Positions 1-64,000 of a stretch of DNA of 64,000 bases are shown here, piece by piece. The stretch covers positions 48,509-112,508 of the forward strand of contig CAMSQA010000002.1 of the NCBI GenBank assembly GCA_947062475.1. The letters run 5' to 3'. How positions within the stretch are numbered: position 1 is the first letter of the stretch; each line of letters begins with the position of its first letter. The stretch comes from an uncultured Clostridia bacterium. GTDB taxonomy: Bacteria; Bacillota; Clostridia; Christensenellales; UBA1242. The notes beneath the pieces are model-generated. The model was not told the DNA's origin, did not search any database, and saw nothing but the letters and a program-made list of their open reading frames with translations. The position numbers and the translations under genes were made by a program.

Positions 1-102
1 AAAAGTAACAGAGCAAAATAAAATTATCACCTTAGTTGATATTAAAGATGGTGGTATTCTTCTTAAAAAGGGCAAAAAGAACTATATAAAGGTTGTAATT
101 AA

Positions 103-471
103 ATGAAATTGTTAAAAACGACCCAATTAATTGAAAAAAAATCTAAATTTTATGGTTATTTATTTGAATGCAACAGCGAAGAAGAAGTTATGTTTGCACT
201 GAATGATTTAAGAAAAAAACATAATAAAGCCACACATGTTTGTTGGGCAGGAAGGATAAAAATGCCATTTTATGAAAGAGCAAACGATGACGGAGAACCA
301 AGTGGAACAGCAGGCAGACCGATATTATCAGTTCTTCAAAAGCGAAATCTTAACAATGTTTGTGCAGTAGTTGTCAGATATTTTGGTGGAATTAAACTGG
401 GTGCTGGTGGACTTTTGCGTGTCTATTCAAAAGTTGCAGGCATGTTATGCGAAGATGAAATATTAAAATGA
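103..471 (+). CDS. YigZ/IMPACT family protein
   Basis: Motif DDGEPSGTAGRPIL...NVCAVVVRYFGGIKLGAGGLLRVYS typical of the IMPACT/YigZ N-terminal domain. Confidence 0.9.
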   Translation: MKLLKTTQLIEKKSKFYGYLFECNSEEEVMFALNDLRKKHNKATHVCWAGRIKMPFYERANDDGEPSGTAGRPILSVLQKRNLNNVCAVVVRYFGGIKLGAGGLLRVYSKVAGMLCEDEILK

Positions 472-487
472 GAAGGGGAACAATAAT

Positions 488-1108
488 TTGAAAAGTATAA
501 CTGATATTGTCAAAGTAGGTAAGGGTGCAAGATATAAATTGTTTCTTGAGGATGAACTTTTTGGTATTATTGAAACTGAAATATTGGCAAAACATTGTTT
601 AAAATGTGGTGAAAGTTATGATGAAGAATTTTTTGAGCAATTACTTGAAGAAAATGGAGACTATGCATGTTTTAATCGTGGTTTGACTGCACTTGAAAAA
701 AGCATGAAAACTGAAAAGATGTTGAGAGACTATTTAAAAGAAAAAAAATATCCATTTTCTTGTATTGAAAAGGCAATAAGAAAACTTAAAGATTATGGAT
801 ATATTGACGATGAAACTTTTTGTGAAAATTTTATTGCAAGTTATCGTTCCTCTAAAAGCAGACGAAAACTTAAATATGATTTATTGGCGAAGGGAATTGA
901 TGCTTCCATTATTGAAAAAAAGTTTAATCAACATCTTAGTGATGATGAGGAAGAGGAAAAATGTATATATTTTGCAAAAAAATATATGAAAAACCGCGAA
1001 TTTGACTTAATTACAAAGCAAAAATTATTTAATCATCTTGCGGGAAAGGGCTTTGAATTTGGTCAAATTTCATCTGTATGGGAGAAGCTTGAAAATGATA
1101 GGTATTGA
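488..1108 (+). CDS. recX: RecX-like regulatory protein
   Basis: Basic helical repeats (LRDYLKEKKYPFSCIEKAIRKLKDYGYIDDETF...); followed by acpS. Confidence 0.8.
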   Translation: MKSITDIVKVGKGARYKLFLEDELFGIIETEILAKHCLKCGESYDEEFFEQLLEENGDYACFNRGLTALEKSMKTEKMLRDYLKEKKYPFSCIEKAIRKLKDYGYIDDETFCENFIASYRSSKSRRKLKYDLLAKGIDASIIEKKFNQHLSDDEEEEKCIYFAKKYMKNREFDLITKQKLFNHLAGKGFEFGQISSVWEKLENDRY

Positions 1109-1451
1109 TTGTTTGGAAATTGAAAGAGTAGATGATGGTGATAAATTTATTGAAAAAATCGCCTTAAAAAGTGAAATAGACTATGTAAAAAAATCTTCTG
1201 CAATGAGAAAGCAAAGGACGGCTGCTTTATTTTGTGTTAAGGAAGCTGTTATGAAGGCACTTGGCATGGGCGAAGGAAGTGGAGTCGTTTTTAAAGATAT
1301 AGAATTATATCATTTATCAAATGGCAAGCCTGAAGTTAGGCTACATGGCAGGGCATTTGAAGAATTTCAAGATAAGTTTTCAAACAAAAAAATTGAAGTG
1401 TCAATTTCGCATACAAAACTTATGGCTATGGCTGTGGCTATAATAGCTTGA
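1095..1451 (+). CDS. acpS: Holo-[acyl-carrier-protein] synthase
   Basis: MIGIDCLEIERV... FCVKEAVMKALGMG... SISHTKLMAMAVAI; start moved to ATG at 1095, overlapping recX. Confidence 0.88.
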   Translation: MIGIDCLEIERVDDGDKFIEKIALKSEIDYVKKSSAMRKQRTAALFCVKEAVMKALGMGEGSGVVFKDIELYHLSNGKPEVRLHGRAFEEFQDKFSNKKIEVSISHTKLMAMAVAIIA

Positions 1452-1567
1452 TTTGTTAAAGAAATTAATTACTAAAAGAAAAAACTTAATAAAAAACAAA
1501 AAAGGTGCATATTTGCATCTTTTTTTATTCAAAATAAGTTTAAAATTAATTTTAAAGGGAGATAATC

Positions 1568-1825
1568 ATGTCAAAGCATTTGAAATATGAAAAAGCACTT
1601 AAAGATAGAGAAAAAGATGTTGAAATAAGAAGCGACAAAATTTTCTCATCTTTGTGTGCAAACTTTAATGATGACAAACATAAAATGCTTATAGGGGAAG
1701 TATTTTCAGCTTTTTATGACAATATGCCAAAAACTCTTGCTGAAGAAACTTCTTCCTTTGAAAAAGTCGATTTAATGGATTATTGGAAATTTAATGAATA
1801 TGGACGAACAAGTAAAAAGAGGTGA
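1568..1825 (+). CDS. Hypothetical protein, candidate antitoxin partner of MazF
   Basis: 85-aa ORF whose 3' end overlaps the start of the mazF-like gene; no recognisable MazE/RHH motif. Confidence 0.5.
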
Positions 1826-2147
1826 AATATATTATGCAGATTTAAGCCCAGTAGTTGGAAGTGAACAAGGCGGTATTCGTCCAGTTCTTATCGTTCAAAA
1901 TGATATTGGAAATAAATTTTCGCCGACTGTAATTGTTGCTGCGATTACCAGCCAATTAGGTAAAGCCAAACTTCCAACACACATTGAACTTTCTGCTGAT
2001 CAATATAATTTGCCAAAAAATTCGGTTGCTCTTCTTGAACAAATTAGGACACTTGATAAGAAAAGACTTCAAGAAAAAGTTACGACCTTGTCATCTGATA
2101 AGATGAGAGAGGTTAATAAAGCACTTTTGATATCACTTGGATTTTAA
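1800..2147 (+). CDS. MazF/PemK (NdoA) family endoribonuclease toxin
   Basis: [31 protein letters not shown]...[14 protein letters not shown], classic MazF fold signature. Confidence 0.93.
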
Positions 2148-2235
2148 AAAAAATCCATCGGCATGATTAAATAAAAAAGTATTTATGTTTTAGATAAATC
2201 ATATTTAATTTAACCGAAGGATTTTTTTTGTTAAT

Positions 2236-2868
2236 TTAAGGTCTGTATTTTGTTTTAAATCCGCTGTTTTCATTTGGTCTAAGATTGTTTGGAAAGATGA
2301 TATCAGTCTTAATATCAAGAACTATTTTTTGTATTTTACTTAAGATAAAGTATGGATTTTCGATATCTTGAATGACAGCACTTTGATCATTTGCTTGAAT
2401 ATAAATGTCACCAACTTTGCACATTCTATCAATTAAACCAACTTTTAAATTTACACCTTTTATATCAGTATAATATATGTTTTTAAAATCAATTCCGACA
2501 ACCCCGCTTCTAATAATAATTCGTTTTTCTGTAAAAACATATTCAATATTTTTATGTCTTGCATTTGCGCTTATAATATTTGACAACCACATCCAAACAG
2601 GCATTAAATGCAATGCAAAGAAAGGGACGAGAATAGCCCATACGTAAGCGGGTGCGTGTGATATTGCAATCATTGTTAAGAAAAAACCATCAAAAATAAG
2701 CCAAATAAATGCTATAGGCAACATTGAAATAAAAGAGTTTAAAATATAAGCAGATTTCTTTGGTTTTATTCTCAAAAGAATACTTTCGTCTTCGTCAAGA
2801 ATATCTTCAATTTGATTTTGCTTTATATTATCGTCCATCTTGAAATAGTTTTCATCAATTTTTTTCAT
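2236..2868 (-). CDS. PH-domain (bPH2/YdbS-like) membrane protein
   Basis: Two TM segments followed by NIEYVFTEKRIIIRSGVVG..IYYTDIKGVNLKVGLIDRMCKVGDIYI. Confidence 0.7.
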   Translation of the reverse strand: MKKIDENYFKMDDNIKQNQIEDILDEDESILLRIKPKKSAYILNSFISMLPIAFIWLIFDGFFLTMIAISHAPAYVWAILVPFFALHLMPVWMWLSNIISANARHKNIEYVFTEKRIIIRSGVVGIDFKNIYYTDIKGVNLKVGLIDRMCKVGDIYIQANDQSAVIQDIENPYFILSKIQKIVLDIKTDIIFPNNLRPNENSGFKTKYRP

Positions 2869-3072
2869 AAATTGCCTCCATTTATTATATTTTTAATTCT
2901 TTTAAATTAAATTTAATTATTAGTGTCATTTAAAACTATTGTTAAAAAAATTGTTTATACTTAAACAATTTATAATTCAAAATAACATAAGACATGCTAT
3001 AATATTGAGTGATAATATGTCAAATAACATAGCTGGTAGATGTATCGATAAAAATTTTATTAATTTAAATTA

Positions 3073-3230
3073 AATCTAAGGATTTTTAATCCATATTTCC
3101 GCATGACAAGATTTGCAATCTTTATTGCGATTAACACAACTTGGACAATAACCGTTATCTTTATAATAAGTATCTCCCAAATCTTTCAAAAGTTTAAAAT
3201 TTAAATTTTCTAATAGGTATAAAGATTAAG
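3073..3230 (-). pseudogene. Possible decayed zinc-ribbon protein
   Basis: Minus-strand reading ...LGDTYYKDNGYCPSCVNRNKDCKSCHAEIWIKNP* with CxxC..CxxC but no ATG and an upstream in-frame stop. Confidence 0.35.
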
Positions 3231-3350
3231 TTATATATTTTCAAAAATTGGTAATTTCTTTTTTTTCAGCTTCACATAATATTAGAATCAATCAACCATT
3301 GATGCATATAATTTAATTTCATTTTCTAAAATCTTTTTATTTAATACATT

Positions 3351-3424
3351 TGGCAGGGGTGGAAGGAATCGAACCCTCCTCTGGAGTTTTGGAGACTCTC
3401 ATTCTACCGATGAACTACACCCCT
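3351..3424 (-). tRNA. tRNA-Trp (CCA), CCA tail encoded
   Basis: Cloverleaf AGGGGTGTAGTTC..GAGTCTCCAAAACTC..GGTTCGATTCC..ACCCCTGCCA; anticodon CCA. Confidence 0.92.
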
Positions 3425-3659
3425 ATATTCTTTTTCTTTTTTAATTTTTTTCTTTCTCTAAAAATTACTATTTTATTTTAGCATAGTTTGTCTGTTAAGT
3501 CAAACATTTTTTTATATTAAAGAAAATAAAATTCAACTTGTATTTTGTTGTGTTTTTTTAAAAAATGTGATATAGTCACTATTAGTTTATGCTGGAATTA
3601 TATTTAAAGCTAATGCAAATATAGTTTGTGAATCAAATATAAAATATAAAGGAGTTTTT

Positions 3660-4274
3660 ATGAAAATAGAGAAATTTGTTTCAAATATGCTTCAATCTAA
3701 TGTGTATTTGGTTGAGAAGGAAAATAAAATTTTAATTGTCGATTGTGGGTGTGAAACTGAAGTCATTAAAAAAGCGGTTGGCAATAGAAAGGTGGTTGGT
3801 GTGCTGCTTACTCATGGACATTATGATCACAGCAAATATTGCAATGAATATGCCAAAGCTTTTGACGTTTCAATCTATGCAAATAGAAAAATTGCTGATA
3901 CTTTGAAAGATAAAACAGCTATATATAGTCAAGATGGAAGCATAATAGAGAATTTAAGCCACTTTAAGTTTATAGAGCACGATGGAATGATAAAAATTGA
4001 TTGTTTTGAGATTGAATGTTTTGCCTGCGGTGGTCACTGCAAATGTTGCGAGTGCTTTTTAATTGAAGGAAATCTTTTTGCAGGAGATGTGCTTTTTGAA
4101 AGATGCATCGGCAGAACTGACCTTGTTGATTCAAACAAAAAAGAAATGGTTGATTCTCTTTGTAAGCTTGAAAATTTAAATTTCGATAGAGTTTTCAGCG
4201 GTCATGGAGAAGGCACGACAAGAGATGAACAATTGAAAAATATCAGTGTTTACAAAAGATTTCTTACTCGTTGA
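3660..4274 (+). CDS. MBL-fold metallo-hydrolase (glyoxalase II-like)
   Basis: LLTHGHYDHSKY (HxHxDH variant), GGHCKCCECF, FAGDVLF, FSGHGEGT. Confidence 0.85.
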   Translation: MKIEKFVSNMLQSNVYLVEKENKILIVDCGCETEVIKKAVGNRKVVGVLLTHGHYDHSKYCNEYAKAFDVSIYANRKIADTLKDKTAIYSQDGSIIENLSHFKFIEHDGMIKIDCFEIECFACGGHCKCCECFLIEGNLFAGDVLFERCIGRTDLVDSNKKEMVDSLCKLENLNFDRVFSGHGEGTTRDEQLKNISVYKRFLTR

Positions 4275-4380
4275 TATAGATAATTTATAAAAAAAGACAA
4301 TGATTTTAATAAAAAATGATAAATTTTGCTTATTTTTTATTAAATTATCTTTAAAATTAAAAAAGTGATTGATTTTTCAA

Positions 4381-5292
4381 TCACTTTTTTGTATTTTTTA
4401 AACGTAGATCTTCGCCTTCGATAAAGAGACAAATTGAGGAAGTTTTATCAGCAATGCGACTGAAAATTCTTTCATCATAATAACTTAATATTTCTTCTAA
4501 ATTGAGGTTTGTTGTAATTATTGTAGGTCGTTTTTTTGTTTGACGTTCATTAATTACATGATATAAATAGTTGACGGTGATGTTTGGATTTCTTAGTTCT
4601 GTGCCCAAATCATCAATAAAAAGTATTTCAGCGTCAATATATTTTGAAATTAATTCTTGTTTTTCAATTGCATCACGGCATGCGAAACTTTTTACAAAAT
4701 CTTGATGCATTGCAAAAGAAGTGGTAAAAAATACAAGTTTATGTCTTTTAATAAGTTCGTTTGCCATGCATCTTGTGAGGTGAGTTTTTCCAACACCTGT
4801 TTGACCTGCAAGAAAAATTAATGTTTTTTCAAAGTCAGAATGACACCATTTTTGCATTTTTTCATAAAGTGTTTTCATAAGGCTTTTTTCTGGGAAAAGC
4901 TTTAAGTTTGTAGACTTAAAATCTTCAAGTTGCAAAAATCCGCTTTCTTCAATGAGGATTTTATTGATTTGGTCTATTAAGCAGTTGCAGTATTTCCCTT
5001 CTTTTGTCAGACCGCTATCATTGCAAAGTTTGCAGTGGTATTGAGGTTCTATAGAGTCAATATTTAATTTATTCAATCTTTCTTGAAGTTGTGATTTTGC
5101 AAGATTAAGTTCTTCATCATTTTCTTTTCCTTCTCTTGCATTTTCAATCATTTTGTTGACATAAACATGATATAAATTTTTAAATAGTTCATCATCAAAT
5201 GCCTTTGTTTTATTTGAAAGAGCTTGATTTTCGGCGTCAAAATGTTTATTTTTAATTATTTTTTTTGCTTTTTCAATAATTGTGCTTTTCAT
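4381..5292 (-). CDS. DnaC/DnaI-like helicase loader ATPase
   Basis: Walker A AGQTGVGKTHL, Walker B EILFIDDLGTE, Cys cluster CKLCNDSG..YCNC. Confidence 0.88.
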   Translation of the reverse strand: MKSTIIEKAKKIIKNKHFDAENQALSNKTKAFDDELFKNLYHVYVNKMIENAREGKENDEELNLAKSQLQERLNKLNIDSIEPQYHCKLCNDSGLTKEGKYCNCLIDQINKILIEESGFLQLEDFKSTNLKLFPEKSLMKTLYEKMQKWCHSDFEKTLIFLAGQTGVGKTHLTRCMANELIKRHKLVFFTTSFAMHQDFVKSFACRDAIEKQELISKYIDAEILFIDDLGTELRNPNITVNYLYHVINERQTKKRPTIITTNLNLEEILSYYDERIFSRIADKTSSICLFIEGEDLRLKNTKK

Positions 5293-5307
5293 TTTAAACT
5301 CCTTCTA

Positions 5308-6768
5308 TTAAATCTCAACTTCATTTATTGCTTGAAATAAAGCTGTCAATTGATTGTTTGAATAACTTCTTCCTTCAAAATTTTGTTTTTGTTTATTTGA
5401 ATTTTCTGATTTATTTATTGAAGAAATAGGGGTGGTGGATTTAGCTTCTATAACTGTTTTGATGCCTTTATCATGCCAGTCTGCTAGTATTCGGCTAAGG
5501 TATTTGATAGGATTGTCTTTTCCTTTTGAAAGTGAAGTTGCATATGAAATAAGTTCATCGCTCATCTTCCAATTTTCTGTCCAAATTTTATAATTTTCTC
5601 TGTCTTTATAGTTTACAATACGTTTTAAGTCAAATTCATCTAAAATTTCCTGCAGTTTTTCATCTGCTGCTAAGACATCGTTCATATATTCGTTGAAAGA
5701 ACTCATGTTGAGAAGTCCTAATTTATAGAATCTTGAAATTGATTTATCCATTCCTTCTAGTGTGCGGACTGAGCTTTTAAAGCAGAATTTAGCAATCTCG
5801 AGAAGAAGATTTCTGTCAAAACCTAAATTTATCCATTTTAAGATATAGTTTTCAACGACTACTTCCAAATTCTCATAAAATAAACCAAGTTCTTTATTTA
5901 TCTCTTTTGCAAGCTGGAAAAGCTCTTGCTTATCCTTTTCAAAATTATCTATTTCTTGAATTGAAAAAAGTTTCATTTCATAATATTTTTTTATAAGCAG
6001 GTCGGTCTTTTCAATTGAAAAACGATTTTTCTTCTTATATGTCTTGCAGATATGAAGGATAACTTCAAGAGAAAATCCATAATCGTTTAACCATTTGTTG
6101 ACAATTGCACGTTCTTCAACATAAGGTGAACGCTTGATGCCGACAGCATTGAAAATTTCTGTCAATTCTGGTGATTTTTCTTCAAATTTATTCAAACGTT
6201 CTTCCACTTGAAGGGTGCTTGTAATTCCTTCATTTGCCCAGTTTTTAGCAACAGTGAGGATATAGTTATAGCCAACAGCACTTTTTTTTGTTTCAACACA
6301 ATATTTCATAATCATTAAAAGTGCTTCTTGTTCTACATGAAATCGCTCTAAAAAATCATAATATTCTTGATATTCATGTTTTGAAATTGCACGTTTATTT
6401 TGAAATATTTCTTGTGCTTGCTGATTGAAAACTTCATATTTGTCAGTTTTGTATAGTTTGTTTGCAGATATTACATTTTTAAGAGGAATATAAGTCACTT
6501 CAAGAGGATTTATTCTAAGTAGTCTGACAAGTCCCTGTTCTTCCCAATATTCAAAAGCAGAAATGATTTCGTCCTCACTGAGATTTAAAATTCTTGAAAA
6601 ATTTTCAAGAGAATTGTCAAAAGAATTGCTTGAACAAAGATATAAACCATATATATAAACTACAACCTGACTTGGTTGTGCAAAAGGAAGATAGTCATTA
6701 ATAAAAATATTATCAAGCTCGGTTTTTGAGTTGGCGATAAATTCGGTTGAATATTTACAAAAAGACAT
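5308..6768 (-). CDS. DnaD/DnaB-like replication initiation protein
   Basis: Repeated DnaD domains (IVNKWLNDYGFSLEVILHICKTY..., YKIWTENWKMSDELISYATSLSKGKDNPIKYLSRILADWHDKGI); upstream of the helicase loader. Confidence 0.85.
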   Translation of the reverse strand: MSFCKYSTEFIANSKTELDNIFINDYLPFAQPSQVVVYIYGLYLCSSNSFDNSLENFSRILNLSEDEIISAFEYWEEQGLVRLLRINPLEVTYIPLKNVISANKLYKTDKYEVFNQQAQEIFQNKRAISKHEYQEYYDFLERFHVEQEALLMIMKYCVETKKSAVGYNYILTVAKNWANEGITSTLQVEERLNKFEEKSPELTEIFNAVGIKRSPYVEERAIVNKWLNDYGFSLEVILHICKTYKKKNRFSIEKTDLLIKKYYEMKLFSIQEIDNFEKDKQELFQLAKEINKELGLFYENLEVVVENYILKWINLGFDRNLLLEIAKFCFKSSVRTLEGMDKSISRFYKLGLLNMSSFNEYMNDVLAADEKLQEILDEFDLKRIVNYKDRENYKIWTENWKMSDELISYATSLSKGKDNPIKYLSRILADWHDKGIKTVIEAKSTTPISSINKSENSNKQKQNFEGRSYSNNQLTALFQAINEVEI

Positions 6769-6905
6769 ATTTTTTCTCCTGAGTGATTTATAATGTTTGC
6801 AGATTTTATTGTATCACATCTTAAATTTTTTTTCAACCAAATTTTGCTTTTAAAACAAGATTGTAAATTTGGAATTAAAATAAAGCTATCTTCGTATAGT
6901 ATAAC

Positions 6906-8423
6906 ATGAAAATCAATTTAAATAAAAAAAATATCAAATATTTAATTTTTGCGATTATAGTTGTAGCCATTTTTATTTTAGTGCTTTTATTTTGCTTGAA
7001 AGGGAAGCAAGATTATAAATCTATTTTGAGTTGTTATGATTTGAAACTTTCTTATGATGAAAATAGCCACATCTTAAAGGGGGAAGAAGAAGTTGTTTAT
7101 GTAAACAACAGTGACAATTCTTTTGAAAAACTTTATTTTCATCTTTATCCAAATGCTTTTAGAGAGGGTGCTAAAATTGGTGTTGTTTCTCAGCCTAATA
7201 TAGATAATGCTTATCCTAATGGAAAGAGTTTTGGTAATATTAAAATAAAAACAGTTTGTGATAATGAAGGCAAAGAATTTCAATATAGTATTGAGGGCAG
7301 TGATGAAAATATCCTTTCTGTCAGTTTAAAGGATATGCTTTATCCAGATGAAAAGGTTTTGATTAAAATTGAATTTGAAGTGTCTCTTGCAAATATCAAT
7401 CATAGACTTGGTTATGGTGAAAATACCATAAATTTTGGCAATTTTTACCCTATTGCATGCGTTTATGAGGAGGGAAAGGGCTTTTGTCAAGACCTATATC
7501 ATTCAAATGGTGACCCATTTTATAGCGATTGCGCCAATTATAAAGCTGAGATTTCTTTTAAATCAGATTTCCAGATTGCAAGCACGGGAAAACTTGTTTC
7601 ATCAGAAACAGTTGGTAAAATTACAAAAAATATATATTCCGAGAAAAATATTAGAGATTTTTGCTTTTCATTGAGTAAAAACTTTGAGAAGGTGACAAGA
7701 AAAGTTGGCAAAACCAATGTAAATTATTATGGATATAAAGATGATGACAATATTGAAAAATGTTTACAGGTGGCTTGCGATGCTTTAAGCACTTTCAATG
7801 ATTTTTTTGGAGAATATCCTTATGATGAATTTTCAGTTGTAAAATCAAATTTTGTGCATGGTGGAATGGAATATCCAGAAATTGTGCTAATAAGTGACAA
7901 AATAATTGATGAAAGAGATTTAAATTATGTTATAGTCCATGAGATTGCTCATCAGTGGTGGTATGGTATTGTTGGCAATGATGAATATAATCATGCTTGG
8001 ATTGATGAAGGTTTGACAGAATATAGCACTCTTTTGTTTTTTGAAAAAAATACAAAATATGGTGAAAATTTTAAAGAGATGATTAATAATGCTCAAAAAA
8101 ACTATTTGCTGTTTGAAGATGTATATAAAAAGGTGACAGGGCAGGTTGATGGAACTATGGATAGACCACTTGATAAGTTTAATACCGAGCCTGAATATAG
8201 TCAGTGCGTTTATACAAGAGGAGTATTGATGTTTAATTCCTTTAGGGAATCTATTGGAAAAAATAAATTTATGAAAGCACTTAAAATAATTCAAGAAAAA
8301 TATAGATATAAAAATATTTCTCCAGCCCAGCTTATTGCCGTTTTTGAAAAATTTGGAGGAAGAGAAACAGAAAGTTTTTTTCATAATTGGCTTTTTGATA
8401 AAGTAATTTTCACAAAAGGATAA
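6906..8423 (+). CDS. Membrane-anchored M1 family metallopeptidase
   Basis: N-terminal TM, GGMEYPE, HEIAHQWWYGIVG (HExxH), E in WIDEGLTEY. Confidence 0.9.
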   Translation: MKINLNKKNIKYLIFAIIVVAIFILVLLFCLKGKQDYKSILSCYDLKLSYDENSHILKGEEEVVYVNNSDNSFEKLYFHLYPNAFREGAKIGVVSQPNIDNAYPNGKSFGNIKIKTVCDNEGKEFQYSIEGSDENILSVSLKDMLYPDEKVLIKIEFEVSLANINHRLGYGENTINFGNFYPIACVYEEGKGFCQDLYHSNGDPFYSDCANYKAEISFKSDFQIASTGKLVSSETVGKITKNIYSEKNIRDFCFSLSKNFEKVTRKVGKTNVNYYGYKDDDNIEKCLQVACDALSTFNDFFGEYPYDEFSVVKSNFVHGGMEYPEIVLISDKIIDERDLNYVIVHEIAHQWWYGIVGNDEYNHAWIDEGLTEYSTLLFFEKNTKYGENFKEMINNAQKNYLLFEDVYKKVTGQVDGTMDRPLDKFNTEPEYSQCVYTRGVLMFNSFRESIGKNKFMKALKIIQEKYRYKNISPAQLIAVFEKFGGRETESFFHNWLFDKVIFTKG

Positions 8424-8528
8424 AAATCGCACCTAAAAAGGTGCGTTTTTTTAAGTGATGTCATTTTGTTTTTGATAAGGAGATTAATGTATTCTTTAAA
8501 ATTTTTTAAAATAAAAAACAAAATTTAG

Positions 8529-8557
8529 TTGACAAATTTTTCTTTTTATCTTATACT
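8529..8557 (+). promoter_or_regulatory. Sigma70-type promoter of the split tRNA-Lys locus
   Basis: TTGACA (8529-8534), 17-nt spacer, TATACT (8552-8557), upstream of the tRNA-Lys 5' half. Confidence 0.75.
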
Positions 8558-8620
8558 TAATAAAGTCAAATCATCTTGGATTTTATAAATGATGACCTTA
8601 AATTTTTAATAGCCAGTTAT

Positions 8621-8659
8621 GGACTGCTAGCTCAGTTGGTAGAGCATTCGACTCTTAAT
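8621..8659 (+). pseudogene. 5' half of tRNA-Lys(CTT) split in the anticodon loop (attL)
   Basis: GGACTGCTAGCTCAGTTGGTAGAGCATTCGACTCTTAAT; its acceptor and anticodon stems pair exactly with 18785-18821. Confidence 0.92.
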
Positions 8660-8824
8660 AATATACTTTACCATTTGCTTTGTAGCACCAAATATATTAT
8701 AATATAATATATTAAGACACTTTTTGAAACTAATTTTAAACCTCTAAAATTAAAAGTGTAATAAAATTGTAACATGAGGTGTAAAATTGACTGCTCCGTG
8801 ATGAGCCTAAACTAACATGATTAT

Positions 8825-8900
8825 GGACTTGTAGCTCAGTTGGTAGAGCAATTGACTCTTAATCAATGGGTCCAGGGTTCGAGCCCCTGCAAGTCCACCA
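8825..8900 (+). tRNA. Element-borne intact tRNA-Lys (CTT), CCA encoded
   Basis: GGACTTG/CAAGTCC acceptor, ATTGA-CTCTTAA-TCAAT anticodon arm, CAGGG-TTCGAGC-CCCTG T arm, ACCA end. Confidence 0.94.
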
Positions 8901-8974
8901 TAAAACCTTTGAAACCACCATTTGTTTGATGGTTTCTTTTATTTTGTTCTATCATTAAACCAGAGTTCATCATG

Positions 8975-9544
8975 CTATAATTTCCTTAGTCTTATATTAT
9001 CAATATTGGGCAAAAAATTATCATCAAAAGGCTGTTGATTGCTCTCTGCTGATTTTTCTTCGTGCTTTTGATTTTCATTCTTATATTGCTCTTCAAAGGC
9101 TTGTATAAGGTTGTTTGTATAGTCTTTTGAAAATGGATTGGTAACATATTCAATATTTTGAAACTGCAACTCTTGTCCTTTGTAGTTTTCAGTTTTAAAG
9201 ATTGTCAAAAAGCAATAGACATATTTGTTCAAAAAAGTTTTGTCAAAGTCAATGTCTATGTTATCATCTGGCTTGTAGTGATAATTGATTGCCTTTCGCA
9301 ATTTATTGTAACGCCAATTAAACTTGCCTTGTGGGTGCACATGAAACTTTTTATCACATATCAAAATGCCTTTATGGCTACCAGTAATAAGTTCAATTGT
9401 AATTTCAAATTGCTTTGCACTAATATCCAATAAATCAATTTTAACTATTCTTGCCAATACACCCTTTTCTTCAATAGGTGTTTTGCAAATTTTTCTATCT
9501 AGTAACACAAACATATTATTTTGTCTCCTTATATTTATTTTCAT
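8975..9544 (-). CDS. Hypothetical protein; possibly DUF669-like/ssDNA-binding OB protein
   Basis: ITGSHKGILICDKKFHV...LRKAINYHY...YVYCFLTIFKTENYKGQELQFQNIEYV resembles DUF669-type layout; inference only. Confidence 0.45.
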   Translation of the reverse strand: MKINIRRQNNMFVLLDRKICKTPIEEKGVLARIVKIDLLDISAKQFEITIELITGSHKGILICDKKFHVHPQGKFNWRYNKLRKAINYHYKPDDNIDIDFDKTFLNKYVYCFLTIFKTENYKGQELQFQNIEYVTNPFSKDYTNNLIQAFEEQYKNENQKHEEKSAESNQQPFDDNFLPNIDNIRLRKL

Positions 9545-10115
9545 AATTTTTTATAATTTCTAATTGTCGATTAAGATTGTCTTTTTTATCACACAAACTT
9601 AAAGATTGCTTTGATTTTACAAAGTTAATAATAGAAGTTCCAGTCTTACAAAAATTAGTTTCTATTCTATCTTGTTTGACATATTTCTTTTTAAGATTAA
9701 GCAAAACATCTAAATATAGACCTAAATTATTCGCCCTAAATAGTTTTTGTATATAATACTTGCTACTCCAACATGAAGCAATAAATCTGCTAACAAAATC
9801 TTTATCTTGTTGGCTATCAAATAATTGCATTAATAAAAATATTTTACTTTTATTTTTGCTTGTATAGCAGTGATTAATAGATATAAATTCAAAGTTTAAA
9901 AGATTAATCCTTTTATTAAAATTATGAAATCTTTGCAAAAACTTTTTCTTAAAGTCTGCTTGTTTTGATTCTATCTTTATAATATAGGCATTATCAAGTA
10001 TAGGGTTAAGTGTTCTCAAAAAAGCAACTTGCCAATCAATCATATTGATAAGTTCTTTCTTTGAATAGTACTCACTTTTAGGACATTGAGCGAGGTCCAT
10101 TTTTGTATTTTTCAT
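9516..10115 (-). CDS. Hypothetical protein of the integrated element
   Basis: 199-aa ORF overlapping the start of the downstream ORF; same operon. Confidence 0.55.
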   Translation of the reverse strand: MKNTKMDLAQCPKSEYYSKKELINMIDWQVAFLRTLNPILDNAYIIKIESKQADFKKKFLQRFHNFNKRINLLNFEFISINHCYTSKNKSKIFLLMQLFDSQQDKDFVSRFIASCWSSKYYIQKLFRANNLGLYLDVLLNLKKKYVKQDRIETNFCKTGTSIINFVKSKQSLSLCDKKDNLNRQLEIIKNYENKYKETK

Positions 10116-10265
10116 ATAAAAATCTCCTTAATATAAAATTAAATTTTTTGCATAATAAAGGCATGCACACCTAATTAGTTGTACTGAATAAATAAGTTTG
10201 TTTTACTTTGTTACGGTCAATAGCCAGTGTGAATTAAGTAATATCTTTCTTTCATATTTACCTCT

Positions 10266-10856
10266 CTAAAATTGACATTCTTCAAGTTGACTATGACATT
10301 GGTCTTCAATGAAGAAAACTTTATGATGTTTTTTATCAATCTTTGCGTTTAATTCAATAAGTCCTTCGCCATATCTTTTATTAGTTTGAAACTCTACTTG
10401 TATCTTTAAACTAAAATCAATCAAAGAATTAATCTGCTGTTTTGTCAATTTAACATTGTTATAAGTCTTACATGAACGCACATCTTCACAATTAAGCAAA
10501 ATATCTAACGCAATCCCATTTTTTGAAATAGTGTGCTTTTTATTTAAAAAGTCATTGTCAAGATTCCTGTACTCTGTTGAGTAAAGAGTGTTAGTTTTCT
10601 TGTTGTATTCGATTAATTCTGCACAAACATTAAAAATCTTAAAAGTTTTTGGAATTGGGTCGTTTGAACAACCTTGTATTTTTTGGAAATAGAAGTTTAA
10701 TGTCAAGTGCAATTTGAAGTTTTCTTCATCAATTGCGAAATAGTTTTTTTGATTTTCAATATCAAGAACTAATCCTTCGTCTAAACTTTCTAAATAGCCA
10801 AATGAACTGCTTGGACTATTTTTAACTGGTTTGAAATAAACATTTTGATTTTTCAT
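10266..10856 (-). CDS. Hypothetical protein of the integrated element
   Basis: 196-aa ORF, first gene of the minus-strand 10856-8975 operon. Confidence 0.55.
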   Translation of the reverse strand: MKNQNVYFKPVKNSPSSSFGYLESLDEGLVLDIENQKNYFAIDEENFKLHLTLNFYFQKIQGCSNDPIPKTFKIFNVCAELIEYNKKTNTLYSTEYRNLDNDFLNKKHTISKNGIALDILLNCEDVRSCKTYNNVKLTKQQINSLIDFSLKIQVEFQTNKRYGEGLIELNAKIDKKHHKVFFIEDQCHSQLEECQF

Positions 10857-10973
10857 AATTATTTTTCCTTTTATAATTTCTAAATTTTTGCCCTAAAAAA
10901 GCACATAGTGTGATAGTAAACACTATTTTTAGGGTTGCAAGTAATTTCGTAGACTTCTATCGATTTTACTTAT

Positions 10974-11032
10974 ACTTACTTATACATAATTTTTTTTGAA
11001 GTAATTTTTACTTTTTCCAAATTTCATGGAAA
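10974..11032. repeat. Copy A of duplicated promoter/operator module
   Basis: 59-nt block, about 53/59 identical to 12952-13010, ending in TTCCAAATTTCATGGAA. Confidence 0.75.
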
Positions 11033-11094
11033 ACTATTAAAAATTTTTTAATTTTAGGTGTGTCATTGTTGAATGATAGTTAATAAACAATTAA

Positions 11095-12498
11095 TTAACC
11101 ACACAAAAAGTCATTGTAAGTAATAGAGGCTTCTTCTGGTTGTCCTTCCATAAGTTGCGTGTAAACTTGCAATGTAAAGGCTGGCGAACTATGACCAAGT
11201 ATATAAGAAACGACTTTTATTGGAATGCCACTTTTAATCATCAAGGTACAACATGTGTGCCTAAGTCCATGACATGACACATGCTTAAAATCGTTTTCAA
11301 TTTCGAATTTTGTAACCCATTGAGCAAGGGTGCATGGATTTATGCCTTCGCCACAATCTTGTAAAAATAACAAGTTACTTTTAGCCCATAAATCACCATG
11401 CGAACTCTTTTGCTCGTCCCACCAAACTTTGTATTCTAATAGTATTTCAGCAAGTTTTTTTGGCATTGAGATTGTGCGTATAGAAGTGTCTGTCTTTGGT
11501 CGTTTGTTCTTAATTCCAAATTTTTTACCTGCATAAATTCTATTCTGTCTAACACTTAAAGTATTTTCTTCAAAATTAATAGCATTAAATGTCATACCTG
11601 CAACTTCGGCTTTTCGTAAACCAAGAAATATAAACATTGCTAAACTCGCTTTTCTTCTCAAATCTCTTTCATTTTCAATACATTTAACAAATTGTTTTGC
11701 TTCATCTTGATTGTATATTGTTTTTGGTTTTGTAGTTACTTTAAATGGTTTTGTGTATTCTTTTGTCGTAAAGTTTTCATCTATGCACCTTGAACGCTTG
11801 GCTTCTGCAAAAATCATTTTGAGTGTTCTTCTAATACCAGCAATAGTTGCCTTTGAGTATCTGCATTTTGTTGTAGTTATCTCAAAATATTTTTCTATTG
11901 GCACATTGAAATATTTACAAATTGCTTTTGCAGTTGCCATGCTCACTTGATTTCCTATGTTACTTGCCATTCTTAATGTTAGTCTATTAATGCCTATACT
12001 TTCAGCGATTTTATGTTGTTGTTTATATTCAATCAATTCTTTAATTGATTTTTTTACAATCACAACTTGTTTATCGTATGTGCTTGCAGAGATATCATCA
12101 TAAAAATCTTGTATTTTATCTGGTCCAATACTTCTCATTTTAAAACCCTTGAAAGCAGGGATTATTGCTTTTAAATGCTGTTCAACATCATTATGATAAC
12201 AATAAGAATCTTCATTTCTTTTTAAGATTTTCCCAAGCCACTCATAAGCAAACTCTTCAAACATAGGATTCTTTTTTTCTTTAAGCGTGCCATAAGTAGA
12301 AAGTTTTTCGACTTCTTCTTCGAATTCATATTTAACTTTGTCTAATTCGTGTTCGACTTTGCTTTTAGTTAAATGTTTAGGAATTTTCCAAGTTTTAGAA
12401 TACTGCTTATTTTTGCCAGTATAATAGTCTTTTCCACTACATATAAGTCTGTAACTGATAAGTTCTCCATATTTGTTTCTGCGTGCTTCTACATACAT
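11095..12498 (-). CDS. Tyrosine recombinase/integrase
   Basis: LGLRKAEVAG (box I Arg), HGLRHTCCTLMIKSG (HxLRH), LGHSSPAFTLQVYTQL (H and catalytic Tyr); also an internal XRE-like segment. Confidence 0.94.
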   Translation of the reverse strand: MYVEARRNKYGELISYRLICSGKDYYTGKNKQYSKTWKIPKHLTKSKVEHELDKVKYEFEEEVEKLSTYGTLKEKKNPMFEEFAYEWLGKILKRNEDSYCYHNDVEQHLKAIIPAFKGFKMRSIGPDKIQDFYDDISASTYDKQVVIVKKSIKELIEYKQQHKIAESIGINRLTLRMASNIGNQVSMATAKAICKYFNVPIEKYFEITTTKCRYSKATIAGIRRTLKMIFAEAKRSRCIDENFTTKEYTKPFKVTTKPKTIYNQDEAKQFVKCIENERDLRRKASLAMFIFLGLRKAEVAGMTFNAINFEENTLSVRQNRIYAGKKFGIKNKRPKTDTSIRTISMPKKLAEILLEYKVWWDEQKSSHGDLWAKSNLLFLQDCGEGINPCTLAQWVTKFEIENDFKHVSCHGLRHTCCTLMIKSGIPIKVVSYILGHSSPAFTLQVYTQLMEGQPEEASITYNDFLCG

Positions 12499-12701
12499 AC
12501 TGGCACCTCGCTTTCTTCATCGCTTAGATACCTTATTAGATCATCAAAGTTTACAAACAATTTCTTCCCACTTTTAAAGTGCTTGACTAAATTATTTTCG
12601 CATAATTTTCTAATGTAATATTCACAAACTATTGAGCCTTCATCAAGTTTTAATATTTCTTTTCTACATTCGGCAACTGTTCTTAATTTTGGTAATGTCA
12701 T
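12489..12701 (-). CDS. Excisionase-like small DNA-binding protein
   Basis: 70-aa HTH-type ORF (EYYIRKLCENNLVKHFKSGKKLFVNFDDLIRYL) overlapping the integrase start. Confidence 0.7.
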   Translation of the reverse strand: MTLPKLRTVAECRKEILKLDEGSIVCEYYIRKLCENNLVKHFKSGKKLFVNFDDLIRYLSDEESEVPVCM

Positions 12702-12951
12702 AATCTTTTCTCCTAAATTTTAATCATTATATATTGAGGAATTTTAAAAATACACCTCTGGGCAAAACTTTTTTCAAAAGTTTCAAAATCCTAATTTTTA
12801 ATAGTGCTGTACGCATCTTTAAAACAAGATGCAATTAATAACAAATTTTTATAGAAACTTTCAATTTAAAATCATGCATAGTCTTTCCTCCATTCTATTT
12901 GGAATTGGTTTAATTTAAAAAATCGCAGACCTCTTCCAAATTTTTATTTAC

Positions 12952-13010
12952 ACTTACTTATACATAATTTTTTTTGAAGCAATTTTGATAAATTCCAAAT
13001 TTCATGGAAA
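12952..13010. repeat. Copy B of duplicated promoter/operator module
   Basis: 59-nt near-copy of 10974-11032 between xis (-) and the XRE repressor (+). Confidence 0.75.
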
Positions 13011-13065
13011 TATGCTTTAATTTTTTTTAAATTTGTGCTAAAATTCGATTGTAGAGAGGTGTTTT

Positions 13066-13611
13066 ATGGATAAAGAAGAACAAAAAAAGCAAAAAAAAAT
13101 AATAAAAGAGCAAAAGAAAGAAGATATTAAAAATGCAGGTCAAATCTTTTCTAAAAACTTAAAAAAAGTTATGAAACAAAATAAAATCACTCAACAAGAG
13201 TTGGCAACTGCAATGGGTGTTAATGACCAAACTTTGTCAAATTGGTTTGATAATAAAAAAGGTTATCAACCTAAATGGGTTGGCTATATGGCTTTAATGT
13301 TCAAATATCTTATAGAGTCTAAAAAGATAAAATTTTTTGAGCCTACTTTTCTTTATAAGGAATTAGTTGAAGAAAGCACATTTATAAAATTAGAGGAGTT
13401 ATATCAATTAAAACAAGAGATTAGAGATTGGAAGTCTATGAAACTTGATAAGGAAATTAGATATTTGATAAAAGACAATAAATTTAAAAACAACATATCT
13501 AATTTAAAACTACTGAAAAAACAATGTTACGCAAAAACAAGTTCTGTTATTCAAACTGATTTACTTGATACTGGCAAAGACATATATGATATTTTTGATA
13601 AAATTAAATAA
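13066..13611 (+). CDS. XRE-family transcriptional regulator
   Basis: FSKNLKKVMKQNKITQQELATAMGVNDQTLSNWFDNKKGYQPKW HTH. Confidence 0.8.
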   Translation: MDKEEQKKQKKIIKEQKKEDIKNAGQIFSKNLKKVMKQNKITQQELATAMGVNDQTLSNWFDNKKGYQPKWVGYMALMFKYLIESKKIKFFEPTFLYKELVEESTFIKLEELYQLKQEIRDWKSMKLDKEIRYLIKDNKFKNNISNLKLLKKQCYAKTSSVIQTDLLDTGKDIYDIFDKIK

Positions 13612-13636
13612 AAAAAATAAGTGCCCCAATACTTTA

Positions 13637-13732
13637 ATTCTGGGACACTTTTTTAGTTGGTTAATATAAATTATTAAAAAGATTGTTTTCGTTTAATGGG
13701 GGTTAACTGGTTAACTCTGGGAACATCTTGTG
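13637..13732. repeat. Noncoding repeat copy 1
   Basis: ATTCTGGGACACTTT ... CTGGTTAACTCTGG ... TGTG in the same order and spacing as 14320-14416. Confidence 0.6.
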
Positions 13733-13739
13733 TTTCAAT

Positions 13740-14204
13740 CTATATTGATAACAATCTAATCAGTTCTTTGATTCGTTCCATATTATGAGTTTCAAGTGAG
13801 ATTTGGATCACTTCGTTTAATTTGTCTTTGATTAGGTTTGATAAGATTTCTATCAAATCATTTTCAAAAGTTTTTACATCTTTAAATTCATTTTCAATAA
13901 GTGGTATTTTAGTTTCTTCAAGTTTATATTCTATGCGACCACTATGTTTATACATATCTGCTAAATAAGTATATGTAAAATATAGACACAAAACGGCTTT
14001 ACTTTCGGATTGAATCATAAATGACAACTTTTCTTTTCTTTCTTTGAAAGGCATTTGAGAAAGTTTTGTATCAAGCACTTTATCAAGTCTATTTATGTAG
14101 CAAGTATCTTTGATTAAATAATCTTTTATAAAGTCAAAGATGTAGGGCATAAAGTCATCTGCATTTTTGTATTTTATGGGTTTTTGTTTATTTTGATTTT
14201 TCAT
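13740..14204 (-). CDS. Hypothetical protein of the integrated element
   Basis: 154-aa ORF on the minus strand. Confidence 0.5.
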   Translation of the reverse strand: MKNQNKQKPIKYKNADDFMPYIFDFIKDYLIKDTCYINRLDKVLDTKLSQMPFKERKEKLSFMIQSESKAVLCLYFTYTYLADMYKHSGRIEYKLEETKIPLIENEFKDVKTFENDLIEILSNLIKDKLNEVIQISLETHNMERIKELIRLLSI

Positions 14205-14319
14205 ATTCGCTCCTTGATTTTTTATTTTGGCTTGGCAAGGTTATTATAAATCGTATTTTTTGAAATTGACACTCTTGGTTAAAAGTTTTTCAAAAAAAAT
14301 AAATGGTTTCAAAATTGAC

Positions 14320-14416
14320 ATTCTGGGACACTTTATAAGCAAGTATATATATTTTATTAAACAAACTATTTTCGTTAAATCTGGGTATATCTGGTTAACT
14401 CTGGTGATATTCTGTG
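14320..14416. repeat. Noncoding repeat copy 2
   Basis: See 13637-13732. Confidence 0.6.
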
Positions 14417-14448
14417 CATAAAAAAAGACTATTCAATTTGAAATAGTC

Positions 14449-14745
14449 TTATTTTTTGCTTTCATTTAATATTTTTTGTTTGCTCATAAACTTAACAAGA
14501 GAATTGCACATTTTAATCAATTTTTCTTTTGACACAATTCTATATGTTGCTATACAATCTACTGCATTTTGTAATATTAGGTTTTTCATTAATATATCTG
14601 CTTCATCATAACTAATATTATATAATCGTTGTAGAGCAGTGATAGATATAATATCAACATTTCCTAAATCTTTAATATCAAGTTGTGGGACTTTCTCTTT
14701 AATGGTTATTTTAATTTGTTTATTATCTTCTTTTACAAGTTTCAT
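14449..14745 (-). CDS. Hypothetical protein of the integrated element
   Basis: 98-aa ORF. Confidence 0.5.
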   Translation of the reverse strand: MKLVKEDNKQIKITIKEKVPQLDIKDLGNVDIISITALQRLYNISYDEADILMKNLILQNAVDCIATYRIVSKEKLIKMCNSLVKFMSKQKILNESKK

Positions 14746-14831
14746 ATTATCTGCTCCTATTTCTTTTAATGCATTACAATAAATTTAGCCCATTAAAAAA
14801 GACCTTTTAAAAAGGTCTTTAACTTTTTATT

Positions 14832-15071
14832 TCATAAGCAATCATTAAGAACATTTTTCAATAAATCTTCGTCAAGTTCTTCATTATATTTTTCTTTTAA
14901 TATTTTTGAAACTTTTTTAACTAAATCTTTATAGTCATATTTATAAGTTTCATGCTCTTGTGATATTAATGAATCTTTATGTTCAATATATTTAGATTCT
15001 ATTGCTCCAATTTCACATAACACTTTTTTGATAAGTTCTCTTTTTTCTTCTTTTTCTTTCATTTTATTCAT
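14832..15071 (-). CDS. Hypothetical small charged protein
   Basis: 79-aa ORF. Confidence 0.45.
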   Translation of the reverse strand: MNKMKEKEEKRELIKKVLCEIGAIESKYIEHKDSLISQEHETYKYDYKDLVKKVSKILKEKYNEELDEDLLKNVLNDCL

Positions 15072-15089
15072 TTTTAACTTTTTCTTTTT

Positions 15090-17138
15090 TTAATTATTAT
15101 TTTCTATCTCTGCAAGATATTGTTCATATGTGTAACTATAATATATTTTTGCTGGAGAACTAGGGGTTTCTGATCCATCATTTGAAGTGAATTGTCCAGT
15201 ATATTTCCAACGATAATCCCAGTCTGAATTTACACTTTCACAATAAACTTTTAATATACTACTGTTACAACCACGAAATATATAAGCCCCCATAGTAGTT
15301 ATACTCTTTGGGATATAAATACTTTTTAAATTATCACATCGTGCAAAGGCTAAAGACCCAAGGCATGTAACACTACTAGGAAGTGCGATATTTGTTAAAC
15401 TTTTGCAACTTGCAAAAGCATCATCACCAATAGATGTGACACCATATTCAAGTGTAACTGATGTTAAACCTGTACATTCTTGAAATGCACCATAGTAAAT
15501 AGTTTCAACACTGCTTGGTATTGTAATAGATGTTAAACCTGTACATCCATTAAATGCATACTGACCAATAGATTCAACGCTGCTTGGTATTGTAATAGAT
15601 GTTAGTTTTGAGCAATTATAAAATGCATAATACTCAATATTCTCAACGCTGCTTGGGATTTCTATAGATGTTAAACCTGTACATCCTGTAAGTCCACCAA
15701 GTGTCTTAAGACCATATTCAAGTGTAATAGAAGTTAAACCTGTGCAATCCTTAAACCCCTTAAGTGTTTCAACACTGCTTGGGATTGTGATAGATGTCAA
15801 TCCAGTACAATTTTCAAAAGCCGAGATGTATTTAACTCCATTTGAAATAGACAAAGTTTTTAAACCCGTACACCCACTAAAACCTCCAAGGTTTTCAACA
15901 GTGCCTGGTATTGTAATATCTGTTAGTTTTGTACATCTAGTGAAGCCACTTATATTTGTAACACTGCTTGGTATTGTAATATCTGTTAGATTTGTGCAAT
16001 CAGTAAAACCCATAACGCTTGTAACAGTATCTGGAATAGTTAAAGATTTTAGACCTGTACATCCACCAAAACCTCCAAGTGTTTTGACACTGCTTGGAAT
16101 ATTGCCAATACTTGTTAGACTTGTACAGCCTCTAAATGCACCATTTTTAATAGTGCTTAATTGATTACCAATATAAATAATCTCTCTAATAGTTGTCATA
16201 TTCTCAAATGCACCTACAAATTTTGTAGTTACAAATGGATATGTGCCAGATTCAACATCTCTACCATAAATACTTTTTACTGGAAAAGAATTTATATATT
16301 CTGGAATAATTGCAATCGTTGCATTCTCTTCTTTATATTCTGTAATTACTGCTCCACCATCAGATACATAATAAGAGTATTTGCTATAATCAATATTAAT
16401 CCATTTAGCATAAATTCTTGAATTTGTTGTAAATGTTGTAGTTTCAGCGAGTTGTACATTAAAATAAGGGTCTAAAAAGTATCCATAAAAATACTTTTCA
16501 ATCATAGGGTTAGTTGTTATATCTTCTGGTTTTTTTAGATTTGTTAATATATAATCATTATCTTCATTAGTATATATTGTATCATAAAGATTTCCATCAA
16601 CATATACTTCAACTGCTACTTTCCATTTTGCATATAAATTAACATTATGTGAAGGCATTGTTGTTGCTGTAAATGGTTGTGAATTGTCGGTATACCAATA
16701 ATCAAAAGTATAACCTGACTTTGTAGGTGTAGGCAAGTTTAGGCTTGTTCCTTCGTTTTGCGTAATAGCACTCAATGCATTTCCGCCATTAGTGTTAAAA
16801 GTAATTGTATATTGTTCTAATGATTTTGTCCATTTTGCATATAAAATAGTATCACTATTAATGGTATCAACTGCAAATCTAAATTCATAGTTATAGTTAG
16901 AATCAATATACCACCCAGCAAACTTATAATTAACTTTTGTGGGTTGGGTCGGCTCGTTTATCAATTGACCTTTTTCAACTTGAATATTATCAATATTGCT
17001 TCCACCACACGTGTCGAAAGTTACTATACAATATGTAGGTGTTGGATCAATATCTTTGTTTGGTCCACAAGCAGTAAAAAGAAGAGTGCCACATATAAGC
17101 ACAAACATTAAACAGATTATTGTTTTAAACTTTTTCAT
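15090..17138 (-). CDS. BspA-like leucine-rich-repeat surface lipoprotein with InlB B-type repeats
   Basis: Lipobox LLFTACG; Listeria-Bacteroides repeats (YCIVTFDTCGGSNIDNIQVEKGQLI..PTKVNYKFAGWYID); many TSITIPSSVxxIxxxAFxxCTGL LRR_5 repeats. Confidence 0.92.
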   Translation of the reverse strand: MKKFKTIICLMFVLICGTLLFTACGPNKDIDPTPTYCIVTFDTCGGSNIDNIQVEKGQLINEPTQPTKVNYKFAGWYIDSNYNYEFRFAVDTINSDTILYAKWTKSLEQYTITFNTNGGNALSAITQNEGTSLNLPTPTKSGYTFDYWYTDNSQPFTATTMPSHNVNLYAKWKVAVEVYVDGNLYDTIYTNEDNDYILTNLKKPEDITTNPMIEKYFYGYFLDPYFNVQLAETTTFTTNSRIYAKWINIDYSKYSYYVSDGGAVITEYKEENATIAIIPEYINSFPVKSIYGRDVESGTYPFVTTKFVGAFENMTTIREIIYIGNQLSTIKNGAFRGCTSLTSIGNIPSSVKTLGGFGGCTGLKSLTIPDTVTSVMGFTDCTNLTDITIPSSVTNISGFTRCTKLTDITIPGTVENLGGFSGCTGLKTLSISNGVKYISAFENCTGLTSITIPSSVETLKGFKDCTGLTSITLEYGLKTLGGLTGCTGLTSIEIPSSVENIEYYAFYNCSKLTSITIPSSVESIGQYAFNGCTGLTSITIPSSVETIYYGAFQECTGLTSVTLEYGVTSIGDDAFASCKSLTNIALPSSVTCLGSLAFARCDNLKSIYIPKSITTMGAYIFRGCNSSILKVYCESVNSDWDYRWKYTGQFTSNDGSETPSSPAKIYYSYTYEQYLAEIENNN

Positions 17139-17306
17139 AAATCACTCCTTGATACAAGCAATTATAACATATAATTCAATAAAAGTAAACAATATTGAGA
17201 ATATTTCAATATTATATTGAAAATGCTTGCATTTTACCAGTTTAGTTTCAAGCAGTATAAGTTGCTCCATATTTTATAATTAAGATAGCATTTTGGAGGT
17301 TAAAAT

Positions 17307-17606
17307 ATGGATAAACAAGACTTGATTTTTAAGATAAGCACTATTCGCACAAATGCAAACTTATCTGCAAGAAAGTTATCACTAAATATTGACATGCACG
17401 ATAGTTATATAAATAGGCTTGAAAGTCAAAAAGACTTTTTACCAAGTATGGAAGTGTTTTTTAAGATACTTGAAGAATGTAATTGTTCTGCTGAAAAGTT
17501 CTTTTATCATGACTACAACAACTATGAAAGTGATATGGAGATTTTAGAAAAGTTTAAGAGTTTGAGTGAAGATAAGAAGAAAGCATTATTAGAGTTTATA
17601 AAATAA
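17307..17606 (+). CDS. XRE-family transcriptional regulator
   Basis: KISTIRTNANLSARKLSLNIDMHDSYINRLESQKDFLPSMEVFFKILE. Confidence 0.8.
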   Translation: MDKQDLIFKISTIRTNANLSARKLSLNIDMHDSYINRLESQKDFLPSMEVFFKILEECNCSAEKFFYHDYNNYESDMEILEKFKSLSEDKKKALLEFIK

Positions 17607-17625
17607 AGTAGTCAGTTTTGACTAC

Positions 17626-18420
17626 TTAATTTTTTTGTGGCTTATGAAAATACTGCTTGTCTATGCAAGTGATAATTTCGCCAGTGTTTCGGTCAATAAA
17701 CTTATGTTTATCACTAAAACAATAAAGATTGTTGCCAGTTTCTTTTATGCTGTCTTTATTTGCTTTGTCAAGTATATCACAAACACCTTGCTTATTTGTG
17801 GTTATCTCATGCTTATTTGCGATTGGAAAATCTTTGCTATTAGATATGATTTGCACAAATTGTGGTAGTTTGGTGTATGTGGGGTTATCTGGGTTTATAT
17901 TTTCGGTTTTAGGTTGTGTGAAATAATCCACAAGCCCATAAGCTTCGGTTACTCTTTTAAAGTCTGTAAAACCTTGTTTCCAATGCTTTTTAACCCATGT
18001 TTTAGTAAAGTTTTTTGGTATTTCATTTTTAAACATTAAAATCAAATGTATATGAAAATGGATGTTATCTTCAAAGGATTCAATAGCACGAATATAAAAG
18101 CACTTACCAAAATTTCTTTTGATACATAGCATAAAAGATTGAAATTTCTTTTTTAATTCAGTTCATAACATTATATTTGAAGTAGTTAAAGTTAAAAAGA
18201 CACATTTATTAGGAACTAAATCAAAGGTATATAGTTTTTGTCTAAACTGCTTTAAGGTCTTTTCATATTTTTTGGTTGTTATAAAAGGATTGTCTTTGTT
18301 TCGTGTTTTAGTGGGTAGTACACGATTTTTAACAATAGCACCTTTAAAATGATTATAATTTTTTTGAATTACTATTCTATCATTATTATAGATAGTAACT
18401 TTGTATTGTTTATTTTTCAT
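17626..18420 (-). pseudogene. HUH-type rolling-circle Rep protein interrupted by one in-frame TGA
   Basis: ORFs 18163-18420 (motif 1-like VFLTLTT) and 17626-18132 (HUH: NIHFHIHLIL; Tyr region AYGLVDYFTQ) share one frame and are separated only by TGA at 18163-18165 plus 10 sense codons. Confidence 0.8.
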
Positions 18421-18650
18421 ATTGATTCATCTCCATTTATTTTGGTTTATCTTGTTTATTTTATAAAAATTTAAAATTTATTTCATTAGAATACTTGCAT
18501 AATATTTTGAACTATGCTATACTACTTACGATTTAAAAATGTTTACAAAAATGTATATATATTTAAATCAAGTTAAGAGAATTTGGATTGAGTTGGCACT
18601 CTCTTCTAAATCATATGTGTAATAAAAAGTGTAACGCATACTACAAAAAC

Positions 18651-18721
18651 TACGCAAGATAGGTAATTTCACACTTAAATAATTTAATTAGAAATTATAA
18701 CAATTCGATTACGCAAGATAG
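18651..18721. repeat. Two 12-bp direct repeats TACGCAAGATAG near the right end
   Basis: Identical copies at 18651-18662 and 18710-18721; candidate integrase/Xis arm sites. Confidence 0.6.
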
Positions 18722-18784
18722 AAAAGTCTAACACTTTGTTGAGAACTACAAGAGTTAATAATGGAATAAGTTATTACTCTTAAT

Positions 18785-18821
18785 CGAAGGGTCCGGGGTT
18801 CGAGCCCCCGGCAGTCCACCA
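18785..18821 (+). pseudogene. 3' half of split tRNA-Lys(CTT) (attR)
   Basis: CGAAGGGTCCGGGGTTCGAGCCCCCGGCAGTCCACCA complements the 5' half at 8621-8659. Confidence 0.92.
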
Positions 18822-18824
18822 AAG

Positions 18825-18849
18825 TCGGGATTACCCGATTTTTTTTATT
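18825..18849 (+). terminator. Terminator of the original tRNA-Lys transcription unit
   Basis: TCGGGattaCCCGA followed by a T run. Confidence 0.7.
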
Positions 18850-18868
18850 GCCGGCAACTTGCAACTTT

Positions 18869-19150
18869 TCAAGTTGCTATGACATCCGCCATTTTATCTA
18901 GTTTTTTATTTGCCAATTTCGATGTGAAATTCTTAAAAAATTCTATTTCCTCTTTAGTTTTATCATCAGTCATGTTGTTTAATGTTTGATAATTTTCAAT
19001 AATTTTCTTTTTAGTCAATCCAAAAAAATCATTGACTTCATTTAAAGTTTCAAGCATAAAATCAACAACTTCTTTTTGCTCTGAATAAGTTAATTTTTCC
19101 CAATGCTTGTCAAAATTTTTGTTTAAATTTTTAAGTGTTTTTGCTTCCAT
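18869..19150 (-). CDS. Hypothetical protein (93 aa)
   Basis: ORF immediately downstream of the homopolymer-containing promoter. Confidence 0.55.
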   Translation of the reverse strand: MEAKTLKNLNKNFDKHWEKLTYSEQKEVVDFMLETLNEVNDFFGLTKKKIIENYQTLNNMTDDKTKEEIEFFKNFTSKLANKKLDKMADVIAT

Positions 19151-19180
19151 AATTTTCTTCTTATAAACTTTACTACTTTA

Positions 19181-19206
19181 ATTATACATCGGGGGGGGGA
19201 TGTCAA
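19181..19206 (-). promoter_or_regulatory. Candidate phase-variable promoter with C9 tract in the spacer
   Basis: Minus strand: TTGACA-T-CCCCCCCCC-GATG-TATAAT; 14-nt spacer, 31 bp before the ATG. Confidence 0.7.
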
Positions 19207-19215
19207 GCCCTTTTT

Positions 19216-19734
19216 TCAAAAAAAATCTTTGAAAACTTTGCTTTCTTGTGGGCCACTGCTGTTTTGATATTTTCCATCATAGAGTTTGATTTTTCCTTTT
19301 GGCTTCCAAAACATTATTTGTCCTATTTTCATGCCTTTATAAATTCTTATTGGCTGAACTGCATGAAGCTGAAAGGTGAGGTTGCCTTTAAAGCCAATAT
19401 CCACTAAATCTGCCGTTATTTGCACAAAAAGTCCAAGCCTTCCTGTTGAGCTTCGTCCAGTTATGGTTGGGACAAAAAAATCACTTCCGATAATTTCTTT
19501 TGTAAAACCTAGATAAATCTTGTTTGGCTCTAAAATAAGTCCTTCATCTGGAATATGAATTGTTTTTGTTTTAAGAGATTTTTTGCTGTCTAAAATATCA
19601 TCCTCATAGACTTTTAAATAATCGCCGAGTTCTAAGTTGTAACTATTTGGATTGATACATTTCTTATCAAAAGGTGAGATGATTATTTTGTTTTTTTTGA
19701 CTTGTTTTGATATTTCATTCCCTGTAAGAATCAT
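19216..19734 (-). CDS. dCTP deaminase-family protein, paralog A (catalytic Glu replaced by Gln)
   Basis: TGRSSTGRLGLFVQITADLVDIGFKGNLTFQLHAVQPIRIYKGMKIGQIMFW. Confidence 0.85.
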   Translation of the reverse strand: MILTGNEISKQVKKNKIIISPFDKKCINPNSYNLELGDYLKVYEDDILDSKKSLKTKTIHIPDEGLILEPNKIYLGFTKEIIGSDFFVPTITGRSSTGRLGLFVQITADLVDIGFKGNLTFQLHAVQPIRIYKGMKIGQIMFWKPKGKIKLYDGKYQNSSGPQESKVFKDFF

Positions 19735-20252
19735 ATTAACTCCTTATAAAATTTACTGATTTGTGCCGATTGAAATTGTTTGTATTCACCATTTTGATAG
19801 GTTAAAGCTTTTCTTCCCTTAATTTTCCAAAAGGTCACTTGCCCAATTTTCATAAAAGGATAAATTTTTAATGGCTGGACAACTTTCAATTCAAGTGTCC
19901 AATTGTGAAAAGTCCCGACATGTCCAAGCGGGGCGGTGATTTGAAGAAAAAGACCAATTCTGCCCAGTGAACTTCTGCCGATTAGTTGTGTGACAAATTT
20001 ATCACTTCCAATTTTCTCATAAGTGGATGATAGATAAAGTTTGCCAGGCATCAAAATATAGCCTTCTGGTGGAATGATTATTTTTTTGAAAGAAGGTTTT
20101 TCTCTTGCATCAAGAGTTTCATCAAATTCTATCAATTCATTATTAAGCCTATAATTATAACTATTTGGGTTGAGCATGCTTTCTATAAAAGGCTCAATTT
20201 TTATATTTTTTTTATGATATTGTTTGATAATTTCAAGTTTTGTGAGTATCAT
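19731..20252 (-). CDS. dCTP deaminase-family protein, paralog B (Glu kept, Asp site changed)
   Basis: IGRSSLGRIGLFLQITAPLGHVGTFHNWTLELKVVQPLKIYPFMKIGQVTFW. Confidence 0.82.
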   Translation of the reverse strand: MILTKLEIIKQYHKKNIKIEPFIESMLNPNSYNYRLNNELIEFDETLDAREKPSFKKIIIPPEGYILMPGKLYLSSTYEKIGSDKFVTQLIGRSSLGRIGLFLQITAPLGHVGTFHNWTLELKVVQPLKIYPFMKIGQVTFWKIKGRKALTYQNGEYKQFQSAQISKFYKELI

Positions 20253-20265
20253 CTTGTTCCTTTAT

Positions 20266-20970
20266 TTAAAAATTTTTTGTCCAAGCCTCAGGCGATCTGA
20301 AATCAATTGGAAGAAGATTTAGATGTGAGTCAATTCTGATGATAAGTTGAAAATCATTGAAGATATTATGAAAAATAAGATATTCCCTTATCTCTTCTAT
20401 TATTCTATGTATCTTATCTATCAAATAGGACAAGGTGTAATTGTCAAAGCCATTCAATTTTATAAGTTCTTCTTTAGCCGATTTGACATGAAATATAGTG
20501 TGATAATTATAAGGAAATTCAACTTCAAAATAGGGCTCATTGTCGCGAGTGTTGACTCCTGACACTTTTGCTGGAATAAAATTTATTCTATCACAGCAGT
20601 CTGTAAAAGGCTTGCTTGAAAATTGAGCAATGGCAAGTTTGTCGCTGTAATAGTTTTCACCTTGTTTAAATTTATGACATTCGACACAATATTCAAACAT
20701 ATCGTCAAATTCCTGGCAACCTTGTTTTAATTGCTGCAAATTTTCAAAGAATCTATTATCCTTAAATTGGATGTCGCTTATAAAATTTTTGTTTGCACTT
20801 CGTTTTAAAACGATGGTGTCAAATTCGTTATGCTTAATTTGCAAATTTAATAATTCATCTTTTGAGTTTAAGAAATAGAGCTTAATTCTTTTTTCATTGA
20901 ATAGGTGAGGGAAATTAAAATATAAGAATTTAAGTCCTCCAACCCTATTAAATTTGATATTTTCTTTCAT
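20266..20970 (-). CDS. Hypothetical protein in the dcd-like operon
   Basis: 234-aa ORF with CVECHKF and CCDRINFIP segments; tightly packed between kinase and dcd paralogs. Confidence 0.6.
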   Translation of the reverse strand: MKENIKFNRVGGLKFLYFNFPHLFNEKRIKLYFLNSKDELLNLQIKHNEFDTIVLKRSANKNFISDIQFKDNRFFENLQQLKQGCQEFDDMFEYCVECHKFKQGENYYSDKLAIAQFSSKPFTDCCDRINFIPAKVSGVNTRDNEPYFEVEFPYNYHTIFHVKSAKEELIKLNGFDNYTLSYLIDKIHRIIEEIREYLIFHNIFNDFQLIIRIDSHLNLLPIDFRSPEAWTKNF

Positions 20971-21493
20971 CTTTTGCCTCCTTAGCCAATATTTTTGTCA
21001 TGAGTTTAAATAAATTTACCCTATATTCTTGCATGCTTCCATAATTGTTTACCTCATAGTCGCAGGGAATTTGATTATGCCATTCAAGCTTACACTTAGG
21101 ATCGCATTTTGTGTGGTCAATTCTGTTTCTTTTAAAGCCATTTATTTTTATAAAAATAAAACCTTTTTCTTTCAAATATTGATAATCTGGTGGCCTGCAA
21201 TCATCATTTGTGATAATTCCATCAAAATTTTCAATATTTTTTAATTTTTTTGAAAATTCATCTATTAAAAAGTTTGAGTTTTCTTTTCTTATTTTGCTTC
21301 CATAATATTGCAAAAGTTCTCCATCTTGCTCGCCAAGCATCTCTTTTCTTATAAATCTATAAAAGTCCTCTTGCAGTTTGTATAGAGGGAGGGCAAGCTT
21401 TATATTTATAAGTCTAAACCGCTCTTTCAAAATATTGACTGCTGTGTTTTTCCCATATTCACTTGGTGCAATGAAAGATATTTTTATTGTCAT
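20948..21493 (-). CDS. P-loop (d)NMP kinase-like protein
   Basis: N-terminal SFIAPSEYGKNTAVNIL P-loop-like motif; DGIITNDDCRPPDYQYLKEKGFIFIKING. Confidence 0.6.
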   Translation of the reverse strand: MTIKISFIAPSEYGKNTAVNILKERFRLINIKLALPLYKLQEDFYRFIRKEMLGEQDGELLQYYGSKIRKENSNFLIDEFSKKLKNIENFDGIITNDDCRPPDYQYLKEKGFIFIKINGFKRNRIDHTKCDPKCKLEWHNQIPCDYEVNNYGSMQEYRVNLFKLMTKILAKEAKDERKYQI

Positions 21494-21507
21494 AAATATT
21501 CTCCTTT

Positions 21508-21536
21508 TATAAAAGCGTAAATTTTACGCTTTTATA
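21508..21536. promoter_or_regulatory. Palindromic operator upstream of the kinase/dcd operon
   Basis: TATAAAAGCGTAAA-T-TTTACGCTTTTATA, perfect 14-nt arms. Confidence 0.7.
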
Positions 21537-21584
21537 TACATTTTTTAACACGAGTTGCCTCGTGTTGGTTTTTAGCTTATAAGA

Positions 21585-22262
21585 TTATTTATACAAATTT
21601 ATTGAAGAGTTTTTATCTGTGAATTTATAGAGTTTTGATGCTTTCTTGTTTGCTTCTTTTTGCAATTGGTCAGTTTCGATTATGATGTTGTCTGACAATA
21701 ATTTTTTTCTGAAGTTTCTTCTATCAAGTTCTGTTCCCAAAATCTTTTCATACACTTTTTGAAGTTGGGGCAGGGTGAAGGTGTTTGGAAAAAGTTTTTT
21801 CATTATTGCTGTAGTAAAGATTTTCTTTTTCAAAGTCTCAATTGCCTTTTCCAAAATTTCTTTATGATCATAGCCAAGTTCTGGCACTCTGTCAATTTCA
21901 AACCAGTCTGCATCAGAGGCTTTTTCAGTTTGTTTAAATTTTTCAATAATGCTGCTGTCACTGATGCCAATATATCCAATTGCAATCATTCGTTTAAGAG
22001 GAGAACGGTTTGGTTTTGTGAAAACATCAAACATTTCAAAATCAATATTTTTTATTTTGGTTTTTTCATATATTTCTCTTTTCATGGCTTCCTCGCCAGT
22101 TTCGGTGTTGTAAGCACATCCGCCAATCAAAATCCATTTATTGATGAAGGGTTGATTTTTTCTTTTTATCAACAAAACCTTGAATTTGTCTTTTTCTACG
22201 GTAAACAAAGCAAGCACTACATGGATACCTTGATTGTCATATCTAGAATCATTTATATTCAT
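21585..22262 (-). CDS. NUDIX hydrolase-HTH regulator (NrtR-like)
   Basis: NUDIX-like domain (IGGCAYNTETGEEAMKREIYEKT) plus C-terminal winged-HTH (FTLPQLQKVYEKILGTELDRRNFRKKLL). Confidence 0.85.
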   Translation of the reverse strand: MNINDSRYDNQGIHVVLALFTVEKDKFKVLLIKRKNQPFINKWILIGGCAYNTETGEEAMKREIYEKTKIKNIDFEMFDVFTKPNRSPLKRMIAIGYIGISDSSIIEKFKQTEKASDADWFEIDRVPELGYDHKEILEKAIETLKKKIFTTAIMKKLFPNTFTLPQLQKVYEKILGTELDRRNFRKKLLSDNIIIETDQLQKEANKKASKLYKFTDKNSSINLYK

Positions 22263-22279
22263 TTATACCTCCAAATTAT

Positions 22280-22308
22280 ATTATGCGTAAATTTTACGCA
22301 TTTGTCAA
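22280..22308 (-). promoter_or_regulatory. Autoregulatory promoter/operator of the NrtR-like gene
   Basis: TTGACA, 17-nt spacer, CATAAT; palindrome ATGCGTAAA-T-TTTACGCAT (22283-22301) lies within the spacer and -10. Confidence 0.72.
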
Positions 22309-22385
22309 CTATATTTCAAAAATAAAATAAAAAATAAAAGCCTTTTACTTTAAGACCTTTATTTAAATTTTTTAATGAAGTTTAA

Positions 22386-23234
22386 TTAGTCTTTGAGGAA
22401 ATAACCAAAGCCATAGCATTTTGCACCTACATGAGATCCGACAACACAACCAATTTCTCCGACAGTGGTTTTTTGAGTAGGGGAAAGTAAAACTTTTGAT
22501 TTTTCTAAAAGTTTGTTTGCGCCTTCTTCATATCCTGAGTGAGCGAAATAAAAATATTTTGTTTGATCAATATTGTCTTTGTCTATTTTTTCTAAAATGA
22601 AACTTTCTGCTTTATTGTTTCCAATGCTTTTGCCAATATTGGTCACCTTTCCGTCAATAATGCTGACAATAGGCTTGACATTTAATACAGAGCCGATTGC
22701 GGCACTTGTTGAATTTAATCTTCCGCTTTGTTTGAGATATTTTAAATCATTTATAATAAAATAGCATCTCATATTTTTACGTAAATTATAAAATTCTTCT
22801 TTGATCTCTAGAGTGCTTGCATTTGGGTTTGCTTCAATAAATCTGCAAAGTTCAACGATAATAGCTCCTTGAGCAACAGTCGTTGAAGAACTTTCTTCAA
22901 TAAACACATTTTTCATGCCAAGATTGTCTGCTGCCATTTGAGCTTGAACTTTTGTTGTGCTCATTTCCATTGAAATGACAATAGTGATGATAAAGACATC
23001 CTCTTTATTGACATAGTCTTTATAGAAATTTTCAAATTTATAGGCATTTGGCATGGCAGTTTTTGGAATTAAGCCAGTAGAATTAAGTTTTTCATAAAAT
23101 TCTTCATTATTCAAACCTTCTGGATAGATTTCTTCGCCAAACATAACTTCTATTGGGATGATTGAAATGTCATATTTTTCTAAAAACTCCTTTGGAATGT
23201 CGCAAGATGCATCAGCAACAATTTTGTATTTCAT
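22386..23234 (-). CDS. DegV family fatty-acid-binding protein
   Basis: IVADASCDIPKEFLEKYDISIIPIEV...NDLKYLKQSGRLNSTSAAIGSVLNVKPIV. Confidence 0.92.
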   Translation of the reverse strand: MKYKIVADASCDIPKEFLEKYDISIIPIEVMFGEEIYPEGLNNEEFYEKLNSTGLIPKTAMPNAYKFENFYKDYVNKEDVFIITIVISMEMSTTKVQAQMAADNLGMKNVFIEESSSTTVAQGAIIVELCRFIEANPNASTLEIKEEFYNLRKNMRCYFIINDLKYLKQSGRLNSTSAAIGSVLNVKPIVSIIDGKVTNIGKSIGNNKAESFILEKIDKDNIDQTKYFYFAHSGYEEGANKLLEKSKVLLSPTQKTTVGEIGCVVGSHVGAKCYGFGYFLKD

Positions 23235-23412
23235 ATTTATCTCCTTAATTCATTTATATCATATATTGATTAAAAATCACAAACGTTTGAACAAACAAAT
23301 TAAAAAAAATAATTAAATTTTAAAAAATATTTAATTTTTTGTAAAAAAATGTAGAAGTTTTATTTACTTTCAAAAAAATTTGTGTATAATAAGTGATGTT
23401 GCGAGGTTTATT

Positions 23413-23832
23413 ATGTTTTTAGATGAATTAGATGTATTTATTGAAGATAGATTATGTATGTATTTGATGATTCTTAAAATTACACCAAATTTAAAAGGAT
23501 ATAAATATTTTAAAGAATGTATAAAACAAATTTATTTAGATTCTACCAAAAAGTTTAATATACAAGAAAAACTTTACAATAAGCTTGCAGAGAAGTATAA
23601 TGAAAAAGCCTATAATATTGATAGGTCACTTCGTCATGCAATAGTAGTGAGTGCAAGCAAAGAAGGAATCTCTGATTTTGAAAAATTTATGCATTTTGAG
23701 TTTTATACTGACAAGCCTTCACCAAGAGAGCTTCTTTGCGTACTTGTTGAAAAGGTGATTGTTGACAGCAAAAGAATGCTTGCAAATAAAAATGAAGTAA
23801 TAAAACAATGGGAAAAGACTCTGATTGTTTGA
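23413..23832 (+). CDS. Stand-alone Spo0A C-terminal DNA-binding domain protein
   Basis: ITPNLKGYKYFKECIKQIY...YNKLAEKYNEKAYNIDRSLRHAIVVS matches the Spo0A effector domain (KGYxYLREAI...YPxIAKKFNTTxSRVERAIRHAIEVA); no receiver domain. Confidence 0.8.
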   Translation: MFLDELDVFIEDRLCMYLMILKITPNLKGYKYFKECIKQIYLDSTKKFNIQEKLYNKLAEKYNEKAYNIDRSLRHAIVVSASKEGISDFEKFMHFEFYTDKPSPRELLCVLVEKVIVDSKRMLANKNEVIKQWEKTLIV

Positions 23833-23875
23833 AATTTTTTTAGGCAAATTTTTTTAAAAAAGTTGTCATAAACAC

Positions 23876-23928
23876 TTGATTTTATTCTTTAAGTGTTTTA
23901 TAATAAAGCATAAGAGAACGATATGTTC
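23876..23928 (+). promoter_or_regulatory. lexA-like promoter with inverted-repeat operator
   Basis: TTGATT (23876-23881), 17 nt, TATAAT (23899-23904); GAACGATATGTTC at 23916-23928. Confidence 0.6.
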
Positions 23929-24015
23929 TTTTATCAATCATCAAAATACGTCTTATGAGGTATTTTGAAATAATCTTTCAAACTATCCGTTTGAAGAAGA
24001 GAAGGTAGGTTTATC

Positions 24016-24612
24016 TTGAGGATTTTAAATGAAAGGTTGCTTGAAAATGTGCTTAATTATATTAAAACTTATCAGATAGAAAATGGAAGAAGTCCATCTT
24101 ATCGTAATATAATGAAGCAGTTTAAGTTTTCAAGTCTGTCAGTGGTATGCAGATATGTTGAAGCATTAAGACAAAGAGGAAGTCTTGAAAAAGATAATCT
24201 TGGCGGGATCGACATTTCAGAAAATCTAAACTGTGCAAAAACAATTATTGCCCCTATTGTTGGCACTGTTACTTGCGGAAAACCTATTTATGCACAAGAG
24301 AATATTGAAGGAAATTATCAACTTCCTGCTGCTATTTTTGGAAATAGTGAAATTTTTATGCTTCATGCACAAGGAGATAGCATGGAGGGGGTTGGAATCA
24401 AAAGTGGAGACATTTTGGTTGTGCGAAAAAGCTGCACAGCTGAAAATGGTCAAATTGTTGTTGCTCTTATTGATGATAGTGCAACTGTCAAAACATTTTA
24501 TAAGAAGAAAGATTGTGTAGTTTTGCATCCAGAAAATGATAAATATGATGATATTATATCAAATGATGTAAAAATTTTAGGAGTGGTGCAACATTTAATA
24601 CACAAATTTTAG
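24016..24612 (+). CDS. LexA/S24-family repressor
   Basis: N-terminal LexA-like HTH; self-cleavage region PIVGTVTCGKPIYA; Ser QGDSMEG; Lys SATVKTF; TTG start. Confidence 0.88.
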   Translation: MRILNERLLENVLNYIKTYQIENGRSPSYRNIMKQFKFSSLSVVCRYVEALRQRGSLEKDNLGGIDISENLNCAKTIIAPIVGTVTCGKPIYAQENIEGNYQLPAAIFGNSEIFMLHAQGDSMEGVGIKSGDILVVRKSCTAENGQIVVALIDDSATVKTFYKKKDCVVLHPENDKYDDIISNDVKILGVVQHLIHKF

Positions 24613-24625
24613 GGGAGGCAAAAAA

Positions 24626-24814
24626 GTGCAATTGAAGTTGTTTTGTCCTCATTGTGGCCGATGTCTAGGTGAATGTAATTCATCAGATGGACAAGCCGAA
24701 TGTAAAGTGCTTGTATCACCACCAAATAGGGCGGGCAAAAAATTTTTTATACATGATATGAAATGTGTGAAGTGTAAAAAAGAAATTTTTATATTGATGG
24801 AATTTAAAGATTAA
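24626..24814 (+). CDS. Small zinc-ribbon protein (Com-like)
   Basis: CPHCGRCLGE...CVKCKKEI; directly follows the lexA-like gene. Confidence 0.6.
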   Translation: MQLKLFCPHCGRCLGECNSSDGQAECKVLVSPPNRAGKKFFIHDMKCVKCKKEIFILMEFKD

Positions 24815-24920
24815 CAGCGGACCTAGCGTTCCAAAATCTTAAAAAAGATTAAGGAATGTTGGGTCTTTTTTGTTTTTAAAAAAATAAGTCCTGACCAATG
24901 CCAGGACATTTTTATTGTTT

Positions 24921-25094
24921 AAAACGAGTTTCATAGACCCGTTTTTAATCATGGTGCCGATGGTGGGAGTCTTGCACCCTAAAAATCTTACGATTTTCAG
25001 GGAACCCGAGAACCCTTTGTGGGTTCGACTCCCGAAGAAACAAAAAACGAGTTTCATAGACCCGTTTTTAATCATGGTGCCGATGGTGGGAGTC
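24921..25094. repeat. 51-bp direct repeat containing the tRNA-Leu 3' end
   Basis: aaaacgagtttcatagacccgtttttaatcatggtgccgatggtgggagtc at 24921-24971 and 25044-25094, 72 bp apart. Confidence 0.85.
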
Positions 25095-25160
25095 GAACCC
25101 ACATGAAGTTGCCCTCAACGGATTTTGAGTCCGTCGCGTCTGCCATTCCGCCACATCGGC
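25075..25160 (-). tRNA. tRNA-Leu (CAA), CCA encoded
   Basis: GCCGATG..ACGGA-CTCAAAA-TCCGT..long variable arm..GTGGGTTCGACTCCCAC-CATCGGCACCA. Confidence 0.93.
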
Positions 25161-25434
25161 TTAAACACATTGTATATTCTATCATATTTTTTTCTTTTGT
25201 GCAACTATTTTTTAATTAAAATTAAATATTATTTTTTATATTTTTAAATTGCAAATTTAGTGAATTTTTTCTTTATAATGCTCGATTTTGTTTGTTTATG
25301 GTCTAATTTTATTTATTTTAAAACAAAAATCGACATTATTTGTAAAAAATATTTATATTTTTGTAAAAAAATGTCAGTCAACGTTGACTATGTGTAAAGT
25401 GAAATTTTATAATCACAAGTAGAAGGAGTATAAT

Positions 25435-25932
25435 ATGAAAACAAATGAATGGGCAAAAACATTATTATATGTTTATAAATATCTTGATAGAGTAACAGAA
25501 GGAATAGATAAACTTATAATGCAAAAGGCTTTAAATTCTTTCTATGTCAGAGGGGATAGAAAGGCTGAAAATGCGGTTATGGCGGTTGCCGACAAAATTA
25601 TTGATTTAAGTGCAAGAAAAAACCGATTAATAAATATAAAGGTTCTTGCAGACAAATCCCTTTGTTCTATTGAAAAAAATTTAGCTCAAATTTTGATCGA
25701 AAGGTATATGGATAATGATGATGCTGAAATGATTTCATGCAGGCATAATTTAAATGTGCGAACTTATTTTAGGAGACTTTATAAAGCTGAAGTTGATTTT
25801 TCTAGAGCAATGACAAGGCTTGGCTTTAGCAACGAAAGACTTTTGAAATATCTAGAACATGAAAAATGGATTTTGGAGGTTTATGGAAAATTTAAAAATG
25901 AAAGAGAAGATATTTGCGAAAATCAGATTTAA
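25435..25932 (+). CDS. Hypothetical protein, possibly phage-type sigma/ArpU-like
   Basis: IDLSARKNRLINIKVLADKSLCSIEKNLAQILIERYMDNDDAEMISCRHNLNVRTYFRRLYKAE; HTH-like layout. Confidence 0.4.
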   Translation: MKTNEWAKTLLYVYKYLDRVTEGIDKLIMQKALNSFYVRGDRKAENAVMAVADKIIDLSARKNRLINIKVLADKSLCSIEKNLAQILIERYMDNDDAEMISCRHNLNVRTYFRRLYKAEVDFSRAMTRLGFSNERLLKYLEHEKWILEVYGKFKNEREDICENQI

Positions 25933-26720
25933 TTTAAATCACTTTCATCAAATTCAAAATAATCTTTATGTTTGCTTCCTCTTAATTTTGATTTCGAGCC
26001 ACTTACTTTTTGCATGCTTGGTTTAACAAGGAGAAAAAGGACTACGAGGCAGGGTAGACTCACACCAACAATGATAAATCCCATAGCAACTGATGTAAGC
26101 TCTTTTGCATCATTGACTTCTGGTTTAAATGGCACTTCAATAATTTCAAATCTTTCTGTATTCGTGGTTATATTTGGCAGTTTGTCACAAAAAACAGAAT
26201 ATACAAAGCCATAAGCATTTGTTTCATAGCTATATTTGCAATAAAACCAAATACTACTTTTTTCTGGTATAGCTTCTTGTCCTACTATTGTTCCATAATA
26301 GGTGAGATTGTCTGTCAGATAGGGTATTGTAGTCTTTTTAAATTGGTCTGAAAGTTTAGGTTGAGAATATAGGCCAAGTCCTTCGGGTGCATAAACACGA
26401 AAACTTGCTTCAACAAAGGGGGCGACAGGCGTTCCGTTCATGGCAGTTACTTCATTTTTTCGGACGTAACCATAGATGTCTTTATAAGCACAATAATAAA
26501 AGTCCTCACCAGAGTTTTCAATTAGTCTCACAAAATAACTGTTTGGAAGCTGAAAAAGTTTGCTTTCATTATCCGCTTTTGGATTTGAATATAGAAAAAC
26601 ACTATCGCTTTCTATTTTTGCATAGATAGAGGGATTTTTTGAAGCGAAAGATAGATTTGTTTTTAAAGGAAGTGGCAACATTGCCATCAAAATTATCATT
26701 ATCAATATTAATTTTTTCAT
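25929..26720 (-). CDS. Secreted/membrane SH3-like protein
   Basis: N-terminal signal, SH3-type segments (DFYYCAYKDIYGYVRKNEVTAMNG), C-terminal TM. Confidence 0.5.
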   Translation of the reverse strand: MKKLILIMIILMAMLPLPLKTNLSFASKNPSIYAKIESDSVFLYSNPKADNESKLFQLPNSYFVRLIENSGEDFYYCAYKDIYGYVRKNEVTAMNGTPVAPFVEASFRVYAPEGLGLYSQPKLSDQFKKTTIPYLTDNLTYYGTIVGQEAIPEKSSIWFYCKYSYETNAYGFVYSVFCDKLPNITTNTERFEIIEVPFKPEVNDAKELTSVAMGFIIVGVSLPCLVVLFLLVKPSMQKVSGSKSKLRGSKHKDYFEFDESDLN

Positions 26721-26763
26721 GATTTTATTTTAAGACGAAAATAACCAAAGGGCAAAGAAATTA

Positions 26764-28245
26764 TTGTCGAAGATTAGGAATTTTATTAATAATTTGACAG
26801 AGGAGGTTACAATGAAAAATATAAAGGAATTAAATTATAAATTGCAACTTGTCAAAAGTGAAATTGACAAAAGAAAAACGGGTGATAATTTGGCTCGTTA
26901 TAACACTGGCAAACATATACATAAAAAGCAACTTGAATTTCATAAATGTTTGAAGAAAAACAGGTGGGTTTTTGGAGGCAATCGTTCTGGAAAAACAGAA
27001 TGTGGTGCAGTGGAGACTGTATATTTGGCAAGAGGCATTCATCCATATCGAAAAAATAAGCCTATTTCCTGTTGGGTGGTAAGTCTTTCAAAGCAGGTGC
27101 AACGTGATGTCGCTCAAAACAAGGTGCTTCACTATCTTCGTAAAGATTGGATTGAAGCTATCGTTATGGCAAGTGGGCGGAGTGATAGTGCTGATAATGG
27201 AATTATTGATTTTATCTTGGTGCGAAATGTGTTTGGTTCGCTTTCGAGGATCGGATTTAAAAGTTGTGATCAAGGTCGTGAAAAATTTCAAGGATCTTCT
27301 CTTGATTTTGTGTGGTTTGATGAAGAACCTCCTTTTGATATTTATCAGGAGTGTAGAATGCGTGTCCTTGATAGAAAAGGTGAAATTTTTGGGACAATGA
27401 CACCACTTAAAGGCTTAACTTGGGTCTATAATGAAATTTATCTCAACCTAAATCACGATGAAAATGTTTGGCATATCGAAATTGAGTGGGCAGATAATCC
27501 GTTTTTGGATGAACATGAGATTGCTGCTATGACAAAATCAATGTCTCAAGAAGAGCTTGAAAGCAGAAGATATGGCAAGTTTATGATTTGCGGTGGAATG
27601 GTGTATAATGAATTTGATGAAAATGTCCATGTAATAGATCCATTTGACATTCCTAAAGAGTGGCAAGATAATATTTCCATTGATCCTGGACTAAATAATC
27701 CACTCTCTTGCCATTGGTATGCAAAGGATTTTGATGGAAATGTGTATGTGATTGCCGAACACTTTGAAAAGGGAAAAGATGTTGCTTATCATGCCCAAAG
27801 AATTAAAGAAATTTCAAATAGACTTGATTGGCACTATTATAATGGAAAACTTAGAGCACTTATTGACAGTGCGGCAATGCAGAGAACACTTGCAAGCAGT
27901 AAAAGTGTGGTAGAACTATTTGCGGATAATGATATTCTTGTAAATCCAAAGGTCAACAAAGATATGTTCAGTGGAATAAACAGAGTAAAGAGATTTTTAA
28001 AGGACGGTGAGGGGAAGGCTCATCTATTTATCTTTAAAAATTGCGTTAAACTTATTGAAGAGATAAAAAGTTATTGGTGGGGCGATCAAGACCTGCCTAT
28101 TAAGAAGGACGATCACTGTTTAGATGAAATGCGTTATTATCTTATGAGTTTAAATATAAACGAACGAAAAAAAGAAGAGAAAACTAAGCTTGAAAAAGAA
28201 AAAGAAAGATTGATAAAAAAGCTGGCAAAAAACCGTCAATTTTAA
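26764..28245 (+). CDS. Phage terminase large subunit-like protein
   Basis: Walker A FGGNRSGKTE, Walker B LDFVWFDEEPP, RNase H-like nuclease motifs ISIDPGLNNPL / ALIDSAA / DDHCLDEMRYYL. Confidence 0.85.
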   Translation: MSKIRNFINNLTEEVTMKNIKELNYKLQLVKSEIDKRKTGDNLARYNTGKHIHKKQLEFHKCLKKNRWVFGGNRSGKTECGAVETVYLARGIHPYRKNKPISCWVVSLSKQVQRDVAQNKVLHYLRKDWIEAIVMASGRSDSADNGIIDFILVRNVFGSLSRIGFKSCDQGREKFQGSSLDFVWFDEEPPFDIYQECRMRVLDRKGEIFGTMTPLKGLTWVYNEIYLNLNHDENVWHIEIEWADNPFLDEHEIAAMTKSMSQEELESRRYGKFMICGGMVYNEFDENVHVIDPFDIPKEWQDNISIDPGLNNPLSCHWYAKDFDGNVYVIAEHFEKGKDVAYHAQRIKEISNRLDWHYYNGKLRALIDSAAMQRTLASSKSVVELFADNDILVNPKVNKDMFSGINRVKRFLKDGEGKAHLFIFKNCVKLIEEIKSYWWGDQDLPIKKDDHCLDEMRYYLMSLNINERKKEEKTKLEKEKERLIKKLAKNRQF

Positions 28246-28380
28246 AAAAATTTAAATAAAAATATTAAAAGTGAAAATATTTTGTATTTTGTTTGGAAAA
28301 AATTTTATTATGTGTTAAATTTAAAATAGATATATATAGATATATTTGGATATATTAAATATATTATAATTATAAAGCGG

Positions 28381-30660
28381 GTGAATATGAAAAAAATTTA
28401 TATTTTAGTTTTTTCTTTTATATTTTTACTTTGCGGTGTGGGAACATTTTCCCCTATTCTTTTTAATGGCTCTGCCGAAGAGAAATTGCACAAAACAATA
28501 TCCTCAGCTGAAGAATTTGTCAGTGTCATGTCAGAAGTTGAAAATTATAACAACAGCAATGTTGTCATCACCCTTGAAAACGATATAGACTTAGGCGGAC
28601 AAGAACTTTCTTATCTTTCAAGTATCAACGCTGAGAATCTAACTTTTAAAGGAATCTTTGATGGTAAAGGCTGGACAATTTCAAATATTTCTTTTGTAGG
28701 CGATGCAGGGATTTCATATTTCGGACTCATTCCTTATGCATATAATGCTGAAATAAAAAACGTGAGAATAAGCGGTAAAGTTGAATATCAATTTAGCGAG
28801 CTTAATTCAAAAGAATTGTTTGCTGGTATGCTTGTTGGCTTTGGAAGAAATGTCAAATTTGAAAACTGCGAACTTGATAATTCAAGCGATCAAGATAATA
28901 ATGAAATCTCTCTTGCTGTTTATTCAAACCTTAACTATGGTGCTCTTGCGGGTCAGGTGATAAATGATTTGCCAATTAGCGGAAATGTCAACATTTCAAA
29001 TTGCGTCAATTATTATGATGTGAGCGTTGACTTAAAAAACAATTCTACAGTGTTTGCTGGTGGCTTTGTTGGAAATATAAAAGATGGATATTTTCACAAT
29101 AATATCAATATCGGGAAATTTACAATTGCAAATTCATCAAATTTTATTGATGCTGAAAATGTTTTTATTGGCGGCATTGCTGGTGGCGTATATGGGAGCA
29201 ATACAGTAATAAAAAATAATATTTTTAATGGACAAATTATCAATAATGATTCCTCATTAAAAATCAATTCTGGTGCTGTAATAGGTGGTGTAACTGGAAA
29301 TATTGAAAAATCAAATATCAACTTTTGTTATTATTCTGATTTTAATTTGAAGCTAAGTGGTGATAAAACTCTTGCCGCAGGGGAATATTTAAAAGCAGTT
29401 GCAAATATAAACAAAGATTTTATTACTGATGGGACAAATTTTGACCCTGCACTCAAAATGTGGGACTTCGATCAAATCTTTATGCAAATGAGTTCTGGCT
29501 TTCATCTACAAAGCTTTCAAATTTTCAATTTTTCTTTTCAACAACTTCTTGACAATTCTCTATGCATAGAAAGTGCAAGATTTGTCACTGACGAAGAAGA
29601 TATAAGGCTTGCTGCGCGTTTTGGAGAAGAGGTCAAGATCAAGATTAATTTAAAAAATCAATATTATGGCTTTTATCAACTCACAAGAGTATATCGCAAT
29701 AGCAATCAGTTGACTGCACCTTATACAATTGAGGCAATTGAGAATGAAGCTCATCAAGTCTCAGGATATTATGTTTCATTTAAAGCAAACGATATGACAA
29801 GCGGGGCTTATTCTTTCAGCGTTGACGCAAAAGTGTTTAAATGTATGGTTTCAATATCAAATGAAGCAAAAGAAAATAGTCAAGGTGGAATATTAGTTGA
29901 CAGTGGTTCAACACCTCAAGAAAATGTAGAATTGCCTTTTTCAATTAATATTAAAGAAAAAAAGGTTGTTGCAAAAGAGAATGAACCTTTTGTGTTTGAA
30001 AGATGGGAACTTTTTGTGAAAGATAATAATGGTCAATTTAATCAAATGGTTTTATTTGACAATGACCAAGATAGTTCACTTGTCATATCTTTTGGACAAG
30101 CACCTTTTGATAGAGAATTTAAACTTGTAGCATATTTTTCTAAGAATGCTGTCAAAGTGGACTTTGGTCAATATAATACAAATATGGTCAAGTCAATCAC
30201 CTTTGGAGGAAAACTTTATGAAGGCGTGCCTATAGAAGTTTCTCCAACAAGTTCACCTTCTTTAGTTGTGGTTGTTGGAAAAGATTATGCAATTGATATT
30301 GATGCATTCACTCGCGATATAAAGGCAATCTATGGAAATAATTCCACTCAAACTTTGATTACATCACAGCCAGAAAAAAATGAAGAAGATGGTTCGACGA
30401 CTTATAGATTTTCAATAAATCTTAGATATGTTCAAGAATTTGATAATGGTTCTCTTAAATTATCTTTTATGATTAAGAAAGATGGCGGCAATGGTTTGAA
30501 TAATTTATTGTGGCTTTATATTACTCTTCCGATAGTAGTAGTGGTTGCAGCGGTAGTTGTAATAATAATCATTTTGAGAAAACGTCGCAATAGTGGATCT
30601 AAAGGTGATGGTCAAGCAAAAGTTAAAGAAAAAAAGGTAAGTTATAAAGATTTTTATTGA
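28381..30660 (+). CDS. Large surface protein with GLUG-like repeats and C-terminal TM anchor
   Basis: Signal peptide, DIDLGGQELSYLSS...FKGIFDGKGWTISNI, GYFHNNINIG, C-terminal LYITLPIVVVVAAVVVIIIILRKRR. Confidence 0.7.
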   Translation: MNMKKIYILVFSFIFLLCGVGTFSPILFNGSAEEKLHKTISSAEEFVSVMSEVENYNNSNVVITLENDIDLGGQELSYLSSINAENLTFKGIFDGKGWTISNISFVGDAGISYFGLIPYAYNAEIKNVRISGKVEYQFSELNSKELFAGMLVGFGRNVKFENCELDNSSDQDNNEISLAVYSNLNYGALAGQVINDLPISGNVNISNCVNYYDVSVDLKNNSTVFAGGFVGNIKDGYFHNNINIGKFTIANSSNFIDAENVFIGGIAGGVYGSNTVIKNNIFNGQIINNDSSLKINSGAVIGGVTGNIEKSNINFCYYSDFNLKLSGDKTLAAGEYLKAVANINKDFITDGTNFDPALKMWDFDQIFMQMSSGFHLQSFQIFNFSFQQLLDNSLCIESARFVTDEEDIRLAARFGEEVKIKINLKNQYYGFYQLTRVYRNSNQLTAPYTIEAIENEAHQVSGYYVSFKANDMTSGAYSFSVDAKVFKCMVSISNEAKENSQGGILVDSGSTPQENVELPFSINIKEKKVVAKENEPFVFERWELFVKDNNGQFNQMVLFDNDQDSSLVISFGQAPFDREFKLVAYFSKNAVKVDFGQYNTNMVKSITFGGKLYEGVPIEVSPTSSPSLVVVVGKDYAIDIDAFTRDIKAIYGNNSTQTLITSQPEKNEEDGSTTYRFSINLRYVQEFDNGSLKLSFMIKKDGGNGLNNLLWLYITLPIVVVVAAVVVIIIILRKRRNSGSKGDGQAKVKEKKVSYKDFY

Positions 30661-30771
30661 TAAAAAACATTTTGATTTATATAAAAGTTTTTAAGTTTTA
30701 AAGTTTTATATTATAAATTTCATTAAAAAAAGCACAATTATTGTGCTTTTTTTTGAAAACAAGTATTTTTT

Positions 30772-31788
30772 TTATTTATTTACAATTTTATTTGCAATTG
30801 TTGTGTTTACGATGTTTTCATATTTTGGTGTATATTTATCTTTTGATGCATTGTTTAAAACATTTAAAAGATTATTGAATGATGTTTCAGTCATTACTGG
30901 GTTTGAGCACCAAGCATCAATTGAAAGATATTGAGAAACGGCAATTTCAAGTTCTTCAAGGGTCATACCAGCAAATGATTTTTGCAAAACTTTTGCAGAG
31001 TCTTTATGACTTTGAGTTGAGATGTATTGATAACCTCTATAAACCGCTTTTAAAAACTTTTCTGATTGTTCAGCATTCTTCTTTAAATAACTTTCTCTTG
31101 CGATAAAGCAGGTATATGGAATATATCCAGAAAGGTCACCAACGGCCTTTAAAACATATCCGTTGCCAGCTTTTTGAAGATTGGTTGCAGTTGGTTCGAA
31201 TAAAGAGCAATATTCATTGCCTGAGGTGATAAATTCACTTCCAATGTTTGCAAAAGCAACATCTGTTCTGAGGTTTACTTCTCCTTTTGAAGCATTTGTG
31301 CCAATGGTGAGACCTGCTTTTTCAATGACATATTGAAGGGTCATTGCAGGCATACCTCCTTGTCTTCCGCCAATGATGGTTTTGCCTTTGAGATCATTTA
31401 ACGTGAAGTTATCATTCTGCTCTCTTCCTACAATGAAAGAACCATCTTTTTGTGTAAGTTGACCAAAGACCATTGGTTTATCTTTGACCTCTTCGGCATA
31501 GACAACCTGTTCAGGACCAGCCAAAATGATATCAGCACTTCCACTTATGAGAGTTGTCATTGATGAGTCAGAACCACTTGTGCTTTCAAGAGTTACATTC
31601 AAACCTTCATCTTTGAAATAATCAAGATTGAGTGCGACATAAAGCGGTGCATAGAAGATACTATGAGTGACTTCATTCAGTCTGATTTTATTTTTATCAT
31701 TATTTCCACAGCCTACAAACATGAGTGATGTGCCAAGCACAATCATAAAGCAGACAAGAAACAATGAAAATTTTTTAAATTTATGCAT
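30772..31788 (-). CDS. ABC transporter substrate-binding lipoprotein (SsuA/THI5/NMT1-like)
   Basis: Lipobox LMFVGCG; VTHSIFYAPLYVALNLDYFKDEGLNVTLE; GRQGGMPAMTLQYVIEKAGL. Confidence 0.85.
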   Translation of the reverse strand: MHKFKKFSLFLVCFMIVLGTSLMFVGCGNNDKNKIRLNEVTHSIFYAPLYVALNLDYFKDEGLNVTLESTSGSDSSMTTLISGSADIILAGPEQVVYAEEVKDKPMVFGQLTQKDGSFIVGREQNDNFTLNDLKGKTIIGGRQGGMPAMTLQYVIEKAGLTIGTNASKGEVNLRTDVAFANIGSEFITSGNEYCSLFEPTATNLQKAGNGYVLKAVGDLSGYIPYTCFIARESYLKKNAEQSEKFLKAVYRGYQYISTQSHKDSAKVLQKSFAGMTLEELEIAVSQYLSIDAWCSNPVMTETSFNNLLNVLNNASKDKYTPKYENIVNTTIANKIVNK

Positions 31789-31977
31789 TTTTCCTCCTTA
31801 CATTAGTCAATTTATGTTTTTTTTGATATGATTGTGAATGATAAATGTCGAAATCATTTTAATTTGTAGTATTTCTAGAAAAAAAATATAAAATCTATGT
31901 TGAATAATCTATCATTTTTTAAAATTAAAATACTTTATTTTTTTGACTTTTCAGGTGAAAGTTATTATAATTTTTAT

Positions 31978-32514
31978 ATGAAAGTTTCTTCAGGTAAATT
32001 TGGCGGTCGAAAACTTGCAGAAAATAAGTTTGATCACATAAGACCAACCGCCGACATAGTTAAACAGGCAATATTCAACAGATTGACAGATGAAGTTGTG
32101 GGGGCAAAGGTTCTTGACCTTTTTTGCGGAACTGGTGCACTTGGAATTGAGGCATTAAGCAGGGGTGCAAGCGAAGTCATATTTGTTGATAAGGACAAAA
32201 GAAGCATAATGCTTACTAATACAAATTTAAAAAGTTTAAACATTCAAGCAAAAACGATTAATGCCGATTTTGAAGTCGCAATTAAAAAACTCAGTGGAAA
32301 TAAATTCGATATTATTATCCTTGACCCTCCTTATAAGGCTGGTCTATATGAAAAAGCACTAAGCAAGATTTTCGAGTTTGATTTGCTTGCTGAAGATGGT
32401 GTGATTGTCTGTGAACATGACAAAACTGCTGTTATAGATTTTTCACCTTTTGAAAAGGAAAGCGAAAAGAAATATGGAATAAAAATTCTCACTTATCTGA
32501 AAAATAAAAAGTGA
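31978..32514 (+). CDS. rsmD: 16S rRNA (guanine966-N2)-methyltransferase
   Basis: SGKFGGRKL...RPTADIVKQAIFNRL...VLDLFCGTGALGIEALSRGA...IIILDPPY. Confidence 0.92.
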   Translation: MKVSSGKFGGRKLAENKFDHIRPTADIVKQAIFNRLTDEVVGAKVLDLFCGTGALGIEALSRGASEVIFVDKDKRSIMLTNTNLKSLNIQAKTINADFEVAIKKLSGNKFDIIILDPPYKAGLYEKALSKIFEFDLLAEDGVIVCEHDKTAVIDFSPFEKESEKKYGIKILTYLKNKK

Positions 32515-32585
32515 TGATTATAAATTAAAAAACCTTATTGACTATTGTTTTGAAAATGATATAATAATAAGAGAAAAGGAAGGCT

Positions 32586-32879
32586 ATGGTTGAACTGATA
32601 ATTAAAGAAATCAATAAAAATAATCAATTTATCTTACTCGATAATAAGACAGAAGAGGCTTATTTTCTATTTTTTGAATTTTACAATGTTCAACCTGAGC
32701 TAGGCGACAAATTGATTATTTCAAGAGATTTATTAAATCGTTTTTCGCCTTTCTTTGCACAGCCTTACGCTTTTGATGTGCTTGATGAAAAAAGCATAAT
32801 TGGTGACATAAAAGCTCAAGACAAAGCTTGTCTTATAAAAAATAATTGTAAAATCTATTTGATAAGGGTTTATGGTTGA
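32586..32879 (+). CDS. Hypothetical protein
   Basis: 97-aa ORF overlapping the start of the downstream LRR-like ORF. Confidence 0.5.
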   Translation: MVELIIKEINKNNQFILLDNKTEEAYFLFFEFYNVQPELGDKLIISRDLLNRFSPFFAQPYAFDVLDEKSIIGDIKAQDKACLIKNNCKIYLIRVYG

Positions 32880-34291
32880 TGGATGATTTAAAATATATCA
32901 AAAAACATTATGGAGAGAACTTTGCACATCTGTGCAGAAGTCTTTTTTCAACCATATTGCAAAATGAAGGAATGCTTTCAAAACTGATTTCTGAGTCTTT
33001 TGCACCAAGTAGAGATTTGTATTATGCTGTAATTTCTTGCATACCAGAATTTCAAGAATATATTTACAGCCTTATCGCAATAAAAGATACCCGTAAAGTT
33101 GATAAAGAAAATGTCAAAACACCTGAAGAACTTTTAGATAAAGCGGGATATATATTATATCCAGAATGCAAAAGCAAAGAAGAACTGCTTTCATTTGAAA
33201 AGTATTATGATAAATATGAAAGGCTTTGTTCTTTTAAAGGAGATCGTCTAGAGACTTGTCGGGTGTGGTTTGCAGTAAAAAAGAATGTTGATGAAATTAA
33301 AAGAGGCGATTTTCCTCTTCCAGAGAGGCAGGATGAGTATGGCACAAGTGTAATAAGCATTCAATGCACAAGAAGCAATCTTAGCACTTTGTCGATAAAA
33401 AATCGTTATAATCATAGTGTTGATTTCCCTGATTCCACCTTTGATAACAATCTTGATAATATTATTGAAGGTTTGACAGATTCTTTTATTGTCCACAATA
33501 ACTTAACTTTACTTAGTGGCACTAGTGCTGACTTTGAACTGCTTGGTTTTTCAAGAGCGAATGATGGAAAATTTTATAAAACCAATCTTACAGTAGGTTT
33601 AATAAATTATTGTGAAAAAAATATTGTGATTAATCATGGAAAGGTTGTTGCGTTTGACCAAAGCAGATACCTCTTGATTGATAATTATATTTTGGATTTA
33701 AAGGAGAAAAAGATTTCTCATTATCCAGCAAGACTTTCTGATGCTTTCATTCAAAGCATAGGCAAAATAAAAGAAATTAAGATTATAAAAGATGCTAATG
33801 AAAATAAAATTATAAACATCACTCCAAAAATTGGAAACGATGTCGTGATAATTGCAAATAGAAATAATCAAATTATCAGTTATAAAAATGACAATGCAAC
33901 CTGGATAGGAAGCTTTTTCTTAGGTTTTGCAAAAAAGATTGAAAGTATCGAACTTGAAAATGTTGTAGGTATTGATGGCAATTTCGCAACTAATGCAAAG
34001 AATTTGAACAAATTGTATATACCAAATGTTGAAAAAATAGGAAGGGCATTTTTGCTTAACAATAATAAACTTAAAGTCCTTGATGCACCGAAATTAAAAA
34101 AGTTTAGAGAATATTTTTTGAAGCATAACAATACTTTAGAAGAAATCAATGTGCCAAGTTTGGAGGATATAAGTTATTTTACTCAAAACTTCCCAAATGC
34201 CAAGATCAATTCAAAACCAAAGAATAATCAAAATCCAGATTTGCAAATAGAAGAAACAAAAGAATGCGATAATGGGGCGGAAATTAATTGA
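32876..34291 (+). CDS. Leucine-rich-repeat-like hypothetical protein
   Basis: C-terminal NLNKLYIPNVEKIGRAFLLNNNKLKVLDAPKLKKFREYFLKHNNTLEEINVPSLEDI repeats. Confidence 0.6.
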   Translation: MMDDLKYIKKHYGENFAHLCRSLFSTILQNEGMLSKLISESFAPSRDLYYAVISCIPEFQEYIYSLIAIKDTRKVDKENVKTPEELLDKAGYILYPECKSKEELLSFEKYYDKYERLCSFKGDRLETCRVWFAVKKNVDEIKRGDFPLPERQDEYGTSVISIQCTRSNLSTLSIKNRYNHSVDFPDSTFDNNLDNIIEGLTDSFIVHNNLTLLSGTSADFELLGFSRANDGKFYKTNLTVGLINYCEKNIVINHGKVVAFDQSRYLLIDNYILDLKEKKISHYPARLSDAFIQSIGKIKEIKIIKDANENKIINITPKIGNDVVIIANRNNQIISYKNDNATWIGSFFLGFAKKIESIELENVVGIDGNFATNAKNLNKLYIPNVEKIGRAFLLNNNKLKVLDAPKLKKFREYFLKHNNTLEEINVPSLEDISYFTQNFPNAKINSKPKNNQNPDLQIEETKECDNGAEIN

Positions 34292-34374
34292 ATTTGTTTA
34301 TCTTCAATTTAAGTATTTTTCAGAACAAAAAAAGATGGGAAATTCCATCTTTTTTAATTAATATTAAATGCATT

Positions 34375-35103
34375 TTAAATTACAGGTTCAAAATTCTCAA
34401 ATATTACATTATCGCAATGTTTGACCACCTTTAAATACTCACTTTGACTTGTGATTGACCAAGCAAGAAGTGGAAGATCTTTATATTTTTGGGTAAATCT
34501 ATTTGGAAGTCTTTTTGCCTCATAACTTATGAAGTTTGGGTGACTGACACGTTTATTTAACATCATTCTTTTAAGGGCATATTTTTTGAAAAAAGCAAGT
34601 TTCATATCTCTGAAATAGCTTGAGAGTTGACCTCTTGGAATTTCTGGAGCATGCTTATAAAAATATTCAAGCACAAAAGGATTGAAGGACTGGATGGCAA
34701 ATTCACCCTTATAATTGCTTAAAAGTTCCAGCACTCCCTTTTCAAGATTACCAACTTTTCCTTCATTTTTGATTTCGATAAGAAGAGGGACTCTTCCGTC
34801 AACAAACTGAAGGACTTCTTCAAATGTAGGTATTTTTTCATTGCTTCCTTTTAAAGAGAGATATTTTAAATCTTCTTTATTGAGAAATTTTAAATATCCA
34901 TCGTTATCTGTAAGGCGTGAAAGACTATCGTCATGAAAAACGACAATTGTTCCGTCAGCGATAATTTGAACATCAAGTTCGATAGGATATCCGCTTTCGA
35001 TAGCTTTTGCAAAAGCAGTTAAAGAATTTTCAGGTATGGTTGCACTATGCAAGCCTCTATGAGCAATTGGTTGTTGGACCAACCAAGAATTGAATAAATC
35101 CAT
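34375..35103 (-). CDS. Glycerophosphodiester phosphodiesterase
   Basis: IAHRGLHSATIPENSLTAFAKAIESGYPIELDVQIIADGTIVVFHDDSLSRLT. Confidence 0.92.
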   Translation of the reverse strand: MDLFNSWLVQQPIAHRGLHSATIPENSLTAFAKAIESGYPIELDVQIIADGTIVVFHDDSLSRLTDNDGYLKFLNKEDLKYLSLKGSNEKIPTFEEVLQFVDGRVPLLIEIKNEGKVGNLEKGVLELLSNYKGEFAIQSFNPFVLEYFYKHAPEIPRGQLSSYFRDMKLAFFKKYALKRMMLNKRVSHPNFISYEAKRLPNRFTQKYKDLPLLAWSITSQSEYLKVVKHCDNVIFENFEPVI

Positions 35104-35274
35104 TAAAACCTCGTTTATATATAATATTAGTGTTTTTTATATTTTAACATAATATTTTAATAAAATAAAGTGTTTTTTCAATTATTTTTGATTAATACAG
35201 ACAAAATTAAATATTATTTTTATTAAATATTAAAAAAGTTTGAATTTTTTTTTGATATTTGATATAATTTCTGC

Positions 35275-37080
35275 ATGGAAAGATTGAAAAAAGTAAGAAA
35301 TTTTTGTATTGTAGCACATATTGATCATGGCAAATCAACACTTGCTGATAGACTTATTGAAAAAACAGGCACTCTTGAAAAACGTGACATGCAAGAGCAG
35401 CTTTTAGATAGTATGGATCTTGAAAGAGAAAAAGGTATTACAATTAAGCTTACTCCAACACGAATGAATTATAGTTTTGAAGGTGAAGATTATATTTTAA
35501 ACCTCATTGATACTCCTGGACATGTAGATTTCACATATGAAGTTTCACGTTCGCTGGCAGCTTGTGAGGGGGCAATCCTTATCGTTGATGCTTCACAAGG
35601 TGTTGAAGCTCAAACGCTTGCAAATGCATATCTTGCCATTGACAACAATCTTGAAATTTTGCCAGTAATAAACAAGATTGATCTTCCTTCTGCAAGACCT
35701 GAAGAGGTAAAAAAAGAAATTGAAGATGTGGTTGGCGTTCCTGCAATGCATGCACCATGTATTTCGGCAAAAGATGGAACAAACATAGATGATGTTTTGC
35801 AGATGATTGTAAAAGAATTTCCTTGCCCAAAAGGTGATGACAATAAGCCTCTTAAATGCTTAATATTTGATAGTTATTATGATAATTTTAAAGGTGCAAT
35901 TTGTCTTATTCGCGTTTTTGATGGCGAGGTTAGGGTTGGGGATAAAATTAAAATGATGCAAACAGGCAAAATCTATGATGTCACAGAAGTAGGTGTCTTT
36001 GTGCCTTTTGCAAAATCTACTGAAGTGCTTAGTTCTGGCGATGTTGGCTATCTTGCCTGTTCAATCAAAACAATCAGTGATGTTGCTGTAGGTGATACTG
36101 TCACAAGTGCAATAAATCCTACGGCTCAACCGCTTTCTGGCTACAAAAAAGTTCAGCCTGTTGTTTTTTGTGGCATTTTTCCTGTAGACGGGGCGAAATA
36201 TAACGAGCTTAAAGAAAGTCTTGAAAAACTTAAATTGAATGACGCCTCACTGGAATTTCAACCTGAAGTTTCTCAAGCACTTGGTTATGGTTTTAGATGC
36301 GGATTTCTTGGACTTTTGCATCTGGAAATAATCACTGAGAGGCTAGAACGAGAGTTTAATCTTGATATCATCACTACTGCACCTTCGGTGTTTTATCATG
36401 TTTATAAAACTGATGGAGATATGCTTGAACTTTCAAATCCCTCATCTTTGCCAAGTGCGGTTGAGATTGAGTATATTGAAGAACCAATTGTAAAGGCAAG
36501 TATTTTTGCTCCACCTCAGTATGTTGGGGCAATAATGGAGCTTTGTCAGGAAAAGAGGGGGATTTATAAAGATTTATCATATATAGATGAAAACAGAGTC
36601 AAAATAAGTTATGTTTTGCCACTTGGCGAAATTATCTATGATTTCTTTGATAGTTTGAAATCAAGGACAAAAGGCTATGCAAGTTTTGACTATGAAATTG
36701 CAGGTTATGAGAGGAGTGAACTTGTCAAAGTTGACATTCTTTTGAATGGCGAAAGATGTGATGCTCTTTCAATAATAGTTCATAAAGATAAGGCCTATAC
36801 TCGTGGAAGAGCACTCACAGAAAAACTTAAAAAAATAATACCACGTCAGCTTTTTGAAGTGCCTATTCAGGCGGCGATTGGCGGTAAAATTATTGCAAGA
36901 GAGACCATTTCAGCAATGCGAAAGGATGTGCTTGCAAAATGCTATGGCGGCGATATAACAAGAAAACGTAAACTTCTTGAAAAGCAAAAAGAGGGTAAAA
37001 AGCGTATGCGAAAGATTGGTTCTGTGGAAATTCCATCAGAAGCATTTATGTCAATATTAAAACTTGATGGTGAAGAATAA
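35275..37080 (+). CDS. lepA: Elongation factor 4
   Basis: G1-G4 motifs ([30 protein letters not shown]) and LepA C-terminal [34 protein letters not shown]. Confidence 0.97.
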
Positions 37081-38198
37081 TGCTTGGCGTTTATATTCAC
37101 ATTCCTTTTTGTCAGCAAAAATGTGCATATTGTGCTTTTGCTTCCTTTGTGACCGACGAAAAAGAAAGAGAAAGATATATAAAAAAATTAATTTTTGATA
37201 TAAACAATTTTCATTTGTTATATCCCCAAAAGCGATATAGAAAAATTGACACCATTTATATTGGTGGCGGCACACCAAGTCTTTTATCGATAAAACAACT
37301 TGAAAAGATAATTCAAGCTGTGAAAGAAAATTTTAATTTAGCAGAGGATTATGAATTTACAATTGAGTGCAATCCAAATTCGATTGATGAAGAAAAGCTT
37401 AAATTTTATAAACAATGTGGGATAAATCGTCTATCAATCGGTGTGCAAAGTCTTGATGATGATCAGTTAAAGTTTGCAGGACGTCTGCATAATGGTGATT
37501 GTGCAATGAAGGCAATAGAAATGGCAGGAAAATATTTTGATAATATTTCTTGTGATGTTTTGATTGGGCTTTTAGGCATGAATAAAGACAAATATATTAT
37601 GCAAATTGAAAAGCTTATTTCGAATGGTGTTAAGCATATTTCAGCTTATATGCTTCAAATTGAAAAAGGCACTCTTATTGAAAAAATTGTGAAAGAAAAA
37701 AGAGTGACTTTGCCTTTGGATGAAGATTGCATTGAAGTTTATGATAGGACGGCAAAGTTTTTAGCCGAAAATGCATTTTATCAATATGAAGTGTCAAATT
37801 TTGCAATAAATGGCTATGAAAGCAAACATAACTTAAAATATTGGACTGGTGAGGAGTATGTGGGCTTTGGGCTGTCAGCGCACAGCTATCTTGGTGGCAA
37901 AAGGATCTCTTGCGCTGACAGGTTGGACTTGTATTATAAAGATGAAGGTGAATTTTCTGAAGAACTTAGCAATAAAGAATTGATAGAAGAACATATAATG
38001 CTTGGACTTCGTTGTAAAATAGGGATTAATAAAAACTATTTGCTTGAAAAAGGTTATGACATAACAAAAAATTCATATTTGCAAGATTTTATTGAAAAAG
38101 AAATCATTATTACACAAAAAGATGACAATATATTAAAATTAAATCCCCAATATTATGGCGTCAACAATTTTATTATTACATCACTTCTTCCTAAATAA
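37080..38198 (+). CDS. hemW: Radical SAM heme chaperone/coproporphyrinogen oxidase-like HemW
   Basis: VYIHIPFCQQKCAYCAF, IYIGGGTPSLL, SIGVQSLDDDQLKFAGRLH. Confidence 0.94.
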   Translation: MLGVYIHIPFCQQKCAYCAFASFVTDEKERERYIKKLIFDINNFHLLYPQKRYRKIDTIYIGGGTPSLLSIKQLEKIIQAVKENFNLAEDYEFTIECNPNSIDEEKLKFYKQCGINRLSIGVQSLDDDQLKFAGRLHNGDCAMKAIEMAGKYFDNISCDVLIGLLGMNKDKYIMQIEKLISNGVKHISAYMLQIEKGTLIEKIVKEKRVTLPLDEDCIEVYDRTAKFLAENAFYQYEVSNFAINGYESKHNLKYWTGEEYVGFGLSAHSYLGGKRISCADRLDLYYKDEGEFSEELSNKELIEEHIMLGLRCKIGINKNYLLEKGYDITKNSYLQDFIEKEIIITQKDDNILKLNPQYYGVNNFIITSLLPK

Positions 38199-38243
38199 AA
38201 AAAATAATCAAATATCACAAAAACACTTGCAAAAAGTTTTCAT

Positions 38244-38576
38244 TTGTGCTATTATGAAGATTGTAAAGTAAAAATGCTTTACAATAAAATTATGAAAGTA
38301 GAAGAAAATATTATTTTGGCAGAACTTTTTGATGCGTATGGCGTTTTGCTTAGTGAAGGTCAGAGGAAGATACTTTCAAGTTATCTTTATGATGATTTGA
38401 CTTTAAGTGAAATTGCTGAAAATCTTTCAGTTTCGCGTCAGGCAGTTTTAGACAGTGTTTCAAAAGCTGAAAAAAAATTGTTTGCTTATGAAGAAAAACT
38501 TGGTTTTAATAAAAAGATAAAATCTTTAGAAAAAGAAAATGAAAGTTTAATAAACAAATTAAAAGAAAAAAATTAA
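38244..38576 (+). CDS. YlxM-like SRP-associated HTH protein
   Basis: LLSEGQRKILSSYLYDDLTLSEIAENLSVSRQAVLDSVSKAEKKL; precedes ffh. Confidence 0.88.
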   Translation: MCYYEDCKVKMLYNKIMKVEENIILAELFDAYGVLLSEGQRKILSSYLYDDLTLSEIAENLSVSRQAVLDSVSKAEKKLFAYEEKLGFNKKIKSLEKENESLINKLKEKN

Positions 38577-38616
38577 AAACAAAAAGTTTAAAAATCTACT
38601 TTAAAGGAGGGAAACA

Positions 38617-39927
38617 ATGGCACTTTTTTCATCATTATCAGAAAAATTTAACCATATATTCTCCAAATTGACTAAAAAGGGAAGGCTTACCGAGCTTGAA
38701 ATTAAAGAGGCGATGCGTGAAGTGCGTATTGCACTTTTGGAAGCTGATGTCAACTATATGGTTGCAAAGGATTTTGTCAAATCTGTTTCTGAAAAGGCAG
38801 TAGGAGACGAAGTTTTGAAAAGCTTGACACCTGCACAACAAGTCATCAAAATTGTAAGAGATGAGCTTACAGAACTTATGAGTTCAACTCAGCAAAAGCT
38901 TGCAGTTTCTCCTTCACCACCAACAATCATCATGATGTGTGGTCTGCAAGGTGCAGGAAAAACTACTATGTGTGCTAAACTTGCGGCACATCTCAAAAAA
39001 TCAGGCAAGAAAATTCTTCTTGTTGCCTGCGATATTTACAGACCTGCAGCAATAAACCAGCTTCAAGTAGTTGGCAAGCAGGCTGGGGTGGAAGTTTTTG
39101 AAAGAGGCACTCAAAGTCCTGTAAAAACCGCAAAACAGGCAGTTGACCATGCACTTAAGCAGGGCTATGACACAGTTATAATCGATACAGCAGGTCGACT
39201 TCATATCAATGAAGAACTTATGAAAGAACTTCAAGATATCAAGAAAGAAGTCAAACCTAGTGAAATCTTGCTTGTTGTTGACTCTATGACAGGTCAAGAC
39301 GCGGTGACGGTGGCTCAGTCATTTAATAATGACCTTGATGTGACAGGAGTAATTCTTACAAAACTTGATGGTGACACTCGCGGTGGTGCTGCACTTTCTA
39401 TCAAGGCTATCACAGGCAAACCAATTAAGTTTACTGGTGTTGGTGAAAAAATCGGGGATATTGAGCCATTCTATCCTGATCGAATCGCAAGCAGGATTTT
39501 GGGGATGGGCGATGTGCTTTCTCTTATTGAAAAGGCACAAGAAGCTGTTTCTGAAGAGGAAGCAAAAGCTCTTGAAAAGAAATTTAGAGAAAACTCATTC
39601 ACTTTTGATGATTATCTTGTTCAACTTGAAAGCATCAAAAAAATGGGCAATATCAAAGACCTATTGGGTATGATTCCTGGAATTGGCGGTAAGATAAAAA
39701 ATCTTGACATTGATGAGAATCAGATGATTGTAAATAAAGCAATTATTCAATCTATGACACCAAAGGAAAGAAGAAATCCTGACATCATCAAAGCAAGTCG
39801 CCGTCAAAGAATAGCAAATGGCAGTGGGACTTCGATCCAACAGGTCAATCAACTTCTCAAATCTTTTGAGCAATCAAAAGAGATGATGAAACAACTCAAA
39901 AATGGCAAATTTAGAAATATGTTTTAA
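38617..39927 (+). CDS. ffh: Signal recognition particle protein
   Basis: GLQGAGKTTMCAKLA, DTAGRLHINEELM, TKLDGDTRGGAALS, M domain. Confidence 0.97.
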   Translation: MALFSSLSEKFNHIFSKLTKKGRLTELEIKEAMREVRIALLEADVNYMVAKDFVKSVSEKAVGDEVLKSLTPAQQVIKIVRDELTELMSSTQQKLAVSPSPPTIIMMCGLQGAGKTTMCAKLAAHLKKSGKKILLVACDIYRPAAINQLQVVGKQAGVEVFERGTQSPVKTAKQAVDHALKQGYDTVIIDTAGRLHINEELMKELQDIKKEVKPSEILLVVDSMTGQDAVTVAQSFNNDLDVTGVILTKLDGDTRGGAALSIKAITGKPIKFTGVGEKIGDIEPFYPDRIASRILGMGDVLSLIEKAQEAVSEEEAKALEKKFRENSFTFDDYLVQLESIKKMGNIKDLLGMIPGIGGKIKNLDIDENQMIVNKAIIQSMTPKERRNPDIIKASRRQRIANGSGTSIQQVNQLLKSFEQSKEMMKQLKNGKFRNMF

Positions 39928-40076
39928 TTTGCAAACAAACATGGTATAACATTGCTGATTTATGAGAAATTTAATAAAAAATGCAAAAAAATCATAAAAA
40001 TAAGCAAAAATTTGCAGAATTTATTAAATTATCTTCAAATTAAGCGATTTTATATAAATATTTTAAGGAGGAAAAC

Positions 40077-40325
40077 ATGGCAGTAAAAATCAGACTTACA
40101 AGAATGGGAGACAAAAAAGCACCTTTCTATAGAGTTATCGTTGCTGATTCAAGAGCACCAAGAGATGGTAAATTCATCGATATTATCGGGACTTACAATC
40201 CACTTACTAATCCAGCTGAAATCAAAATCGATAGCGAAAAAGCTAAAACTTGGCTCAAAAATGGCGCAACTCCAACTGAAACAGCAAAACAACTTCTTGT
40301 AAAAAGTGGCGTTATTGAAAAATAA
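40077..40325 (+). CDS. rpsP: 30S ribosomal protein S16
   Basis: [42 protein letters not shown]. Confidence 0.97.
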
Positions 40326-40334
40326 AGGAGAATT

Positions 40335-40571
40335 ATGAAAGACATAGTTGAATATATCGTAAAATGCCTTGTAATAAATAAAGACAGTGTCAGCGTTCGT
40401 CAAACTGAAGATAATGATGAAATTGTTCTTCATGTGACTGTTGCTGATGACGATATGGGACGAGTAATCGGACGTAAAGGAAAAATTGCTTCAAGCATCA
40501 GAGCAATTGTTAAATCAATCTCTTCAAGAGAAAACAAAAAAGTTTTTGTAAAGTTTGGAGAAAACGAGTGA
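40335..40571 (+). CDS. khpA: KH-domain RNA-binding protein
   Basis: KDIVEYIVKCLV...DDDMGRVIGRKGKIASSIRAIVK. Confidence 0.92.
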   Translation: MKDIVEYIVKCLVINKDSVSVRQTEDNDEIVLHVTVADDDMGRVIGRKGKIASSIRAIVKSISSRENKKVFVKFGENE

Positions 40572-41053
40572 TTGAAATCGCTAAAATAGTAAAACCTCAG
40601 GGTATTAAAGGCGAAGTTAAGGCTTTGCCTTCAACCAATGTGGTTGGTATTTTTGATGTTTTGACAGAATGTCTTGTCGGGAATAAGATTATGAAAATAA
40701 AGCATATCTCATTCAGGCAAGGCTTTTTGTATATAAAGTTTGATGAAATAAATACAAGAAATGATGCAGAACTCTATAGAAATCAAAGTATTAAAATAGA
40801 AAAAAATTTATTGGAAGAAATGAAAGGCGAAGATGAATTTTTGGTTGACGATTTGATAGGAATGCTTATTTATGATGAAAAAGGTGAGCTTGTTGGGCAA
40901 ATTGTTGATGTTTTAAATTATGGTGCAAGTGACATATTAGTTTTTGAAAAAGATGGGCGATCATTTGAAGTGCCTTATGTAGATGAGGTTTTCACTGCAG
41001 AAAATGGAACTTTGGTTGCAAACAGTGAAAAACTTTTAGAGGTTATGATATGA
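40568..41053 (+). CDS. rimM: 16S rRNA processing protein
   Basis: IAKIVKPQGIKGEVKALP; operon position. Confidence 0.92.
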   Translation: MIEIAKIVKPQGIKGEVKALPSTNVVGIFDVLTECLVGNKIMKIKHISFRQGFLYIKFDEINTRNDAELYRNQSIKIEKNLLEEMKGEDEFLVDDLIGMLIYDEKGELVGQIVDVLNYGASDILVFEKDGRSFEVPYVDEVFTAENGTLVANSEKLLEVMI

Positions 41054-41709
41054 TAATCGATATACTTACATTATTCCCAGAAAGTTTCAGTTATCTTTCT
41101 TCAAGCATAATGAAAAGGGCACAAGAAACTGAAAAAATTGATATTAATATTCATGATATTCGTCAATTTTCTCAGGATAAACATAAAAAATGTGATGATT
41201 ATCCTTTTGGCGGTGGTGCAGGTATGCTTATGACAGCTCAACCTATTTATGATGCTGTGAAAAGTGTGCGAAAAGAAAATTCAAAAATAATATTTCCTAG
41301 CCCTGTTGGAAAAATGCTTACTCCTGAAATTGCAAAAAATCTTTCAAAGGAAAATCATCTCATATTTATTTGCGGTCATTATGAAGGAGTTGACCAAAGA
41401 ATAATTGACCTATTAAAACCTGAAGAGATTTCAATTGGTGATTATGTTCTCACTGGTGGTGAATTGCCAACAATGGTGATCGTGGATTGTCTTGCTAGAT
41501 TTATTGATGGAGTAATTACGCAGGAAAGTCTAAGTGAAGAGAGTTTTTCTTGCGGTAATCTTGAATATCCACAATACACAAGACCACAGATTTTTGAAGG
41601 GCTTGAAGTGCCTGAGGTTTTGCTATCTGGCAATCATCAAGAGATAGCAAAGTGGAGAAAAGAACAGTCTATTAAAAGAACCAAAGACAAAAGACCAGAC
41701 TTAATTTAA
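41050..41709 (+). CDS. trmD: tRNA (guanine37-N1)-methyltransferase
   Basis: IDILTLFPESF..., DDYPFGGGAGMLM, GHYEGVDQRI, SIGDYVLTGGELP. Confidence 0.97.
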   Translation: MIIDILTLFPESFSYLSSSIMKRAQETEKIDINIHDIRQFSQDKHKKCDDYPFGGGAGMLMTAQPIYDAVKSVRKENSKIIFPSPVGKMLTPEIAKNLSKENHLIFICGHYEGVDQRIIDLLKPEEISIGDYVLTGGELPTMVIVDCLARFIDGVITQESLSEESFSCGNLEYPQYTRPQIFEGLEVPEVLLSGNHQEIAKWRKEQSIKRTKDKRPDLI

Positions 41710-41817
41710 GGAAATTTAACTAAAATATAAAAAAATCATCAATTTTTTTTTAAAAAACATTAAAATTTAATATTTTTATAAATTATTTGGAAATTAAAAA
41801 AAATCTAAGGAGAAAAA

Positions 41818-42459
41818 ATGAAAATAGGACTTGTTATTGCTTGCAACTTGGAGATGGAAGAACATCTAAAATATTTTCAAAAAATAAAAGAGATAAAAAA
41901 AGCAAATTTTATATTTTATAAAGCAAAATTTGCTGGACACAAAATTTTTGCTTGCAAAAGTGGGCCAACTGAAATAAATGCTGGGATTTTTACACAAGCA
42001 TTGATTGATAATTTTGATGTCGATGTCATAATAAATAGTGGCACGTGTGGTGGTCTTGATAAAAATTTGAAGGTTGGTGATGTTCTTGTCATTGAAAAGG
42101 CTTCTTTTTGGGATATCTCTGCTGATATAATTCAGCCCAGCACTTATTTTTGTAATGAAAAGCTAAAAGATTTTGCATTATTGCAGGACAAAAGCTTAAT
42201 AGCAGGAAATTTGGCAACTGGAAATTCTTTTATAGATTCAGAAGAATTGAAAACTCATTTAATTTCAAAATTTGGTGTAAATTGTTGTGATATGGAGGGC
42301 GTGGCTGTTGTTTATACGTGTCAAAAAAACAATATACCTTCTTTAATGCTGAAAGCTGTTTCTGATAGTGGAAATATGGAAGAATTTGAAATTAATGTTT
42401 CTAAAGCAAGTGCAAAAGTAGCAAAATGCGTTTTTAAATGCATTGAAAATCTTAAATAA
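41818..42459 (+). CDS. 5'-methylthioadenosine/S-adenosylhomocysteine nucleosidase-like
   Basis: INSGTCGGLDKNLKVGDVLV, GNSFI, CDMEGVAVVYTCQKNNIPSLMLKAVSDSGN. Confidence 0.85.
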   Translation: MKIGLVIACNLEMEEHLKYFQKIKEIKKANFIFYKAKFAGHKIFACKSGPTEINAGIFTQALIDNFDVDVIINSGTCGGLDKNLKVGDVLVIEKASFWDISADIIQPSTYFCNEKLKDFALLQDKSLIAGNLATGNSFIDSEELKTHLISKFGVNCCDMEGVAVVYTCQKNNIPSLMLKAVSDSGNMEEFEINVSKASAKVAKCVFKCIENLK

Positions 42460-42592
42460 CAACTTTTTGAAATAATTTTTTAGTTTTCTATAATTCTTTA
42501 AATTTATGAAAATTGATATAAAATAACGATTTTTTTAGCAAAAAGTATGAAAAAATGAAATATTTTTATAAAACTTTATTAAGAGGAGAGAT

Positions 42593-43408
42593 ATGAAGAT
42601 AAATTGGTTTCCTGGTCATATGAAAAAGACCATGATAGAAATTCGAGAAAAGCTTAAAAATATTGATGTGGTGTTGTATGTGCTGGATAGTCGTGCACCT
42701 ATTTCTTCAATCAATCCTTCTTTATCAAGGCTTGCACAAGACAAACCTATTTTATACATTTTCAACAAAGTGGATATGGCTGACGAAAAAAGAGTGAAGG
42801 AACTTGCCCCAAATTATAGAAATGCAAAAAGTGATTTTCTTATATTAAACAGCACAGGTAGCAGTTCTTCAAAAATCATCAAACAAAAATTACTTTCTCT
42901 TGCAAAGGCAAAGATAGAAAAAGCAAAAAGCAAGGGCGTGAGAGCGGTCATTCGTTGTATAGTGGTGGGTGTCCCAAACTCAGGCAAAAGCACGCTTGTC
43001 AACAATCTTTGCGGCAAAGCCAAAGCTGTCACAGGAAATAGAGCGGGAGTGACAAAACAAACTCAATGGGTGGCAATTGGTGACAATGTTGAAATTTGCG
43101 ATACACCAGGCACTCTTTATCCAAATCTTGAGGATCAAGACGTTGCAAAAAAGCTTTTCTTTATTGGCAGTATTAAAGATGAAGTGATAAGTGACAATCT
43201 AGAACTTGCGGTAGAACTTATTAAGACTCTTCAAGTTAAGTATCTTGAAAATTTGATTGGTCGATATGGCGAGGATTTATCACTTGATGGAATTGCAAAA
43301 AGCCGCTCTTTTATCATAAGCGGAGGAGAACTTGACATTGACCGTGCTGCAAATGCGGTTGTTGATGATTTTAGGAAGGGTAGACTTGGCAGGATTACTC
43401 TTGATTAA
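42593..43408 (+). CDS. rbgA: Ribosome biogenesis GTPase RbgA/YlqF
   Basis: NWFPGHMKKTM, circularly permuted G motifs (NKVDMAD, GVPNSGKSTLVN, DTPGTL). Confidence 0.95.
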   Translation: MKINWFPGHMKKTMIEIREKLKNIDVVLYVLDSRAPISSINPSLSRLAQDKPILYIFNKVDMADEKRVKELAPNYRNAKSDFLILNSTGSSSSKIIKQKLLSLAKAKIEKAKSKGVRAVIRCIVVGVPNSGKSTLVNNLCGKAKAVTGNRAGVTKQTQWVAIGDNVEICDTPGTLYPNLEDQDVAKKLFFIGSIKDEVISDNLELAVELIKTLQVKYLENLIGRYGEDLSLDGIAKSRSFIISGGELDIDRAANAVVDDFRKGRLGRITLD

Positions 43409-43514
43409 AATGAAAATAGGACTTTGAATTGTGAATATAAATTTGACAAAGTTTTGATAAAGGTTTATATTAATTATATAAATTAAAATTTGCATTTAAA
43501 GTAGGAGGGAAATT

Positions 43515-44018
43515 ATGTATAAATTCAATAAAAATGAATGTGCTGTCATAACAGCTATCGAAATTCAAGGGATATTCGGCGAAAAACAAGATGGTTACTC
43601 TTTGGAAAAAGGTGCTTTTTCAAATGAAGAAAACAAAATAAAAGTTGAAGGACTTCAAAAACTTGGTCAAGATATATCAATGAATTTACATTATTTAATA
43701 GGCAATGTTGAAAATTATTTTGGTTATTATGAGCCAAAGGGATTATTTAAATTTATGAAGGATAATAATTTGCAAATTGCAATTTGCAAAAAAGAGACTG
43801 ATTGGCCACATAGATTTGATTATTACATGATAAACAAAAATACTGGAGAAATCCTTTTATCTTCAAATGAAAATGCTCCTGTTGGCAATTCATTTTCTTC
43901 AATGATGACAGAACTCTCAACTTTATTCCCTGAAATTGATAAAGAAGTAGAAAATTCTGAAAACGATAATGAAATTGACAATGAAAAAGAAAATTTTGGT
44001 ATTGCTGACGAAATGTAA
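43515..44018 (+). CDS. Hypothetical protein
   Basis: 167-aa ORF with RBS, acidic C-terminus. Confidence 0.55.
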   Translation: MYKFNKNECAVITAIEIQGIFGEKQDGYSLEKGAFSNEENKIKVEGLQKLGQDISMNLHYLIGNVENYFGYYEPKGLFKFMKDNNLQIAICKKETDWPHRFDYYMINKNTGEILLSSNENAPVGNSFSSMMTELSTLFPEIDKEVENSENDNEIDNEKENFGIADEM

Positions 44019-44079
44019 AATAATTTAAGACAATTATATTAAAAAAATATTTCAAAAAAATTCTTTAATTAGGTTTAAT

Positions 44080-44427
44080 GTGAAAAAACAATTCAATAAA
44101 GTCTTGGGATTGAAAGGTGAGCTTGAAGCTTGCGAATATCTCAAAAAAAATAAATATAAAGTTTTGGAAAAAAACTATAAAAATAAATTGGGAGAAATTG
44201 ACATAATTGCAAAGAAAAAAGATGTCTTAGTTTTTATTGAAGTCAAGGCGAGAGATACTCTTAGCTTTGGCGGACCTAGTGAAGCGGTTAATTTAATAAA
44301 GCAAAGAAAAATCAAAAATGTTGCTTCTCTTTTTCTGCTTCAAAATCATATTGAAAATAAACCTCTTCGTTTTGATGTCATTGAGGTGATAGATAAAGAA
44401 ATAAATCATATAGAAAATGCCTTTTAA
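44080..44427 (+). CDS. YraN family (UPF0102) endonuclease-like protein
   Basis: GLKGELEACEYLKKNKYKVLEKNYKNKLGEIDIIAKKKDVLVFIEVKARD. Confidence 0.9.
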   Translation: MKKQFNKVLGLKGELEACEYLKKNKYKVLEKNYKNKLGEIDIIAKKKDVLVFIEVKARDTLSFGGPSEAVNLIKQRKIKNVASLFLLQNHIENKPLRFDVIEVIDKEINHIENAF

Positions 44428-44509
44428 GGCTTTTTTTTGTTTAAGTATATGTTTAAATCGATGTGATGGTGGAAATAATAATTTAGTTTAAAATAGTAAT
44501 TTATGAGAG

Positions 44510-45025
44510 GTGAAGATGAAAAAGAGTTTGGCTATCGTATTTATATTAATGTTGTTTATATGTGGAAGTCTTTATGGCTGTGAAAAGTCAACCGAACTTC
44601 GAACATCACATATTTCTGAAATAACTGCTGCTGGAAGTAAAAATTATGGTGTAAGAGTGTCATATTTGGACGATAAAAGGCTAAATGGAAAGGGAACAGA
44701 TGTTCAAATCAAATTCAGCAAAACTGGCACAATTAAAATTGGAAAGGAAAATCAAGAGAAGTTTGAATATATTATAGAAGATTTTGATGAATGGTATTCG
44801 CTTACACACATTTTCAATGAGGCAGATAAAACTTCTGTGCGTGGTGATAGTTTTGAAAAATATGAGGATGCTGTAAATAAAACCTATCTATTTAATTTTG
44901 AGGGTGAAATTAAGATAACTTTGCGTGTTGTAGTTGGTGAAATTGAAGAAAATATAGATGGTGATGGACAAATTTTGGTGGGTAGTCAGCCTGTATCGGA
45001 TAATTTTATATTAAAAATCAAATAA
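44510..45025 (+). CDS. Putative lipoprotein
   Basis: Lipobox-like GSLYGCEKS. Confidence 0.55.
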   Translation: MKMKKSLAIVFILMLFICGSLYGCEKSTELRTSHISEITAAGSKNYGVRVSYLDDKRLNGKGTDVQIKFSKTGTIKIGKENQEKFEYIIEDFDEWYSLTHIFNEADKTSVRGDSFEKYEDAVNKTYLFNFEGEIKITLRVVVGEIEENIDGDGQILVGSQPVSDNFILKIK

Positions 45026-45144
45026 AAGCATGAAATTTGCTTTTATTTTTTTTTAGTTTATTGTAATATTATATTGTAAATTAATTATAAATTTAATTGT
45101 AAATTAATATGTAATTTTAAATTAATAATTATCTAGGAGTTTCC

Positions 45145-45795
45145 ATGTTAAGAGTAAAGAATTTGTATTTGAGATATACTAGAGAGTTTTATGCCTTATA
45201 TAATATCAATTTTGATATTGCTGATAATGAAAGGGTGGCTTTTGTTGGTGAAGATGAAAGCGGAAAAACAAGTCTTTTGCGTATTTTTTCCAAACTTGAA
45301 AAGATGACTAAAGGTGAAGTTTATATTCGTGATATTCCTCTTGAAAAACTTGATTATAAAACCGATATTAGTGCTGGCTATATTCCTGCCAGTCCCGTTT
45401 TTATTGAAAAGAAAACAGTGTATGAAAATTTTAAATATATTTTGAAGGGCTGGGGGCTTAGTGATAATGAAATTGAAAGCAAAATAAACAAAGCAATAAT
45501 TTCTTATTCTCTCGAAAAAATAAAAGATACAAAACTCAAGGATTTGACATTAGAAGAAAAGTATGTTTTATCATTTATAAGATTGTCTTTTAGAGAACTT
45601 GATTTTTTAATGGTAGACAATATCTTTGATAAGCTTAGTGAGGCCACTTTTGAAGTTGTTATGACGCTTATTAAAGAATTGACAAGCAAAAAGACAACCC
45701 TAATTATTGCGACAACAAAGGAAGAAATTGCTGATAAACTTTGCAAGAAGAAAATTTATTTCAAGCATGGCTCTATTGTCAAAAGCCTGAATTAA
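45145..45795 (+). CDS. Degenerate ABC ATPase-like protein
   Basis: Walker A VGEDESGKTSLL kept; signature, catalytic Glu and His switch not recognisable. Confidence 0.7.
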   Translation: MLRVKNLYLRYTREFYALYNINFDIADNERVAFVGEDESGKTSLLRIFSKLEKMTKGEVYIRDIPLEKLDYKTDISAGYIPASPVFIEKKTVYENFKYILKGWGLSDNEIESKINKAIISYSLEKIKDTKLKDLTLEEKYVLSFIRLSFRELDFLMVDNIFDKLSEATFEVVMTLIKELTSKKTTLIIATTKEEIADKLCKKKIYFKHGSIVKSLN

Positions 45796-45872
45796 ACAAA
45801 AAACAGATGGATAAAGCTCCATCTTTTTTTATTCAGAAAAGTAAAAATATCTTGAATAAAGTCAGTGTTTTT

Positions 45873-46400
45873 TTACAATAAAATTTCTTCATTAGGTGAT
45901 ACTACTTCGGATTTTATCTCATTTTCTTCGGATGACATCTTTGATGAAGTTTGGTTTTGTTTACTTTGCGAGAAAATCTCTGCCAGTGGATTTGAGCCAT
46001 TTCCCATCATTGACATAAGAAAATGGAGCATATTGCCATCTTGTGTTTGGGAAAAGATATTTGCAAAAGGATTTGAAGAAAAACTATTTTGTGCAAAATT
46101 CTGATTGTTGAAATTATTGTTTGACTGATAATTTTGATGATCGAAATTGCTGTTTGGCTGATAATTTTGATTTATATTGTCGTATGCCTCATTGGGATAA
46201 TATCCACGTGCATTATTTTGAGCGGAATTTTGATTTGGATTGTAAGATCGAGGATTTGAAAAATTGTTTTGATAAAAGTTTTGTTGGGGCTGTTCATTTT
46301 GTGAAAAACCATTTTGCTGATTATTAAACATCTGAGAAAAAGGATTTTGATTGCCAAAACCATTTAATAATTTTAATATTTCAAAGATAGATTTATCCAT
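45873..46400 (-). CDS. Asn/Gln-rich low-complexity protein
   Basis: Q/N/F/Y-rich segment FNNQQNGFSQNEQPQQNFYQNNFSNPRSYNPNQNSAQNN...NFNNQNFAQNSF. Confidence 0.65.
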   Translation of the reverse strand: MDKSIFEILKLLNGFGNQNPFSQMFNNQQNGFSQNEQPQQNFYQNNFSNPRSYNPNQNSAQNNARGYYPNEAYDNINQNYQPNSNFDHQNYQSNNNFNNQNFAQNSFSSNPFANIFSQTQDGNMLHFLMSMMGNGSNPLAEIFSQSKQNQTSSKMSSEENEIKSEVVSPNEEILL

Positions 46401-46492
46401 ATTGATATATATTCAAATAGGCAAGCAATGTTGACAAAAAAAATAGTGTAATTTGTTAAAGATATTTCATATATTGAAATGAGGAGAAAAAC

Positions 46493-46759
46493 ATGTCAAG
46501 ATTATCTGAATTTCAGCCTAGAAATGAAAATAGAACAAATGAGAAAAGTCGTGAAGAAGAAATTAGGCAAAAATATGACCAATTTAGTGGAATGAATCAA
46601 AGCCAGCTTAACGCAGAGCTATTCAAGGAAGTTGCAAGACAAAAGAGTGCTGGCACTTTTGATTATGCTTCGCTTTCAAATATGGTTGAGGGATTGCGTG
46701 GCTCTTTGCCAGAAAGTGATTATCAAAATATTAAAAGGATATTAGAAACTTTAAGATGA
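46493..46759 (+). CDS. Hypothetical protein
   Basis: 88-aa ORF overlapping the start of the S8 protease. Confidence 0.55.
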   Translation: MSRLSEFQPRNENRTNEKSREEEIRQKYDQFSGMNQSQLNAELFKEVARQKSAGTFDYASLSNMVEGLRGSLPESDYQNIKRILETLR

Positions 46760-47913
46760 ATTTAAGAAAGATTGATAAAACTCTTTTTTCCCAAGCTTCT
46801 ATGCTTGAGGATGGGAAAAAGTGGGAATGCATCGTCCATTCCTTTGATTATGAGCGGACAAAAAACATTCTTATACATAAAAATATTAAAATATTAAATG
46901 AATATTTATTCATAAATTCCTTTCGTGTGCTTGCTGACAAAAGACAGATAGAACAGCTTTCAAATATGTCGCAGGTCAAATTTGTTTCCTCTGTCAGCAA
47001 GGCAACCGCACTTATGGATGTTGCAAAACAAATCTTAGGTGTTGAAGGTCAAAGCTTGAGCGGGAAAGGTGTGACAATTGCTTTTATTGATACAGGCATC
47101 GAACAGCATACCGATTTCTGCACTGGCAAAAAGAGAATTATTACCTTCAAAGATTTTGTTGGTGATAAAAATAAATGTTATGATGACAACGGGCATGGCA
47201 CTTTTGTGGCAGGTGTATGTTGTGGAAATGGTGCATTATCTTGTGGCAAATATTCTGGCATAGCACCACAAGCAAATATAATTTCGCTTAAAGCCTTAAA
47301 TAAACATGGTGAAGCATCAGCCGATAAAATTTTAAATGCGATGGAATGGGTTTATGACAATCATAAAAAGTATGACATAGGCGTTATTTGCATGAGCTTT
47401 GGCAGTGAGGCACTGGGTTATAATGACCCAATTATGAATGGTGCAGAGGCGTTGTGGAAGGAAGGAATTGTTGTTGTTGCTGCCGCTGGAAACAGTGGGC
47501 CAGAATATCAGACAATTAAAAGCCCAGGTGTGTCAAGCCAAATCATAACAGTTGGTGGTTTCAATGACAACCGAATTGAAGGAGATGAGATAAATCAAAA
47601 TTTTTTTGAAATAGCTCAATTTTCTTCACGTGGACCTGCTTTTTCAAGATTTAAACCAGACCTTGTCGCACCATCGGTTGAAATTTCTTCATGTGCAAGA
47701 GGGAATGGTTATACAAGACTGAGCGGAACTTCTGTTGCCACACCTATGATTGCGGGAATGAGTGCCTTGCTTCTTGAAAAAAATCCAAATTTAAAACCAA
47801 TTGATGTGAAGAGGATGATATTATCATCATGCACTCCAATCACCTTAAATAGAAATTTAGAGGGATTTGGCTATCCAAATTTAAATAAAATACAAAGCAG
47901 AAATTTTAGATAA
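46756..47913 (+). CDS. S8 family subtilisin-like serine protease
   Basis: IAFIDTGIEQH (Asp), DDNGHGTFVAG (His), SGTSVATPMIAG (Ser). Confidence 0.94.
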   Translation: MNLRKIDKTLFSQASMLEDGKKWECIVHSFDYERTKNILIHKNIKILNEYLFINSFRVLADKRQIEQLSNMSQVKFVSSVSKATALMDVAKQILGVEGQSLSGKGVTIAFIDTGIEQHTDFCTGKKRIITFKDFVGDKNKCYDDNGHGTFVAGVCCGNGALSCGKYSGIAPQANIISLKALNKHGEASADKILNAMEWVYDNHKKYDIGVICMSFGSEALGYNDPIMNGAEALWKEGIVVVAAAGNSGPEYQTIKSPGVSSQIITVGGFNDNRIEGDEINQNFFEIAQFSSRGPAFSRFKPDLVAPSVEISSCARGNGYTRLSGTSVATPMIAGMSALLLEKNPNLKPIDVKRMILSSCTPITLNRNLEGFGYPNLNKIQSRNFR

Positions 47914-48160
47914 AAACACAATCTTTGTTCACGTGATATTTCAAAAAAAGCACAATTTCGTGCTTTTTTTGATTTTTTTATCATTGAAATAACCTATTAA
48001 AATAAAATTGAAATTTATTTAACTTGCTCTGTTGGGAAGTGAAAATTATGATAAATTAATATGTTATATTCAAAAAGTGATCAAAAATATTAAAAAAATA
48101 TAAATTTAACACATTTTTGACCAATATTAAGCAAAATTGTTTGAGTTATAGGAGAAAAAT

Positions 48161-48373
48161 ATGACAAAATTTCATGAGAGATTGAGAAAATTAAGATTAC
48201 AACATGGATTTTCTCAAAAAGAACTTGCTAAACTTTTGGGGTATAGTGAAAGCACGATTAAAAGATGGGAAAATAGGAAAAGTGTGCCTAGTAGCAGTTA
48301 TATTTTAAAAATTGCCACTTTTTTTGATGTGAAATGCGATTATTTATTGGGGTTGATTGATACAAATGATTAA
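48161..48373 (+). CDS. XRE-family regulator
   Basis: ERLRKLRLQHGFSQKELAKLLGYSESTIKRWENRKSVPSS. Confidence 0.88.
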   Translation: MTKFHERLRKLRLQHGFSQKELAKLLGYSESTIKRWENRKSVPSSSYILKIATFFDVKCDYLLGLIDTND

Positions 48374-48410
48374 AATTTGTAAATTTAAAAGAGATAAACT
48401 ATATTTAAAC

Positions 48411-49490
48411 TTATCTTTCTATTTTTTTGATTATGGTGATAATTTTATCAGTTGCATTGGAAATTGATGTTTTTTCCATATTTTCTTTGAATTTTTTGTT
48501 GTTTTTGATTAAATCTTTAAGTTTTTCTAGAAATAACTGTTCATTAAATTCTTCCTCTTCAAGCATTTGACAATAGCCAAGTGATTGAAAAAGTTTTGCA
48601 TTTTCAATCTGATCGCCTCGAGAACAGCTCTTTGAAAGAGGGATGAGAAGCATTGGTTTTCTCAGTGCTAAAAACTCATTTATTGCACCCGAGCCTGCTC
48701 TTGAAATAATATAGTCAGCAAGGGCAAGATAGTCACCAATATTATCTGCATATTCAACCTGCACATAACCATTTTTGCGGTTTTGTTTTTCAATGGTTTT
48801 GCCTTTGCCAGTAATATGAATTACGTTGAAAATTTTAAGTAAGTTTGCAAGATTTTCTTCCACCTTATCATTGATAAATTTTGCACCACTTGAGCCGCCT
48901 ACGACAAGAAGGTTTGGTTTGTTTTTATCAAGTTTTGGCAGAAAGGGAAGATTATATTTATTGCCATTTAAAACCTTATTTCTGATAGGCTGACCGCTGT
49001 AGATAAGTTTGTCTTTTCCTTTGCAGGTTGACTCGAAGGCACAGCACATAAAGTCGCAATAATGCAATATAATCTTGTTTGCAAGTCCCAGCGATAAATC
49101 ACTTTCATGACTGACAATTGGGATGCCAAGTTTCCTTCCTGCAATCACCACTGGAAGGGCAACAAAGCCACCTTTTGAGAATATTACATTTGGCTTTATC
49201 GTTTTTAAAATCTTCTTTGCAGTTTTGATTGAAGAAAAAAGCTTGAAAGGAATTAAAAGATTTTTTGCTGTCAATTTTCTTTGAAGTTTGACTGCGTCAA
49301 TCTTATGAAAAGTGATATTTTTTTCTTTTGACAAAATTTCCTTTTCCATGCCATTGCCACCAATATAGTGAATGTCATATTCGCCTTCAAGTTTTTCTTT
49401 GACGGCAAGTGCAGGATAAACATGACCAGCTGTTCCGCCACCAGTCAAAACTATTCTTTTCTTTCTTGAGACTGTAAGTATATCATTCAT
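48411..49490 (-). CDS. murG: UDP-GlcNAc:undecaprenyl-PP-MurNAc-pentapeptide GlcNAc transferase
   Basis: VLTGGGTAGHVYPALAVKEKL, FSKGGFVALPVVIAG, SRAGSGAINEFLALRKPMLLIPL. Confidence 0.95.
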   Translation of the reverse strand: MNDILTVSRKKRIVLTGGGTAGHVYPALAVKEKLEGEYDIHYIGGNGMEKEILSKEKNITFHKIDAVKLQRKLTAKNLLIPFKLFSSIKTAKKILKTIKPNVIFSKGGFVALPVVIAGRKLGIPIVSHESDLSLGLANKIILHYCDFMCCAFESTCKGKDKLIYSGQPIRNKVLNGNKYNLPFLPKLDKNKPNLLVVGGSSGAKFINDKVEENLANLLKIFNVIHITGKGKTIEKQNRKNGYVQVEYADNIGDYLALADYIISRAGSGAINEFLALRKPMLLIPLSKSCSRGDQIENAKLFQSLGYCQMLEEEEFNEQLFLEKLKDLIKNNKKFKENMEKTSISNATDKIITIIKKIER

Positions 49491-49764
49491 AAAAACCTCG
49501 CTAATGATAGTATATGTTTTATATGATAAATTATTTAATGAATAATTATGCAATTATGCGAATAAATATTAAAAATTAAATTTGATAAAAATAAAAATTT
49601 TCGACAAAATCTGCAGAAAACTGAAAAAAAAGAATTGTTTAAAAAAGAAAAGTATGATATAATTATTATGAAATTTGAAAAAAAATAAGAAAGCAGTGCT
49701 TTGATTTAACAACAATAATAAGTGAAGAGAGAAGTGCTACTTGATTTTTATGTTTAGGAGAATT

Positions 49765-51720
49765 ATGGAAGAGAAGGATTATAATGCGAAAGATATAGTT
49801 GTGCTTGAAGGTCTTGATGCGGTAAGACTTAGACCAGGTATGTATATCGGCACAACTGGCAGCAAGGGTATGCATCATCTTTTATGGGAAATTGTTGACA
49901 ATGCGATTGACGAAATTTCAAACGGGCATGGAGACACAATCAAAATCACCTTAAACAGCGATGGTTCGGCAACTGTTGAGGACAATGGTCGTGGAATACC
50001 TGTTGACATGCATCCAACACTTCACAAATCTGGTGTTGAAGTTGTCTATACAACTTTGCATGCGGGCGGAAAGTTTAACAATGACAATTACAAGTTTTCT
50101 GGTGGTCTGCATGGTGTGGGTGCGTCAGTCACAAATGCTCTTTCAAAGTGGTGTAATGTCACAGTTTATAAAGATGGTAAAGAATACTTTATAGGATTTC
50201 ATTCTTATGAAGATGACAAGGGAAAGATTCACAGCGGAATTGCCAAAGAACCTCTTAAAATGATTGGCAAAACAAAAAAGAGCGGAACAATGGTGACTTT
50301 TCTGCCAGATAGTGCAATGTTTGGAAATTTGAAATTTAATTTTGACACCATTTGCACACGTGCAAGAGAGCTTGCATTTTTAAATAAAGGTCTTAAAATT
50401 CAACTTGTTGACCTGATTGAAAACAGAGAAGAAAGTTATCATTATGAAGGCGGAATTGCTGACTTTGCAGAATATTTGGTGGAGGGAAAAAGCAAACTTT
50501 TTTCAAAGCCTATTTATTTTCATGCAGAAGAGAAGAATTTTGACCTTGAAGTGGCTTTCATTTATACAGACAGCTATACAGACAACTCCTTCTCTTTTGT
50601 AAATAATATTCCGACTGTTGAAGGCGGAACTCATGAAACTGGTTTTAAATCTGCTTACACAAAAGTAATGAATGACTTTGCAAGGACAAACAACTTCCTC
50701 AAAGAAAAAGAAAACAACTTTTTGGGCGAGGATTTCAGAGAAGGCTTGACGGTAGTATTAAGCATAAAGATGACAAATGTTCAGTTTGAAGGACAGACAA
50801 AAACCAAGCTTGGCAATCCTGAAGCAAAGACTCTTGTAGAAAGTTTGACGACTAGAGAACTTTCACGCATATTCAGCGAGAAAAAACAGATTTCTATTGG
50901 TGAAATCATAATAGGCAAAGCAAAGGGTGCTGCAAAAGTGAGAGAGAGTGCAAAAAAGGCAAAAGAACTTGCAAGAGCGAAAAACAATGCAGAAAACTTT
51001 AATCTTGTTGGTAAACTTGCTGCTGCCTCCTCAAAAAAGAGCGAACAATGTGAATTATTTATAGTGGAAGGGGACTCTGCGGGTGGAACTGCCAAGCAGG
51101 GAAGAGATAGACGTTTTCAGGCAATCTTGCCTCTTCGTGGAAAACCTTTGAATGCTGAAAAGAAGAGGATTGACCAGGTTCTTGCAAATGAAGAAATAAG
51201 GACTATTATCTCTGCCCTTAATGCTGGAATTGGTGATGATATGGATTTAAGTTCGCTTAGATACAACAAGGTCATAATCCTAAGCGATGCCGATCAAGAT
51301 GGTGCTCATATCAGAGCAATTCTTTTGACCTTCTTTTATCGTTATATGCGTTCTCTTATCAATGATGGTCATGTCTATATTGGGCTTCCTCCACTTTATA
51401 AAATTTATAAAAAAGATTATACCGAATATGTTTATTCTGATCTAGAACTTCCTGAGGCAATCGCCAGAGCAGGTCGCAACTATGGACTTCAAAGATACAA
51501 AGGTCTTGGTGAAATGAATGCCGAACAGCTTTGGGATACCACTCTTGATCCTGAAAAACGAAATCTCATTCAGGTGACAATTGATGATGCTGCTGAGGCG
51601 GAAAAAATGGTTACAACACTTATGGGTGATGATATTGAGGCAAGAAAAAAATATATCAACAAACATGCAAATTTTGATAGAGAGGATGAATTTTTTAAAA
51701 ACTATAAAAAAATGCAATAA
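49765..51720 (+). CDS. Type IIA topoisomerase subunit B (GyrB/ParE)
   Basis: LEGLDAVRLRPGMYIGTTGSKGMHHLLWEIVDNAIDE, EGDSAGGTAKQGRDRRFQAILPLRGK. Confidence 0.96.
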   Translation: MEEKDYNAKDIVVLEGLDAVRLRPGMYIGTTGSKGMHHLLWEIVDNAIDEISNGHGDTIKITLNSDGSATVEDNGRGIPVDMHPTLHKSGVEVVYTTLHAGGKFNNDNYKFSGGLHGVGASVTNALSKWCNVTVYKDGKEYFIGFHSYEDDKGKIHSGIAKEPLKMIGKTKKSGTMVTFLPDSAMFGNLKFNFDTICTRARELAFLNKGLKIQLVDLIENREESYHYEGGIADFAEYLVEGKSKLFSKPIYFHAEEKNFDLEVAFIYTDSYTDNSFSFVNNIPTVEGGTHETGFKSAYTKVMNDFARTNNFLKEKENNFLGEDFREGLTVVLSIKMTNVQFEGQTKTKLGNPEAKTLVESLTTRELSRIFSEKKQISIGEIIIGKAKGAAKVRESAKKAKELARAKNNAENFNLVGKLAAASSKKSEQCELFIVEGDSAGGTAKQGRDRRFQAILPLRGKPLNAEKKRIDQVLANEEIRTIISALNAGIGDDMDLSSLRYNKVIILSDADQDGAHIRAILLTFFYRYMRSLINDGHVYIGLPPLYKIYKKDYTEYVYSDLELPEAIARAGRNYGLQRYKGLGEMNAEQLWDTTLDPEKRNLIQVTIDDAAEAEKMVTTLMGDDIEARKKYINKHANFDREDEFFKNYKKMQ

Positions 51721-51756
51721 AAAATCTTTATTTTAAACATAATTTTAGGAGCAAAA

Positions 51757-54249
51757 ATGCAAAACGAAGAAAATTTTGAACAAGCAAGAATGGATATCGA
51801 ACCTGAGAAGGATGAGAATGAAACCGAGAAAAACATTTCTTCCTATGGCAAAAATGATGGTGACGGAATAATATACAAAAATATGAGCGATGTCATTCAT
51901 GAATCAATGATACCTTACACCGAACATGTCGTCATGGACAGAGCTTTGCCTCGAGTTGAAGATGGTCTTAAACCTGTTCAAAGAAGAATCCTTTATGCAA
52001 TGATGGAACTTGGCGTCACACCAGATAAGCCTTACAGAAAATCTGCAAGAATTGTGGGTGACTGTCTTGGTAAATATCATCCTCATGGCGACTCTTCTGT
52101 CTATGATGCTATGTGTCGTATGGCACAAGAATGGGTTTTAAGAGCACCTCTTGTTGACGGTCATGGAAACTTTGGCTCTGTTGATGGTGACAGTCCTGCG
52201 GCCATGCGTTATACAGAGGCAAAACTCACGCCTCTTGCAATGGAGATTATGCGTGACCTTGAAAAGGATACTGTCAGATGGAGCTTAAACTTTGATGATT
52301 CGCTCAAAGAACCTGACATGCTTCCAGGAAGATTTCCAAATCTGCTTATAAATGGTGCTTATGGTATTGCGGTTGGTGTTGCAACAAACATCCCTCCTCA
52401 CAATGTTGGGGAGACAATTGATGGCGTTGTTGCATATATCAACAATCCAAATATAAAGATTGAAGAGATGATGAAGATCATCAAAGCCCCTGACTTTCCT
52501 TCAGGCGGTATAATAATCTCGCCTGAAGGCGGGCTTGAGCAGGCATATAAGACGGGAAAAGGAAAAATTCTTATTCGTGCCAAAGTGGGAATTGAAAAAA
52601 ATGGAGATAAAAGCTCGCTTATTATCACCGAAATACCTTATCAAGTCAATAAAGCACAGCTTCTTCAAAAGATTGCAGAACTTAAAGAAAATAATAAAGA
52701 AAAACTTTCTGCTATCACTGAAATCAGAGATGAATCGGATAGAAATGGAATGAGAGGCGTAATAAGACTTAAAAAGGATGCAGATCCTCAAAAAATTCTT
52801 GAATATCTTTTTAAGTCAACCAATTTGCAGATTTCGTATGGCATAAATATGGTGGCGATAGCTGATGGTAAACCAAAACTTTTAAGTTTGCTTGAAATTA
52901 TTTCTTATTATGCCCAATATCAAAGAGAGATCATTGTTCGCAGAACAAAATATGACCTTAATGTGGCAAAAGAACGTGCCCACATCGTTGAGGGGCTTTT
53001 GATTGCAATCAAAAATATAGATGAAGTGATTAAAATCATTAAAAAATCAGCAACTACCTCAGAAGCTAAACAGAGACTGCGTGACAAATTTAATCTTTCA
53101 GAAAAACAGGCTCAAGCAATTCTCGATATGCGTCTTGCAAGACTTGTCCATCTTGAAGTGAATAAACTGGAAGAAGAACTTAAAGAACTTAAAGCAAAAA
53201 TTCGCGAGCTTGAAGCTATTTTGGCGTCTAAAAAACTTCAGTTTGAAATTGTCAAAAAAGAACTTCTTGATATTAAGAGAAAATACAACTCTGCACGAAA
53301 AACCACTATTTTATCAAGCAGTGCAATCAAAATTGAGAAAATCAAAGATGAAGAAGAAATTGATACTAAAAATTATATATTTGCAATCTCTGCAGAAGGC
53401 AGTGTGAAAAAGGTAAGCACCAAAAATTATGCTATGTCACAAAAGACAATAGGCGAAAATACAGTCATAAGTGACCTTCCAGTGCAGGTTGATTCCTTCT
53501 CTGCAAATGATACTTTATTGATCTTTACTTCGCTTGGCAATGTCATAAAAAGAAAGGGTAGTGAAATTAAGGAATGCAAGTGGAGAGATAAGGGTAATTC
53601 ACTTCTTTCAATTGACAATAATGTTTCGCTAAATGAGCATCCTGTAGCAATCATGAAAGCAGAGGATGCTGGTGAAATTTTGTTTATGACAAAACAAGGA
53701 ATGGTGAAGAAGAGTGAGGCAAAAGAGCTTGTCGTTTCAAAACCATTCTATCAAGTTTGCAAACTTAGCGAAGAGGATGAAGTTTTGTCGGTTGAGTTTG
53801 ACAAGAAAGATAAGACAATTTTGATGCTTACACGAAATGGAATGTCACTCAACTTTGAAAAAACTGATATTCCAACGCAAGGTCGAATTTCTGGTGGAGT
53901 GAAGGGAATGAATCTCGACGAAAATGATATTGTGATTTTTGCTTCTCAAGTAGATTTCTCTCATGTAGTGGTGGCGACAGAGAATGGCTATCTCAAGAAA
54001 ATGCAAGTTTCTCAATTCCCAGTTTCGGTAAGATATCGAAAGGGGCTTAAATATATAAGTTTTGCTAAAAATGCAAAAGCAGTTGTTTTTGCAACTTCTT
54101 GTCAAGGCAATATAACGCTTGCAGTCGATTTTGGCTTAAAGATACTTCCTCTTGAAACAAAGAAATTGCCAAATAGTGAGAGGACTGCATCAGGGAATGA
54201 AATAATAAAGAAAAATTTCTTGTCAATAAATAAATTGCTTGAAAGTTGA
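51757..54249 (+). CDS. Type IIA topoisomerase subunit A (GyrA/ParC)
   Basis: [50 protein letters not shown], catalytic [10 protein letters not shown]. Confidence 0.95.
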
Positions 54250-54368
54250 AAAAAATAATTAAAACAAATAAAAAATAAAAAAACTCCTGTCGAAAAAAGG
54301 AGTTTTTATTTTTTTTTCTTTACAAATTTAAATTTTTTTGTTATTATTGTTATGCTAATGGAGTATTT

Positions 54369-55625
54369 ATGGACAAGAATAAGGTGGTTCTTCTTATTCC
54401 TTCTTTAAATCCAGATGATAAATTGATAAAACTCATTGAGGAACTGAAGAAGGAAGAATTTAATAATATTGTTGTAGTCAACGATGGAAGCAAACAGGAA
54501 TGTTTGCATTATTTTGATCTTATAAAAAATGAATACAATTGTCATGTTTTCACTCATTTTAAAAATTTGGGAAAGGGTAGAGCTCTTAAAAATGCTTTTA
54601 ATTATATTCTTACAAATTTTCAAGACTTTAAAACTGTGATCACACTTGATAGTGATGGACAACATAAGGTTGAAGATGTGATTAAGCTTGCCCAGCAGTT
54701 TGAAAATGTTGAGGATAAAACTTTGGGACTTGGTTGCCGCAAGTTTGGCAAGAAGGATGTCCCTTTCAGAAGCAAGTTTGGAAATATTTTTACAAGAATG
54801 CTTTTAAAAGTGCTTTGTGGCATAAGTGTTTCTGATACACAGACAGGTTTGCGAGCATTTACAAAAGAGACCATGAAAGAATTTATGAATGTTTCTGGCG
54901 AGCGTTTTGAATATGAAATGAATATGATACTCGCAACAAAAAATAAGGATATAAAGATTGTAGAGTGTCCTATTCAAACTATCTATATTGAAGAGAATAA
55001 ATCTTCTCACTTCAATCCAATCAAAGATTCCTTCAAAATCATTTCAAGATTGTTTGCTGTATTTTTCAAATATACCATTGCATCTATACTTTCCTTTTTG
55101 ATTGATATAGGTTTCTTTGCTCTTTTTGTAGCATTGACAAAAAGCTGGGTAAGTGCAAGTTTATACATAATTTTAAGCACAATCTTTGCAAGAGTTATAT
55201 CATCTGTGTTCAACTTCCTTGTCAATAAAAATACGGTATTTAAACAGAAAGAAAAAAGTCCAAAGTTTTTTATTATGTATTTTTCACTGGTCATCATAAA
55301 CATGGTTTTATCAGCTGTCCTTGTTGATGTTTTTGTGAAATATTGTGCTTTCCAAGAAATTTGGGCGAAAGTGCTTGTTGATGGGACTTTGTTTATATTG
55401 AGTTTTGTTTTGCAAAGAGATATCATTTTCCGCTCTTCAAAAAAGAAGGCAAAAGCGCAAAACAAAGGTGAAACAGTGGAAAAAACCGATAGCGTAAATG
55501 AAAATGAAGAAATTATAACTGATTCTGCAAGTGAAAGTGTGACTTTATCTTCTCAAAAAGTTGAAATAAATCAAGAAAGTGATAAAAATAATATCGAAAA
55601 TAAGCCAACAGAGGTTGATTCATGA
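54369..55625 (+). CDS. Family 2 glycosyltransferase fused to GtrA-like membrane domain
   Basis: LLIPSLNPDDKLIKLIEELKKEEFNNIVVVNDGS, TLDSDGQH, then four TM helices. Confidence 0.88.
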   Translation: MDKNKVVLLIPSLNPDDKLIKLIEELKKEEFNNIVVVNDGSKQECLHYFDLIKNEYNCHVFTHFKNLGKGRALKNAFNYILTNFQDFKTVITLDSDGQHKVEDVIKLAQQFENVEDKTLGLGCRKFGKKDVPFRSKFGNIFTRMLLKVLCGISVSDTQTGLRAFTKETMKEFMNVSGERFEYEMNMILATKNKDIKIVECPIQTIYIEENKSSHFNPIKDSFKIISRLFAVFFKYTIASILSFLIDIGFFALFVALTKSWVSASLYIILSTIFARVISSVFNFLVNKNTVFKQKEKSPKFFIMYFSLVIINMVLSAVLVDVFVKYCAFQEIWAKVLVDGTLFILSFVLQRDIIFRSSKKKAKAQNKGETVEKTDSVNENEEIITDSASESVTLSSQKVEINQESDKNNIENKPTEVDS

Positions 55626-57523
55626 GTTATTTCATAGCCCTCTTTCTTATTTTTGCATTGACTTTTTCATTATGTTTTATATTTAAACGTAAGTTTGAAA
55701 TTATGTTTGCTCTTGCATCTTTTGGTCTGATATTATTCCTTTATTTGTTTGGTTTATGTGGAATTTTATTGGTTGGAAGTTGGCTTGCTTTTGCACTGAT
55801 AACTGTTTTGTTTTTATCAGTTTTATCAGCTGTTGTTTTCACAAAAGACAGATTTATTTTAAAATTATTTTTCACCAAAATTTCAATAATTTTTATAGGT
55901 TTTTCAGTTTTACAATTTCCAGTTTTATATTTTTCTCGACCTTATATATTTGATGAACTTTCACACTGGGCAATTGTGGTGAAAAACATGTTTTATTTCA
56001 ACGATTTTGGATGTGGTGAATTTTCAACAGATATGTTTAAGGGCTATCCAAGAGCAACAAGTTTGTTTTTGTATTTCTTTGAATTTTTTGGTGTTGCCTT
56101 TCATGAGGGGACATTATATATGGCAACAAATTTATTGCAAATGGGAATGATGTTGCCAATCTTTTCAATTTTTAAAAGAAAGACAAATAAAAATTCATTT
56201 ATGCTTTGTATTTTAGCTGTCTTTTTAGCTCCTGCAATATTTTATCCATCGTTTTATCAAAGTCTTTATGTTGACCAATTCTTGGGAATAATATTTGCAT
56301 ATTGTTTATTTGTTTACTTTAAAGATAAACAGCTAAGTCTTTTTAATATAGTCAATATTTCACTTGCATTTGCAGTAATGATTTTATCCAAAAATATTGG
56401 TATAGCTTTGGCACTTTTCGTAGTTTTAATTATTGCTGTAGATTTGATTGTTTGCAAGAGAGATACACTAAAAGATTTTTTCAAAAAGAAATGGAGAATA
56501 TGCTATCTTTTAATTCCTGTCGTTGCAATCGTATTTGCAAAGTTTTCTTGGTCAATGTATCTTGATGCAAATGTTCAACAACAGGTTTGGGATACAAAAG
56601 AATTTTCAATTGGCGCATTTTTTAAATATATGTTTACTCCTAATTCCTTTCAATCGCAGGTAAACAAAAATTTTGGATTAAAAATTGTTGATATCACTAT
56701 GATTACGAGGAGTGGATTATTTATTAGTTGGGCACCAATACTGACATTTGCTATGATAGGCGTGCTTCTTTATTTGCTCTATAGAAAATCACAAAATAAA
56801 AAGGAGATAATCTCCCTTTCAATCACTTTGGCACTTACAATTGCAATTTATCTATATGGGCTTTTGGTAGCATACGTGTTTACCTTTAATGAATATGAAG
56901 CACTCAACAGTGCAAGTTTCCATAGATATTACAATACTCTTCCTTTGGGAATAATATTATTTATAATCTATCAAATTTTCAATGTCCATGTAAAAAATAA
57001 TGCAAAAGAAGAAAAAACCTATTTAAGAAATCGAAACTCATTGTTTTCTGGTCTTTCATTTTTTGTCATTGCATTAGTGGTGGCGATGCCGATCTTTTCA
57101 CATTTTACAAATCAATTTATGGAAGAATATGACAGATATTCAGCTTTCTGTCAAACACTTGATTACAAAACAGATAGTGTGTATTATGTTCATTCTAAAA
57201 ATGATCTTCAGACTATGAAGAGGGCAAGGTATTGTTCAACTCCAGTTGATTCTTGTGGTCTGAAAAATGGAGGCTCATTTGGTAATGGAACAATGGATCT
57301 ACCAGAAGAATGGGGAGACCCTTTCCTTGAAACAACTACTTATGAAAAACTGAAACAAAAGCTTAGCGAAGAATACAACTATTTGTATTTGCATCATATT
57401 GATGAAAGTTTCATTCAAAAATTTGGTGGCTTGTTTCAAAGTGTTGAAGATATAAAACAAGATAGATTTTATAAAACAGAACTAGTCGAAGGAAGGCTTG
57501 TAATCACTCTTTTAGATTATTAA
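55622..57523 (+). CDS. Multi-pass membrane protein, probable glycosyltransferase
   Basis: About 10 TM segments; FDELSHWAIVVKNMFYFNDFG; coupled to the GT2-GtrA gene. Confidence 0.7.
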   Translation: MSYFIALFLIFALTFSLCFIFKRKFEIMFALASFGLILFLYLFGLCGILLVGSWLAFALITVLFLSVLSAVVFTKDRFILKLFFTKISIIFIGFSVLQFPVLYFSRPYIFDELSHWAIVVKNMFYFNDFGCGEFSTDMFKGYPRATSLFLYFFEFFGVAFHEGTLYMATNLLQMGMMLPIFSIFKRKTNKNSFMLCILAVFLAPAIFYPSFYQSLYVDQFLGIIFAYCLFVYFKDKQLSLFNIVNISLAFAVMILSKNIGIALALFVVLIIAVDLIVCKRDTLKDFFKKKWRICYLLIPVVAIVFAKFSWSMYLDANVQQQVWDTKEFSIGAFFKYMFTPNSFQSQVNKNFGLKIVDITMITRSGLFISWAPILTFAMIGVLLYLLYRKSQNKKEIISLSITLALTIAIYLYGLLVAYVFTFNEYEALNSASFHRYYNTLPLGIILFIIYQIFNVHVKNNAKEEKTYLRNRNSLFSGLSFFVIALVVAMPIFSHFTNQFMEEYDRYSAFCQTLDYKTDSVYYVHSKNDLQTMKRARYCSTPVDSCGLKNGGSFGNGTMDLPEEWGDPFLETTTYEKLKQKLSEEYNYLYLHHIDESFIQKFGGLFQSVEDIKQDRFYKTELVEGRLVITLLDY

Positions 57524-57736
57524 AATTATATAAGAAATTTCTCCGTTGAAATAAACATTTCAACGGAGATTTTTTGTTTTAAAAGTTATGATTTTTAGTT
57601 CTTTTTTTGCAATTTTTTAAATATATTTATAGCAAATAAGAAAATCTTGCTTTTTCAACAAAATTCGACAAAAAACCAACCTTTTTCTTATTTGCAAAAT
57701 TAAATCTATATTCTATTATTAAAAGCGAGGTTTGTA

Positions 57737-58501
57737 ATGCCATTTTGTGTTATCAAATCAAAAACAATCAAAATTTTTTTAGCCATGATAGTTGTTGTGG
57801 TATTGCTGGCAATATCTTTTGAGGGTGGTGCTTGTGCAACTGTATGGTTTGGCAATTCAAGTCGAAAAGTCCCTGTCTATAAGGTGGATACCACAGATAA
57901 ACAAGTTGCAATTTCTTTTGATGCGGCATGGGGTGCAGACAAAACACAGGAAATCATCGATGTGCTTAATGAGTATGATGTGACTGCAACCTTCTTTCTT
58001 GTTGGTTTTTGGGTGGATAAATATCCTGAAATGGTCAAGGCGATTGATGAAGCGGGACTTGAAATTGGCACGCACTCAAACACCCATCCTGATATGGCAA
58101 AATTAAGCAAAGACAGTGTGAGAAGCGAACTTGAAACTTCAATGTCCAAAATCACAAAAATCACAAACAAGAAAGTAGAAGTTTTCCGTCCTCCGTTTGG
58201 CTCTTACAACAATACTCTTCTTTCTGTATGTGAAGAGCTTGGTCTTATTGCTGTGCAATGGGATGTTGACAGTCTTGATTGGAAGGGATTGTCTGCTTCT
58301 GAGGTGACAGGAAGAGTGATGAAAAGAGCTGGAAATGGCTCAATAATTTTGATGCATAACAATGCTGACCATGTGGTTGATTCTGTAAGACTTACACTTG
58401 ATTATCTTACAAAGAATGGTTATAAAGTCACATCGGTCGGTGAATTGATTTACAAAGATAATTACACAATAGACGTAAACGGCGTGCAACACAAAAAGTG
58501 A
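57737..58501 (+). CDS. Polysaccharide deacetylase (PdaB-like)
   Basis: VAISFDAAWGADKTQEIIDVLNEYDVTATFFLVGFW, IGTHSNTHPDM, RPPFGSYN. Confidence 0.9.
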   Translation: MPFCVIKSKTIKIFLAMIVVVVLLAISFEGGACATVWFGNSSRKVPVYKVDTTDKQVAISFDAAWGADKTQEIIDVLNEYDVTATFFLVGFWVDKYPEMVKAIDEAGLEIGTHSNTHPDMAKLSKDSVRSELETSMSKITKITNKKVEVFRPPFGSYNNTLLSVCEELGLIAVQWDVDSLDWKGLSASEVTGRVMKRAGNGSIILMHNNADHVVDSVRLTLDYLTKNGYKVTSVGELIYKDNYTIDVNGVQHKK

Positions 58502-58546
58502 ATTTCGAGAAAAACTTTCGATATTAAAAGGAGCAACAAAAAGAAA

Positions 58547-59215
58547 ATGAACAATTTAACAACAGTAATCACACAAAACAACAGAGGAAAAATTAAAGGC
58601 ATTCTGCTTGAAAAGGCTGAGGTGCAATATAAAATAGAGGATGAAGGCTTTTATGAAGGAAAACTTGTAATAGAAAGGCTTTCAGACGCAAGCGATATTT
58701 TGCCTTTTACAATTTCTGAAAAGCTTGTCAAAGCTTATAATCTTTCACTGGAAGGTGGAGATAAAGTGTGTTTTGTTGGAGAACTTCGTTCATACAACAA
58801 AATGATAGATGGCAAAAGTCGATTGATATTGTCTTTCTTTGTAAAAGAGGTGCTTGAAAGCGAGAATGATGAGTGCATCAACGAACTTTCGCTTGTGGGA
58901 TTTATTTGCAAAGAACCAGTTTTTAGAACTACTCCTTTTAATAGACAAATTTGTGATGTCCTTCTTGCAGTCAATAGGGCAAGTTTCAACAAGTCAGACT
59001 ATATCCCTTGTATTTTGTGGGGAAGAAATGCCAAGTTTATCCAAAATCAAAAGATAGGCACTAAAGTCAGCCTATCTGGCAGAATCCAATCAAGACCATA
59101 CAAAAAAGAAGTCAAAGATGGTGTATTTGAGGAAAGAGTGGCTTATGAAGTTTCTTGCCAGAAGATAGAAATTCTTGAAAAGGAAAGTGGAGACAGCTCT
59201 GAAGGACTGGCATAG
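58547..59215 (+). CDS. SSB-like protein with two OB-like segments
   Basis: INELSLVGFICKEPVFRTTPFNRQICDVLLAVNRA...YIPCILWGRNAKFI..VSLSGRIQSRPY. Confidence 0.75.
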   Translation: MNNLTTVITQNNRGKIKGILLEKAEVQYKIEDEGFYEGKLVIERLSDASDILPFTISEKLVKAYNLSLEGGDKVCFVGELRSYNKMIDGKSRLILSFFVKEVLESENDECINELSLVGFICKEPVFRTTPFNRQICDVLLAVNRASFNKSDYIPCILWGRNAKFIQNQKIGTKVSLSGRIQSRPYKKEVKDGVFEERVAYEVSCQKIEILEKESGDSSEGLA

Positions 59216-59287
59216 GTGAACTATAGTTTAAGTTGTTTTTAATCTGCTAAAAAAAACAATCAAACTTGATTGTTTTTTTATTGGGTA

Positions 59288-60049
59288 TCAATTGCTTTTG
59301 ATGTAATTTATAAAAGTATTTATGACTTCTAGATAGCGATATTTTAAATGTGAGGAATAAGTTTGAGCAGAGCTTATTCTTTCATCGCTTGCAAGGAGTT
59401 GTGAGATTTTTAATACTTTTTTTAGATATCCGCCGAGTTCTTTCATAGGGTTTGTGATAGCATTTGGATAAAGCGTTTCAAAATTTGCATAGGTAGTTGA
59501 AAGCATATTTACGGTGTTGTTTACTGAGAGCTTTGCTGAAATTTCACTTAAAACACCAGTATCAATGCTTACAGCAATATCATAAATTGAGGTGTAAAAG
59601 TTTTGTGCACATAAAAGTGCTTTTGTAACAACCTTCTTTTCTTCACTTGTAAAACTTCCCTTAATTGAATAGGCTGGAATTTTTATTGATAAGATTTCAC
59701 TGTCAATGTTTTGATTGAGTTTGATGCTGCTTTTGACAAGCTCGGCATCATTGCGATTTATATAAGCACTTGCGATGACATGATAATATTCATCCTTTTT
59801 CCAAATATAGCCGCCAGCTCCAATTTCTTGAAAATCTGATGCGATTGTTTTTGCCTCTTTTTCTACCTTTGATTTTGAAAGTGAAAGCATGTGAAGTTCT
59901 AGCTCTGAAATTGAAACTTCTTCACTTATTCCATTTGCTTTTAAAAGATAGATTGAAAGATAATTTGCAATGATGAGGCAGGCGACCAAAACAATGCTTA
60001 TCGCAATGATTATAAAAGTTTTTTTATTGTTTACAAAGATTTTTGTCAT
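59288..60049 (-). CDS. Hypothetical membrane-anchored protein, SPOR-like
   Basis: Single N-terminal TM, then AGGYIWKKDEYYHVIASAYINRNDAELVKSSI. Confidence 0.5.
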   Translation of the reverse strand: MTKIFVNNKKTFIIIAISIVLVACLIIANYLSIYLLKANGISEEVSISELELHMLSLSKSKVEKEAKTIASDFQEIGAGGYIWKKDEYYHVIASAYINRNDAELVKSSIKLNQNIDSEILSIKIPAYSIKGSFTSEEKKVVTKALLCAQNFYTSIYDIAVSIDTGVLSEISAKLSVNNTVNMLSTTYANFETLYPNAITNPMKELGGYLKKVLKISQLLASDERISSAQTYSSHLKYRYLEVINTFINYIKSN

Positions 60050-60203
60050 TGATGCTTGATTTTTCCTTTTAGACTATATTATGGTATTAGTGTATGACAA
60101 AAAGTTGCAATCTATGAGCCAAATTGCTCTCATTTTGTTTTGTTTAAAAAGAAAAAGGTTGTATACTTATTGTATGAAATTGTAGAGGTGATAAGGAGGA
60201 TAC

Positions 60204-62113
<1,910 letters not shown>

Positions 62114-62128
62114 TTAAAATATGTAAAT

Positions 62129-62157
62129 AAAAAAACAGCCATTTTAGGCTGTTTTTT
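62129..62157 (+). terminator. groESL terminator, one copy of a 29-bp inverted repeat
   Basis: AAAAAAACAGCCATTTTAGGCTGTTTTTT. Confidence 0.85.
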
Positions 62158-62386
62158 AATCTTGATAATTAAATAACTCTGAATTAAAAAATTCTGGCAA
62201 AGTAAGGTCAAAGCCTCTGACAATGTTTTTTATTTCTTTTGTCATAAGATAAGGATTTTGCCCGCGTATAATTCTTTCAAATTTTTCAATACTTAAATTA
62301 ATTTTATCGCAAAACTGCATTTTATCAATATGTTTATCTTTCATTAATTGAAATATCCTTTTTGCGATAGCTTCCATAAATTTCAT
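62156..62386 (-). CDS. XRE-like HTH protein
   Basis: RIFQLMKDKHIDKMQFCDKINLSIEKFERIIRGQNPYLMTKEIKNIVRGF. Confidence 0.75.
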   Translation of the reverse strand: MKFMEAIAKRIFQLMKDKHIDKMQFCDKINLSIEKFERIIRGQNPYLMTKEIKNIVRGFDLTLPEFFNSELFNYQD

Positions 62387-62467
62387 TTTTGTTTTTCCTC
62401 CAAGATAAATTATAGGATGAAAATATTAGAAAATAGGATTATAGATTAGTCTTTTTTAAAAAATTAT

Positions 62468-62496
62468 AAAAAACAGCCTAAAATGGCTGTTTTTTT
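62468..62496 (-). terminator. Terminator of the SDR gene, exact reverse complement of 62129-62157
   Basis: AAAAAACAGCCTAAAATGGCTGTTTTTTT. Confidence 0.8.
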
Positions 62497-62518
62497 GCGA
62501 TTTTTATATAATTTTTGC

Positions 62519-63331
62519 TTATTTATCGCGATAGAACACTTTGGTCATTACTTTCAAAACCCATGTGCGAGGGAAGAATTTTTGAATTTGATATAAAAAT
62601 TTGTTTCTTATGCTCATCACATATTGAGGTTTCAATTTCTTCTTGGCAATGATTTTTGTCATTATTTTCACTGCTTTATCCACAGACATGCGTTTGTCCT
62701 CACGGCTGTCAATACGCTCAGCAGAAAGTCTGATAGCCTCGCCATATCTTTCATTTGTCACAAAACTCTTTTGACGATTTTTTGTAAAATTGGTTTTGAT
62801 ATCGCATGGGCAAATTGCTGTTGATTGAATTTTGGTTTTTGACAATTCCATTCTAAGGCAATCACTGAGGCTACTTATTGCTGCCTTGCTTGAGCAGTAA
62901 TATGCGCGGAAAGGAAGGGGAAAGAGTGCACAAGCTGAACTGATGTTTATAATTTTTCCTTTTTCGCTCATCATAGGAAGTGCACATTGAATGGCATTGA
63001 TTGTGCCCAAAACATTGACATCATATTCCTTTTGAATGAGTTTGTTGTCAATAAGTTCCACCGCACCAGAAAGACCAAAGCCAGCACAAGGGATGAGGAT
63101 ATCAATCTTATCCATCTTTTTTGCGATATCTTCAAAAATAGCCTTCACTTCTTCAAAGTTTGAGACATCGCAGTTATAGTCATCATCGACAAGGCTTATG
63201 CCAAGCACAAAGTCGCCATTCTCCTCGTAATACTTTCTCAGTGCCTGTCCGATGCCACTTGAAGAGCCAGTGATTACAATATTCTTTTTAATTTTTGTCT
63301 TTTTCATTTTTTTCTCCGTTATATAATACAA
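62519..63331 (-). CDS. Short-chain dehydrogenase/reductase
   Basis: ITGSSSGIGQAL (TGxxxGIG), PCAGFG, Ser, YCSSK (YxxxK). Confidence 0.93.
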   Translation of the reverse strand: MYYITEKKMKKTKIKKNIVITGSSSGIGQALRKYYEENGDFVLGISLVDDDYNCDVSNFEEVKAIFEDIAKKMDKIDILIPCAGFGLSGAVELIDNKLIQKEYDVNVLGTINAIQCALPMMSEKGKIINISSACALFPLPFRAYYCSSKAAISSLSDCLRMELSKTKIQSTAICPCDIKTNFTKNRQKSFVTNERYGEAIRLSAERIDSREDKRMSVDKAVKIMTKIIAKKKLKPQYVMSIRNKFLYQIQKFFPRTWVLKVMTKVFYRDK

Positions 63332-63430
63332 TATTAAGTATATAATAAATTATGAAAATATACAAATGATTTGACAATCTTTTTGGGAATGTGCTAAAAT
63401 CATTTTAATGAGATGCCTTAGGAGGTATTA

Positions 63431-63907
63431 ATGAATAAAACTAAAAAAATTCTTATTATTTTTGCAATTATCTTCTCTTTTGTAGATATAGGTTGGAATA
63501 TATTTGATATCGTATACTATTTTAAATTAGAGCCAGTGGAAAGGTCGCCTATTTTCTATTTAGTTTATACATTTATTGCCATGTTTGCAAGCCTATCTGT
63601 GGCAGTGCTTCTCATTATGTCGATTTGGAAAAATGGTTCTCTCTTTAGACAGCGATATGGCATGTATATGTCAGCACTTGTCATTTCAATTATTTTAAAC
63701 CTTTTCTCAATTGCCTCAATCCTTCTTATTATCACCATGTTTCTTTCCGATTGGGTTTGGATTAAGCCAGAAAAGTCCCCTCAAGAAAATGTTGTCGAAA
63801 TTAAGCCAGAAAATAGAGAACAAAAAATTGCCTCCCTTCGAGAAAAACATGATAAAGGCGAGATAAGTGATGAGGAGTATAGGGAAGAGTTGACAAAACT
63901 CCTATAA
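63431..63907 (+). CDS. Membrane protein with C-terminal SHOCT domain
   Basis: Three TM helices; EQKIASLREKHDKGEISDEEYREELTKLL. Confidence 0.75.
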   Translation: MNKTKKILIIFAIIFSFVDIGWNIFDIVYYFKLEPVERSPIFYLVYTFIAMFASLSVAVLLIMSIWKNGSLFRQRYGMYMSALVISIILNLFSIASILLIITMFLSDWVWIKPEKSPQENVVEIKPENREQKIASLREKHDKGEISDEEYREELTKLL

Positions 63908-64000
63908 TCAGCATGGCGATAAAAGTCGCAATGCTGCGTTTGCTGAACATCTAGCCAAATCAGTCACTTATATCAAATAAGCTCCTGTCTTGACTAGAGT

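Follow-up and report, generated by a model that had tools for sequence, protein, structure and literature searches.

A promoter with a C9 spacer tract upstream of a truncated gene is one member of a large promoter family in a genus of uncultured Clostridia

A C9-spacer promoter and the open reading frame behind it

The window, by which we mean the whole 64-kb stretch of Clostridia DNA that was analyzed, carries on its minus strand a promoter that lies between a dCTP deaminase-like gene and a short open reading frame (ORF). The features of this locus, with positions counted from the first letter of the window, are as follows.

18771 to 18821, plus strand: tRNA-Lys(CTT)-like 3′ half, matching the 3′-terminal part of the intact tRNA-Lys (8825 to 8900) at 87%
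18869 to 19150, minus strand: 93-aa ORF, the N-terminal remnant of a 189-aa protein of the congener G037
19181 to 19186, minus strand: −10 box TATAAT, perfect in sequence
19187 to 19200, minus strand: 14-nt spacer TCCCCCCCCCGATG, composed of T-C9-GATG
19191 to 19199, minus strand: C9 homopolymer, the putative slip tract; the lone G/C run of at least 6 nt in the window, at the modal family length of 9
19201 to 19206, minus strand: −35 box TTGACA, perfect in sequence and matched by the family model (R1)
19207 to 19220, minus strand: A-rich block TTTGAAAAAAGGGC, abutting the −35 box upstream (family version, TTTTAAAAAAnnAC); seen in alignment A1, the R1 alignment, and the site table
19216 to 19734, minus strand: dCTP deaminase-like gene upstream of the promoter (Pfam DCD, 1.2 × 10−39; synteny with G037)

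The minus-strand sequence TTGACA-T-C9-GATG-TATAAT given in the preliminary description was verified exactly at positions 19206 to 19181, and its claim that the C9 (19199 to 19191) is the sole long G/C run holds across all 64 kb, with no other G/C run of at least 6 nt; for comparison, a window of shuffled sequence would contain C7 0.43 times on average. The distance to the ORF, previously put at 31 bp, measures 30 nt from the −10 box to the ATG. The window contains three TTGACA-N10-24-TATAAT pairs, and only this one has a plausible spacer. As in porA-type promoters, the stretch between the two boxes holds a homopolymer, which is uninterrupted and, at or above roughly 8 G/C, long enough to slip.

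Over its first 86 aa, the product of the ORF is 69% identical to the 189-aa protein of G037; the missing C-terminal half was not found elsewhere in the window. The dN/dS ratio of ∼0.13 over the part common to both proteins indicates that constraint acted on this part during evolution. The Shine-Dalgarno sequence of the ORF (AAGAAG) is weaker than that of the G037 relative (AAGGAGG). The 93-aa protein has no Pfam match, and a pattern search of GTDB contigs returned no homologues. The neighborhood is the same in G037, where the dCTP deaminase pair, a NUDIX-NrtR regulator, and proteins that we take, from reading their sequences, to be DegV-like and LexA-like are followed by two paralogues of 181 and 189 aa. 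The pair kept in G037 corresponds to tandem dCTP deaminase-like genes of 172 and 173 aa at 19216 to 20252 of the window.

The tRNA-Lys(CTT)-like 3′ half at 18771 to 18821, which is followed by a terminator-like hairpin, adjoins the truncation point of the ORF and is a probable attachment-site scar. Because the ORF stops beside this fragment, the gene appears to have been cut when a mobile element integrated or was lost. Truncated as it is, the ORF may no longer yield a working protein, and with its weakened ribosome site, this copy may be a relic. In G037, a tRNA-like tandem repeat (L003:396-946) occupies the position that corresponds to the window's scar, just 3′ of the 189-aa gene. Farther along, a weak Pfam match identifies a REP_ORF2-G2P-type replication protein at 17626 to 18420, with an 85-aa ORF upstream and a helix-turn-helix (HTH) gene nearby at 17307 to 17606; these genes probably belong to a small plasmid or phage-like element that has integrated. 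Positions 15090 to 17138 encode a 682-aa protein in which Pfam recognizes Listeria-Bacteroides repeats as well as BspA leucine-rich repeats, and leucine-rich-repeat proteins of the congener G027 have G-tract promoters at their head.

A promoter family with poly-C or poly-G spacers

Both G037 paralogues are preceded by the promoter TTGACA-(C-rich 14 nt)-TATAAT, with the spacers TTTC8GAT and ATCCCTCCTCCGAT, and a pattern derived from these promoters recovered relatives in other congeners. A strict version of the motif gave eight matches in 264 Gb of sequence from 85,462 GTDB species; all eight belong to this genus, since each coincides with a site known from its genomes. We built a sequence-only model (R1) from 12 related promoters, the one at 19206 to 19181 included; on the window, it returned exactly that one site (E = 4 × 10−13). 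Across the genus, the 12-site model matched 110 of 112 genomes with up to 25 sites per genome, counts that extend to an E value of 0.5 and include chance matches. In the genome that contains the window (a 1.05-Mb assembly), seven sites reached an E value of ≤0.002, and two weaker ones (E = 0.025 and 0.036) agree with the family on visual inspection. A loose C-tract pattern identified 127 sites in 58 of 310 family genomes (9 of 42 genera), and a mirror poly-G pattern identified 63 sites in 27 of the 112 genus genomes; the reversed-pattern controls gave zero matches in the same 310 and 112 genomes, respectively. The promoter at 19206 to 19181 is thus one member of a large promoter family that runs through one genus of uncultured Clostridia, with the consensus TTTTAAAAAAnnAC-TTGACA-AAT-C9-GAG-TATAAT.

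The anatomy of the family is narrow. Tracts are nearly always 8 to 10 nt long: uninterrupted C tracts span 7 to 12 nt when other genera are included, with 71 of 100 at exactly 9, and among the genus sites of the loose-pattern set, 78 of 113 C tracts are 9 nt and none exceeds 10. At 84 of 100 sites, the C tract begins 3 to 4 nt past the −35 box, while the gap to the −10 box varies more. Spacers are 15 to 16 nt long at 101 of 189 sites and 17 to 18 nt at 19 of 189, whereas the boxes of ordinary TTGACA-TATAAT pairs across this 0.68 Mb are most often 17 nt apart (18 of 40, with 23 of 40 at 17 to 18 nt). The family spacers thus avoid the ordinary 17- to 18-nt optimum (P = 3 × 10−10), and the difference persists when each combination of genome, polarity, and spacer length is counted once (P = 1 × 10−6; 54, 18, and 21 counts for 15 to 16, 17 to 18, and 19 to 20 nt, respectively). 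We claim only the shift to 15 to 16 nt, because a second peak at 19 to 20 nt, clear in the raw counts, is weak after this reduction. The idea of a spacer length fixed per genome was contradicted once more sites were examined. At 14 nt, the spacer of the promoter at 19206 to 19181 is at the low end of the family. The earlier proposal that a gain of about 3 C would bring it to an optimal 17 nt is unsupported as a description of an ON state (C12/17 nt), because no congener tract in the pattern set exceeds 10 and the spacers of the family center on 15 to 16 nt.

The ORFs behind these promoters start a median of 26 nt past the −10 box, and at 124 of 148 sites, they start with a ribosome site of at least four matched bases. 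The genes driven by the family are lineage specific and often encode secreted or membrane proteins. Their 158 products form 104 clusters by sequence; a crude hydropathy count gives 59 of the 158 a hydrophobic N terminus and 11 another membrane segment (together ∼45%). Pfam names few of them; the names include Listeria-Bacteroides repeats, DUF4116, BspA leucine-rich repeats, SDR, an ABC exporter, and glycosyl- and methyltransferases. In G046 and G073, poly-G promoters head families of large secreted-looking proteins. Two paralogous secreted-looking proteins in the window's own genome (G000:C1:646 and C19:656, loci L261 and L268) have weaker G9-spacer promoters near contig ends and have a common C-terminal stretch, NAYTDTYKGNGGTIGGR, at the contig break; they probably represent a repeat surface-protein family that broke the assembly.

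Explanations for the homopolymer and its length differences

On balance, we favor transcriptional phase variation by slippage, of the type described for porA, as the explanation of the family, and we regard it as fairly probable from the sequence comparisons that follow. A run of 8 to 10 C, or the mirror G, would fill most of the spacer between the −35 and −10 boxes, and replication slippage at the run would change the spacer by one or two bases. This would alter the use of the promoter by sigma-70 RNA polymerase, and each cell lineage would come to express its own selection of the driven genes, most of them lineage specific and many of them surface genes. Because polymerase contact would depend on the exact length of the run, the family promoters are probably slip-prone switches for dispensable and surface genes.

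Near-identical copies differ in tract length. Two contig-end copies in G098 (C18 and C30) match base for base through 60 nt of upstream and 100 nt of downstream flank but carry G8 and G9, respectively, and similar one-base differences separate related copies in G027, G024, and G073. The G040 and G102 orthologues have identical compared flanks and differ by one spacer base; those of G034 and G035 differ by one flank mismatch and one spacer base. Errors of assembly could, in theory, account for copies of 8 and 9. In 17 pairs that could be aligned, 11 differences in spacer length fell within 272 bp, against 23 indels within 2,598 bp of flank (P = 2 × 10−4), a result that is indicative only, because the pairs were handpicked for alignable flanks. 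The homopolymer occurs in either polarity, and the flanks of the poly-G and poly-C tracts differ.

Long runs are also found beyond promoters. G/C runs of at least 8 nt number 13 in the window's own genome, whereas independent bases at the composition of the window would give ∼0.6; ∼9 are in promoter-like spacers, and others are in or beside coding starts. Besides the C9 at 19199 to 19191, tracts of this genome include those at G000 C1:646, C1:129398, C3:45344, C3:59158, C7:1423, C11:29353, C11:39316, C18:4513, and C19:656. In an acyltransferase-3 gene of this genome (PF01757, OafA-like), the frame breaks a few codons past a coding G9 and the rest continues in another frame (G000:C18 near 4513; locus L267, about 1313), an arrangement typical of a contingency locus. 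Another run lies inside an SDR-like gene broken in several places, and one comes immediately after an ATG that opens no long ORF. In congeners, in-frame G/C tracts occur near the start of long ORFs, some right after signal peptides.

Several observations count against slippage. The length peak at 9 is tight; a minority of tracts are interrupted (for example, CCCTCCTCC, C5ACC, and C4TCCC) without a change in length, something that slippage by itself would not require; and in the pairs G072/G092, G094/G102, and G000/G037, a substitution alters the run while the spacer length is kept. A loss of mismatch repair is not supported as a cause of slippage, with MutL-family matches in 112 of 112 genomes of the genus; a MutL homologue throughout the genus would damp slippage.

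The same regularities suit a different reading, in which the C/G block serves as a conserved operator or structural element: a genus-specific regulator or a special DNA shape would act on a short spacer whose core is rich in G/C, and binding, not mutability, would keep its length. This reading would account for the 8- to 10-nt length, the fixed placement of the block 3 to 4 nt from the −35 box while its distance to the −10 box varies, the interrupted blocks that stay C rich, the conserved A-rich block upstream and GAG/GAT/GAC downstream, and the centering of spacers on 15 to 16 nt. We nevertheless judge it unlikely, since poly-G occurs besides poly-C with different flanks, otherwise identical copies differ in length, and long runs are present within coding starts too. 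The operators of CsoR/RcnR/FrmR regulators hold a G/C tract within a short inverted repeat. Such an operator was considered here because the C tract at 19206 to 19181 lies within a local inverted repeat of this kind, ACATC...GATGT, and was rejected because the window's own genome has no DUF156 gene (PF02583, found in 6 of 14 control genomes) and the repeat is not conserved: unlike in those operators, it is absent from other members, whose flanks (AAT...GAG and ATT...GCG) are not inverted repeats.

The promoter at 19206 to 19181 might instead be a decaying relic before a truncated gene, with a tract that has no present function. The loss of the C-terminal half of the ORF at the tRNA-like scar, the weak ribosome site, and the 14-nt spacer fit this description, and two other family sites in the same genome also head broken genes. 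A relic should, however, lose its perfect boxes and uninterrupted C9, both of which are intact, and we consider the relic reading improbable as an account of the tract, although it is compatible with slippage at the family level. A chance enclosure of a C run by a weak AT-rich promoter-like match has a negligible probability: such matches (16- to 18-nt spacers scanned) are no more common than in shuffles of the AT-rich region, but the arrangement recurs ahead of genes that have ribosome sites, in dozens of species, and the reversed control gives zero.

Phase variation by slippage, which the preliminary description had proposed for this one promoter, thus carries over to the family, where both polarities, tract-length differences, spacer indels, and the coding frameshift favor it; it fares less well at the 93-aa ORF, and any switch at 19206 to 19181 is probably vestigial because its target gene is truncated. 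We infer that slippage gives rise to the length differences in living populations, that these affect transcription, and that selection acts on them.

Significance and relation to known systems

The best-known examples of phase variation by simple repeats come from Gram-negative bacteria of mucosal surfaces; for Clostridia, the cases that a recent review yielded are the invertible promoters of Clostridioides difficile (PMC11868660). A limited literature search brought up no report of the system described here. The family seems to represent spacer phase variation of the porA type, a known mechanism, on a scale that is unusual and apparently undescribed in Clostridia. More speculatively, one standard promoter cassette with a C9/G9 core, placed before dozens of unrelated genes, may give a whole complement of lineage-specific genes a combinatorial, mostly off-optimum expression state through slippage or through a factor that reads G/C-tract spacers of either polarity, a system apparently undescribed in Clostridia; we put this forward tentatively. 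If the slippage explanation is true, much strain-level expression diversity in small-genome uncultured Clostridia would be invisible to gene-content analysis. The set of slip-prone promoters is directly testable in existing metagenome reads, and with perfect boxes and spacers of 12 to 23 nt, the family offers a natural spacer series for the study of spacer tolerance.

Among the closest known systems are porA, opc, and fetA. In Neisseria meningitidis porA, a poly-G tract lies between the −35 and −10 boxes, and variants of 9 to 11 G lead to graded expression (PMC3639595). The promoters described here likewise have a homopolymer of similar size between the boxes (porA, 11G, with 9G and 10G variants), and by analogy, graded transcription through spacer length would be expected. 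Unlike porA, they form a common cassette that occurs up to ∼25 times per genome before unrelated genes, they belong to Clostridia and not Neisseria, their spacers center on 15 to 16 nt, and their switching is putative. A repeated cassette also characterizes the vlp genes of Mycoplasma hyorhinis, where a poly-A promoter precedes several surface-protein genes of one family; the cassette here is poly-C/G and heads many unrelated genes.

Homopolymeric tracts in a bacterial genome are a likeness to Bordetella pertussis, for which one study describes such tracts as sites of phase variation and microevolution (PMC1891110); the taxon and the promoters are different. For Campylobacter jejuni NCTC11168, another study reports a polyG/polyC phasome of 29 loci with tracts of at least 7 nt (PMC4965091). 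The two cases are alike in having many G/C runs of similar length in a small AT-rich genome and coding tracts that throw genes out of frame, and they differ in that the window's own genome has a MutL homologue and most of its long runs fall within promoter spacers.
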